Shown: one piece after another, positions 1 through 47,929 of the stretch
How positions within the stretch are numbered: position 1 is the stretch's first letter
How the letters are laid out: every line of letters begins with the position of its first letter
Assembly (NCBI GenBank): GCA_024762925.1
Contig: JANTGM010000039.1
Location: 1 to 47,929, forward strand
DNA: 47,929 nucleotides
From: Kofleriaceae bacterium
Lineage (GTDB): Bacteria > Myxococcota_A > Polyangia > Haliangiales > Haliangiaceae
Direction: 5' to 3'
Notes under the pieces: generated by a model
Told to the model about the DNA's origin: nothing
The model's database searches: none
The model's input: only the letters and a program-made list of their open reading frames with translations
Program-made: the position numbers and the translations under genes

Positions 1-8
1 GGGACAAA

Positions 9-92
9 AACTAGCTAACGCTTGCGAGCAAGCGTGGTGTTTCGCGCCTTCGGCGCTGTGGTCTGGTGTTCCACACCAGAAATTAGCTAGTT
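9..92. repeat. Cloverleaf-like nested inverted repeat (four-way junction)
   Basis: A perfect 10-bp outer stem pairs 9-18 (AACTAGCTAA) with 83-92 (TTAGCTAGTT). It encloses three independent perfect hairpins. Hairpin 1 is 19-34, with CGCTTG pairing CAAGCG around a CGAG loop. Hairpin 2 is 44-56, with GCGCC pairing GGCGC around TTC. Hairpin 3 is 62-80, with TCTGGTGT pairing ACACCAGA around TCC. Together they fold like a cloverleaf. It is not a tRNA: there is no TTCRANNC T-loop and no anticodon-sized loop. It lies downstream of the leftward UvrA-like gene, so it could be a transcription-end structure, a small structured RNA or a DNA cruciform. The pairing is seen directly; the function is unknown. 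Confidence 0.7.
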
Positions 93-185
93 CGCGTATC
101 TCATAACCACTGGCCGAGGGCCCGAGCTGCAACCAGGAGCGAGAGGGCAGGCATAGTGGCTCTACGGCAAGGTTTCGCGACGCCA

Positions 186-200
186 ATCTGCGCCGCAGAT
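186..200. repeat. Perfect 15-bp palindrome
   Basis: ATCTGCG and CGCAGAT flank a single central C. This is a fourth short hairpin within 200 bp of the cloverleaf, in the same noncoding stretch downstream of the UvrA-like gene. No gene is supported between 1 and 249. It may be part of the same structured 3' region, or a protein-binding site. Confidence 0.45.
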
Positions 201-249
201 CGGGACTCAGACGCTCGTTCCGCGTTCGCCCAGCGCTTGCGAGTTGTTC

Positions 250-1467
250 TTACTCGGAGTCCTCCGACGACTCATGTGTGCGAAGCTCAATGCACCCAGT
301 CTCGCTTGCGGTTTGGAGCACGAACTCCACATCAGCCGCAGCACTTGCATCTGGATGTTCATCCACCATCAAGATGGAATCTCCCTGCGCGACGCGCTCT
401 CGAATCAAACGCAAAGTGCCCTTGCGCACCTCACCAGACAACCCAAAGAGCGGTGCTTGCAGTGTGTAGATCGCACTCTGTAGATCGCTTCCCAGAACTT
501 CTCCGAGTCGCAGTTGGCGAGCAGCGTCAGGTTTGAGCCGAGCCGCACGGCCACCAAGCAACTCTGAAGCGAGCCCAAGGGAATGCGCTATGCGAAGTCG
601 CTTGGCGCATTGGGAACGGAATCGCTTCGCTTCAGCAGCGCCCTGCGTCTCACTGATAGCCGCGATGTGCCTTGGCAACTCAGCTAGCGGGGTTTGGTGA
701 AGCCGAGCAAGGTTCACACCACCCTTAGCGCTTGACCGTGTCGGCCCATCGAGCCCGGTCCGGCCGCATTCAATGCAGTCTCGCCATGCAATGTACTTTG
801 ACAAATCCGCCAGACTCTCCTGTCCCCGCCCTTCCCCTGCCTTGCGGATCCTCCACTCAACATCATGCACAACGCCCTTGTAGTTGCTCTCTGGGCAACC
901 GTGCAGCACTACTTCTTGCATGGCTTGGCCAAGTGATGCCCAGGGACGTTGCATATCCAACCCAATCCGGGCAGCCAACGACTCAAGTACCCCCAGATGA
1001 AACTTAGAGTTTCTCTTAGCCCATGGGCCAATCGCACCTGCAGCAAGGCTGCGTTTGGGATCTGTAATCAGGGCTTCCAATGCAACTTCCGCCCGCTCTC
1101 CAGCTCCGTTGCAGGCCTCGCAACTCCCCGGCTGCAGGCAGCCCAGTGCGCGTTCGAATAGCGGCAGTATCCCCAAGACATCTCCGACTCGGCTTCCGTC
1201 CGGCCACGTGGCGTCTTCATGCCGAAAGACAAACGTGGGCCTTAGCCCCTCTACGCTGCCCGATTCCCTCGTCGCGAGCCTGCCAACAGCAGGCAACCAT
1301 GTTGGCGAGAGCAACGGTGCCATCTGCCTCTGCGCTTCGGCGGCAATCAGCCCAAAGACAAGCCGCGATGCTTCATCGCCGCCTGGACTCGTGATTACGA
1401 CAAGCGACTCCAGCGGTATCTCAAACTCGAGCGACCCAAGTGCGCCGATCAATCGCAGACAAGGCAT
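250..1467 (-). CDS. Degenerate half-UvrA-like protein (ATPase motifs lost)
   Basis: 405 aa. The protein follows the first ABC half of UvrA from end to end but with major losses. The N-terminus (residues 4-50: FEIPLESLVVIT, then AAEAQRQ) matches the UvrA start up to the Walker A strand. Where UvrA has GLSGSGKSS this protein has SPGGDEASR (27-35), so the P-loop lysine is gone. Residues 91-125 (SRVGDVLGILPLFERA, then CEAC at 116-119) match the UvrA stretch STVGTVTEIYDYLRLLFAR joined directly to the later CxxC, so the UvrB-binding region and the first zinc half are deleted. Residues 126-235 match the insertion domain (ITDPKRSLAAGAIGPW) and end in a second CxxC (231-234). The ABC signature is replaced (LKPDAARQ, about 311-318) and the Walker B DE becomes QA (IYTLQAP). 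The H-loop histidine (DEH) is kept. UvrA homology is certain to my eye; loss of ATPase activity follows from the missing residues. The intact ORF argues against simple decay. The start fits the UvrA N-terminus. Confidence 0.75.
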   Translation of the reverse strand: MPCLRLIGALGSLEFEIPLESLVVITSPGGDEASRLVFGLIAAEAQRQMAPLLSPTWLPAVGRLATRESGSVEGLRPTFVFRHEDATWPDGSRVGDVLGILPLFERALGCLQPGSCEACNGAGERAEVALEALITDPKRSLAAGAIGPWAKRNSKFHLGVLESLAARIGLDMQRPWASLGQAMQEVVLHGCPESNYKGVVHDVEWRIRKAGEGRGQESLADLSKYIAWRDCIECGRTGLDGPTRSSAKGGVNLARLHQTPLAELPRHIAAISETQGAAEAKRFRSQCAKRLRIAHSLGLASELLGGRAARLKPDAARQLRLGEVLGSDLQSAIYTLQAPLFGLSGEVRKGTLRLIRERVAQGDSILMVDEHPDASAAADVEFVLQTASETGCIELRTHESSEDSE

Positions 1468-1748
1468 AGGCGCCGTCTATATGCCCAGCATCGCCACAGC
1501 GCCAGAGCTAGGGCGCGATTCATGCGGTTTACGGGTATTGAGCACGCAAGCTGACCATCGCGCTCACGAAGCTGGATCAAGAACTCGTGTCGGGGCCAGA
1601 ATGGTTGATCGATGATCGCGACGGGAGTTCGTTCACTGGCAAGGCGCGAACAACGACCTTGCTGGGGCAAGGGAGGCGCTGAGCAACGCTGAGCCGAAGG
1701 CGTCCAGAGCGCGAAGAACCAGCGCGAGCAAGACGTTTGAATCTGCCT

Positions 1749-2630
1749 CTACCGAACGCTGACTCGTCTATCAGGACGGCGGTACTCAACAAGCTCAAGC
1801 CTTAGGTCACCATATTCGGTCTTGGCCATGACGAGCAACGGCAGTCGCGAAGCGTCGTCACTAATCCAAACACTGTAGTTGCGCGGCTTCTTTTTCTTGA
1901 GGTCACCAAGGCCACGAGTCATGCGCTGTGCCACGCCGTCGATGCGGATTGCCGGACGGCGTCCCATGGCGGTGGTGATGGTTTCGTGCGCTCCAACCCG
2001 CATGGAACTTCTCCAGAGTCGTCGTCCACTGAGCAAGAAGAAGGACTGCTCATCCCCATCCTCAGGATCCCAAGCTCGCAAGCGCCCAAGCACGGCATGT
2101 GCGTCAAAGGCGTAGGCATCGGCTGGCAATCGCTGTACTGCACGCTGCATCTTGCCGTTCCGGGGCTTGTAGTCGATGGAAAATGGTCCGGCCTCACCGC
2201 CGCCGAGATTGGTCCTGATGGAGGCTTCCTTCTTGCCGAACTTCGACTCCGCTTCGTGCTTGAGAACCACGCCATCATCTAGGTCAACCCAGGTAAAAAT
2301 CTGATCGCGAACTTCTTTGATGGCAACCAATAGGCCAGCACTCTGCACCAAGGACTGGATGACAACCGCAGATCGGCCATCAATGATGCCAGGTTCTCCA
2401 ACGCCAAGAACGGCAGTTCCACCGAGCACCCCCCGAAGCGATATGTCAAATGACATGGTTTCGCCGGGAATGAAGAAGCTCGATGAGGCCTGCATCGTCT
2501 GCTCCGGCAGCTCTTTTGGCAGCTCAATCGACTCCACAGCGAGCGCAGATTGGGAGTTGGCTCCGCAAGCGCCGAGCCCCAAGAGCAATGCTCCCATGAC
2601 AGCCATCCGCCTGAAATGAACCCTACTCAC
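1749..2630 (-). CDS. DUF3108 family lipoprotein
   Basis: 293 aa. It begins with a lipoprotein signal peptide: basic n-region, MGALLLGLGAC lipobox with cysteine near residue 22. The body has the DUF3108 pattern: an opening FxxPGE...F.I.LRGVLGG, a central segment on conversion of stored strain into a processed value (DYKPRNGKM, then LPADAYAFDAHAVLGRLRAW) and the closing R.YSVWISDD.SRLPL. DUF3108 proteins are envelope beta-rich proteins of unknown function. The GTG start at 2630 is preceded by AGGAG at good spacing; an ATG eight codons inside is the alternative. It is divergent from pdxA with about 100 bp between. Anchoring in the outer or inner membrane on the periplasmic side is inferred from the lipobox. 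Confidence 0.8.
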   Translation of the reverse strand: MSRVHFRRMAVMGALLLGLGACGANSQSALAVESIELPKELPEQTMQASSSFFIPGETMSFDISLRGVLGGTAVLGVGEPGIIDGRSAVVIQSLVQSAGLLVAIKEVRDQIFTWVDLDDGVVLKHEAESKFGKKEASIRTNLGGGEAGPFSIDYKPRNGKMQRAVQRLPADAYAFDAHAVLGRLRAWDPEDGDEQSFFLLSGRRLWRSSMRVGAHETITTAMGRRPAIRIDGVAQRMTRGLGDLKKKKPRNYSVWISDDASRLPLLVMAKTEYGDLRLELVEYRRPDRRVSVR

Positions 2631-2728
2631 AATGCTCCTGGTATAAGGGTGACCGAGCCAGGGTGTCCTTGCAAGTGTTTGTGATCACGCACTGCAGCAT
2701 CGGCTGGCCCCCCTCTAGACCTAAGTTC

Positions 2729-3739
2729 ATGACTTCCCACTCCTCCTCCAAAGCGGCCGCCTTCTCCAAACGCTCCAGAATCGGGATAACCCTTGGTGAT
2801 CCATCGGGAATTGGCCCCGAGATCGTTGCTAAGGCACTTTGCTCGCGGTCAGCAGAAGAGCTGTCCCGAATCGTGGTTTTTGGTGAAGAATTCATCCTGG
2901 CTCAGCAATGGGACGCACAGAACGCTCATCCCATACAACGACCTTCGACCATTTCTCCCCACATCTTGAGCGCGGAGGATCTGCAGTTGGGACGCCCAAA
3001 TGCCAAAACAGCGAGAGCCCAAGTCGCATATTTACAGGCAGCACTGGCAGCGGCCCAAGCTGGTCAGATTGCGGGCCTTGCAACGGCACCGATCAGCAAG
3101 ACCCAGGCGATGATGGCCGGTTTCGATTTTCCTGGCCACACAGAATTTCTCTGTGACGGCCTTGGAGCCGAGGCTGTGGCGATGATGTTTGCCGGCCCCA
3201 CGCTCAACGTTGTACTCGCAACGGTTCACGAGGCTTTAGCTGACTTGCCAACCGCTCTTACGACTGACCGGGTGGCGAGTGCGATCGTGCTCGCGGCTAG
3301 AGCCATGCAAGCAGACTTTGGCGTGCCTTGTCCGCGCATCGGCGTCCTTGGTTTGAACCCGCACGCCGGAGAAGACGGGAATTTCGGTAATGAAGAAGAG
3401 CGCGTGATTCGTCCCGCGATGAGGGTGGCATTAGAACAACTCTCAGAGTCGGTAATTCTCGAAGGCCCCCTGGTTCCCGATGCAGCCTTCCGCATGTCCT
3501 ACGACTGCTTCGTCGCCATGTATCACGATCAGGGGCTCATTCCCGTGAAACTCACCGACTTCGATGAGGCGGTCAACACCACGCTTGGCTTGCCCATTGT
3601 GCGCACCTCACCTGACCACGGCGTTGCCTACGACATTGCGGGGCAAGGCATTGCTCGCGCCACAAGCATGCAAGCGGCAATTGATCTTGCCTTTCGACTT
3701 GTGGATCAGCGAGAGACCAAGCGCGCCATCGAGTCGTAG
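2729..3739 (+). CDS. pdxA: 4-hydroxythreonine-4-phosphate dehydrogenase PdxA
   Basis: 336 aa, the usual length for PdxA. The enzyme oxidises 4-phosphohydroxy-L-threonine with NAD in the DXP-dependent pathway to pyridoxal phosphate. Seen directly: the N-terminal GDPSGIGPE loop, the metal-ligand histidine in FPGHTEFL, LGLNPHAGE, the second metal histidine in MYHDQGLIPVKL, and RTSPDHGVAYDIAGQG with the third. The reading frame stays open upstream to a GTG at 2663, but homology begins just after the ATG at 2729, so I prefer that start. Its 3' end overlaps the convergent PP2C gene by 34 bp. No other pyridoxine gene is nearby. Confidence 0.95.
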   Translation: MTSHSSSKAAAFSKRSRIGITLGDPSGIGPEIVAKALCSRSAEELSRIVVFGEEFILAQQWDAQNAHPIQRPSTISPHILSAEDLQLGRPNAKTARAQVAYLQAALAAAQAGQIAGLATAPISKTQAMMAGFDFPGHTEFLCDGLGAEAVAMMFAGPTLNVVLATVHEALADLPTALTTDRVASAIVLAARAMQADFGVPCPRIGVLGLNPHAGEDGNFGNEEERVIRPAMRVALEQLSESVILEGPLVPDAAFRMSYDCFVAMYHDQGLIPVKLTDFDEAVNTTLGLPIVRTSPDHGVAYDIAGQGIARATSMQAAIDLAFRLVDQRETKRAIES

Positions 3740-4899
3740 AGCACAACACCCAAGTCCGGTGCGTCATCACATAACTCGACAAAGTCGTTTCGCCGAAGCA
3801 TCAAGAGATACGAGTCTTGTCGTGCAATCAGTTCCGCCTCAGAGACCACGGTCTGCTGCAAGAGCGCTTCGGGCAAGATGACATCACCAGGCTTTGCTTG
3901 CACACCAGAGCCCGAGACTTCCCCTTCGAGAACGATATACGCGACTCGATCCTCGAGTGCTACTCGTGGCACGACCTTGCCTTCACGGTATGTGCGTGGA
4001 GTGGTGATGCGCAGAGCGCGAAGCACTTGCTGCGGACTGAGCCCCGCAAAGAGCGGACACGAGGCAAGAGCTTCCTTGTGGCTGTCGCGTTGCGCCTTGG
4101 GCATTTCCGTCGTGCCCGCCTCCATGACTTTGACAACGATGCAGGTTGCGTTGTCGGCGCCTCCCCGCTCGAGCGCCATATCAACCAGACTCTGTGCCGC
4201 TCGCGAAGGGCTGGGCGCATTCACAACGACCTGCCCCACCTCGACCTCACTCAAGTAGTCGTGAACGCCATCGGAGCACAACACCAACCGGTCCCCGGAA
4301 AAGAGCGGCACCACAAAGGTCGTCACGCGAGTGTCTTCAGCCATGCCTAGAGCATTGGTTAGAACGCCTTTCCAACGCTCCGGCTCCGGACCGGGAATTC
4401 CGCGGTCAATGCCCGCTGCCCGCAAGCGAGAGGAAATCGTGTGGTCTTCGGATAGCAACACGGGGATGCGATCGCGAACGAGATAGGCGCGCGAATCGCC
4501 GGCATGGGCAAAGAGCGCCTCGCCACCAGCGATTAGAAACCCTGTGAGCGTCGTGCCCATGCCCTTTTTCGCCTCGTCCTCAGCTCCAAGAGCCACAATC
4601 GCTTCATGTGCCGAGAGAACTCCTTTGCGCAGGCTCGCCAAAAGTTCCTTGCGACGATCAATATCCCCCTTGCCGATGTACTCGCGGGCTTGCGCCTGAA
4701 TCGAGGCACTGCGCCAACTCGTAGCGACTCCATCGACAGCCATCTTGCTGGCAACTTCGCCGGCCGCGTGACCGCCCATTCCATCGGCGACTAGGAAGAC
4801 CATCGTGTCGATGTCCACAACATATGAGTCTTCGTTGTGGTCGCGCACCCTTCCTACGTGGCTCAACCCCGAGGCAAGAACTGTACTCAAAGCCGCCAT
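3706..4899 (-). CDS. PP2C-type Ser/Thr phosphatase fused to a cyclic-nucleotide-binding-like domain
   Basis: 397 aa from the ATG at 4899; an upstream in-frame start at 4998 would run through the mgtE leader and lacks homology. The first ~245 residues form a PP2C (PPM) phosphatase: RDHNEDS near the N-terminus, VADGMGGHAAGE with metal-binding aspartate, a central HAGDSRAY, SEDHT, and the C-terminal CSDGVHDYL and GGADNATCIVV. The last ~120 residues (from about CPLFAGLSPQQVLRAL) look like a cNMP-binding/Crp-type beta-roll with a truncated phosphate-binding cassette, so nucleotide binding is uncertain. It probably reverses Hanks-kinase phosphorylation in the cytoplasm; two such kinases are encoded in this window. 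It is divergent from mgtE and overlaps the pdxA end. Confidence 0.88.
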   Translation of the reverse strand: MAALSTVLASGLSHVGRVRDHNEDSYVVDIDTMVFLVADGMGGHAAGEVASKMAVDGVATSWRSASIQAQAREYIGKGDIDRRKELLASLRKGVLSAHEAIVALGAEDEAKKGMGTTLTGFLIAGGEALFAHAGDSRAYLVRDRIPVLLSEDHTISSRLRAAGIDRGIPGPEPERWKGVLTNALGMAEDTRVTTFVVPLFSGDRLVLCSDGVHDYLSEVEVGQVVVNAPSPSRAAQSLVDMALERGGADNATCIVVKVMEAGTTEMPKAQRDSHKEALASCPLFAGLSPQQVLRALRITTPRTYREGKVVPRVALEDRVAYIVLEGEVSGSGVQAKPGDVILPEALLQQTVVSEAELIARQDSYLLMLRRNDFVELCDDAPDLGVVLYDSMARLVSR

Positions 4900-4998
4900 C
4901 TCTTTGTTGTGGGCATAGGAAAACGCTATCCTCAGGCCGAAGCCAATCGCTTCAGTCTTAGCGGCGACGATCGTACCTTTAGCTCCCAAGGAATCCAA

Positions 4999-6360
4999 AT
5001 GGAGACCACCACACGGCTGCTGCTACCAGAAGTAGTTGAAGCGCTTGAAACCGACCCTTCGCAATTGTTGAGCCTCACCGGCGAGCTGCACCCCGCAGAC
5101 TTGGCCGACATGGCGCAGGCACTGGATACTGAACTGCGTTTGCGTCTCTTCACAATCCTGCCAGCCGACCTCTGTGCGGATATCTTGGAACATTGCGACG
5201 AAGAGAAGCGCACCGAGATTTTTGTGCCCCTGGTTTCAAGCGCTCCGAGTACTGCGCTGGCCATCATCGACACAATGGCGGCCGATGATCGCGTCGACAT
5301 GCTTGCCGAGCTAAGCCAAGAGATGCGACGCAAGGTGTTGGCTGGTCTAGACGATGACGAAGCGAAGGACATCCGCCAGCTTCTCGCCTATAAGGAAAGT
5401 TCTGCTGGTGCGTTAATGACCACCGACTTTGTGGCGCTCTCCGCTGACACAACCTGCGAAGGTGCGATTGAGGAAATTCGGGTCATCGCGCAGGAAATGG
5501 AGACCATCTATCAAGCCTATGCTGTCGACCCAAATTCAACGCTGCTGGGCGTCATTTCGCTTCGCGACCTCGTGACATCTCCAAAGAGCGCCACTCTCGC
5601 CGAGATCATGAATCCCAACATCATCACCACAACTGCCACCGACGATCAGGAAGAGGTCGTTCGCCTCATTGCCAAGTACGACCTGCTCGCCCTGCCGGTT
5701 GTCGACAGCAATCATCGCATCGTTGGCATTATCACCGTCGATGACGCAATTGATGTAGTCGAAGAAGAAGCAACCGAGGATGTGCAGAAGCTTGGCGCGA
5801 TTGATCCGCTGGATGCGTCCTACTTGGCAACACCAATCCTCGACTTGATCCGAGCTCGTCTGCCCTGGCTCGTTGTGCTTTTCTTGGCGGTGCTCGCCAC
5901 GCCCTTTGTTCTTGAGCGCTACACCCAGATGCACCCGGCGGCGATCATGCTCAGCTGGTTTGTTCCGCTAATTATTTCGTCGGGCGGCAACTCGGGCACA
6001 CAGAGTGCCTCACTGATTATTCGCGCGCTTGCACTAGGAAAGATTTCCCCAGCTCACACCCAAAAGGTGCTTTGGCGTGAAATGCGCGTTGGGCTCGCCC
6101 TTGGCATTGCGCTCGCGTGTGTGGGCGTTGCTGCTGTCATGGCCCGAGAAGCCACTCGCATAGGTGGGCTCGCGCTAACCATTGCCTGTGCGCTCGTCGC
6201 CGTGGTCACTGTTGGCGCCCTGCTTGGAAGTGGGGTACCGCTGCTGCTACAGCGCCTTGGCATTGACCCCGCGGTTTCCTCCACTCCGTTCATCGCATCG
6301 ATCGTCGACGTCACAGGGCTCGTGATCTACTTCGAGATTGCGAACATCTTTTTGGTGTGA
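4999..6360 (+). CDS. mgtE: Magnesium channel/transporter MgtE
   Basis: 453 aa, standard length. The ATG at 4999 has AAGGA six bases upstream; the frame is open further 5' but only over the PP2C promoter region. Order of domains: N-terminal superhelical MgtE_N domain (about 1-125, LHPADLADMAQ), paired CBS domains (about 130-255, with AGALMTTDFVAL and IMNPNIITTT), then a five-helix membrane domain starting near residue 280. SGGNSGTQSASLIIRALALG and STPFIASIVDVTGLVIYF are the conserved pore segments, including the aspartate of the selectivity region. The family passes Mg2+ inward and is gated by Mg2+ bound to the cytosolic domains. It is convergent with the response regulator, 35 bp apart. Confidence 0.95.
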   Translation: METTTRLLLPEVVEALETDPSQLLSLTGELHPADLADMAQALDTELRLRLFTILPADLCADILEHCDEEKRTEIFVPLVSSAPSTALAIIDTMAADDRVDMLAELSQEMRRKVLAGLDDDEAKDIRQLLAYKESSAGALMTTDFVALSADTTCEGAIEEIRVIAQEMETIYQAYAVDPNSTLLGVISLRDLVTSPKSATLAEIMNPNIITTTATDDQEEVVRLIAKYDLLALPVVDSNHRIVGIITVDDAIDVVEEEATEDVQKLGAIDPLDASYLATPILDLIRARLPWLVVLFLAVLATPFVLERYTQMHPAAIMLSWFVPLIISSGGNSGTQSASLIIRALALGKISPAHTQKVLWREMRVGLALGIALACVGVAAVMAREATRIGGLALTIACALVAVVTVGALLGSGVPLLLQRLGIDPAVSSTPFIASIVDVTGLVIYFEIANIFLV

Positions 6361-6395
6361 CGCCGCTTGTGAACCCTTTTCTCTTGTAGAACGAA

Positions 6396-7094
6396 CTAGC
6401 GCATCTTGTAGCCAACGTTGCGAACAGTCGCGATGAGTCCCCCCGTGCCGCTGGCCGAAGAGGAGCTTCCGAGCTTTGCACGGACGCGCCGCACGTGAAT
6501 ATCCACAGTGCGAGTACCACCACCATACTCGTATCCCCAGACTCTTTGTAAGAGTTGTTCTCTACTAAAGACACGCCCCCGGTGTTGCGCAAGAAAGCGG
6601 AGCAGTTCGAACTCTTGGTGGGTAAACTCGATGCGCCGTCCGCCCAAGTGCACTTCGTACCCCGCAACATCAATCACCAAAGCCCCAACCTTGATAACCT
6701 CTTCGGAACCAAAGGCGGCAGCCTTCCAGTCCAATTGCCTCAGTCGCGCATAGAGTTCGGCCGGCACAATGGGGGCGAGCACAAAGTCATCAAACCCCTG
6801 CGAGAAGTCGATGGCGGTTAGCCGAGCCACTGTTGCTACAAGCAGCGTCGGTGTCTCGGCCAGAGGTTCGAAGTCGCTCAAGATCCGGTGGGCCCGCTTG
6901 CCCAGTCCAATGTTGTCCCGAGCGTCGACCACGACAATGGTCGGGGGTGCCTGAATCACACTCTGTGCATCGAGATCACCTAGATCGAAGCGAGCACGAG
7001 TCACCCGACAACCCAAGTCTTCTAGAATGCATGAGGCACTATCGGGGTCACTCCCGGAGCTTTCCGGGTCAGCGCACAGAACGACTGCCCTCAC
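6396..7094 (-). CDS. OmpR/PhoB-type response regulator with an atypical receiver
   Basis: 232 aa, GTG start. The C-terminal ~100 residues are a clear winged-helix trans_reg_C domain (EFTHQEFELLRFLAQ, SREQLLQRVWGYEY, RTVDIHVRRVRAKLG, ending VRNVGYKMR). The N-terminal ~120 residues have a receiver-like fold pattern with a candidate phospho-acceptor aspartate in IVVVDARD. The acidic pair near the N-terminus is reduced (LCADPES), and the usual KP signature after strand 5 is AP (FVLAPIVP). Canonical phosphorylation is therefore doubtful. No histidine kinase is adjacent. It is divergent from clpX with 73 bp between, so it could act on that shared region. Confidence 0.85.
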   Translation of the reverse strand: MRAVVLCADPESSGSDPDSASCILEDLGCRVTRARFDLGDLDAQSVIQAPPTIVVVDARDNIGLGKRAHRILSDFEPLAETPTLLVATVARLTAIDFSQGFDDFVLAPIVPAELYARLRQLDWKAAAFGSEEVIKVGALVIDVAGYEVHLGGRRIEFTHQEFELLRFLAQHRGRVFSREQLLQRVWGYEYGGGTRTVDIHVRRVRAKLGSSSSASGTGGLIATVRNVGYKMR

Positions 7095-7167
7095 ATCATG
7101 CAGGATGCCGGATTGACATGCTGCGTCAAGAGGACTTGAGCAGAAAAATCAGATTCAGTACACAAGA

Positions 7168-8445
7168 GTGATCGATTGGCAGCAAGCAGACTTTGCACCT
7201 GTCGTTCCGCCAAGCCTCATGCCACAATTAGACGAGATGGAAGAGTTTCACTGCTCCTTCTGCGGCAAGCAACGCAGAGAAGTTCGCAAGCTGATCAGCG
7301 GACCCCGGGTGTTCATCTGTGATGAATGCGTAAAACTATGCAACGACATCCTTGAAAAAGAGGAAGCCTCTGAACGGCCTAGCTACCCGCCGCCAACGGA
7401 GATTGTCGAAGACCTTGATCGCTACGTTGTCGGCCAAGCAGACGCCAAGCGCGCACTCTCCGTTGCGGTTTACAACCACTACAAGCGAATTGGTTCGCGT
7501 GGCAAGTCGAGCGATGTCGAGCTCCAAAAGGGCAACATCCTGCTGCTCGGGCCAACGGGTTGCGGCAAGACTCTGCTTGCACAAACGCTCGCTCGCAAGC
7601 TCAACGTGCCATTCGCAATTGCCGATGCCACAACACTCACCGAGGCCGGCTACGTTGGTGAAGATGTCGAGAGCGTATTGAAAGCACTCTTCCGGGCCGC
7701 TGGCGGCGACATCGAGAAGACAGGTCGCGGCATCCTTTGCATTGACGAGATTGACAAGATCGCCAGAAAAGGCGGTGGCCCTTCCCCGACACGCGATGTA
7801 TCGGGCGAAGGCGTGCAGCAAGCCCTTCTCAAGTTGCTCGAAGGCAAGAATGCGACGATTACGCCTGATGGCGCTCGCAACCGTCCACAGCAGGAACTCA
7901 TCCAGATCAACACGATCGACATTCTCTTCATTTGCACGGGCGCCTTTAATGGACTCGAAGACATCGTCCGCAGCCGCACAAGCCAGAAGGACATGGGCTT
8001 TGGCGCTGTCATTGGAACGCAGGATGATGATCGGGACGCTCTGCGTGCGCTGGCTCGCCACGAGGACCTCATCAAGTTCGGCATGATTCCCGAATTCATG
8101 GGACGACTGCCAATCATTGTCTCCTGTAAGGAGCTCGACGTTGAATCGCTCAGTGAGGTGCTTTGGCGGCCGCGAAACGCCCTCACACGACAGTATCAGC
8201 GCCTCTTCGAAATGGAGAATGTGAAGCTCACATTCACCGAGGATGCACTGACAGCTGTCGCCGAAATTGCTCATGGTCGAAAGTCTGGAGCTCGCGGCCT
8301 GCGGGCAATCCTCGAGGAAATGATGCTCGATGTGATGTACGAGCTGCCCTCCATGGACAACGTCAAAGAGTGCATTTTCACACGTGAGACGGTGACAGGC
8401 GAAGCCAAGCCCGAGCTTGTGTTTGAAGAGCAAGCTGCGTCGTAG
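7168..8445 (+). CDS. clpX: ATP-dependent Clp protease ATP-binding subunit ClpX
   Basis: 425 aa. ClpX is the AAA+ unfoldase that feeds substrates to ClpP. Seen directly: an N-terminal zinc domain (CSFCGKQ...CDECVKLC), Walker A GPTGCGKT, pore loop [10 protein letters not shown], Walker B CIDEIDK, the ClpP-contacting IGF-type loop as MGF ([10 protein letters not shown]), and sensor 2 [10 protein letters not shown]. The GTG at 7168 gives an N-terminal extension of 17-23 residues relative to the internal ATGs at 7219 and 7237; none has a clear ribosome-binding site, so the start is uncertain. clpP and lon are not beside it, which differs from the common clpP-clpX order. The last codons are duplicated downstream (see the repeat at 8431). 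Confidence 0.95.
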
Positions 8446-8485
8446 GAAGCAACGCGCTCAAGCAACGCGCTCAAGCTGCGTCGTA
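8431..8485. repeat. Duplicated clpX 3' end with a nested 13-bp tandem repeat
   Basis: The 14 bp CAAGCTGCGTCGTA at 8431-8444, which encode the last residues of ClpX and most of its stop codon, recur exactly at 8472-8485. Between them a 13-bp unit, GCAACGCGCTCAA, is repeated twice in tandem (8449-8474). The repeat lies in the short convergent gap between clpX and the HEAT-repeat gene. It looks like local duplication by slippage or recombination. Confidence 0.85.
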
Positions 8486-8500
8486 CACTCCACTACGCGG

Positions 8501-10834
8501 CTAGAGATCGATGGCTGGAGCATCTTCCATCACTCCACCTAGACTACTGTTCCTGTTTGGCGACAGCTTCTTGAGTTCCTCAAGGCGGTCTGGGTCCGCT
8601 CCACCTCGATTGATGAGGGTGTCGGTGGCTTGTTGTCGCAAGTACATCTCCGTGTCTGGGTTTTCTGCGAGAGCGAGTAGTGCCTCATCGACCTCGGGGC
8701 CCGCGTTATGAGCACTGTAGATTGCGGTCTGAACCAGCGCGGCATCGCCCGAGGAAATCGCGTCTGCAATCACGCCACTGGCTCTGGGATCACCTGAATT
8801 GCCGAGAGCCGAAATCGCCGTTTGCCTTACGGCTTTGTCGCCGCCGCTTGCCAGTTCAATGAGCCGCTCGCTAGCCTCCTGGCTTCCCAGATTACCCAGC
8901 GCGTACACCGCCGCGTTCTTCACATTGGTGTCGCTATCTGTCAAGAGCGTGTCGAGCATGGCGCCAGCGTCCGTGCCTCCCTGGCTTCCCAACGCGTTTG
9001 CCAAAGCGGCACGTGTCTGCGGCGACTCACTGCTAAGCGCCACATCCATCACCTTCTTCGCCTCGGGGCCACCATGTTGCAAGAGAACAGAGACCATGCT
9101 GCCAGCCATGTTGTCGCCCTTTGCGATCGCTTCGATGACCATGTCTGTAGAACCTGGATCACGGCTGCTGGCGAGTTGGTAGAGGGCCGAGGATTTCAGC
9201 TGAGGATTGTCTGATTCACTTGCGATGTTGTGCAAGGCTTCAAGAACCTCAGGTCCGTGGCCCAACTGGCCAACGGCACTCATTGCGGCATTGGCCAACA
9301 TGGGATTGTCCGAACTCAGAGCTCCAAGCAGCGCAGCACGAGCATCTTCGCTACCACTATTGGCGAGGGCCCAACCAGCGGTCTGCACCTTACTCGGTAC
9401 GCCAGAATACAGTGCGTCAAGAAGCACGGTCTGAACTTCGGGGTCAGACCCTCGCTGGTCCCCTAGGATTCGAAGCGCCTCAACTGAGGCCTGCCCTCGT
9501 CCCATGGCAATTTCGACAACGGCCTTTCGCGCAGCCTCAGAAGAACTCTGAGAAAGAAAATTGAGAGCAGAGTACCGTTCCATATGGGGGCCGTGTTTTG
9601 CCATCTCCATCATCATCGTAGCCACTTCGGGGTCATCGCTGCCAAGCAATTGGTTCGTGACACTTTGACGCTCGCGACTCGTACCATTCTTCATGATCTC
9701 CAATCGAAGCGCGTCCACGTCATCCCCCGAAAAGTCGTGTAGGAGGCCGACCAGTTCGGCACGAGCGGGATGCCCTTCTTTCATGACTGCTAGGAAGCTC
9801 TTGCGACCTTCCTCACCGCCAGTATCCAGAAGAGCGCGCCCAAGCTCATATGCATCGGCATTTCGAGTGCTCGCAAAGAGGTCCGCCAAAGCCTTGCGTG
9901 CTTTTTCGCCACCCAGGCTTGCGAGTCCGCGAATCGCTCCACGGCGAAGCTCAGAGGAACCTTGCTTGGCAGCATCGATGAGCAGTGGTAACGAGTCGCC
10001 CGCTCTTGCTCGGCCCAGAGCTTCAGCGGCGAGCGACGCACACTGCACGTCGCTCGCGGTGAGGACGTTCATCAGCCACTCTTGCTGCTCGTCATTCACA
10101 CTGCGCGGCATGCTTCGCAGGGCTGCCATGCGAAGCTCGCGATTTCCCCGGTCTGCAATGTCCAGCACCAGGGAAATCGATTCCGGTGTCGCCATCATGC
10201 CGGCCGCAGCAAGCACTCGTCGAACGGTCTCCTGGTCAGCCCCCTTCGCAGCCTTGACCAGGGCTTCCAGAGCCTCATCACTACGAACTTCTCCCAGGCC
10301 ATCGATGGCTGCGAGCTTCAAGCTTCGGCGTTCACCTTCAGCCCATTCGTAGAGTTGCTCGTGTGCCCGCCGATTGCCTGTCTTGGCCAAGCCTCGTACA
10401 GCCCAGTACATCGTGGAGGATCGGCCAGAGGTCGCCATTCGAATAAGACGCTCGGTTGCGTTGTCGCTTCCGATTCCGCCCATGGCAAGGATTGCAACTC
10501 CAGTCACCTCGGAGCGTGTGCGACTGAGTTCTTCGAGGGCTTCGAGCGAGCGATCGCTGCCAAAGATGCCGAGGCGCTCGCACAACAGTCGGATCTCTTG
10601 TACTGACCGAGCCCCCTTCAGATCGCGAAGAAGCTGAGCCTCATCAAAGCCCGCCAAGCTCGCCGGAATTCGCAAGCGGCTCAGGGAGGACAGCCGCCTC
10701 TCGTAGGCCGCATCTCGCGTCGCCGGTTTTGTGCTTGGCTCGCCGGGGACCGCACCCCGCCCGTACCAAAGAGAACCGATGGTTGTAGCCGCGAGAATGT
10801 AGGTCGCTATCTTCCATTTTCCGACACTGGTCAT
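8501..10834 (-). CDS. Membrane-anchored HEAT/PBS-lyase repeat protein
   Basis: 777 aa. The N-terminus has a short basic stretch then one hydrophobic segment (about residues 7-24, ATYILAATTIGSLW), probably a membrane anchor or uncleaved signal. Nearly all the rest is ~30-residue HEAT-like repeats from about residue 90 to 760, seen as recurring A..ALG.LG, AIRGLASLG and AVYALGNLG elements. Such solenoids are scaffolds for protein contacts and carry no catalytic residues. Export to the periplasm is plausible from the topology. The C-terminal tail is short and acidic. It ends convergently with clpX. The partner is unknown, and I see no similarity to a named HEAT protein beyond the repeat family. 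Confidence 0.8.
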   Translation of the reverse strand: MTSVGKWKIATYILAATTIGSLWYGRGAVPGEPSTKPATRDAAYERRLSSLSRLRIPASLAGFDEAQLLRDLKGARSVQEIRLLCERLGIFGSDRSLEALEELSRTRSEVTGVAILAMGGIGSDNATERLIRMATSGRSSTMYWAVRGLAKTGNRRAHEQLYEWAEGERRSLKLAAIDGLGEVRSDEALEALVKAAKGADQETVRRVLAAAGMMATPESISLVLDIADRGNRELRMAALRSMPRSVNDEQQEWLMNVLTASDVQCASLAAEALGRARAGDSLPLLIDAAKQGSSELRRGAIRGLASLGGEKARKALADLFASTRNADAYELGRALLDTGGEEGRKSFLAVMKEGHPARAELVGLLHDFSGDDVDALRLEIMKNGTSRERQSVTNQLLGSDDPEVATMMMEMAKHGPHMERYSALNFLSQSSSEAARKAVVEIAMGRGQASVEALRILGDQRGSDPEVQTVLLDALYSGVPSKVQTAGWALANSGSEDARAALLGALSSDNPMLANAAMSAVGQLGHGPEVLEALHNIASESDNPQLKSSALYQLASSRDPGSTDMVIEAIAKGDNMAGSMVSVLLQHGGPEAKKVMDVALSSESPQTRAALANALGSQGGTDAGAMLDTLLTDSDTNVKNAAVYALGNLGSQEASERLIELASGGDKAVRQTAISALGNSGDPRASGVIADAISSGDAALVQTAIYSAHNAGPEVDEALLALAENPDTEMYLRQQATDTLINRGGADPDRLEELKKLSPNRNSSLGGVMEDAPAIDL

Positions 10835-10989
10835 AATTGGGACTTTCTAGCCGCAAGAGTGGGCTTTCCTAGCTATGAGGCACCAACAAGCGCGATGTTG
10901 CGCACGAATCTACGAACAAGAGGCCCGGTGGATCTATTTCGCATGCAATTGCCAAAAGAGTAGCGGTTGCCAGCTAGACTTCCCATCTG

Positions 10990-11346
10990 ATGCTCACGGA
11001 CTCTCAGGTTGCCGAACTCCGCATGCTCCTCCAAGCCGATCGGGATCGAATCCTATCTGCCGCCCAGGATGCATCGAGTTTCTCCAGAGACCGAGACCGG
11101 ACCCGAATTGGGCGGGATTCCGTAGATGAATCGGCGGAGGAGGCCTTATACGGTACCAAGCTGCGGCTTGCAGATCGAGATAGCCAAACCCTCAACGCCA
11201 TTGAGATGGCACTCGTGCGCCTAGCGTCGGGCAATCTGGGTGAGTGTGAGGAATGTGAGGAACCCATCGCCTTTGCACGACTTCGCGCGAGGCCAATGAG
11301 TCGCCTCTGCATCGAGTGCCAAGAAGATCAGGAAGACCGAAGCTAG
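10990..11346 (+). CDS. DksA/TraR-family C4 zinc-finger protein
   Basis: 118 aa. It has the layout of small DksA/TraR proteins: an N-terminal helix, a coiled-coil hairpin with an acidic turn (RDSVDESAEEA, aspartates in the place of the tip that reaches the RNA polymerase secondary channel), and a C-terminal four-cysteine zinc finger CEEC...CIEC (about residues 92-112). The family modulates RNA polymerase, often together with ppGpp. This one is shorter than E. coli DksA (151 aa), so the exact role is open. It is divergent from the HEAT gene and followed by a kinase with its own promoter. Confidence 0.85.
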   Translation: MLTDSQVAELRMLLQADRDRILSAAQDASSFSRDRDRTRIGRDSVDESAEEALYGTKLRLADRDSQTLNAIEMALVRLASGNLGECEECEEPIAFARLRARPMSRLCIECQEDQEDRS

Positions 11347-11380
11347 AGACGGCTTTGGGTCATCTTTTAAGACACGATTT

Positions 11381-11409
11381 TTGCTACTCATTTTACAGAT
11401 TGCTATAGT
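11381..11409 (+). promoter_or_regulatory. Sigma70-type promoter of the Ser/Thr kinase gene
   Basis: TTGCTA at 11381-11386 and TATAGT at 11404-11409 are separated by exactly 17 bp, within a locally AT-rich stretch that stands out from the GC-rich surroundings. Transcription would start near 11416, about 70 nt before the preferred kinase start at 11487. This is the clearest promoter in the window. Confidence 0.65.
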
Positions 11410-11486
11410 CTTCTAGGAACTCCCCTAGGGTGTGTCTGCGATCACGGACACATTGGCAAACCCACGGAGCTTTTGGACCACTCTAC

Positions 11487-12842
11487 ATGCGCGAGCGCTA
11501 CACGATTACAGACCGCGTTGACGCGGGCGGCATGGCCGAAGTGTTTCGCGGCGTCGCCGAATCGATTCAAGGCTTCAAGAAGTCGGTCGCAATCAAGCGA
11601 ATTCTCCCTAGTCTTGTAAAGAACGAAAAGTTCGTAAACATGTTCCTGGACGAGGCCAAGGTCTCGCTCTTCTTGCAGCACGCAAACATCGTGCAGGTCT
11701 TCGACATCGGGAAAACCGACGCCAGTTACTTCCTGGTGATGGAGTTTGTCGACGGCTGCAACATGAAGGCGCTGCTTGACCACCTCAAGGAAAAGGGCAA
11801 GCGCATCGATGTTGCCCACGCAATCTACGTGATGCTCGAGTGCTGTAAAGCGCTCAACTATGCCCACCATGCGGAGAACCCCGAAACCGGCAAGGGGCTC
11901 GAAATTGTCCACCGAGACGTCTCTCCGCCCAATATTCTGGTTTCCAAGAATGGCGAAGTGAAGTTGGTAGACTTTGGTCTCGCCAAGGCAAATAGTCAAA
12001 TTGCCTCTACCGACCAGGGGGTGGTCAAGGGAAAATTCTCATACCTATCGCCAGAAGCAGCGAGCGGATTGGCTGTTGACAAGCGAGCCGACATTTTTGC
12101 CGTCGGCATTTTGCTCTGGGAGATGTTTACTGGTCGGCGTCTCTTCTACGGAGAGACCGACTACCAAACCGTCGAGCTTGTTCGCCAAGCACGGATTCCA
12201 TCGATTGCCGCGCTAAACCCCGACATAGCACCCGAGCTTGAAGCGATCGTCCGCAAGGCACTCGCGCAAGATCCAAACGACCGCTACCAGGAAGCTGCCG
12301 ATCTTGGCGATGCACTCGCCCAGTTCCTCTTCAGCAACAAGATGAAAGTGACGGCCCGCGATATTGCAGCGGTCGTTAAGGAAACTCAACTCGAGCGTGC
12401 CCGCAAGCGAAGCATGGGGCCCCAGAACGAACTCATCAATGTTCTGATTCGAGATGAGATGGCAAAAGTCACCTCCCTTGTCGAAGGCGATGCAGCGCCA
12501 AGTGGCAACGAGCGAGCAGGCTCTCACAGTCTCGATCCAAACTCGTTCGTAAACACCAGCGATTGGGCATCCGACTTTGGCCTCGAATCGGGCCCCGTTA
12601 GCGCTCCACCGCCCATGGCACCACCAGCCGTGGTTCCAGCCGGCTCCCCACCTCCGGTTGCCTCGCAGCGCAGTACGGCCGAGATTGAGTCGCTCCAGCA
12701 AATGCTCGAGCCCGACCGAACAGCCGTGCACCGGACCACATCGACGTCAGGCAGCGTGAAAGTAGCGCTCTTTGTCCTCGTCGTCTTGGCCGCAGGGCTT
12801 GGAGCTTCGCTCTTCCTGTTTAAAGACAAGCTCTTTGGCTAG
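11487..12842 (+). CDS. Hanks-type Ser/Thr protein kinase with C-terminal membrane anchor
   Basis: 451 aa from the ATG at 11487, which sits at the usual distance before the glycine loop; an in-frame GTG at 11430 would add 19 residues without homology. Kinase domain, about 5-290: glycine-rich loop DAGGMAEVF, VAIK lysine, HRD as HRDVSPPN, DFG as VDFGLAK and an SPEAA activation-segment end. All catalytic residues are present. A Pro/Ala/Ser-rich linker follows, then one transmembrane helix close to the C-terminus (ALFVLVVLAAGLGASLFLF) with only a few residues outside. This tail-anchored arrangement keeps the kinase in the cytoplasm. The last residues and stop lie in the first unit of a 13-bp tandem repeat. 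Confidence 0.92.
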   Translation: MRERYTITDRVDAGGMAEVFRGVAESIQGFKKSVAIKRILPSLVKNEKFVNMFLDEAKVSLFLQHANIVQVFDIGKTDASYFLVMEFVDGCNMKALLDHLKEKGKRIDVAHAIYVMLECCKALNYAHHAENPETGKGLEIVHRDVSPPNILVSKNGEVKLVDFGLAKANSQIASTDQGVVKGKFSYLSPEAASGLAVDKRADIFAVGILLWEMFTGRRLFYGETDYQTVELVRQARIPSIAALNPDIAPELEAIVRKALAQDPNDRYQEAADLGDALAQFLFSNKMKVTARDIAAVVKETQLERARKRSMGPQNELINVLIRDEMAKVTSLVEGDAAPSGNERAGSHSLDPNSFVNTSDWASDFGLESGPVSAPPPMAPPAVVPAGSPPPVASQRSTAEIESLQQMLEPDRTAVHRTTSTSGSVKVALFVLVVLAAGLGASLFLFKDKLFG

Positions 12843-12922
12843 CGTCTTTGGCTAGCGTCTTTGGCTAGCGTCTTTGGCTAGCGTCTTTGGCTAGCGTCTT
12901 TGGCTAGCGTCTTTGGCTAGCG
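12832..12922. repeat. Seven tandem copies of a 13-bp unit derived from a gene 3' end
   Basis: TCTTTGGCTAGCG is repeated seven times without error. The first unit is the coding end of the kinase (Leu-Phe-Gly-stop), so each later unit carries a copy of the TAG stop. Each copy also contains the palindrome GCTAGC, giving seven evenly spaced sites 13 bp apart. It occupies most of the gap between the kinase and the convergent TPR gene. Perfect identity suggests recent expansion. Confidence 0.95.
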
Positions 12923-13000
12923 CGAACGCCGTGCAAGGCGATAGCGCTTTGCGAGCCGTGCAAGCGACGAGAGTGCTCCTTCGTGCTCGAGATTGCTGCC

Positions 13001-16000
13001 CTAGCGCAACCGAGCCAGGAGTACCTTGGCCTCCACAACCATATCACCTGAGTTTTCGGGGTAGTACTGTAAGAACATTTCCAATGCTCGGATTGCCTCG
13101 TCCTTCTCACCCTTGTCACTGTAGTGGCTCCCGAGGAAGAACCACGCCATCGGAGCAATGCCCGGATCAAGCCTGACCGCTTTCTCGTAGCTCGCCACCA
13201 TTCGGTCGAGCTTTCCTTCCATGTGTTGGATCTGTCCAAGCCAGAAGTACGCCAAGGCGTGTGAGTCATTGAGTTTCGTAGCCTTCTCGAGCCATTGAGT
13301 CGCCTGACGCAGATCGCCAGAAACCTCATAGCTACGCCCCAGCCAGTACGCCACGTGCGAGAGTTGCAAGCGGCTGCCCTTCGAATCGATAAGTAAGCTA
13401 CGCGCCTCGGTGAACGAGGCAATCGCGTCGGGTGCGCGATCGGTCAGCAGGGCATGCAAGCCGGCAGCAGTGGCTCGGATGGGAGCGTTACGGAAGTTCT
13501 TGGTAATCTCTTCCAGCGCGCGAGCTGAGCCGCGTTTGTTGCGAGCTTCGAAGTGGGCTTCCATCAAGAGCAGCCGAGTTTCCACATCATCAGGTCGAAG
13601 ACTTTGAGCCCGCTGCAACTCAGAGATGGCTTCGATTGGAGTGAGGCGTCTAAGAAGAATTCTGCCACGCTCTCTCGCGATCATCCAGCCGAGCCAGGGG
13701 GCATCGACTTCGTCGAGCAGCTCGCTCGCTCCGGGCGTGTCCCCAGTCAATGTGCGGGCGCGAGCTCCAGCCAGCAAGACACGCCCATTTCGAGTGCCCT
13801 TGTCAATGAGCAAATCTAGCGCCTCACGTCCCGCTTGGATGCGACCGTCGTCAATGTCGAGCTCGGCGGCACCAAGCAGTGCTTCAAGGGATTCCGGAGC
13901 AAGCTCCCTGGCCCGTGCAAACACTTTGCGAGCCTCTTCATAGCGCCCCTCGGAGCGCTCCAATCTTGCTAGCTCGATGACCGCGATGAGTGTCCCATCG
14001 CTTCCCGAGATGGGCGCAAGAACTTCTCTTGCTTGGCGTGCCTTGCCACTGGTCCGCAGAGCTGCCGCGTAGGCCACTGCGAGTTCCGGTCCGGCCGTCT
14101 TGTCGTACATCGGCTCAAGACGACCGATCGCGGACTTTGCCTGCCCTTTTAGAATGTCGACCTGTGCACGCGCGATTACTGCATCGGAAAACCGCGGTCT
14201 CAAGGTCAACGCTCGATCCAAATCGGCAGCGGCTTCGGTGAGTTTGCCAAGGCGCAACTGCGCACGTCCGCGAGCCGTGAGTGCCTCAGGAAGGGTATCG
14301 ATGCCCTGAATCTCATCGAGCACTTCAAGGGCCGCATTCGGGTCCCCTTGCAACAGCCGAATCTGTGCGCGACTGATTCGCGGTTTTGCCCGTCCCGGCC
14401 ACTGCTCGCTGGCACGTTCTGCCTCCACAAGGGCCTGGTCAAGCTCACCGAGCCGTATGAGAACGTCGGCGAGCATTTCGGAGAACATCCAGCCTGAAGG
14501 TCGTCCCATCTTGGCCTCGGCGAGCGCTTTCTTGGCCGCTGCAACATCGCCACGTTGCAGTTTGATTTCTGCAAGTACCAATCCCGCCCACGCGCCTTGT
14601 GCAGATGACACTTCATCGCCACTTCGCGAACGCACCATCACTTCCGCAAGCGCGTCATCAGGATCAGAAGGATTCTTAGGAAGCTCGCCTGCTTCAACGA
14701 GAATCCGGGCTTGCCAGATTAGCGCCGTTGGGTGGTCTTCTGATATCGAGGTTGCGCGGCCGATGGCAGCAATGGCTTCTGGGTAGCGGGCTCGAAGTGC
14801 CTCGGCGCGGGCCAGCACCACATAGCTCAGCAGGGTTGGCGAAATCGCAATTGCCTTGCTGATTGAGATCTGCGCCGCATCTCCGTCCTGCGCGAGAACC
14901 AAGGCGCGCGCCCTCAAGTAGTGGCCGGCCCACGAATCCGGTTTCATCTCGACAAGGCGCTTGGAATACTCCAACGCTGCCTGTACATCCCCATCGGCGA
15001 GTGCGAGGTATGCGCTCGCCTCAAGTGCACTTGCCCCATCGCTTGAGCCGAGCTCGGTGAGCAGCGCCTTGGCCCGTGTGGAGTCCTCACCAAACTCCCC
15101 TGCCAGCCGCGCTTCCGCCGCCGCAAGACGAGCCAGACTCTTCTTGTTGTTCTGGACCTTGTGTATGCGAGCCACCCAATCGCGAGCCTTCCGGTGCCCC
15201 AGATAGCTATCATCCCCCAGAAGTGTCGTGATCGCGGCGTTGGCAGTGCGCACCTGCCTTGCAAGCCGGGCTTCTCGAAGTTTCAGTCCACCGGCCGCAC
15301 CACCTGCGATTGCCAGCAGTGTCATTGCTCCCCAGGCTGCCTTAGGAATTTTTCGTACGCTCCTCGGCTTGCGTGGTTTCTTACCGCGTGTCGCCGTAGC
15401 GGTTTCTCGTCGGCGTTCGGAGCGATCTGCTGGCTCAGGCTCGTGCATCGGCGGCGGGGCGGAGAGTGCTGATCCCGAGGTTCTTGAGGCTCGTGGCTCA
15501 GAAAGCCCATGACGAATCACGTCCATATCCGCGGTCCGCGCTGCTGACACAGGTGCGCGAGCAGGCGTTGGCGGTGTGTAGTCGTAGTCGGAAACGCTTG
15601 ACGGTTCTTCATCAGGAAAGAGCGTGCCGATGGTTGCGGGCCGGCCAGACTCTGCCGGCTCTTCGTCAGGGAAAAGCGTGCCAATGGTTGCCAGTCGCGC
15701 AGGCGGTGCCGGTTCGTCATCAAATTCAAAAACACTGGACTGTGCACGGTCGCTGGCAAGCTGTGGCGTTACAGGATCCATGCTGGCGAGGCCAGGTGTC
15801 GATGGATCTGGCGTGGGTGCATCCATCATCGGAAGGTCATCGAGTTCGGGCCCGCCCCAAGGCTCATCTGGCGGAAGCGTTTCGGGAGCTTCCATCGGTT
15901 CTCCGCCAACACGAGTTCCACGCATGTCTTGGAAGGGGCCATCGTCGATGTGGCTCGGCTCCGGTAGTGCCCCGCTCGGCTCCGGTAGTGCCCCGCTCGG

Positions 16001-16582
16001 CTCCGGTAGTGCCCCGCTCACCGGAACTGGTGTTGGCGTCGCTTCCATGAGCAGGTCGGGATCCAGTTCCTCGATATCGGACTCAACGCTATCTGGCTCA
16101 AGGATGTCCGAGCTCATCTCGATGAGGTCATCAGCCGAGACCTCCATTGGAGCGATGTCCTCTTCGCGAATCTCAACACCTTCAAGCTCGGGATTGATAT
16201 CGACGGTGGTTAGGGGGGAGGGACCAGCAGCGGCGGCAGCGGCGGCCTCAACTTGAAGCTGCTCAACATACGGATCGCCCGGGGCCACGAGAGCCGCCTG
16301 CTCAAGTACAGCAACCGCTCGAAGGCCATCGCCCTTTCGCAAGAGCGCCTCGCCCTGCAGCGCTAGGGCACTTGGATTGCCAGGCGCCATGTCCAAGGCC
16401 GACTTCATCTCGCCCAACACTTCGTCAAAGCGCGCCAGAGCCATGAGCGCAGATCCAAGCACCACGCGCCCCTCCACTTCGGCCGGATTGGCGAGAAGGC
16501 CAAGTCGGCACACCCGAACGGCTTCTTGAAGCTGGCCTTGCTCTACACAGAGTCGACCACGTTGAACAAATTCCGCTGCCAA
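13001..16582 (-). CDS. Large TPR membrane protein
   Basis: 1193 aa, TTG start with an AGGCG just upstream, 5 nt after the preceding stop. The N-terminal ~110 residues hold about three TPRs. Residues ~120-405 are acidic, Pro/Ser-rich and unstructured, with internal repeats (SGALPEP three times at 189-209; ATIGTLFPDEEP twice at 298-327). A basic stretch (400-413) precedes one transmembrane helix (about 414-433), so the N-terminal part should be cytoplasmic. The remaining ~750 residues are TPR repeats, presumably periplasmic. There is no enzyme signature. It closes a six-gene leftward run after a lipoprotein and a flippase, so a role in assembly or export of a surface polymer is possible but unproven. 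Confidence 0.8.
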   Translation of the reverse strand: MAAEFVQRGRLCVEQGQLQEAVRVCRLGLLANPAEVEGRVVLGSALMALARFDEVLGEMKSALDMAPGNPSALALQGEALLRKGDGLRAVAVLEQAALVAPGDPYVEQLQVEAAAAAAAGPSPLTTVDINPELEGVEIREEDIAPMEVSADDLIEMSSDILEPDSVESDIEELDPDLLMEATPTPVPVSGALPEPSGALPEPSGALPEPSHIDDGPFQDMRGTRVGGEPMEAPETLPPDEPWGGPELDDLPMMDAPTPDPSTPGLASMDPVTPQLASDRAQSSVFEFDDEPAPPARLATIGTLFPDEEPAESGRPATIGTLFPDEEPSSVSDYDYTPPTPARAPVSAARTADMDVIRHGLSEPRASRTSGSALSAPPPMHEPEPADRSERRRETATATRGKKPRKPRSVRKIPKAAWGAMTLLAIAGGAAGGLKLREARLARQVRTANAAITTLLGDDSYLGHRKARDWVARIHKVQNNKKSLARLAAAEARLAGEFGEDSTRAKALLTELGSSDGASALEASAYLALADGDVQAALEYSKRLVEMKPDSWAGHYLRARALVLAQDGDAAQISISKAIAISPTLLSYVVLARAEALRARYPEAIAAIGRATSISEDHPTALIWQARILVEAGELPKNPSDPDDALAEVMVRSRSGDEVSSAQGAWAGLVLAEIKLQRGDVAAAKKALAEAKMGRPSGWMFSEMLADVLIRLGELDQALVEAERASEQWPGRAKPRISRAQIRLLQGDPNAALEVLDEIQGIDTLPEALTARGRAQLRLGKLTEAAADLDRALTLRPRFSDAVIARAQVDILKGQAKSAIGRLEPMYDKTAGPELAVAYAAALRTSGKARQAREVLAPISGSDGTLIAVIELARLERSEGRYEEARKVFARARELAPESLEALLGAAELDIDDGRIQAGREALDLLIDKGTRNGRVLLAGARARTLTGDTPGASELLDEVDAPWLGWMIARERGRILLRRLTPIEAISELQRAQSLRPDDVETRLLLMEAHFEARNKRGSARALEEITKNFRNAPIRATAAGLHALLTDRAPDAIASFTEARSLLIDSKGSRLQLSHVAYWLGRSYEVSGDLRQATQWLEKATKLNDSHALAYFWLGQIQHMEGKLDRMVASYEKAVRLDPGIAPMAWFFLGSHYSDKGEKDEAIRALEMFLQYYPENSGDMVVEAKVLLARLR
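15602..15691 (-). repeat. Duplicated 12-residue motif in the TPR protein linker
   Basis: The linker of the TPR protein contains ATIGTLFPDEEP at residues 298-309 and again at 316-327. The DNA copies differ at several bases, so this is an older or selected duplication, unlike the perfect 21-bp repeat nearby. The motif may be a short linear binding site. Confidence 0.7.
15956..16018 (-). repeat. 21-bp in-frame triplication (SGALPEP x3)
   Basis: Three tandem, essentially identical 21-bp units encode Ser-Gly-Ala-Leu-Pro-Glu-Pro in the disordered linker of the TPR protein (residues 189-209). The length is a multiple of three, so the reading frame is kept. Confidence 0.9.
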
Positions 16583-16587
16583 AACGC

Positions 16588-17247
16588 CTACTCGGCGATT
16601 CTATGGGGCTTTTCTGCCGTCTGCAACGCTCCGATCACCTCATGATGTGCCGTGGTGCGCACCTCGGCTGGTGCCTGGCGGTGGGCTTCCTCCACAGGCT
16701 TTCTGGGGGCCGCGGAATCAGAGTCCGTAGACGTGTCCTCCCCTTTGGCCTCAGCGAGTCCAGGCATTTCATCGCCCCGCACAAAAACCTCGTGCAGCAT
16801 CAACCAACGGCTGCCATACCGCTTCCAGCTCTGTTTGCTGGTTGTTTCCTTGACAATCCCCTCTCGGTCCATGTGCCAAACCCATCGAATCTGGACGTTG
16901 GCTCGATCCTTGGTTTCGCCCTCGGTATTGAGGCGGGTGATGTCAAAGTCGTCAATGCGCAGCTCGTCTTGAAGCTGTTCGCGCTCATCCAAAAACGCAT
17001 CGCGCTCGGCAGGCGGAATTCGGATCGCACTTTGTGGCAGCTTGTCCCAGCGAAGACCTTCGTTGTATGCGCGAATGTCATACATCATGTCCTGCGTCCG
17101 CTTTGGACTTGCACCACAGCCGATTGCGAGAGCCGCTGGAAGTGCTACGACCCACGCTTGGCGACGGCCAACACGGCAACCAAGTCTTTGCGACCAAACT
17201 CGCGCGTGAGAACCAATAGAACCAAGAAGACCAATCCAATAGCGCAT
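16588..17247 (-). CDS. Putative lipoprotein of unknown function
   Basis: 219 aa. A lipobox-like ALAIGC near residue 44 follows a hydrophobic stretch (WVVALPAALAIG). The n-region is unusually long (about 35 residues) because the only start before the signal is the ATG at 17247; this makes the gene overlap the upstream flippase gene by 103 nt. I found no GTG or TTG in frame between that ATG and the lipobox. The central part (QSAIRIPPAERDAFLDE, DFDITRL, WVWHMDREGIVKETTSKQSW) is well structured and looks conserved, but I do not recognise the family. The last ~50 residues are Ser/Ala/His-rich. It is followed 5 nt later by the TPR gene. Confidence 0.72.
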   Translation of the reverse strand: MRYWIGLLGSIGSHARVWSQRLGCRVGRRQAWVVALPAALAIGCGASPKRTQDMMYDIRAYNEGLRWDKLPQSAIRIPPAERDAFLDEREQLQDELRIDDFDITRLNTEGETKDRANVQIRWVWHMDREGIVKETTSKQSWKRYGSRWLMLHEVFVRGDEMPGLAEAKGEDTSTDSDSAAPRKPVEEAHRQAPAEVRTTAHHEVIGALQTAEKPHRIAE

Positions 17248-18761
17248 GACTCGAGCATTGTGCCAAGCGCGCCGCTTGTGGGCCAGAAACGTCCCAATGC
17301 GACGGCACCAATCCCTGAAATCGCTACCCTAGCGGCGGTGACAAGCGGCAAACTCGCCCCCGTGCTGCTCTGCAAGAGCCACATACTGAGCGCAGCACCA
17401 AAGAGCATGGCCCCCGAGGTAGCTGCGGCGCAGGCCGTCAATAGCTCGCGCCCCGGTTCAAATTGGGGAATCACCAGCGCATTGGCAAGGGCTGCCACGA
17501 TGAGAGTGGCAGCGACAGAAATGAGCGCTCGGCGGGTGTCGCCAGAGCCGTTGAGAATGGTGCCGGCGATGACGAAGATGGCAAAGGCGACATTGCCAAG
17601 GGCGAGCAAGGCCAACGCGGGTGCGCCGGCAAACGCGTAGTCATCCGCGTACGGGATGTCGAGCAAAGCTTGGGGATTGGCTGCAAAGACCACCCCAATG
17701 GCCGCGGCAAAAATCGCCGAATACCGCAGGGTGGTTCGCACGTAGCGCCGCGTTGCCTCCTTGTCGCTCACGAAGGTACTGCGAGAGACCAAAGGGAAAA
17801 TTACGAAGGTGGCAGCAATGATCGCTTGGTACGAGAGACGGGCAAGGTTTTGCACAGCGCGGTAGTAGCCAACTTGGGCGTCGGCAGCATCGGACGGATC
17901 CAACGTACCGGCGGCTTCGCCCAGCCATAGAGGAATTGCCTGGGACACAAAGTCCTTCGTCTGTGTGGCGTTTGCCTGGAACCACTCCGTAGCCATGCGC
18001 TTTAAGAGCAGTTGGTCAATCACCATGATGAAGTTCATGAGCACCAGGTACAGCGCGACACTGCCGAAGAACGCGAGCAATGGCCGCATGGGTTGTTCGG
18101 GGGCAGCGTCCTGAGAAGCGCGTCCCGGGAGACCAACGGCAAAGCTTGCCACCAGAATAATTCCTACGACAGCGAGAATCCAACCCGAGATGATTCCGTA
18201 GAGTCCCAAGCCTGCTCCGGCGAGGCCGAGAATGCCCGCTGCACGCATCGTCGCAAAGGCCATGTCGAGCCCGGCTTGTTTGTGAAACGCTCGCGTTCCG
18301 TTGGCGCGCCCAACAAAGACTGCGTAGAACGAGTATCCGGCGAGAATGCCAGAGGCCAGCATGAGCGGGCCGGTCTTGCGATCGTCGTGAAAGAAGCTCG
18401 CAAAGAGTGGGGCTGTGGCTGCAAAGGCAATCGCAATTGGCAAGCCAACCATCAGGTGCATGCGCAAGCCGGCTCGTTGCACGACTCGAGCCTTGTCTGG
18501 ATCATGGGACGTGAAGCGGGAAACCGCTTGAATCGTGCCGACGATGAGCACATTGTTGATGGGCGAGACCAACGACGAAACAACCCCATAGGCGCCGAAA
18601 GTCACGTTGCTCACGATTGCTGGCAAGCGAAACTCGATTACAGCGCCAATCACCATGAAGTACAGTTTTGCTGCGGCGATAAAGACAACACCGCGCCCTG
18701 CGGATCGAGCTTCGCTCTTCTTTGACGAGTCGGTCACAGGAGTCTCTTCCGTTTCGCTCAT
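17145..18761 (-). CDS. Polysaccharide/oligosaccharide flippase (MOP superfamily)
   Basis: 538 aa with about 14 hydrophobic segments. A short hydrophilic start (residues 1-24) is followed by GRGVVFIAAAKLYFMVIGAV, then the LPAIVSNVTFGAYGVVSSL pattern seen at the start of Wzx/RfbX-like members. The family moves lipid-linked sugars across the inner membrane. The substrate cannot be told from sequence. Its ATG overlaps the prmC stop (ATGA), so the two are probably translated together, and its 3' end overlaps the next gene by 103 nt. With the GT39 glycosyltransferase at 22.2 kb it hints at glycan assembly in this region. Confidence 0.85.
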   Translation of the reverse strand: MSETEETPVTDSSKKSEARSAGRGVVFIAAAKLYFMVIGAVIEFRLPAIVSNVTFGAYGVVSSLVSPINNVLIVGTIQAVSRFTSHDPDKARVVQRAGLRMHLMVGLPIAIAFAATAPLFASFFHDDRKTGPLMLASGILAGYSFYAVFVGRANGTRAFHKQAGLDMAFATMRAAGILGLAGAGLGLYGIISGWILAVVGIILVASFAVGLPGRASQDAAPEQPMRPLLAFFGSVALYLVLMNFIMVIDQLLLKRMATEWFQANATQTKDFVSQAIPLWLGEAAGTLDPSDAADAQVGYYRAVQNLARLSYQAIIAATFVIFPLVSRSTFVSDKEATRRYVRTTLRYSAIFAAAIGVVFAANPQALLDIPYADDYAFAGAPALALLALGNVAFAIFVIAGTILNGSGDTRRALISVAATLIVAALANALVIPQFEPGRELLTACAAATSGAMLFGAALSMWLLQSSTGASLPLVTAARVAISGIGAVALGRFWPTSGALGTMLESCAIGLVFLVLLVLTREFGRKDLVAVLAVAKRGS

Positions 18762-19666
18762 GGGACGTCGTTGGCCTTGCGAAAGAAGGTCACTCGGGCG
18801 CGACCCGCCAGATCGGAACGCGTTTGTACTTCGGCAAATCCCGCCTCACTTGCGATGGCTCGCACAGCCTCGCCCTGGTCAAAGCCGTGCTCGAGAGCGA
18901 CCCACCCTCCGGGCGCAAGCACTGCGTCCAGCCCTTCGACCATCTCGGCAATGAGTTCGGTTCCGCTGGGGCCACCGCAAAGAGCCCCATGGGGTTCGTG
19001 CAAGACATCCGCAGACAAGTCCTTCATGTCTGCCTCGCTGATATAGGGCAGATTGGAGACAAGCAGGCGAACCCCTGAAGCGCCGGAGAGAGGATCCAGA
19101 AGGTGCCCTTCGCGAAAAGTAACGCGCTCGGCAACGCCATTGGACTCAGAATTTCTCTTAGCTACAGTCAGCGCCTCTGCACTCAGGTCCGTAGCAACGA
19201 AGGTCCATTCTGGGCGCTCATGGGCGAGCGCCACGGTCACGGCCCCAGAGCCTGTTGCGACTTCAACGACGCCAAGCGCCCGAATGCCATCGTCGTCTTT
19301 TGCAAGCAGGGCATCTCCGAGTTCTAGAGCGACTTGCACCAACGTCTCGGTATCCGGCCTTGGAATCAAGACACGAGCATCGACCGCGAATGGCAACGAC
19401 CAGAACTCCTGCTGACCTGTGAGATAGGCGACCGGCTCCCCGTCCAGGCGGCGCTGAATGAGTTGACGGTAGGCCGCCAACTCCGCCTGAGCCAGCGGCT
19501 TATCGAAGCTCGTATAGAGTGCCATGCGTGGACACTTGAGCACATGAGCCAAGAGGATTTGTGCATCCAGCCTGGCGCTGTCTTGCCCTGCCCTCTCAAA
19601 ACGCCCGGCGGTCCAATCGAGCACCTTCAGCGTGGTCCATGCCTCACTCACGCCGCTATCTACCAC
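18758..19666 (-). CDS. prmC: Release factor glutamine methyltransferase PrmC (HemK)
   Basis: 302 aa, GTG start. The N-terminal helical domain (about 10-95, with LLAHVLKCPR and RRLDGEPVAYLTGQQEFW) and the Rossmann methyltransferase domain (PRPDTETLV, then VVEVATGSGAVTVALA for SAM) match PrmC, which methylates the GGQ glutamine of release factors. The catalytic motif, normally NPPY, reads NLPY here (SNLPYI): a CTG codon in place of an expected CCG. The hydrogen-bonding asparagine, the second proline and the tyrosine are kept, and NLPY occurs in other methyltransferases such as KsgA, so activity is likely. prfA, its usual partner, is not next to it. It starts 14 nt after the glycerate kinase stop. 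Confidence 0.9.
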   Translation of the reverse strand: MVDSGVSEAWTTLKVLDWTAGRFERAGQDSARLDAQILLAHVLKCPRMALYTSFDKPLAQAELAAYRQLIQRRLDGEPVAYLTGQQEFWSLPFAVDARVLIPRPDTETLVQVALELGDALLAKDDDGIRALGVVEVATGSGAVTVALAHERPEWTFVATDLSAEALTVAKRNSESNGVAERVTFREGHLLDPLSGASGVRLLVSNLPYISEADMKDLSADVLHEPHGALCGGPSGTELIAEMVEGLDAVLAPGGWVALEHGFDQGEAVRAIASEAGFAEVQTRSDLAGRARVTFFRKANDVP

Positions 19667-19680
19667 ATCCCTTGCGCGTG

Positions 19681-20916
19681 CTACGAAAACTGCACAAAGA
19701 CAAGATCCGCGTGGTTCACACCAGTTGGCCCCGTCACAATCTGCGCCCCAATCGCACCAAGAGCCCGACCTGAGTCACAAGCGAGTAACGCCGCATCAGG
19801 AGCGATGCCAGCCTCTCGGATGCTTGACCAGGTGCTTCCATCGACGAGCGCGCCGGCCGCCAGTGAATTGCCATCGACGCCATCACTGCCAACAACAAGA
19901 ATCTGCAAGCCTTCTTCGCCGGCGATTTTCTCTGCCAAAAGCAGCGCCAGATGCTGAGCCCGACCACCAGTGCCAGGAGCGGGCGGCAAGACGATGGTGG
20001 CCTCGCCCCCAAAAATCCAGACTGCAGGCCTTGCGTTCGCAGTTCGAATCTTTGCCGCGAGCTGGCCGGCTACCTGCTCCACGGAGTTTGCAAGCAGATC
20101 AGGCATCGCCACTGCCGTCGCGCCCATCTCACACGCTTGTTGCTCAGCAAAGCGCAAAAAACTGCGAATCCCCGCCAGCAAGATCGCTTCATCGCCCAGC
20201 CGAGCTTGTTTTGGCGTCTCTTCGCGAAGCCCCGCGGCTCCCAACCGCAGGTGCTCCACCGCTGCACCCGCAGCCTCCATTCCGCAGCGTCTGTTCACGA
20301 TCTGTAGTGCATCGGCGTAGCTAGAGGCATCGGGGACGGTGGGGCCCGAGGCCACGGTACTAAGACAATCTCCTAGAACATCGCTAAGCACCAAGGTCCG
20401 CACGGGATGGGATGACGCCTCTGCTAGGCGCCCACCTTTGAAGGCACTCAGGTGCTTGCGCACAGTGTTGAGTTCCTCAATGTCAGCCCCGGCTGCGTAC
20501 ACATCACTCAGGAGTGCAGCCTTGGCACACAAGTCGAGTCCTGCCGCGGGGAGCGCTGCCAACGCCGAACCTCCGCCGCTGATGAGCACAAGCACAGGTC
20601 CATCCGACTGTCGCGCCGCGGCAAGAAGCGCCTTTGCCGCTCGCTCCGATCGCACACTGGGCGTTGGGTGTGTGCTTGCGAACCAGCCACTCGGAGAGCC
20701 ACGGGGAATCGTCGGGGCGACCACAACCTCCGCAGCGACCCGCGTGCCCAAAGCCGCGCTTGCGCCGTTTCGCATCGCAATCGCAGCCTTGCCAAGCGCC
20801 AACACCGTTAGCGAATCGCCTGCGATGGGATGGTCGTGCAGATGCTCTTGCACAAGTCGCCCAGGATCGTACGAGGACACGATCCTGGCAAAAACTCTGG
20901 GCAGCGAGACTGCCAC
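19681..20916 (-). CDS. Glycerate kinase, DUF4147/MOFRL family
   Basis: 411 aa from a GTG at 20916, two bases after the aminotransferase stop; longer readings run inside the aminotransferase gene and have no homology. It has the DUF4147 N-terminal domain (LALGKAAIAM, STHPTPSVRSERAAKALL, LISGGGSAL with the glycine loop, LNTVRKHLSAFKGGRLA, LVLSDVLGD) and the C-terminal MOFRL domain (VGSDGVDGNSLAAGALVD). The family phosphorylates D-glycerate, usually to 2-phosphoglycerate. It is coupled with an aminotransferase, so a serine/hydroxypyruvate/glycerate route is possible, but no reductase is present here. Confidence 0.88.
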   Translation of the reverse strand: MAVSLPRVFARIVSSYDPGRLVQEHLHDHPIAGDSLTVLALGKAAIAMRNGASAALGTRVAAEVVVAPTIPRGSPSGWFASTHPTPSVRSERAAKALLAAARQSDGPVLVLISGGGSALAALPAAGLDLCAKAALLSDVYAAGADIEELNTVRKHLSAFKGGRLAEASSHPVRTLVLSDVLGDCLSTVASGPTVPDASSYADALQIVNRRCGMEAAGAAVEHLRLGAAGLREETPKQARLGDEAILLAGIRSFLRFAEQQACEMGATAVAMPDLLANSVEQVAGQLAAKIRTANARPAVWIFGGEATIVLPPAPGTGGRAQHLALLLAEKIAGEEGLQILVVGSDGVDGNSLAAGALVDGSTWSSIREAGIAPDAALLACDSGRALGAIGAQIVTGPTGVNHADLVFVQFS

Positions 20917-20918
20917 GG

Positions 20919-22118
20919 CTAGCGCTCTGCAGCACAGCGCTCGAGGACGCCGTTTAGGCGGCCAATGGCATCTTTCAGCTCGGGAATCTCTACAGAGGTG
21001 AAACACATGCGCGCCCACTTTTGGTACTGGCTGCCAAAGGCCCCACCCGGCGTTAGCAACATGCCTGCATCCACCAACTTCTCAAGAACGCAAACGCAGT
21101 CGCGCGCGTCTTCACGGCAAAACTCGTTCAGATCCAAAAAGAGATAGGTTGCTCCATCGGGCTTTGTGCACGGCGCCTGCACCAGCGAATGGGCAATGTC
21201 ACGGTGCTCTTTGTAGGTATCGCGTGCGCAATCAACCCACTCATCGCCCGTCACAAGCGCAGCCATGGCGGCGGTTTGCATGGCTCGCGGCACATTGTAG
21301 ACCGTGTGATTGGTCATCTTCCGAGCTCCTTGAATGGCGCGCTGTGGCCCTACGAGATAGCCAACTCGAAGCCCTGCAAGGCCGTAGCTCTTGGAGAACG
21401 AGAAGACCGTGAGAGTCTGCTCCAGCATGCCAGGAAAACTCGCAATGCTCATGAACGAGCCGTCGTATACGAAGTTTTCGTAGACCTCATCGGAGATCAC
21501 CCAGAGCCCATAGCGCTGAGCGACCCGGGCAATGCCCGCTAGTTCGCTCCGGCTGAAGACCTTGCCATCCGGGTTGTTGGGATTGGCAAAGTAGATCGCT
21601 GTCGTCATTGGCGTGACGTAGCTCTCAATAAGTGCCTCCACGTTTGCCTCGGGATCGCGCATCAGGACATGCGAGAACGGAACCTCAACTGACCGCAATC
21701 CACAGCTGTGGGCAATGCCCCGCATTAGCGGCCAGTGAGGAGCCAAGAGAAGAATGTGTTCCCCTGGATCCATTGCTGTGCGCACTGCGCACGAGAGCGC
21801 GTGGGTCGCCCCCATCGTAATCTGGATATTCTGCGGGCCAATTCCCTTCAAGCGATTGCGGGTTCGAAGCTTTGCCAAAAGACCGCTCACGAACTCTTGG
21901 TCGCCATGAGGAGGCGAATAGGCATATAAATCGGGGTCGGAGTCGAGCCCAAAGCCCAGCGCCCCCAATCGAGCTGACGCTGGCGGATCGAGGTGGGTAT
22001 CTCCGACATGGAATGGCACAATCCGGCGACCGAGCTTCTGGGCGCGCTGCTTGAGCCCCTCAAAGACCGAGGCTGGCATCGTCTCGATGGATCCGGAGAG
22101 TATGGGGTGCTTGGGCAA
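20919..22118 (-). CDS. PLP-dependent class I/II aminotransferase
   Basis: 399 aa, TTG start (an ATG 13 codons inside is the alternative). Fold-type I features are in order: HVGDTHLDPP, YSPPHGDQEF, the PLP-phosphate region, NPNNPDGKVFS, SDEVYENFVYDG with the PLP aspartate, and SFSKSYGLAGLRVGY carrying the Schiff-base lysine. An arginine in the C-terminal RMCFT segment would bind the substrate carboxylate. Substrate specificity cannot be read from sequence. It is the first gene of the six-gene leftward run and is divergent from the GT39 gene, with 63 bp between starts. Confidence 0.9.
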   Translation of the reverse strand: MPKHPILSGSIETMPASVFEGLKQRAQKLGRRIVPFHVGDTHLDPPASARLGALGFGLDSDPDLYAYSPPHGDQEFVSGLLAKLRTRNRLKGIGPQNIQITMGATHALSCAVRTAMDPGEHILLLAPHWPLMRGIAHSCGLRSVEVPFSHVLMRDPEANVEALIESYVTPMTTAIYFANPNNPDGKVFSRSELAGIARVAQRYGLWVISDEVYENFVYDGSFMSIASFPGMLEQTLTVFSFSKSYGLAGLRVGYLVGPQRAIQGARKMTNHTVYNVPRAMQTAAMAALVTGDEWVDCARDTYKEHRDIAHSLVQAPCTKPDGATYLFLDLNEFCREDARDCVCVLEKLVDAGMLLTPGGAFGSQYQKWARMCFTSVEIPELKDAIGRLNGVLERCAAER

Positions 22119-22181
22119 GGACCGAACTGTATCACCCCCTCTTTACCGAAGTGATGTTGCCGCGGTAGCTTGCACCCGCTG

Positions 22182-24560
22182 ATGCCAGATTCCGCCAACA
22201 GCCAACAAGATGACACGGCATTGCCCGTTTCGACTTTGAAGTCGGATTCAGCAGAATCAGGAGCTTCGGCGCTCTACCGAGCGATTGCCTCCTACGAGCT
22301 GGCGATCGTTATCGGCCTCGCGCTGATCGTCCTACTTACCGGGATGGCGAGTTACACGCTCATCGATCCATGGGAGACCCACTACGCCGAGGTCGCCCGC
22401 CGCATCCTTGAGAGTAACGATTGGGTTCATCTTCATGCAGAGAACCAGGGCTTTCGCTCAAAACCGGTCCTGACATTTTGGCTCATTGCCGGCTCGATGC
22501 GAGTCTTCGGCATTGCCACGGATGGCGGGTTCTCGGGCGAACTAACCCAATCGGACTGGGTCATTTTCGCTGTGCGTCTGCCCTTTGCGCTCTTCGGCGT
22601 TATGGGTCTCACAATGATCTGGTCGATGTTGGCCAAGCTCGTCAATCGCCGAGTTGCCTGGATCACCTTCCTAGTTCTTCTTAGTACGCCGTTTTACTTC
22701 ATGGTCGCCCGTCAAGCGATCACTGATATGCCGATGGTCGCAAGCCTCATGGGCGCTGTGGCCTGCTTCGCGATGGCGATTCATGGGGAGAACGAGGAGA
22801 TTCGCCCGTTCTGGAAACGCGTAACGGCATTCCATGTCTTTTTGGCAGCCGCCGTGGTCGTGGTGGGATTTCAGCTCATCTACCTCTTCTACTATTTCGG
22901 AGCCGCGCACCCAGGAGTGGCAAAAGGCGTCAAACTGCATCCGCTGGCAGTTCTCATCCCCATGACGGTTCTCTTCGTGGGTTGGCTGGCGTCCATGATG
23001 CCGCAAATGCCCAAGCGGTTCCGATTTTCGATTCGCAACAAGCGCCAACTCAACATGCTGTGGTTCTTTCTCTTTATTGGAATCACGGTGCTTGCAAAGG
23101 GCCCGCCTGGCATAGCGCTCGCAGGGCTCATTTGTCTTCTCTACATCCTGCTCACCGCTGACTGGAAACTGCTCCTAAAACTCGAACTCATTCGCGGCCC
23201 CATTCTCACCGCGCTCATCGCCTTGCCTTGGCACTTCGCGATGTTCCTTAAGGATGGGCCCGCTTGGTCCAACGAGTACATCAACCACCACATGTTCAAG
23301 CGCTTTGGCAAAGGCGTGCATGGTGATACGGGAACGTTTGACTACTTTGCATCACAGCTTGGAATCGGCATGTGGCCATGGATTGCCCTGGTGCCCGCGG
23401 CCTTGCTCGGCATCCTCTACAGCGCCCGGCGCGACACTCAGGAAGGTCGTGTTCGCCTTCTCTTTGGCATCTGGGCCATCGCTGGGTTCGCAACATTTTG
23501 TGCATCAGAAACGAAGTTTCACCACTACATACTTCCCGTTGTGCCAGCCCTGGCGGTTCTCGTTGGTTTCTGGCTCGACGATTTCTTGCGTGGGCGCCAC
23601 AGACAGCAGGCCCTCACCATCTTGGTTGCCATTCCAATTGTTGGCCTACTCGCTCGCGATTTCGTTGGGGAGCAAAAGCAACTCATCGAACTATCCATCT
23701 ACCGATATGACCGACCTTGGCCATCCGGTGAGCCCTGGTTCGTCGACACAACGACTGCCTTCATGGGCTTTGGTGCGCTCTTCTGCCTCCTCATGCTCTT
23801 CCTCAGCCTGAATCGACTGCGGCGTCTGACGGTGCCCGCCCTTCTCGCCTCAGGCATGGCGTTTGCCCTATGGGCGATGCACAGCTACACACCGAAAGCC
23901 GCAGCACACTGGGGCCAACGAGCACTACACAAGCAGTACTACGAAGAGCGCTCCATTCACGGCGTGGACTACCAATACTACAGTCTGCGCGACCTTGCCA
24001 ACGACTGGAAGGGTCGCTCTACGGTGGAGGTCGAGAGCGTGCTTCCCAAAGGATTCTCGGTTGGTCAGCCACAAACGATTCAGATCTTCGTGCCTGGCGC
24101 TGGCATACCGAAAGACAGAGTTGTTCTTAGCGGCGAGGTTTCAAAGATCGGCGAGAACAAGTTTTGGATTTCAGTTCCCGAAGTCGAACGGGCAAAGCTC
24201 AACGACCTCATCGCCCGAGGCTCGAACATGAAGCCAGCAAGGCGACGTCCGTGGAAACAAGTGAATGCAGACCGCATGGTCGCTTGGCAACTCAACTGGC
24301 ACGGTGAGGACTTTTGGACCGCGGGGGAGATGTACGGAGCACGCGACGATGCAAAGACGATCTTCAAGAGCACAAACAACGACAAATTCTTAAAGTGGCT
24401 CAAAGATCCCGAGAGAGCCGGTCGTACCTACTTCATCGTTACGGAGTCTGGTCGGGCACAAGGTCTCAAGGGCATCCTCCCTACCCCAAGGGCAAAAGAA
24501 ACCCACGAAATCATCAACACCTCGTGCAACAAGTTCAGCTTGGTGCGCTTCTCGCTGTAG
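22182..24560 (+). CDS. GT39/ArnT-like membrane glycosyltransferase
   Basis: 792 aa from the ATG at 22182 (a TTG at 22170 is possible). About 12 transmembrane helices occupy residues ~40-560. The first periplasmic loop carries the family motif around DPWETHYAEVARRIL, with the acidic residues that coordinate the polyprenyl-phosphate sugar donor, followed by FRSKPVLTFWL. GT39/PMT-like enzymes transfer a sugar from a lipid carrier to a protein or lipid on the outer side of the inner membrane. The last ~200 residues form a soluble C-terminal domain, longer than in ArnT (about 550 aa). The acceptor is unknown. The flippase 4 kb away may serve the same glycan. Confidence 0.85.
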   Translation: MPDSANSQQDDTALPVSTLKSDSAESGASALYRAIASYELAIVIGLALIVLLTGMASYTLIDPWETHYAEVARRILESNDWVHLHAENQGFRSKPVLTFWLIAGSMRVFGIATDGGFSGELTQSDWVIFAVRLPFALFGVMGLTMIWSMLAKLVNRRVAWITFLVLLSTPFYFMVARQAITDMPMVASLMGAVACFAMAIHGENEEIRPFWKRVTAFHVFLAAAVVVVGFQLIYLFYYFGAAHPGVAKGVKLHPLAVLIPMTVLFVGWLASMMPQMPKRFRFSIRNKRQLNMLWFFLFIGITVLAKGPPGIALAGLICLLYILLTADWKLLLKLELIRGPILTALIALPWHFAMFLKDGPAWSNEYINHHMFKRFGKGVHGDTGTFDYFASQLGIGMWPWIALVPAALLGILYSARRDTQEGRVRLLFGIWAIAGFATFCASETKFHHYILPVVPALAVLVGFWLDDFLRGRHRQQALTILVAIPIVGLLARDFVGEQKQLIELSIYRYDRPWPSGEPWFVDTTTAFMGFGALFCLLMLFLSLNRLRRLTVPALLASGMAFALWAMHSYTPKAAAHWGQRALHKQYYEERSIHGVDYQYYSLRDLANDWKGRSTVEVESVLPKGFSVGQPQTIQIFVPGAGIPKDRVVLSGEVSKIGENKFWISVPEVERAKLNDLIARGSNMKPARRRPWKQVNADRMVAWQLNWHGEDFWTAGEMYGARDDAKTIFKSTNNDKFLKWLKDPERAGRTYFIVTESGRAQGLKGILPTPRAKETHEIINTSCNKFSLVRFSL

Positions 24561-24612
24561 CAGCTGCGGCAGGTGCTGCTGCGGAACACGGCAAAGGCGC
24601 TCACAGTGTCTT

Positions 24613-24657
24613 GCCGCAAGTGGTCTCGCCGCAAGTGGTCTCGCCGCAAGTGGTCTT
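24613..24657. repeat. Three tandem copies of a 15-bp unit
   Basis: GCCGCAAGTGGTCTC is present three times in a row; the third ends in CTT rather than CTC. It lies about 50 bp after the GT39 stop codon and is noncoding. It resembles the other short tandem expansions in this window. Confidence 0.9.
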
Positions 24658-24768
24658 GCTTGCCTCAAGTTTGTGGCGTCCCCTAGCAATCCCGCTCACA
24701 CTTTCACCAGGGCCCAAACCCCAGGTAGGCAAGTGTAGGCCGACTAGGATTTCTCATAGACCATCCAT

Positions 24769-24796
24769 GCTGATGTTCCGTTCAAGGAACATCAGC
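24769..24796. promoter_or_regulatory. Perfect inverted repeat upstream of the MoxR/VWA operon
   Basis: GCTGATGTTCC and GGAACATCAGC pair perfectly over 11 bp around a 6-base spacer (GTTCAA). No T-run follows, so it is a poor intrinsic terminator. Its position, 24 bp before the extended -10 element, fits an operator for a dimeric regulator, though a hairpin ending the upstream transcript is possible. Confidence 0.55.
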
Positions 24797-24819
24797 GCAC
24801 CGCCGTCTGTTCACTTCTT

Positions 24820-24828
24820 TGCTACAAT
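24820..24828 (+). promoter_or_regulatory. Extended -10 promoter element for the MoxR/VWA operon
   Basis: TGCTACAAT fits the extended -10 form (TGn followed by TACAAT). No good -35 box lies 17 bp upstream, which is usual for this promoter class. The inferred start near 24835 leaves a leader of about 50 nt before the ATG at 24886. Confidence 0.45.
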
Positions 24829-24885
24829 ATCTTGCCAGGGTGCCCGCTTCGTCGGCCCCTCACAAGACCAGCCCACCACATCCGT

Positions 24886-27036
24886 ATGGTCGATACCTCC
24901 TCAATTCACCAAGTTATCGGCGCCGCTCGCAGGCGTCTGAAGTTGCAAGCAGCACTGGAATGGGGCGGCATTGCTTCGGTTCCAGCCTCAATCGTCACAA
25001 TTGTCACCGTTGTTGCGTCTCGGCAGCACTGGATCCCTGAATCGACGGCGGTTGTTGTCCTCATCGCCTGTGCCGCCCTGCTAGCAGGAGCCACTCTTGC
25101 CGGCGCGCTTCGGCCCTTCTCGCAAAACCTCGTAGCAACCAAACTCGATCGCCAAGCAAACCTCTCCGACAGACTGGCAAGTGCTTGTGCGTTTGAAGCG
25201 AAACTCTCCAAAGACGCCAAGAACCTCGACACTGACACAAGCGCGATGATGCATCTTGCCATGCTCGATGCGGTCCGCCAGGTTGGGAAGGCAGATCCCA
25301 AAGCTGCCACACCGTTTCAAAAACCCAAAGAGATTCGCCTGGTCCTGGTCTTTGCCGCCATCACCGCCCTAATCGCAGGCATCCACGTAGAGAAGACGAT
25401 AAAACGCCCCCAACTTGTGCAACTTATACCTGCGGTTGCGGTTCCGGGAGCAACAGTCACAGCAACCGGGAATCGGCTTCTCACGCCAGCAGGTCCCGCT
25501 GACACTGTGATCTTTCTCGGAGAAGGCAAACTGGCGATTCCCGCCAAGGTCATACGCGTCACAGGCAAGCTCGTCGACTTTGAAGTCCCCGCCGATGCAC
25601 CCATCGGAGTCACCACCGTGACCATTCGCGCGGGCGCTCACAAGACACTTCCACTGCCATTTGAGGTTCTGGATCCAGTTGATCCGAGAGCCATTCCCGA
25701 GGAGAACGTCGTCCTTGAGGATGAAGATTTGGATTTCGTCCGCGACCTAGTTGTTGAGTTGCGAACCACGGCCGAGGCCAACGAAGATCTGGCACTCGAA
25801 GAGCTCGCAAACGAATTAGATAAACTCTTAGATCAAGCTGAAAAGGGCCAGGTCAACAAGAAGCAGATGCTCGAAGCCCTAAACAAGGCAGAAGAGAAAT
25901 ACATGGAAGGCTCCGAGGAGGCCGTCGAAGAGTCTCTCTCCGACTTGAAGAAGGCCGGGCGAGAACTCAAGAAGGACAAGCTTACAAAAGACCTGGGGAA
26001 GGCTCTCGAAACTGGCGATCTCGACAAGGCCAAGGCCGAGATGGAGAAGCTTGCCAAGAAGCTCGACGAGAACCAAATCAGCGACAAACAAGCCGAGAAG
26101 CTCGGCAAGGCGATGGAACGAGCCGCCGAGAAAATGGCGAAGGCGGAGGAATCGCGCGAAGAGAAGAGCCAAAAGCGCATGTCCAAACAACAGGACAACA
26201 TCCGCAAGCTCGAGAAGAAGCGTGACGAGGCCAAGACCGAAAAAGAGCGCGAAGAGATGGTGCGCCGTCTCGAGAAAGAGAAGCGTGAGCTACGGCGCTT
26301 GGAGCGAAAAAAGGAAGAGAAGCAGAAAGACGCCAGCAAGCGCGAACTGAAACAGCTTCGACGAAAGATGAGTGATGCTGCGAAGGAGCTGCAGAAAAAG
26401 CAACAACAGCAACAACAGCGTCAGAAGAGTCGGCGCCAAGTCTCCAAGTCGATGCGCGATATGGCCAAGCGCACAGGCAAGGTATCGCAGGACAAGCGCA
26501 AGATGGCCAACAAGGGCAAAGTTGTCACGCAGATGTCAGACCTCAAGGAAGCGATGCGCCGCGCCAAGCGCAAGGGCAATAAGGGCCCGAAGAATCGCTT
26601 TGGCCGCAACGGAAAGCGCAAACAGGATTTCGGTTCCAGAGCTCGCGGCGGCAAAGGCCAAAAAGGCGCATGGAAACCAGGACAGGGCAAGGGCAAAGGG
26701 CAAGGACAGGGCAAAGGACAGGGCAAAGGACAGGGCAACCAGCCTGGAGGCAAGGAATACGGCGATGGCCACGATCCTGATAGCCTGATGGGCGACCCCA
26801 CCAAAATGGCAGGGAACACCAAGGATGAGTCGTTACAGGGTGTGCGCGGCAAAGGCCCCTCCACACGCGAGACGATTCTCACGTCCGCCCAGAAAGGCTT
26901 CGCATCGCGCTCGTACGAAAATGTCTACGTGAAATACAAGACCATCGTTGAAGAAGTCATCAAGGCGGAGAAGGTGCCCCCAGGGTACAAGCACTACGTC
27001 AATCGCTACTTTCACAAGATCAAACCCGTTAGGTAA
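24886..27036 (+). CDS. Polycationic coiled-coil membrane protein, first gene of the MoxR/VWA operon
   Basis: 716 aa from the ATG at 24886. Three hydrophobic segments lie near residues 27-44, 54-75 and 150-166. A soluble IPT/TIG-like beta domain follows (about 183-262: VPGATVTATGNRL, APIGVTTVTI). Residues ~295-560 are an extremely Lys/Glu-rich coiled coil, becoming mostly Lys/Arg/Gln. A Gly/Gln/Lys repeat comes next (about 599-618), then a conserved-looking end (STRETILTSAQKGFASRSYE, PPGYKHYVNRYFHKIKP). The whole resembles DUF4175-like proteins in architecture and end motif, a link I hold only weakly. Its place ahead of a MoxR ATPase suggests it is a partner or substrate-docking protein of the module. 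The frame is clean despite the skewed composition. Confidence 0.8.
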   Translation: MVDTSSIHQVIGAARRRLKLQAALEWGGIASVPASIVTIVTVVASRQHWIPESTAVVVLIACAALLAGATLAGALRPFSQNLVATKLDRQANLSDRLASACAFEAKLSKDAKNLDTDTSAMMHLAMLDAVRQVGKADPKAATPFQKPKEIRLVLVFAAITALIAGIHVEKTIKRPQLVQLIPAVAVPGATVTATGNRLLTPAGPADTVIFLGEGKLAIPAKVIRVTGKLVDFEVPADAPIGVTTVTIRAGAHKTLPLPFEVLDPVDPRAIPEENVVLEDEDLDFVRDLVVELRTTAEANEDLALEELANELDKLLDQAEKGQVNKKQMLEALNKAEEKYMEGSEEAVEESLSDLKKAGRELKKDKLTKDLGKALETGDLDKAKAEMEKLAKKLDENQISDKQAEKLGKAMERAAEKMAKAEESREEKSQKRMSKQQDNIRKLEKKRDEAKTEKEREEMVRRLEKEKRELRRLERKKEEKQKDASKRELKQLRRKMSDAAKELQKKQQQQQQRQKSRRQVSKSMRDMAKRTGKVSQDKRKMANKGKVVTQMSDLKEAMRRAKRKGNKGPKNRFGRNGKRKQDFGSRARGGKGQKGAWKPGQGKGKGQGQGKGQGKGQGNQPGGKEYGDGHDPDSLMGDPTKMAGNTKDESLQGVRGKGPSTRETILTSAQKGFASRSYENVYVKYKTIVEEVIKAEKVPPGYKHYVNRYFHKIKPVR
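26680..26739 (+). repeat. 12-bp in-frame repeat encoding Gly-Gln-Gly-Lys
   Basis: Units of GGACAGGGCAAA or near variants recur; three in a row occupy 26704-26739, and a related copy starts at 26680. They encode a Gly-Gln-Gly-Lys tail between the coiled coil and the C-terminal domain of the first operon protein. Confidence 0.85.
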
Positions 27037-27081
27037 AACACCAACCTCGCTGTTGGCACCACAATCCCACTCGAACACTCA

Positions 27082-27103
27082 GCCGACCGGCCTTCGGTTC
27101 GGC
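27082..27103 (+). promoter_or_regulatory. Hairpin between the coiled-coil gene and moxR
   Basis: GCCGA pairs TCGGC and CCG pairs CGG with a single bulged T around a 5-base loop. Only a short T stretch follows. It sits in the 95-bp gap, 28 bp before the moxR ATG, and may lower read-through or protect the downstream message so that moxR and its followers are expressed differently from the first gene. Confidence 0.45.
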
Positions 27104-27131
27104 GTTTGCACCAAAGAAGAGCTATTCTGAC

Positions 27132-28142
27132 ATGAACGAAACTACGTCTGACACGGCCAAGGTAGAAGCTACCGTGGCAAGCTTTGTTACCGATCTTCGC
27201 CGCCTTCGAGACGAAATCGGCACCATGATCGTTGGCCAAGAAGAGATCATCGAGGGCGTCATCATGACGATCCTCGGAGGTGGTCATGCTCTCCTCGAGG
27301 GTGTTCCTGGGCTCGGCAAGACCATGCTCGTCAAGACCTTGAGTGAGTGTCTGCATGTGGATTTCTCGCGCATTCAATTCACCCCCGACTTGATGCCCGC
27401 CGATATCGTTGGCACTAACATGATCGTTGAGACGCCGAGCGGCGGCAAAGCCTTCGAGTTTCAGAAGGGTCCGGTCTTCTCCAATATTCTCTTGGCTGAC
27501 GAGATCAACCGAGCAACTCCAAAGACCCAGAGTGCGCTCCTGGAGGCAATGCAAGATGGATCGGTAACCGTCGGTAAATCGACCTACAAGCTGGAGCAAC
27601 CGTTCTTTGTACTCGCTACCCAAAACCCGTTGGAGATGGAAGGTACCTATCCTCTGCCCGAGGCTCAGCTCGATCGATTCTTCTTCAAGCTGCGAGTGGA
27701 GTTCCCATCGCGCGACGATCTGCATACGATTCTTGAGCGCACCACGAGCGACGAGAAGCCCACTCCGCAAGCCGTGCTAACGGGTGACCAGTTGGTAGAG
27801 ATGCGAAAGGTCGTACGAAGAGTTCCGATCTCGCGCGAGATTCAGGACTACGCGATTCGAATGCTTCAGGCAACGCATCCCGATACAGACCAAAGCACTG
27901 AGATGACGAAAAAGTACGTTCGCTACGGTGGTTCGCCCCGTGGTGTGCAAACACTGATCTTGGCTGCCAAGATTCGGGCGCTCCTCGAAGGGCGTTTCGC
28001 CGTCTCGATTGACGACATCCGACACGTCTCAAGGCCGGCTCTGCGCCACCGCATCATGCTCAATTTTGAAGGTGAAGCCGAAGGGATCGATACTGATGCG
28101 ATTCTCGGTGACATCATCGAGCGACTTCCTGAGTCCCTTTAA
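27132..28142 (+). CDS. MoxR-family AAA+ ATPase
   Basis: 336 aa, ATG start. MoxR ATPases act as chaperones, usually with a DUF58 and VWA-domain proteins, as here. Seen directly: Walker A GVPGLGKT, the MoxR signature around FTPDLMPADIVGTNM, Walker B LLADEINRA with PKTQSALLEAMQ, sensor 1 ATQNPLEMEGTYPLPEAQLDRF, and an arginine-rich C-terminal lid (YGGSPRGVQTLILAAK, then RHVSRPALRHRI). The length is typical. It acts in the cytoplasm, presumably at the membrane face with its partners. The DUF58 gene follows after 3 nt. Confidence 0.95.
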   Translation: MNETTSDTAKVEATVASFVTDLRRLRDEIGTMIVGQEEIIEGVIMTILGGGHALLEGVPGLGKTMLVKTLSECLHVDFSRIQFTPDLMPADIVGTNMIVETPSGGKAFEFQKGPVFSNILLADEINRATPKTQSALLEAMQDGSVTVGKSTYKLEQPFFVLATQNPLEMEGTYPLPEAQLDRFFFKLRVEFPSRDDLHTILERTTSDEKPTPQAVLTGDQLVEMRKVVRRVPISREIQDYAIRMLQATHPDTDQSTEMTKKYVRYGGSPRGVQTLILAAKIRALLEGRFAVSIDDIRHVSRPALRHRIMLNFEGEAEGIDTDAILGDIIERLPESL

Positions 28143-28145
28143 GCC

Positions 28146-29069
28146 GTGGCAGCAAGAGCGAAGAAGAAGGCTACAAAGATTGAGGATGACAGGTCCTCTC
28201 TCTTTAATGAGGAGTTTCTCAAAAAGCTTGAGTATCTCCATATGGTGTCCCGCAAGACCTTCGTGGGACAAAACCGTGCCGACCGACGCATGCGCAAGAT
28301 TGGCTCTGGTATCGAGTTTGCGGATCACCGCAAGTACTCCACGGGCGATGACTTTCGCTACATCGATTGGAACGTCTATGGGCGCATCGACAAACTCCTC
28401 CTGCGACTCTTTGAGGAAGAAGAGGACTTACACATCTACATCCTGCTCGACGCTTCCAAATCGATGCTTATTGGTGAGCCTCTCAAACTCCACTACGCAA
28501 TGCAGATGGCAGCGGCGCTCACCTACGTGGGGCTAGCCAATCTCGACCGAGTTGGCATCGTGCCCTTTGCCGAGAACCTGCACGCACATCTGCCTGTGGC
28601 GCGTGGCAAAGGGCGAATCTTCAAGGTTTTCGATTTTCTTCGCGGCATTGAAGCGGGTGGTCCCACCAATCTTGAGGAGGCCACCAAGAGCTTCATCCAT
28701 CGCTATAAGCGAAAGGGCCTCGTGGTAGTCATCTCCGACTTCTACGACCCCAGTGGCTTTGAAGAGGGTATCAACAGCCTGCGCTACAATGGCTTCGAAC
28801 CGTTTGTCTTACAAATCTATGATGAGAAGGAAGTGAATCCGAACTTCCATGGCGACCTCACTCTGGTCGACTGTGAGACCGGATTCGCCAAAGAAATCAC
28901 GGTATCAAAGTCGTTGATTGACGCCTACAAACGAGAGCACGAGAAGTACTGCGCGGAGTTGAGCGACTTCTGCTCGCAGAAGAACATTCCCTACTTTCGA
29001 ACGCACACCAAGATTGCCTTTGACGAATTGGTGCTCAAGATTTTCCGACTCGGGGGCTTTTTGAAGTGA
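28146..29069 (+). CDS. DUF58 domain protein
   Basis: 307 aa, GTG start 3 nt after the moxR stop. The DUF58 core is clear: RKTFVGQNRADRRMRKIGSG, DHRKYSTGDDFRYIDWNVYGR, then a VWA-like half beginning LLDASKSM (metal-site DxSxS) and VVISDFYDP. DUF58 proteins are regular partners of MoxR ATPases. This one has no obvious transmembrane segment, so it is probably cytoplasmic. Its TGA overlaps the next gene's GTG (GTGA). Confidence 0.92.
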   Translation: MAARAKKKATKIEDDRSSLFNEEFLKKLEYLHMVSRKTFVGQNRADRRMRKIGSGIEFADHRKYSTGDDFRYIDWNVYGRIDKLLLRLFEEEEDLHIYILLDASKSMLIGEPLKLHYAMQMAAALTYVGLANLDRVGIVPFAENLHAHLPVARGKGRIFKVFDFLRGIEAGGPTNLEEATKSFIHRYKRKGLVVVISDFYDPSGFEEGINSLRYNGFEPFVLQIYDEKEVNPNFHGDLTLVDCETGFAKEITVSKSLIDAYKREHEKYCAELSDFCSQKNIPYFRTHTKIAFDELVLKIFRLGGFLK

Positions 29070-31078
29070 ACCTTCTCACTCCGATTGCAAGTGGCACCAT
29101 TGCCACCGTTGCTGCGGTCCTCGCAGGGCTCTTGGTGCTCGCCTACATCCTCAAGATGCGAAGGCGGCGCTTTGAGGTCCCCTTCTCCACTCTCTGGCAA
29201 CGAGTCCTAAAGGAGAAAGAGGCGACTTCTCTTTGGCGACATCTCAAGCGCCTGCTCTCACTGCTGTTGCTTGCCACCATGGTTGGGCTTTTGCTTTTCG
29301 CGGCTCTCGAACCAGAGCTAGGTGGTGCACGAGAGGATGCCCGATCAATTGTGGTTATTGTGGATGCTTCGGCTTCGATGAAGACCCTCGATGAGGGCAA
29401 CACCGGCGAGCAAAGTCGCATGGAGGCAGCCCGCGAGCAAGTGCGATTGCTGCTCGACGGTATGAGTGCCGATGATTCCATCATGCTCATGCGAATGGAC
29501 GGACGGGCCACGCCACTGAGTCGATTCCACGGAGACCTTGCCAAGCACAGAAAAACTCTTAGCACAATCGAGGCTAGCGACACCCCAGCAAACCTCACTG
29601 CGAGTCTGAGCGCAGCCGCTGATGCGCTTCGCTGGCGCAAACGTCCACAGATCATCTTGGTCGGCGATGGTGCCTATCCCGAAGACGCGTTGGCGAGCGC
29701 AACCTGGGAGAAGGTCGAAGTCCCCGCAACAGAGCCAGACGCTGCCACCTTCAAGAACAAGCAGCTGGCCTCGGTTGACCTTGAGGGCATCGAAGTGCGC
29801 TACCAGCCAGTTGGCTCGGCAGCCAACAACGTTGGCATTATTAGCTTCAACGTTCGTCGCTACATCAGCAATAAACTCAACTACGAGGTCTTCATCGAGA
29901 TTCAGAATTTCTCGGAAGAGCCAGCAACCCGCCGACTCGTGCTGTTCAATGGTGACTCGGAGATTGATGTCAAGGAAGTTCAGCTCGCCCCTGGCCAACG
30001 CATTACCAAGATCTACCCAGATCTCGGGGGTGGCGCCGAAAGCGTCTTGCGAGCGCGCATTGAGAGCGTCAAGGACGAAGCCTCTGATGCCTTTGCCCTC
30101 GATGACGAAGCGTGGGCCCTAATGCCAGAGAACAAGCGTCAGAAGGTGCTTCTCGTTTCCATCGACAATCTCTACATGGAAGGTGCACTACTAATCTTTG
30201 AACACCTGGACGTGGACAAGCTGACACCCGAAGAATACGAGACCGCTTTTGCGGCAAACGAACTGCCAGAATACGATGCTGTCATCTATCACGCCTACAC
30301 ACCGCAGAACGTGCTGCCGTCGCCCACCCATTTGCTCTACTTCAAGCCCTCTGGTCCGCACAGCCCATTTCCGATCACCGGTTCGCTTGAGCGAGGACGC
30401 ATCACGCATGTGAGCCAGACTCATCCAATCACCCGCTGGCTGGAAATGAGCGATGTCAACTTCGATACGCTCGACACCTTCTCTGTGGACCCAAGCGCAG
30501 CAGAGGTCTCGCTCTTCGAGTCCATTCGCTCTTCCGTCGCAGCCGCCAAAAAAGAAGGACGTCGCAAGATCGCAGCCTTTGGCTTTGACCTCGAAGGCAC
30601 CGACGTCATGTTGCGCGTTGCCTTTCCGCTAATGATGGTCAACACACTTGACTGGTTTGCCGGCGCAGACTCTGACCTCATCACAACCTACACCACAGGG
30701 CGCCCTGCACGAGTGCCGCTTGATGGGACCTATGGCATTTCCGAAGTGCTGGTGACCATGCCGAGCGGCGCCACTCAAAAAGCGCCCCTGCGGGAAGGGT
30801 ACGCGACCTTCTTCGCAACTGAGGTTGGTGTACACAAGCTTGTGGCAAGACAAGGCGGCGAAGACGTCGCCGAAATCCAACTCGCTGCAAACCTGAGCAA
30901 TGCATCCGAGAGCGATATCGAGCCATCTGCAGAGCTCTCGCTCGGTGGCAAGACGCTTGAAAGGCCGGTTCCGGGAAGCGCAACTCCACGACAATCGCTG
31001 TGGATCTATCTCTGCCTCATGGTGCTGCTCCTGCTGCTCGTGGAGTGGTACACCTTCAACCGAAGGATTACGGTTTGA
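29066..31078 (+). CDS. BatA-like VWA membrane protein
   Basis: 670 aa, GTG start overlapping the DUF58 stop by 4 nt. The N-terminus matches the BatA/aerotolerance layout: one helix (about 12-29), a cytoplasmic loop ([17 protein letters not shown]), a second helix ([19 protein letters not shown]), then a VWA domain with metal-site [13 protein letters not shown] (near residue 96). The middle (about 240-330) looks like an Ig/CARDB-type beta domain, followed by a region like a DUF/GATase-like module. A final transmembrane helix lies at the C-terminus ([17 protein letters not shown]). It should sit in the inner membrane with most of its mass in the periplasm and be a partner of the MoxR ATPase. 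Confidence 0.88.
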
Positions 31079-33783
31079 ACGCCCGCACCAAGAGCCTACT
31101 CATCAAGAGCACCATCGCGATTGCCCTTGCAGGACTCATGGTCTTCTTGATTCACCATTTCATAGAGCCCGAGGCGGGGCTTCTGCGAATCGATTGGTTT
31201 GATAGGCCCATCACATTCCTCGCGCCCAAGTGGTTCTACTTGGCAGCCATTGCGCCCTACTTTTTCGTAGTTCGTACCCTCTCGTTAACCGATGTCAGTG
31301 ACGCCCAGCAATACATCAGCACGACCTTCCGCTGCGTTCTCGTCGCCGGAATTGCCATCGCGCTCGCTCGCCCAACGTGGACCAGCAGCGACAACAAGGT
31401 AGCGACCGTGCTCATTGTGGACGTGTCCGATTCGGTAAGCGATGCCCAACTTGAACAAGCTCGCGCCTACGCCGCCCAGGTAAAAGAGGCAAAAGGCGAG
31501 CAAGATCGGGTCTACCTGATCACCTTCGCCGAGCGGCCAATTCTCATTCGCGACGGCAAACCCCAATCCATTGCTCGACACAAGGGCGCTGGTGCTGGCA
31601 GCAACATTCAGGCAGCGGTCCAGCTTGCGTACGGCATCTACCCCGATGGCTATTTGCCTCGAATGGTGGTGGTTAGCGACGGGAACCAAACCCATGGAGA
31701 CCTGCTCTCTGAGAGTTACCGCGCACAGGAAATGGGCGTCCCCATCTCGTTCAAGACATTTGATGCAGGGCAAACCCAAGAAGTGCATATCGCATCGCTT
31801 CGCCTGCCCGATGAAATCAAGGTTGGCGCACCATTTGAGGTCAAGGCAGAGATCTGGTCGACCCACCCAGACGAGGTGAACCTGCGACTACAACAGGATG
31901 ACTTTCCCAATGCGTTGGAGCCTCGCAAGAAGGTCAAGCTTCGCGAAGGCGCAAACTGGGTGACGTTTAAGAGTCAAGCAAAGGCCGCAGGACACACAAC
32001 CTACACACTTCGCATGACTGGCGCGGCAAAAGATACTGAGCTTGCCAACAACACCTCGGTGATGACGGCGCCTGTGCGCGGCCGACCTCGAGTCTTGTAT
32101 GTCGAGGGAAGTGCACTCAGCAATCCAAGCAGTGCTCGCTACTTCGAAAAGGCTTTGGAGCACGAGAACATTGATGTCGAAGTTCGCAGCCCTAGAGGAA
32201 TGCCCAGCAGCCCCAAAGAGCTCGAGCGCTATGACTTGGTATTTGTCTCAGATGTACCCGCACAGTTTGTCGGAATGGCACAAATGAAGGCGCTCGAAAC
32301 CTATGTGCGACGAATCGGCGGCGGGCTTGTGATGGCTGGCGGTGAAGATTCCTTTGGCTCCGGCGGCTACCAGAACACCCGCATGGAGAAAATCATGCCC
32401 GTATCCTTCGATGGCGAGAAGCAACGGGAGCAACCCCATGTGGCAATTGCCCTTGTCATTGATCGCTCGGGCTCCATGAGTGGACGGAACCTCGAAGCTG
32501 CCAAGGAAGCTGCACGAGCCACGGCCGAAGTCCTGTCCCCATCAGACCTGATTACCGTCATTGCCTTTGATCAACAACCGATGAAAGTTGTGCGCCTGCA
32601 GCGGGCATCAAACCGAATGCGGATTTCCTCTGATATCAGTCGGCTCAGCGCCGGTGGCGGCACCGATGTGAGGCCTGCCCTTCGCGAGGCTCATGAGCTA
32701 CTGCAAACCGCAAACGCAAAAATCAAACACGTGATCCTCCTCTCAGACGGCAAGGCTCCTGATGAAGGCCTCAGCGATCTGGTGCAGGACATGCGCGCAT
32801 CTCGCATCACCGTCTCGGCTGTTGGTATTGGCGGAGCCGATAAGAGCCTCTTGCAACTCGTCACCGACCATGGCGACGGTCGCCTCTACATGACCGATGA
32901 CTTGGCGGCATTGCCCCGCATCTTCATGAAGGAGACTACCGAGGCGCAGAAGTCGGCCTTGGTCGAGGACAAAGTCAAAGCGCTCATCAACAAGAAGGCG
33001 GCAATGATCGAAGGCACTGGGGTTGCAAACGCTCCGACCTTGCGTGGCTACGTATCCACAAAGCCCAAACCAACGTCAGAAGTCATTCTCATTTCGAACT
33101 TGGGCGAGCCTCTCCTTGCTCGATGGCGTGTGGGCACTGGAACCAGCGTTGCGTGGACCAGTGACATTAAGAACCGGTGGAGTGTCGACTGGCTTCGCTG
33201 GTCGGGCTTTCCAAAGTTCTGGGCGCAGGTCGTGCGAACGAGCATGCGACGCAAGGTTTATGACAGCTACGATCTGAGCGCCTCAGTCCAAGATGGTCGT
33301 GCGCAAATTGTTGTGGATGCGATCGACGACGACGACAAGTTCGTCAACGAGCTCGAAACAACGCTAGAGGTAATCGACCCAAAGACGTCCAAAGCGGTTG
33401 AGAGCATAACGATGCATCAGAACGCGGCTGGGCGGTACTTGGCGGACTTCGCGGTCCGCAGCTATGGAAGCTACTTGCTAAAAGCGGTGCACAAACGTGA
33501 TGGCAAGATAGTCGCCGAATCAATGGGTTCGGTAGCCCTGCCCTATCCCGCCGAGTACCTCAAGACCAGCATCAACACAGAAGTTCTCTTACAAGCGGCC
33601 ACGATAAGCGCAGGTCACAAACAGGTCGAGCCCTCAAAACTCTTCGACCCGGGCGACCAAACAATCGACTACACGCAAGACCTGTGGCCTTGGGTGCTGC
33701 TCTTCATTGCCATTGGTCTGGTTGTGGACACATACCTCAAGCGCCTGCGCATCCTCGGCCACAAGTCGCTGCCCTACACCTAA
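31075..33783 (+). CDS. Large double-VWA membrane protein
   Basis: 902 aa. I chose a TTG start at 31075: it overlaps the previous TGA (TTGA) and has GAAGGA 8 nt upstream. Three N-terminal transmembrane segments (about 6-27, 48-65, 86-98) precede VWA domain 1 with metal site DVSDS (116-120) and VVVSDGNQ. An Ig-like domain follows (about 235-335), then a glutamine-amidotransferase-like fold without catalytic residues ([13 protein letters not shown] to [18 protein letters not shown], about 338-430). VWA domain 2 has a perfect DRSGS site (463-467). A final helix ([18 protein letters not shown]) is near the C-terminus. Two VWA domains with a GATase-like insert is a known architecture near MoxR operons. 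It probably forms the outer-face receptor of the module. Confidence 0.88.
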
Positions 33784-33787
33784 CACC

Positions 33788-33807
33788 GCCGCCAAGCGTT
33801 TGGCGGC
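33788..33807 (+). terminator. Hairpin at the end of the MoxR/VWA operon
   Basis: GCCGCCAA pairs TTGGCGGC perfectly over 8 bp around a GCGT loop, starting 4 bases after the stop codon. The following ACTGTTGTTGT is T-rich but not a clean T-run, so termination may be partial or assisted. Confidence 0.6.
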
Positions 33808-33862
33808 ACTGTTGTTGTCGAGAAGTCCTTTTCGAGCAAGAGTGGCGTGCTAGCTTGGAAGT

Positions 33863-34036
33863 ATGCACAAGTTTCTAAAAACAGCATCCATGGTCTTTGC
33901 AATTGGAGCGGGCATTACGGCCATTGTCAGCCTCAACCTCGCCCACGGGGTCCCGCAGGACGTCCACCCCAATTCTGCGATTGCGATGGGACTTGCGTCA
34001 TGGGTGCTTGGCCTCGCGGCTGAGCGCGAAGCCTAG
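33863..34036 (+). CDS. Small hydrophobic ORF of 57 aa
   Basis: An ATG-to-TAG frame of 57 residues with two hydrophobic stretches (ASMVFAIGAGITAIVSLNLA and SAIAMGLASWVLGLAA) separated by HGVPQDVHPN. This is the layout of a two-helix small membrane protein. A GGAA lies close upstream, at short spacing for a ribosome-binding site. It fills the gap between the VWA operon and the convergent fatty-acid transporter. I do not recognise it; a chance ORF is possible. Confidence 0.45.
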   Translation: MHKFLKTASMVFAIGAGITAIVSLNLAHGVPQDVHPNSAIAMGLASWVLGLAAEREA

Positions 34037-34051
34037 ACAGGAGCGTTGTCG

Positions 34052-35410
34052 TTAGGTGAGCAACAGCCCGATTGGCACCACGAAGAGCATCAATAAGAAG
34101 ACCATCGCCGTGTAACCAATGATGTCCTTGGCCTTTAGCCCCATGATTCCAAGCAATGGCAGGGCCCAGAACGGCTGCAGCATATTGGTCCAGGCGTCTC
34201 CATACGCAAACGCCATGATTGTGCTGGCTGGATCGACGCCAAGGCTCTGCCCCGAGCTGAGCAGAATGTCTCGCTGTACCCCCCACTGCCCACCGCCAGA
34301 GGGCACGAAGAGGTTCGTGATTCCGGCGGAGATGAAACTCAAGAGCGGAAAGCTGGTTTGCGTTGACCAACTCGCCATGCTCTCACTAAGCCAGCCAATC
34401 ATGCCGCTCACTTTCATGACTCCGAGAATTCCGAAGTACAGCGGAAACTGGAGAATGATTGCGCCAGCGGCGCGCGCCCCGTCGGTCACGCATTCGGTGT
34501 AGCGACGAAGGCTTCCCTGCAGCATCAGCCCCACAAAGAAAAACACTAAGTTCACGCTATTGATCTCAAGTTTGCGCGCACCAGAATACATCGTAAGCCC
34601 GACAGTGATAAGGCCCAGCACTCCGATGGCCCGTCCGGGCCAAAGGCTCTCCTGAAGCCAGGCAACGGGAGAATCGACGACGACAGGCTGGTACTCGGGC
34701 AGTGGCGATAGGCGCGTGGGGTCTGCGGGGATCATGTCTTCTGGGGACTTGGGCGTCAGTGCCCAGAACAGCAGTGGAATCGTGATCAGAAGACTTCCGG
34801 TCACCAACAGGTTCGTCGGCGACAAGAGAAGTTCTGAGAGACTTACATCCCCCACCCACTTTGCACCATCCCCGCCAGCGACCTTCAAAGGCGCGGAGCC
34901 CGAAAGACCACCGTGCCAAACCGCCATTCCGGAATAGGCGGCCGCCCCGAGAAGCGGATAGTGAATCGCTAAACCGCGAGCCGGAGCATGACGACCGATT
35001 TCCCGAGCCAAGAGTGCTCCAGCAATGGCACCAAGCCCCCAATGCACGAGAGCGCTGAGGCACGCCACCAATGCCACCATGGCCGCAGCGGCAGCCGCCG
35101 ATTGGGGGATTCGCGCGATGTGTACAATGGCTCGCTGAACCGGTGGGCTCAGTGCCATCGCGTGGCCAGTTACCAACACGAAACACATTTGCAGCGCAAA
35201 GGCGAGCCCGCCGCCGAGCCCAAAGCCGTCCATCCAACCAAGGGCAAGGGACTCTGCGATCTCACCCTCACCAAGCCCGAGCATCCGCCCCGCCCCAGCG
35301 CACAACACCAAAGCGGTGAGCAGAAGTGCCAAGACGAACGGATCCGGAACCCAGCGGGCGCTAAACCGGTTCAGTGCATTGCCGAGCCTTGCAACCATCG
35401 GGCGCAGCAT
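34052..35410 (-). CDS. Short-chain fatty acid transporter (AtoE family)
   Basis: 452 aa from the ATG at 35410; an upstream in-frame start at 35452 would overlap the divergent gene. Many transmembrane segments with AtoE family patterns: FVLALLLTALVLCAG, GLAFALQMCFVLVTGHAMA, the central HWGLGAIAGALLAREIGR, HYPLLGAAAYSGMAVWHGGLSGSAPL, and NLFVPSGGGQWGVQRDILL near the C-terminus. The family imports acetoacetate and other short-chain acids. An acyl-CoA dehydrogenase 5 kb away could use the products, but the two are not linked in one operon. Confidence 0.9.
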   Translation of the reverse strand: MLRPMVARLGNALNRFSARWVPDPFVLALLLTALVLCAGAGRMLGLGEGEIAESLALGWMDGFGLGGGLAFALQMCFVLVTGHAMALSPPVQRAIVHIARIPQSAAAAAAMVALVACLSALVHWGLGAIAGALLAREIGRHAPARGLAIHYPLLGAAAYSGMAVWHGGLSGSAPLKVAGGDGAKWVGDVSLSELLLSPTNLLVTGSLLITIPLLFWALTPKSPEDMIPADPTRLSPLPEYQPVVVDSPVAWLQESLWPGRAIGVLGLITVGLTMYSGARKLEINSVNLVFFFVGLMLQGSLRRYTECVTDGARAAGAIILQFPLYFGILGVMKVSGMIGWLSESMASWSTQTSFPLLSFISAGITNLFVPSGGGQWGVQRDILLSSGQSLGVDPASTIMAFAYGDAWTNMLQPFWALPLLGIMGLKAKDIIGYTAMVFLLMLFVVPIGLLLT

Positions 35411-35444
35411 AGCCTGTGCCGTGCTATGAACGGGCTCAGAAGCT

Positions 35445-36152
35445 ATGGACAATCGCAGCTACTACGACGACTTTTCGAATTGGTATGAGCGAGAGCGTGG
35501 CGTTGGCTATCACCAAATGCTCGACGACCTCGAACTCGCCGCGGTGGAACGCTATGGGCGCGGCAAGGACATCCTTGAGGCTGGCTGTGGCACCGGCCTT
35601 CTGCTCGAGCGAGCCCAGCGATTTGCCAAATCCGCGACAGGCGTTGACCTAAGTGGAGGCATGCTCTCCAAGGCTCGCGAACGCGGCCTTGAGGTAGCTC
35701 AAGGGTCCATCACACAACTGCCATACGGCGACGAGAGCTTTGACTTGGTGTACTCGGTGAAGGTACTTGCCCACATCGAAGACATCGAACAGGCGATGTC
35801 AGAGATGGCCAGGGTCACGCGGCCTGGTGGCTATGTTCTGGCTGAGTTCTACAACCCACGCTCGCTGCGCTACCTCATCAAATCGCTCAAGAGCCCGACA
35901 GCAATCTCTTCTGCTACCAACGATGAAGCGGTCTACACGCGTTATGACGACGTCGCACAGATTCGCCGCTACCTGCCGCCAGAGCTTTCTTGGGAAGGAA
36001 GCCGAGGCGTGCGAATCGTGACCCCTGTTTCGTATGTCCACAAAGTGCCCGTGCTAGGAGCGGCCTTTCGAGCTGCCGAGACCGCGCTGGCCGATGCTCC
36101 ATGGGCCCGCAACTTTGGCGGCTTCCTCATCGCTGTGCTTCGCAAAGCGTAG
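35445..36152 (+). CDS. Class I SAM-dependent methyltransferase (UbiE-like)
   Basis: 235 aa, ATG start. The Rossmann methyltransferase motifs are clear: motif I ILEAGCGTGLLL, an acidic end of strand 2 (GVDLSGGML), a GSITQLPYGDESFDLVYS block for motifs II and III, and VTRPGGYVLAEF. The C-terminal part (about 150-235) is more variable. Small-molecule methylation is likely; the substrate is unknown. It starts 35 bp from the divergent AtoE start and is followed 30 bp later by the NtrC-like regulator. Confidence 0.85.
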   Translation: MDNRSYYDDFSNWYERERGVGYHQMLDDLELAAVERYGRGKDILEAGCGTGLLLERAQRFAKSATGVDLSGGMLSKARERGLEVAQGSITQLPYGDESFDLVYSVKVLAHIEDIEQAMSEMARVTRPGGYVLAEFYNPRSLRYLIKSLKSPTAISSATNDEAVYTRYDDVAQIRRYLPPELSWEGSRGVRIVTPVSYVHKVPVLGAAFRAAETALADAPWARNFGGFLIAVLRKA

Positions 36153-36182
36153 ACTCGTCCTTGGTCTGCTACTGTTGACGGC

Positions 36183-37589
36183 GTGGGACGAATCCTAGTC
36201 GTCGATGACGAACGATCGATGCGAGAGTTTCTCGCAATCTGTCTTAAGCGTGGTGGTCATGAAGTCACGGTAGCGGACTCAGGCGATCAAGCGATTTCCG
36301 TCCTCGGCACCCAGGCGTTCGACATCGTCATCACAGACTTGCGCATGCCTGGCGAGACGGACGGCATTGGAGTGCTTGAAGCTGTCAAACAGCTTGGGCT
36401 CGACACCGAAGTGGTCGTCGTGACCGCGTTCGCGACAACAGAAACAGCGCTTTCCGCCATGAAGAAGGGCGCGTACGACTACCTCACCAAGCCCTTCAAG
36501 GTTGATGTCATCAACACGGTGATCGATCGAGCCCTCGAGAAGCGCTCGCTGGTGGAAGCGAACGTCGCCTTACGCGAGCAGGTTGCAGGCCGCTACCGCA
36601 TGGCATCGATTATTGGCAAGAGCCCGCGCATGCAGCGGATTTTTGACCTGATCGCCAAGATTCAATCTGCAAAGACCAGCGTCCTCATCACCGGTGAGAG
36701 CGGAACTGGCAAGGAACTCGTCGCACGGGCACTCCACACGGAGGGCACTCGAAGCGAAGCAGAGTTTGTGGCAGTGAACTGCGGAGCGATTCCCGACAAC
36801 CTGATGGAATCAGAACTCTTCGGACACGTCAAAGGATCGTTCACCGGTGCCATGAGCGACAAAGTGGGGCTCATTCGCCGAGCCGATAAGGGCACGCTCT
36901 TTCTCGATGAAATTGGCGAGCTGAGCTTGGGCTTGCAAGTAAAACTCCTTCGGGTGCTGCAAGAACGCACGGTTCGCCCCGTGGGTGGGGAGACAGAAGT
37001 TGAAGTTGATGTTCGTGTCGTGGCCGCCACCAATCGAGAACTCGAAGAAGAAGTTGCCAGAGGAGCGTTTCGAAGCGACCTCTACTATCGACTCAACGTC
37101 ATCGAGCTGCGTCTCCCGCCGTTGCGCCAACGTCAAACCGACATTGCCCTACTCGCCGAGCACTTCCTCACACGCCACAAGGCTGGGTTGCCGCGAGAGA
37201 TTCGTGGCTTTAGCCCGGAGGCGCGCAAACACCTAGAGCAATACGACTACCCTGGCAATGTCCGCGAGCTAGAAAACATGATCGAGCGTGCAGTCACCTT
37301 GGCCGATGGTCCGCTCATTGAAGTGGCGGATCTGCCAGAGCGCAAGACGACAACACCCCCGCTTGGAGTTGCGGCAGCTACAGTGTTTCCAGAAGAGGGC
37401 ATCGACCTTGACCGCATGATCGCAGACTTTGAGCGCGGCATTGTCGAGCAAGCGATGGAGCGTGCAGGTGGCGTTCGCAAACGAGCTGCTGGTCTTCTTG
37501 GCATTAGCTTTCGCTCACTTCGATACAGACTCGCAAAGCTTGGGTTGGACTCACACGATCCCGCTACCGATGAGACCTCCGATAAATAA
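36183..37589 (+). CDS. NtrC-family sigma54-dependent response regulator
   Basis: 468 aa, GTG start. Receiver domain 1-120: VVDDERSM, phospho-acceptor in VITDLRMPG, and YLTKPF lysine, all canonical. AAA+ domain about 140-375: Walker A GESGTGKE, Walker B FLDEIGEL, sensor region and arginine finger (RSDLYYRLNV). The sigma54-contact loop reads GSFTGA in place of GAFTGA. The C-terminal Fis-type helix-turn-helix ends RKRAAGLLGISFRSLRYRL. No histidine kinase is nearby. Three pilin-like genes follow, so a PilR-like role is tempting, but I found no convincing -24/-12 element before them. Confidence 0.93.
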   Translation: MGRILVVDDERSMREFLAICLKRGGHEVTVADSGDQAISVLGTQAFDIVITDLRMPGETDGIGVLEAVKQLGLDTEVVVVTAFATTETALSAMKKGAYDYLTKPFKVDVINTVIDRALEKRSLVEANVALREQVAGRYRMASIIGKSPRMQRIFDLIAKIQSAKTSVLITGESGTGKELVARALHTEGTRSEAEFVAVNCGAIPDNLMESELFGHVKGSFTGAMSDKVGLIRRADKGTLFLDEIGELSLGLQVKLLRVLQERTVRPVGGETEVEVDVRVVAATNRELEEEVARGAFRSDLYYRLNVIELRLPPLRQRQTDIALLAEHFLTRHKAGLPREIRGFSPEARKHLEQYDYPGNVRELENMIERAVTLADGPLIEVADLPERKTTTPPLGVAAATVFPEEGIDLDRMIADFERGIVEQAMERAGGVRKRAAGLLGISFRSLRYRLAKLGLDSHDPATDETSDK

Positions 37590-37817
37590 GCAATTCGCTC
37601 TTCAGGTATTGAAGTCCTGGCTTTCCGCAAAACGTGCAAGCAAATCGGGAACAAAATTTGTCCATCGTTTGGCTCTCGGGTGACAATTTACGGCACCCAT
37701 GAGGCGGCGCATCTAGCGTGAAGTGGGCACCTCTCTATCTTGAGTCAATCTATACAATCACTTAGAAGCTGCCCGCGTGGACAGACCTTGCGGCATAGGC
37801 GTTGCAAAAAGGCGAGC

Positions 37818-38378
37818 GTGCGCAAATTTCGGCAAGGCCGCAAGGGTCGTGGCTTCACCCTCATCGAGTTGATGATTGTCGTCGCCATTGTGGGAATCAT
37901 CGCATCACTTGCTGTCATGTACTTCGGAGGCTCACAGAAGAAGGTCAAGGCCAAGGCCGAAGTGACAAGCATGTTCGGCGAATTCAAACTTCGCCAAGAG
38001 AGCTTCCAGCTTGAAAACGGCAGCTACCAAAGCTCGAGCGCGACCAACGATGAAGCAGATTTTTGGCCTCCAGCGCCGGGTGCCAATGGAGGAAAGGTAG
38101 CACTAACTCCGATGCCTGCCGAGTGGACGAACCTTCGCATGGTTCCAGATGCATCTGCAGTGTACTGCAGCTACGTCATGATCGTAGGTGACGGTGGTGA
38201 TGACACCAATGTTGGCACCATTGCTGACACCGAGTTCAGCTACGTACCACCTGCAACTGACTGGTACTACATGCTTGCGCAGTGCGACATGGATCAAAAC
38301 CCAGGCGCCGGAAACGATTCATTCTACTTCCAACACTCGGAATCATCCGACCTGTTTTTCATCCGTCAAGGACAGTAG
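37818..38378 (+). CDS. Type IV pilin-like protein 1
   Basis: 186 aa from a GTG at 37818 with an AAAGGCGAG just upstream; the frame is open to a TTG at 37740. The class III signal is textbook: basic leader ending KGRG, cleavage before [21 protein letters not shown], with glutamate at +5. The C-terminal region has an alpha/beta pilin layout with Cys pairs (VYCSYV, MLAQCDMD). It differs from the two paralogues downstream and may be a minor pilin or pseudopilin. It should be processed by prepilin peptidase and assembled in the periplasm. No assembly genes (PilB, PilC, PilQ) occur in this window. Confidence 0.85.
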   Translation: MRKFRQGRKGRGFTLIELMIVVAIVGIIASLAVMYFGGSQKKVKAKAEVTSMFGEFKLRQESFQLENGSYQSSSATNDEADFWPPAPGANGGKVALTPMPAEWTNLRMVPDASAVYCSYVMIVGDGGDDTNVGTIADTEFSYVPPATDWYYMLAQCDMDQNPGAGNDSFYFQHSESSDLFFIRQGQ

Positions 38379-38484
38379 CGGCCAACCGATTTACCTCACC
38401 CAAACCTACATCAACCGGAGGCATTCTGCGCCGGTCGAGAACACTTAGAGAACGACAAAACACATCCAGGGGGAATACACAAAC

Positions 38485-39078
38485 ATGCTCAACAGACTAA
38501 AAAACAAAGCACAACGAGGTTTCACACTCATCGAACTTATGATCGTGGTTGCGATTATCGGCATCCTTGCCGCTGTCGCTATCCCAGCCTTCATGAAGTA
38601 CATGAAGAAGTCGAAGACCGCAGAGGCTAGCCAGTTCCTTAAGAAAATGTCGGACTCGGCTCGTACCTACTACTCAACTCCGAACTTTACTGATGCTGCG
38701 GATGTCGCGAGTCTGACGCCAGCAATCGTCGCCAAGCAATTCCCAGCGTCTGCCGCTGTTTATGGTGACCCAGGATGTTGTGCAATCGCAGGCGCAGGTG
38801 GCACCGAGAAGTGCAACCCTGTTGCTGAGGTAGACTGGAACGATCCTGACCCAGCAAACCGCGATGCAACTTGGGCCGCACTTGACTTCGCCATGAAGGA
38901 TCCTCACTACTACGCATACGGCTTTGCAGGTGGCGGCACCACAGGTTCCTACACCGCACAAGCTGAGGGTAACCTTGACTGTGATGCTCAGAACTCCACC
39001 TACACACTCTACGGAGAGGTTGTTGCTGGTGAAGTCGAGTCTGCAGCAGACATCATCAAGCAGAACGCTCTCGAATAA
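38485..39078 (+). CDS. Type IV pilin-like protein 2 (tandem paralogue A)
   Basis: 197 aa, ATG start with AGGGGGA about 10 nt upstream, the strongest ribosome-binding site of the locus. Leader AQRG is followed by [20 protein letters not shown] with glutamate at +5. The mature part includes a helix ([18 protein letters not shown]), two adjacent cysteines (DPGCCAI), DPHYYAYGF and a closing NLDCDAQ with the end DIIKQNALE. The same end occurs in the next pilin, so the two are tandem paralogues. A good intrinsic terminator follows, suggesting abundant independent mRNA, as for a major pilin. Confidence 0.92.
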
Positions 39079-39152
39079 CGATGTTGCTGCGAAGGCGAAC
39101 GGCCTGGGAGAGGATCGGCGAATGCCGTAACGCTCCCCACCGCTAGCCCTTG

Positions 39153-39183
39153 AACACCCGTCGTGAACACGGCGGGTGTTTTT
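39153..39183 (+). terminator. Rho-independent terminator between the tandem pilins
   Basis: A 12-13 bp stem (AACACCCGTCGT region pairing ACGGCGGGTGTT, one G-T pair) with a short GAAC loop is followed by TTTTTAC. It ends 34 bp before the ATG of pilin 3. This is the best terminator of the window. Confidence 0.9.
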
Positions 39184-39217
39184 ACATTTACGTGTCGACC
39201 TGAGAGCCAAAAACACG

Positions 39218-39763
39218 ATGAGTACTAGAACGACCAAGAAAACGAGGGGATTCACCCTAATCGAACTCATGATTGTTGTCGCAATCATCGGCATTCTCGC
39301 TGCTGTCGCGATTCCCGCGTTTGTGAAATACACAAAGAAGTCAAAAGCGGCTGAGACCTCGGACCTCCTTCGGAAAATGATGGAAGGCGCTCGCTCTTAC
39401 TACATGGATGTTCACCGTGTCGGCAGCGATCTTAGTGGAACCTCCGTAACGCTCACCTTTCCCGAGACGGTTGCACGGACACCCGCAGCAAGCTGCTGCA
39501 CCTTTGGCCACAAGTGCCCAGGTGGCGCCATTGCCTGGACCGATCCAACGTGGGAAGCCCTGCTCTTCGAAGTCAAGGATCCACACTACTACCGCTACTC
39601 ATTCACATCCGTGAATGGCGATCCAACGAGCACCTTTACCGCGATTGCCGAAGGCGATCTTGACTGTGACGGAGTTCTGTCAACGCACACGCTCTTTGGA
39701 GAAGGTGGCGAGGACGAGGTGAAGACTGCTGGAGACATCATCAAGCAGAATGCCTTAGAATAG
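39218..39763 (+). CDS. Type IV pilin-like protein 3 (tandem paralogue B)
   Basis: 181 aa from the ATG at 39218; a longer frame from 39176 starts inside the terminator and is unlikely. Leader KTRG then [20 protein letters not shown], glutamate at +5. It shares with paralogue A the [14 protein letters not shown] helix, a Cys-Cys pair (AASCCTF), DPHYY.Y.F, GDLDCDG and the C-terminal [10 protein letters not shown]. Between these blocks the loops differ, as expected for diverged pilin subunits. It follows a terminator but no clear promoter was found, so it may depend on read-through. The next gene starts 5 nt after its stop. Confidence 0.9.
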
Positions 39764-39768
39764 CTCGC

Positions 39769-40680
39769 ATGCAAGGCTCCCTACGAACCGCAGCTGGTGT
39801 TGCCGGGCTGGTGGTCGCCAGCATCGCGGCCCAAGGCGTAGGTTCCGCGGCTCAGGACGCGCGCGAGGATTGGCCTGTTGAAGAATCCTACGTAACGCTT
39901 CCACCGCCTGAGGCTGCCCGTTTTAGCTACCTGGGCTACAACGAACTTGCCGCTGACGTCACGTGGTCAAGGCTGCTCGTCTACTACGGCTCTGGCTTCT
40001 TGGGCGAAGGAGACTTTCGCTATCTGGGCAGCTTTGTCGACAACGTAATTGCCCTCGACCCGCACTTCAAGAAGGTCTACCAGTGGGCTTCGTACTCTGT
40101 CACCGTCAACGAAGAGCACCGAGTAAGCACCGCGGAAGAGGACATTCGCCAGTCCATCAGTATTCTGGAGAAGGCGATGGTGGCGTTTCCCGATGAGTAC
40201 GAGTTTTTCTGGCTAGCCGGGGTTCGCTACTTCCTCGATTTGAAGAGTGATGATCCAGAGGTTCAACGCGAGTACAAAGAGCATGGCGCGGATCTGATGG
40301 AGCGAGCCATGAACAAGCCCAATGCTCCAAAGGACCTAGCCAACAAAGCCGCAGCCTTTCGCTCGCGACTCGGTCAACATCAGCGGGCGCAGGCCAATCT
40401 CATGCAAATGATCATGACGACCGACGACCCAAAGGCGCAGGCCAGCATGCTGCGGAGTTTTCGCCAGGTGGCCGGTGAAGGCATCGCGGAAGAGCTCAAG
40501 CAAGCCACAGAGCAGTTTGCGGATTTGCGCCGCCAAAGTGGCCAGCAAATCCCCGAAGACATCTTTGTGATTCTTGAGGGCCCCCGCCCCAGCCGCGTCA
40601 TCGATTTCGACAAGCTCGCTACCGAGCGAGACTTGGTTGGTGCAAGCGACGATGACAACTTGACGCTCTTTGGCCAGTAG
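39769..40680 (+). CDS. TPR-like exported protein linked to the pilin genes
   Basis: 303 aa, ATG start 5 nt after the pilin stop, so it is co-transcribed. An N-terminal hydrophobic stretch (about 8-26, GVAGLVVASIAAQGV) looks like a signal peptide. The body begins YLGYNELAADVTWSRLLVYYG, then degenerate TPR helices (YRYLGSF-like pairs through about residue 230). The motif of a conserved opening GYNELAAD followed by TPR resembles uncharacterised proteins found with pilin-like genes in other lineages. It may help pilin stability or assembly in the periplasm; this is inference from position. Confidence 0.75.
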   Translation: MQGSLRTAAGVAGLVVASIAAQGVGSAAQDAREDWPVEESYVTLPPPEAARFSYLGYNELAADVTWSRLLVYYGSGFLGEGDFRYLGSFVDNVIALDPHFKKVYQWASYSVTVNEEHRVSTAEEDIRQSISILEKAMVAFPDEYEFFWLAGVRYFLDLKSDDPEVQREYKEHGADLMERAMNKPNAPKDLANKAAAFRSRLGQHQRAQANLMQMIMTTDDPKAQASMLRSFRQVAGEGIAEELKQATEQFADLRRQSGQQIPEDIFVILEGPRPSRVIDFDKLATERDLVGASDDDNLTLFGQ

Positions 40681-40723
40681 CACAGCGGCAACCCAAAGGC
40701 CGCCGCTTGGTGCCAATTGGGTG

Positions 40724-41866
40724 TTAGCTAAGGACGTGTTTTGCGATCACCATGCGCTGAATTTGTGAGGTGCCCTCATAGATTTGCAGGAGTTTTGCAT
40801 CTCGCATGAGCTTCTCGACCGGGTACTCCTTCGTGTACCCATAGCCACCAAAGATCTGCACCGCATTGGTGGAACACTCCATCGCCTTGTCTGAGCTGTA
40901 CGCTTTGGCGAACGACGAGACAATCGCGTTTAGGTCCCCTTGGTCCACAGACCATGCCGCCTTGTGACAGAGCAGCGACGACGCTTCGTAGGCAATTGCC
41001 ATCTCAGCAATCATGAACTGAATTGCCTGGTGGTTGGCGATTGGTACACCAAAGGTCTTGCGCTCAAGCGCGTAGGCACGACTCTCTTCGAGAGAGCGAC
41101 GAATCACACCACAGGCACTTGCTGCAATCCATGGCCGCGAGCGGTCAAAGGTCTGCATCGCGATCTTGAAGCCGCTGTTCTCGGTGCCCAAGAGGGCATC
41201 GAGCGGAAGCTCTACATCTTCAAAGAGGACATCGCAGGTGTTGGAAGCGCGGTGCCCCATCTTGTCTTCCTTGCGACCCACTTTTACGCCTGGCAGATCG
41301 GCGTCAACAATGAACATCGCGATGCCCTTGTGCTTCATACCGCGGTCAAAGGTTGCGAGTACCGTGTACCAAGAGGCGACACCACCATTGGTGATCCAAC
41401 GCTTCTGGCCGTTGAGCACATACTTGTCGCCCTTCTTCTCGACCTTCGTAGAAATCCCGGCCACGTCTGATCCGGCGTCGGGTTCGGAGCAGCAGTACGC
41501 GGCGAAGATGTATTCCTCAGTGAGACGACCAAGATACTTTTGCTTCTGCGCTTCGGTACCCGCGATGAGGACAGGCATTGAACCCAGCGCGTTCGCCGCA
41601 AGCGAGGTGTTAAAGCCAGCACAGCCAAAGGCCACTTCCTCTTGAATGAGGCAGTGGTCGTGGCAGCCCAAACCGAGCCCACCATACGCTTCTGGAATTT
41701 CGCAATTCATGAGGCCTGTCTCCCAGGCGTTCTTAAAGATTTCGCGCGGGAATTCGCCGCTCTCGTCGTACTTGCCGGCGACAGGGATAATCTCCTTCTT
41801 GGTGAAGTCCCGTGCGGTTTGGATGAGTCCCTTTTGCTCTTCGGTGAGTGATAAATCTAAGGCCAT
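40724..41866 (-). CDS. Acyl-CoA dehydrogenase
   Basis: 380 aa from the ATG at 41866, where homology begins; in-frame starts at 41884 and 41893 are also possible. The flavoenzyme forms the alpha-beta double bond of acyl-CoA and passes electrons to ETF. Seen directly: the N-terminal helical domain (LTEEQKGLIQTARDF), the middle beta domain with CCSEPDAGSDVAG and KRWITNGG for FAD, and the C-terminal helices with the catalytic base in LQIYEGTSQIQRMVIAK. The glutamate in this place is typical of short- and medium-chain enzymes. It is convergent with the TPR-like gene and almost abuts the divergent kinase start. Confidence 0.95.
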   Translation of the reverse strand: MALDLSLTEEQKGLIQTARDFTKKEIIPVAGKYDESGEFPREIFKNAWETGLMNCEIPEAYGGLGLGCHDHCLIQEEVAFGCAGFNTSLAANALGSMPVLIAGTEAQKQKYLGRLTEEYIFAAYCCSEPDAGSDVAGISTKVEKKGDKYVLNGQKRWITNGGVASWYTVLATFDRGMKHKGIAMFIVDADLPGVKVGRKEDKMGHRASNTCDVLFEDVELPLDALLGTENSGFKIAMQTFDRSRPWIAASACGVIRRSLEESRAYALERKTFGVPIANHQAIQFMIAEMAIAYEASSLLCHKAAWSVDQGDLNAIVSSFAKAYSSDKAMECSTNAVQIFGGYGYTKEYPVEKLMRDAKLLQIYEGTSQIQRMVIAKHVLS

Positions 41867-41897
41867 GGCCGCGGATGCTAGCATCTGACACAAACTG

Positions 41898-42677
41898 ATG
41901 AGCGATGAATTTGGAAGGTATCGACTGGAGGCGAAAATCGGCGAAGGTGGCCTCGCGGAGGTCTACCGGGCGCGTGGCGGCGATGGCAGCGTGTATGCGC
42001 TCAAACGGCTCTCACGGGCCCATCTAGGCACATCCGGGCTCACGGAGGTGTTCGCGAATGAGGCTCGCGTAGCGTCCGAGATGCAGCATGCCAGCCTGTT
42101 GGGCGCCATCGACAGCGGCCATGTAGAAGGCTGGCCATTTCTCGTCATGCCACTCGCTGCAGGTGGCTCGCTTGACCTCCGACTTGGTTTGGGCGGTGGA
42201 CTTGCGCGAGCACTCCTGCCTGCGCTTGCCATGGAATTGGGGCGAGCGCTCTCAGCGGTTCACAGCCGCGGCTATGTGCATGGAGACCTAAGCCCTGGAA
42301 ACGTTCTCTTCGACGAACAGGGCCATGTTCTTCTTGGCGACTTCAGTGCCTCTACCACCATCGGCACCTCGCAAAGGCAGCCCCAAGGAACGTTCGCCTA
42401 CATGAGCCCCGAGCAAGTTCGCGGTGAGCAAATGGACGAACGAGCCGACATCTTCTCGCTTGCGGTCCTACTTTGGGAATGCGTCAGCGGGCAAAAGATC
42501 TTCTGGCGTGAAGCACAGCATCTTTGCTTCATGGCCGTCGTTGAAGCAGAGCCTCCGGCAATGCCTCCGGGATTCGATGCGATGGAGACTGTGCTTCGCG
42601 GCGTGCTATCGAAGGCCCCAGAGACCCGCACGTTGGCGCTGGAAGAGTTCTGCCAGGCATTCGCCAACGCTGTGTAA
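41898..42677 (+). CDS. Short Ser/Thr kinase-like protein with altered catalytic motifs
   Basis: 259 aa, ATG start; it is a kinase domain alone with no membrane anchor. The glycine loop GEGGLAEVYRA, the YALKRL lysine, a C-helix glutamate (NEARVASEM) and SPEQVRGE are present. The catalytic loop reads HGDLSPGN in place of HRDxxxxN, so the aspartate and asparagine are kept but the RD arginine is glycine. The DFG motif is DFS. It may therefore be constitutively active or weakly active. It is divergent from the acyl-CoA dehydrogenase with about 31 bp between starts. The end of the gene is duplicated (see the repeat at 42666). Confidence 0.88.
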   Translation: MSDEFGRYRLEAKIGEGGLAEVYRARGGDGSVYALKRLSRAHLGTSGLTEVFANEARVASEMQHASLLGAIDSGHVEGWPFLVMPLAAGGSLDLRLGLGGGLARALLPALAMELGRALSAVHSRGYVHGDLSPGNVLFDEQGHVLLGDFSASTTIGTSQRQPQGTFAYMSPEQVRGEQMDERADIFSLAVLLWECVSGQKIFWREAQHLCFMAVVEAEPPAMPPGFDAMETVLRGVLSKAPETRTLALEEFCQAFANAV

Positions 42678-42695
42678 GAAAACGCTGTGTAAGAA
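42666..42695. repeat. 15-bp duplication of a kinase 3' end with its stop codon
   Basis: AACGCTGTGTAAGAA occurs twice in perfect tandem. The first copy encodes the last codons of the kinase and its TAA stop. The second lies in the convergent gap before the 60-aa ccm-cluster gene. Confidence 0.9.
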
Positions 42696-42701
42696 ATCTT
42701 C

Positions 42702-42884
42702 CTAATCCGCAGCGCGTTTGGCTTTGCGAGCCGCCCGCTCCTCGCGAGCGATCTTGCGCTGCTCTTCTCGGCGTTCTTCCATGGCAGCGCGATCGGCAGA
42801 AGCCCGATTGGCCATTACATAGCCAAAGAGCGCGCCCAGCATAAAGACGGCGGGGATGAAGATGAAGTGACCACTTGTGGGCAT
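42702..42884 (-). CDS. 60-aa membrane protein at the end of the ccm operon
   Basis: One N-terminal transmembrane segment (about 6-25, HFIFIPAVFMLGALFGYVMA) is followed by a highly charged Arg/Glu/Lys/Ala helix that should lie in the cytoplasm. Its ATG overlaps the TAA of the preceding gene (TAATG), so translation is coupled. Size and topology fit small CcmD-like adaptors, but the preceding gene matches CcmD better, so it may be an additional subunit. I do not recognise a family. Confidence 0.75.
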   Translation of the reverse strand: MPTSGHFIFIPAVFMLGALFGYVMANRASADRAAMEERREEQRKIAREERAARKAKRAAD

Positions 42885-43258
42885 TACTCTGCCGCCGCCT
42901 TCTTGAGTTCCGCCTCAAGTCGAGTGATTTCGATGCTGAGCTTGCGCTGCCGAAGCCACATGATGACGACAAAGATCGCGAGAATCGCCCAAATGGCTGC
43001 ATAGGCAGCAACCACGAACTGCTTATCTTTTACAGCACGTTTTGCGTCTTGCACTTGATACTTCGAAGAGTGGCTTTCCTCACAAGCTGCGAGTATCCGC
43101 GCATCCTTTTGCATCTCAGCGATGCACTGTTCGCGCATCTCACTGGCATATGGAGCGGGCCCCTTGACCTGTGCCGAAGCCGTATTGACACTGGCAGTAA
43201 GTACCAAGAGCAGCAGAGCGAAGATCGGAAAAACTCGTAACGTCATTAGTATTCTCAT
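42884..43258 (-). CDS. CcmD-like protein with exported N-terminal extension
   Basis: 124 aa from the ATG at 43258, which overlaps the ccmC stop (TAATG); a longer frame from 43294 would run inside ccmC. The first ~26 residues are a signal peptide (VFPIFALLLLVLTA, ending ASAQ). A short periplasmic segment carries two cysteines (EQCIAEMQ, LAACEES; about C44 and C58). The C-terminus has the CcmD pattern: AAYAAIWAILAIFVVIMWLRQ then a coiled-coil tail (ITRLEAELKK). CcmD normally is only 60-70 aa and holds CcmC and CcmE-related heme complexes together, so the exported extension is unusual. The identity rests on position and topology. Confidence 0.75.
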   Translation of the reverse strand: MRILMTLRVFPIFALLLLVLTASVNTASAQVKGPAPYASEMREQCIAEMQKDARILAACEESHSSKYQVQDAKRAVKDKQFVVAAYAAIWAILAIFVVIMWLRQRKLSIEITRLEAELKKAAAE

Positions 43259-43950
43259 TAGAAAATTCCCGCATCGAGGGCCATTTCCCGGCACTCGTAC
43301 AAACGTCTCTCATTGCGCCTGGCGTTAATTCGCAGTCTCAGAAGCAGGATGAAGAAGACCGTGAAGAGCAAGACACTAAACCAGAGGGCGGCGCGCATGC
43401 TTGGGTCAAGGCTCGGAACAGTATTGGCGGATGGATGATTTGTCTTCCAAAGCCGCGTGGAAGAGTAGACCAGCGGGATGTTGACCATGGCAAAGATGCC
43501 GAGCCCACTCGCCAAGCGCTCGGATCCGGCACCGCCGTACTTGCGCACAAGCTGATACGCAATCATCGTCATCCATAAGAGAAGTGCTGAGGTGAGTCGT
43601 GCATCCCAAACCCACCACTTGCCCCAAGCCGGCTTTGCCCAAAGGACTCCTGTGACCATGACAATGGTGCCAAAGACGACGGAGACTTCTGCTGCGGCGA
43701 CGCTCACGTCGTCCCAGCGTTGGTCTCTTCCGCGCAGGTACTTGATGCTCGCGATACCACACACGATGACGGCGAGGAACAGCATGAATGCGCAAGGCAC
43801 GTGGTAGTAGAAGATTTTCTGGTTGAAATAGAGCGGCCCCGCAGAGAGCGGCGTCTGATAGAAAATCAGTGACAGGGTGTAGCCAAATCCGAAGATGCAA
43901 GCCACAGCGGCGCCAATAAAGAGAGGAGCAGAACGGGAAGAATTCGTCAT
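43258..43950 (-). CDS. ccmC: Heme exporter/handling protein CcmC
   Basis: 230 aa with six transmembrane segments. The tryptophan-rich WWD motif that binds heme reads [18 protein letters not shown], and heme-ligand histidine candidates are in FYYHVPCAF and KTNHPS. CcmC loads heme onto CcmE in System I cytochrome c maturation, on the periplasmic face of the inner membrane. Its ATG overlaps the ccmB TGA (ATGA). No ccmE or ccmF is in this window; the downstream side ends at a convergent kinase, so they may lie beyond the right edge or elsewhere. Confidence 0.93.
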
Positions 43951-44675
43951 TCGATCACCAGCGACTCAAACGTCCAAAGGGCCGCAATCAAGAAGATTGT
44001 ATCGTATACGGCCAAAAAGCGAATCCAGAACCAAGAATCTCCCAGAGCCCCGTCAAGCATGGCGGCTGTCGCCTTGATGGCAGCAATGAAGAGCGGTACC
44101 AGGATGGGATAGAGCACAACCGGCAACAAGACATCGCGAGATCCGGTCTTTATGAGCATGGCCGCAAACACCGCTCCCACAACCGAAAAGCCGATCGTTC
44201 CAAGAACGAGTGTGCACACCAGGGCCAGCGGATGGGTGAAGAGCGGCGCGTCAAAGAACAGCGCTACAAGGGGCACAACCACCGCTTGTACGACCAGAAC
44301 CATGATCGCGATCGCGACCGACTTGCCCAAGAAAATCGCAGCTCGTGGTATTGGAGCAAGCAGCAATGCGCGCATTGTGCCCGTCTCACGCTCACGATCG
44401 AAGGCGCGAGAGAGGCCGAGCGTTCCTGCAAACAGGACTGCCACCCAGATAAAGCCAGGACTGTGTTCGGAGGACCCGGTCATGTCATTGGAGGTCGCGC
44501 TCTGCTTGAGGAAGGCGAAGGAGAAAAGCAGCACGACCATCGCGGCGAAGAAACTCATGGTGTAGATGATTTCCCGGCTGCGGAACTCCACACGCACGTC
44601 CTTCCAGGCGAGGACCTTTACATACCGCAGAAACTCCACACGCAAGGTTGTACGCTGGCGGGGAGCCTTGGGCAA
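43947..44675 (-). CDS. ccmB: Heme ABC exporter permease CcmB
   Basis: 242 aa, TTG start one base after the ccmA stop. About six transmembrane segments with a CcmB-type N-terminus ([25 protein letters not shown]), a conserved loop ([21 protein letters not shown]) and [23 protein letters not shown]. It forms the membrane part of the CcmAB transporter. Confidence 0.92.
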
Positions 44676-44676
44676 G

Positions 44677-45393
44677 CTACTCAGAGTGCGTGTGATAGGT
44701 GTCTTTCAGCTCGTCGAAACTGTAGCCCGCAGCCCGCCGTTCCTCGAACTCGAGCTTTCCGCGGCGCAGCACCGCTACATGGGTCGTGATACCCGCGATG
44801 GACTCGAGATCATGGGTGATGACCAAGACGACTGCTCCGCGCTTGACGGCGCCAGAGAGCGCCTCTGCGAGGGCCTGAGCACCACCACGGTCGAGTCCCG
44901 TGAAGGGCTCATCGAGCAGCAGCACCGATGGATCGTGCAACATGGTCCGGGCCACCGAGAGCCTTTGCACCATGCCTCTCGAATATGTGCCTGCGGTGCG
45001 CTCCCAAGCCTTCTCGTCGAGACCAACGGTGCGAAGCAGCTCTTTGCTGCGGTCCGCTAGGTTTTCGACCTGATAGAGCTGGCCCCAGAAGTCTAGGTTC
45101 TCCAGAGCAGTGAGGCCTGAGTAGAGAAACGAGTCATGGGCAACCACACCGATTTCTCGTCGCAAAGACTCCCCAGCTTCCACGGGTTGCCCATCGGCCA
45201 GGTACCGAACTCCGCCAGCGCTGGGTCTCACGATTGATGAGAGAATTCCCAAAAGTGTTGACTTGCCGGCGCCATTGGGCCCGAGCAGCGCGCAAACGCC
45301 ACCAGCCTGAAGATCCAGGTCAACAGCGTGAAGCGCACGGTGCAAACCGTAGCGTTTCCCAAGGCCTCGTACTTCAACCGAGTCGATCGACAT
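44677..45393 (-). CDS. ccmA: Heme ABC exporter ATP-binding protein CcmA
   Basis: 238 aa, ATG start. ATPase motifs: Walker [11 protein letters not shown], signature [13 protein letters not shown], Walker [13 protein letters not shown]-loop ITHD. The YSRGM signature, in place of LSGGQ, is common in CcmA. It powers release of holo-CcmE from CcmC. A short hairpin covers its probable ribosome-binding site (45394-45408), so expression may depend on translation of the upstream gene. Confidence 0.93.
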
Positions 45394-45408
45394 TAGGGAG
45401 AATCCCTA
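45394..45408 (-). promoter_or_regulatory. Hairpin that covers the ccmA ribosome-binding site
   Basis: On the mRNA, UAGGGA (which includes the upstream gene's UAG stop and the AGGGA ribosome-binding site) pairs UCCCUA around a UUC loop, and the AUG of ccmA follows immediately. Ribosomes reaching the upstream stop would open it, so it looks like a translational coupling switch. The stem is only 6 bp. Confidence 0.5.
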
Positions 45409-47703
45409 GTTCTGCACGCGAGTTTGAGCTTTGTGCTCATCGATCTCACGATAGATGGCCGTGAGCTTGGTATTGAGTTTGTCTCGTCGCTGCTTGTAGG
45501 ACCGCTCGGCATCAGAGTTTTCCCTGCCGCGTTTGTGACGATGCTCAGTCTCGAGCTTGACGAGTTGGTTCATGAGTTGCTCGCGATTTGCCTCGAGCTT
45601 GTCGAGCACAGGGTCCTGCTTCTCGGTGCCCTTGGGGCCAAAGAAGATGGCAAAGATTGCCCAAAAGATGAGCAGTAGAGCTACCGCTCCCGCGATGTAG
45701 CGGAAATACGATTGCCACGCAGACTCTTGAGGCAACCCTGTGAGCCCAAAGACCAAGCGCTGCTTTGGCTCGATGTTGATATCGGGCATCACCAGAAACT
45801 TGCTGCCATTGGGCTGCACAAGCGGCTCAACCTTGGCTCCTGGTGGGGTGCGCAGCTCCATGTCCTTGTGATCTTCAACGACCAATCGGCCGCTGCGAAT
45901 GCCGTATGGCAAGTCCATGTCGAAGCTCATGGCGCCTTCGCGAACCGGCAGCGCGTAGCTGGCAATGAAGTCACGTTGCCCTGGCGGAACAGCCCCCCGC
46001 CACAGGAAGCCCTCGCCGGATTCGACGCCGACACGAGAGGTCATCTCGTCTGCGACGGATGCTCCCACAAAGCCCTTGGGGAGAGGAATGATCAAGCCTC
46101 GAGCACTGGCTCGAAACGGCATGATGCCCGGGTTGGCAATTGTGAACCGCTGGTTGAACCACAGCTTCTGATCGTCCAACTGCCCAGCCCCACGCAGGCT
46201 AAAGAGCAGCTCGGGATACATGTAGATACCGACAGAGGCACCGCGTTCTTTTGTCAGCTGAAATGGCAGCGAGTAGAACGACCGACCGTTCGAGAGGACC
46301 TTCGCGATGTAGATATTGTTTGCCCCGTGAGCCACCCCAGTGAATCGAGCTTGGCGTGCATCTTGATCTTTCCATTCGTAGGCAAACGCAAAAGAGAGCG
46401 GCTTGTCTGCCAAGGGCGTGAACACCTCACTGCGAGTCTCAACACCATGCAGGGTTGCGACCGCCACATATTGCGTGCCTGCAACAAGCCCCTTCGCATA
46501 GGCCAGGCCTTTTGCCGAGGTCTCCAAAACAAGCGGCTCCTCAACTGCGTCGGCCGCCGGATCTGCAAGCTCAATGCGAATGGTCACACCGGGTATGTCG
46601 GATTTTGTCGACGGCCTAGCTGCATAAAACGAGACCTGTCCGGGTTCGGTATCGGGCAGGATTCGCATGGGACCCGCCTGCCCCATCACCGATGCCGAAC
46701 TGGGCTGTGCTTGCAGCGCTGGTGAGCGCAGGCTCTCTGCACTACTTCCGATTTGAATGAGTTCAACCTCTGAGGTGGATCTGATGTAGCCTGCTTGGCT
46801 CGCCTCGGCGTAGATGAGAACTTCGACAACACCTGGACCAGGCATGGCGTTTCCCGTACCCGACAACCGTCCCAAATCGTCGATGCCAGGATTTGCCGAG
46901 TTTGTGGGAGCCCCGGCAAACATCATTCTTGAGCCAATTTGTGGCGGCAAGTCCAATGGCTCGGTCATTAGCCTGTCGGTTCCACCAGCCCTCTCATACG
47001 TCGTCATCGCGTAGTAGGCGATGCTGTTGTCGCGAGCCATGTTGCCGAAGACGACTCGGCCTTCGTTTTCCTCTTTCACTTCTTCACTGCGAACGGTCAT
47101 CTTGCCGTCGGCATGCATCTCGACGAGGTGGATAATGGCGCCCGTGGGAATGTCCGCTGTGAGCCCGCCAAACTGGCTCTGCTTGAGTTCGCCGGCAATT
47201 GCGCGGACCGTGAGCTGACCAGATGGGTCATTTTGCTCTGGCCGCGCCCGACCGCTCATCATGCGCGAGCTCGGACGCCCACCTCGACCATTGTCAACGG
47301 GAACGCTGCTGAGAACGACGGTAACGCCGCCAGTCTCTGGCAATACAAATGGCTCAGACGAAACCAGCACGCCTCCTGCCATTGCCGAAACCGTGTACTT
47401 GCCCGAAGCCAAGCCAGCGAATGTCGCCTTGCCGCTGGCATCGCTGCGAGCCACTTTCCGGCTATCGCTCTGGAGCACCACGTTGATATCTGCGAGCGGT
47501 TTGTCCGGCGTCCCTGCGATCATACTCACGACGACCGTGCCAGCCTCGAGACTGGCATCCAAGCTGGCGGGCGCGGGGGTAGGGCCAGAGGGAGCGCCTC
47601 GCATGCCCTGCCCCGGCTGGGCGATAGCCGATGGCAGCAGAGCCGTTCCAACGACAACGGTGGCGAAGAGCGCTAGTGAAGCGCGAGCAACACGAGATAT
47701 CAC
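45406..47703 (-). CDS. Exported membrane protein with carboxypeptidase-regulatory-like domain, ccm operon
   Basis: 765 aa, GTG start overlapping the previous stop (GTGA). A cleavable signal peptide (LALFATVVVGTALLPSAIAQ) is followed by a disordered Pro/Gly stretch and a CarboxypepD_reg/SpaA-like beta domain (about 58-130: GTPDKPLADINVVLQSD, ASGKATFAGLASGKYTV). Several more beta-rich domains fill the middle. One transmembrane helix lies near residue 690 (AGAVALLLIFWAIFAIFFG), then a cytoplasmic coiled coil (about 705-760). It should therefore have a large periplasmic part and a cytoplasmic tail. It sits directly before ccmA and is probably co-expressed, so a role with heme or apocytochrome handling is possible. 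I know of no ccm protein with this layout. Confidence 0.8.
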   Translation of the reverse strand: MISRVARASLALFATVVVGTALLPSAIAQPGQGMRGAPSGPTPAPASLDASLEAGTVVVSMIAGTPDKPLADINVVLQSDSRKVARSDASGKATFAGLASGKYTVSAMAGGVLVSSEPFVLPETGGVTVVLSSVPVDNGRGGRPSSRMMSGRARPEQNDPSGQLTVRAIAGELKQSQFGGLTADIPTGAIIHLVEMHADGKMTVRSEEVKEENEGRVVFGNMARDNSIAYYAMTTYERAGGTDRLMTEPLDLPPQIGSRMMFAGAPTNSANPGIDDLGRLSGTGNAMPGPGVVEVLIYAEASQAGYIRSTSEVELIQIGSSAESLRSPALQAQPSSASVMGQAGPMRILPDTEPGQVSFYAARPSTKSDIPGVTIRIELADPAADAVEEPLVLETSAKGLAYAKGLVAGTQYVAVATLHGVETRSEVFTPLADKPLSFAFAYEWKDQDARQARFTGVAHGANNIYIAKVLSNGRSFYSLPFQLTKERGASVGIYMYPELLFSLRGAGQLDDQKLWFNQRFTIANPGIMPFRASARGLIIPLPKGFVGASVADEMTSRVGVESGEGFLWRGAVPPGQRDFIASYALPVREGAMSFDMDLPYGIRSGRLVVEDHKDMELRTPPGAKVEPLVQPNGSKFLVMPDINIEPKQRLVFGLTGLPQESAWQSYFRYIAGAVALLLIFWAIFAIFFGPKGTEKQDPVLDKLEANREQLMNQLVKLETEHRHKRGRENSDAERSYKQRRDKLNTKLTAIYREIDEHKAQTRVQN

Positions 47704-47929
47704 GCGGACTCCTTAACGTTCGAATCGGCAGACTTCGCTGCCGCTCCATCTGGGTCGGGGGTTTCGGCCGAGTCTTCGTCGCTGGACGCCTCAGAAGCCT
47801 CGGCTGAGTCTTCCGATTCCTCGTCGCTGGACGCATCAGAAGCCTCTGCGTCTTCCGCGTCCTCTGCAACGTCAGCGGCATCAGAAGCCTCTGCGTCTTC
47901 CGCGTCCTCTGCAACGTCAGCGGCATCAG
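47700..47929 (-). CDS. C-terminal end of an acidic-repeat protein (cut by the window)
   Basis: 75 residues are visible, reading into the window end, with a TGA that overlaps the next GTG. The sequence is strongly Asp/Glu/Ala/Ser-rich and contains two perfect copies of a 15-residue unit (DAADVAEDAEDAEAS). A disordered acidic tail is likely. The N-terminal part is outside the window, so no function can be assigned; its coupling to the 765-aa gene places it in the ccm operon. Confidence 0.75.
   Translation of the reverse strand, partial: DAADVAEDAEDAEASDAADVAEDAEDAEASDASSDEESEDSAEASEASSDEDSAETPDPDGAAAKSADSNVKESA
47838..47927 (-). repeat. 45-bp perfect tandem repeat, possibly continuing past the window
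   Basis: Two identical 45-bp units (47838-47882 and 47883-47927) encode the 15-residue acidic repeat. The last two bases of the window match the start of a third copy, so the array may go on. Confidence 0.9.

Follow-up and report, generated by a model that had tools for sequence, protein, structure and literature searches.

Seven perfect 13-bp units at the 3' end of a Ser/Thr protein kinase gene form a minisatellite that, in our reading (probability about 0.88), arose by tandem duplication at the gene end, was amplified by slippage and is putatively functionless. The array lies in the window, the 47,929-nucleotide stretch of a Kofleriaceae bacterium that was analysed as a whole. It occupies the gap between two convergent genes, a setting in which intergenic arrays of this genome are over-represented, and it was absent from all relatives that were compared.

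Structure of the array

Tandem Repeats Finder reported seven exact TCTTTGGCTAGCG units at 12832-12922 (period 13, 7.0 copies, 100% matches, score 182), and seven exact units spaced 13 bp were confirmed independently by a pattern search, so that the coordinates and copy number given in the initial annotation were exact. Seven perfect units cannot be attributed to chance. The features of the locus are as follows.

11430..12842, + strand: Ser/Thr protein kinase gene (Pkinase PF00069, E 1.1e-39; matches in 19 of 19 genomes)
12832..12844, + strand: unit 1, TC TTT GGC TAG (the kinase end) followed by CG
12843..13000, no strand: intergenic gap of the convergent kinase/TPR pair, 158 bp
12845..12922, + strand: units 2-7, perfect non-coding copies with TAG in all three frames
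13001..16582, - strand: TPR-repeat protein gene, from a family search; convergent neighbour of the kinase

The kinase ORF ends in CTC TTT GGC TAG, and its last 11 bases make up the seed unit. Unit 1 starts two bases 5' of the TTT codon and holds these final 11 bases, in line with the copying of the last codons and TAG stop that the initial annotation had described. The palindrome GCTAGC is present in every unit, giving seven sites from 12838 to 12916 in steps of 13 bp, the spacing that had been described. The array is 91 bp long with no flanking partial unit in the rotation used, and each unit contains one A in 13 bases and no stretch of consecutive G longer than two. Because alignments with homologues begin at about residue 19 of the listed kinase ORF, its true start may be near 11484-11487. 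The C-terminal tail of the kinase, as read from the translation, has a hydrophobic segment.

A simple scan of 12500-13300 gave no promoter-like sites and two terminator-like sites, both within the kinase coding region; the scan gave no terminator-like sites in the gap itself (12843..13000). RNA folding of 201 bases around the gap was not unusual (z 0.06 on the + strand, z -1.13 on the - strand). These results bear on the proposal that the units are a functional 3'-end element, supplying back-up stops or forming RNA structure by which the kinase and TPR mRNAs are ended or protected. The array does offer TAG in every frame and falls within both possible 3' UTRs, and the heptamer repeats of Xanthomonas and Nostoc are also near stop codons and mostly transcribed (PMC4692102). 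However, any 13-base tandem unit with a stop gives stops in three frames, the gap has neither excess folding nor a terminator-like site, and the array is not conserved in relatives, and we consider such a function improbable.

Relatives of the locus

The 26-base double unit, allowing up to 2 mismatches, was found in one of 35 genomes of the order, which is the source genome, and in an exact scan no viral contig contained it. At the gap 3' of the orthologous kinase, the array was absent in all 11 relatives compared. A relative search in named genomes gave one locus, in a Bacteriovoracaceae MAG, which at 28% identity was too distant for use.

The closest relative is a sister species (G001), whose kinase is 75% identical and ends in TTT TAA. 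Its gap has no perfect array and contains GCTAGC once; just downstream are two degraded unit-like sequences, CTCTTTGGGCTAG and TGCCTGGCTAGCG. Both are within three edits of the unit, which was equalled in 11 of 1000 shuffles, and the 9-mer TGGCTAGCG is common to this gap and the unit, which was reached in 12 of 1000 shuffles. The best edit distance alone was not unusual (193 of 1000 shuffles did as well). Since these sequences lie 3' of the stop and not on it, the early history of the array is uncertain. In another genus of the family, the kinase ends in TTC GGC TAG without an array, the only such tail among the 11 relatives, and the seed can therefore be an old gene tail.

From these few sequences, the likely order of events begins with an old F-G-stop gene tail, perhaps followed by an early duplication before the G001 split, and ends with late growth of the array to seven identical copies within the source species. 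A tandem duplication of the final 13 bases of the kinase 3' end would have come first, and slipped-strand mispairing (or unequal recombination) during replication would then have multiplied the units. Such growth would be tolerated for two reasons: the kinase keeps its frame and stop through copy 1, and a gap flanked by two gene ends is not expected to contain promoters or ribosome-binding sites. The initial annotation had offered a fresh slippage product as one of two readings, and it is this one that the data favour: the units are identical, unit 1 is the gene tail, none of the other 34 genomes has the double unit, and the orthologous gap of the sister species is without a perfect array.

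In two other relatives (G004 and G009, loci L007 and L010), the gap after the orthologous kinase carries CCCGTG-type hexanucleotide arrays. In L010 there are two such arrays, facing one another, which could base-pair into a long hairpin.

The unit and its palindrome in the genome

The genome searched comprised 6.79 Mb in 246 contigs. The rotated unit had six exact matches, all inside the array, and no exact copies of the searched 13-mer were present outside it in the whole genome; the search for further arrays of the unit that had been recommended thus gave no exact copies beyond this locus. Unit matches with one mismatch numbered 12 elsewhere in the whole genome, compared with 24 for a reversed control pattern. 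A dispersed repeat family of the REP or heptamer type has many genome copies, and here the exact copies are confined to the array.

The other reading that had been put forward was an array of protein-binding sites, with GCTAGC at 13-bp spacing as the sequence recognised. Every unit does contain the 6-bp palindrome, and regular arrays of identical sites, such as iterons, exist in other systems. The site did not recur at other loci or in relatives as an iteron-like site would: the genome has a single further GCTAGC-N7-GCTAGC, compared with 3 matches to the reversed control, and the gap of the sister species has its single GCTAGC without an array. Among 605 GCTAGC sites in 2.82 Mb (the array's own seven excluded), 16.9% were intergenic, which is no specific enrichment over CCTAGG (17.3%) or CTAG overall (18.2%). 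The other palindromes tested were 3-9% intergenic; a high intergenic fraction is thus common to the CTAG words and not peculiar to GCTAGC, and the TAG stop within CTAG may be the cause. In addition, a 13-bp spacing does not correspond to complete helical turns, which would place successive sites on different sides of the helix. Protein binding is accordingly a very improbable explanation of the array.

Tandem arrays between convergent genes

Arrays were surveyed in a first set of 2.02 Mb (contigs 1-20, most not to their end, plus the window) and a hold-out of 0.8 Mb, with genes called by a greedy choice of long ORFs, without a trained gene finder. Tandem Repeats Finder rows with a period <5 or <2 copies were dropped, and of overlapping rows only the best-scoring was kept; also left out were gaps that were <20 bp or lay at the end of one of the stretches surveyed, and arrays with <40% of their length in a gap. 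One 2,500-base "exact repeat" was a run of N and was disregarded. The survey gave 337 arrays in 2.82 Mb, or 119 per Mb. The period was divisible by 3 in 238 of 285 coding arrays and in 23 of 46 non-coding arrays, as expected if frame-breaking arrays are purged.

A perfect 21-bp x 3.2 array in the TPR gene (window 15953-16019) encodes EPSGALP repeats and is in frame, like most coding arrays of the genome.

Convergent gaps, which represent 19-22% of gap bases in these sets, held 15 of 28 intergenic arrays in the first set, or 12 of 24 when the window's contig is excluded. The preference held in the hold-out, with 9 of 15. Overall, 24 of 43 arrays were in convergent gaps, compared with 20.9% of intergenic bases (binomial P 5e-7). 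The kinase-end array is a typical member of this group, being non-coding, in a convergent gap and with a unit not divisible by three. In a partial literature, we found no earlier account of tandem repeats concentrated between convergent genes, and priority is not claimed.

Proximity to stop codons was scored at thresholds of 6, 10, 15 and 20 bp in the first set and 10, 15 and 20 bp in the hold-out. Arrays at most 15 bp from a gene 3' end numbered 16 of 28 in the first set against a placement null of 7.5, and this clustering is not obviously predicted by plain tolerance. Stop-codon-anchored arrays as a general class were rejected on the hold-out (3 of 15 against a null of 4.9), and because the pattern failed there, only the convergent-gap preference is claimed. 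The idea that gene tails are generally copied into the 3' flank was also rejected: with k from 9 to 12 and at two offsets, such copying was not above the downstream control, and at k=10 the tails of 7 of 1664 genes were recopied downstream, compared with 4 and 8 in two controls. Growth from a gene end is therefore no general process here.

The excess in convergent gaps, about two and a half times what gap length predicts, is a by-product of this work from one genome, and it is consistent with the idea that arrays grow most safely at gene ends. A further reading is that, in this lineage, perfect arrays of about 13-22 bp between convergent genes are actively favoured, perhaps as spacers or buffers where two transcription units meet, with a recurrent origin linked to 3' ends (e.g. 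stalled or colliding RNA polymerases). We regard this as quite improbable.

Other arrays were also noted. A second 13-bp array in the window, AAGCAACGCGCTC x 2.3 at 8447-8476, is in a convergent gap and starts two bases past the stop at 8445 of a gene that we take from its sequence to be ClpX-like; CAAGCTGCGTCGTA from the tail of that gene recurs directly after the array. At 42666-42696, a 15-bp unit, AACGCTGTGTAAGAA x 2.1, is in a convergent gap and extends over the stop codon of an ORF whose end is at 42677. Two large intergenic arrays might serve as strain markers, one of 13 bp x 11.5 with 73% matches (G000:C2:140328-140479) and one of 22 bp x 5.7 with 95% matches (contig C28, L162).

Arrays and the assembly

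An assembly artefact, either a false array or a wrong copy number, was weighed against the condition of the contig ends. Arrays were found at 8 of 46 contig termini examined, compared with 0.36 expected (0.78% of bases are in arrays), and five termini consist of exact arrays measuring precisely 97 bp. The window, a complete contig, stops within one such exact 97-bp array (45-bp unit x 2.2; 47833-47929), and four other contigs begin in exact 97-bp arrays. Contigs that end or start in this way indicate that arrays do break this assembly. On the other hand, the kinase-end array, at 91 bp, is flanked by unique sequence on each side within its contig and falls short of the 97 bp of the arrays that end contigs, and longer internal exact arrays of longer period were also resolved. 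We thus hold it extremely unlikely that the array is an artefact. The five 97-bp termini suggest an assembler word of about 97, with which a 13-bp array would be resolvable to about 8 copies. Seven copies would be within reach and near the ceiling, and longer copy-number variants in the population could be missed by assembly.

Comparison with known repeats

Several known kinds of repeat share features with the kinase-end array. Borg tandem repeats have perfect units of recent independent origin that are divisible by three in ORFs (PMC9879509). Perfect units, and periods divisible by three in ORFs, are found here as well, and a recent, independent origin is proposed for this array too. Borg units are A-rich and often have flanking partial repeats (PMC9879509), whereas the unit of this array has neither property and the array is on a bacterial chromosome.

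The GGGAATC and GGGGA(C/T)T heptamers of Xanthomonas and Nostoc are described as one dispersed, quadruplex-capable family, of which only 16% and 11% are between convergent ORFs (PMC4692102). They resemble the kinase-end array in being intergenic, scarce between divergent genes, and near or overlapping stop codons; unlike these dispersed heptamers, the kinase-end unit is confined to one locus of its genome and lacks G runs of three or more. The TAACTGA direct repeats of Beggiatoaceae are a dispersed family of one heptamer found mostly just upstream of start codons (PMC4679880). They also give stops in all three frames and some overlap the stop codon of a gene, but the kinase-end array occupies one locus, at the end of a gene.

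The closest likeness is to bacterial minisatellites and VNTR loci, which have short perfect head-to-tail units, are non-coding and species-specific, and outside coding sequence have unit lengths that are not a multiple of 3. Minisatellites have head-to-tail units of about 10-100 bp with no conservation between species; here the unit is 13 bp x 7.0 at 100%, and the array is in 1 of 35 genomes and missing from the corresponding gaps of 11 relatives. VNTRs are defined by copy variation between strains, and the array is known from one genome of its species. Alone it is of little weight, possibly a good strain marker; it is one more bacterial minisatellite, and its explanation is ordinary.
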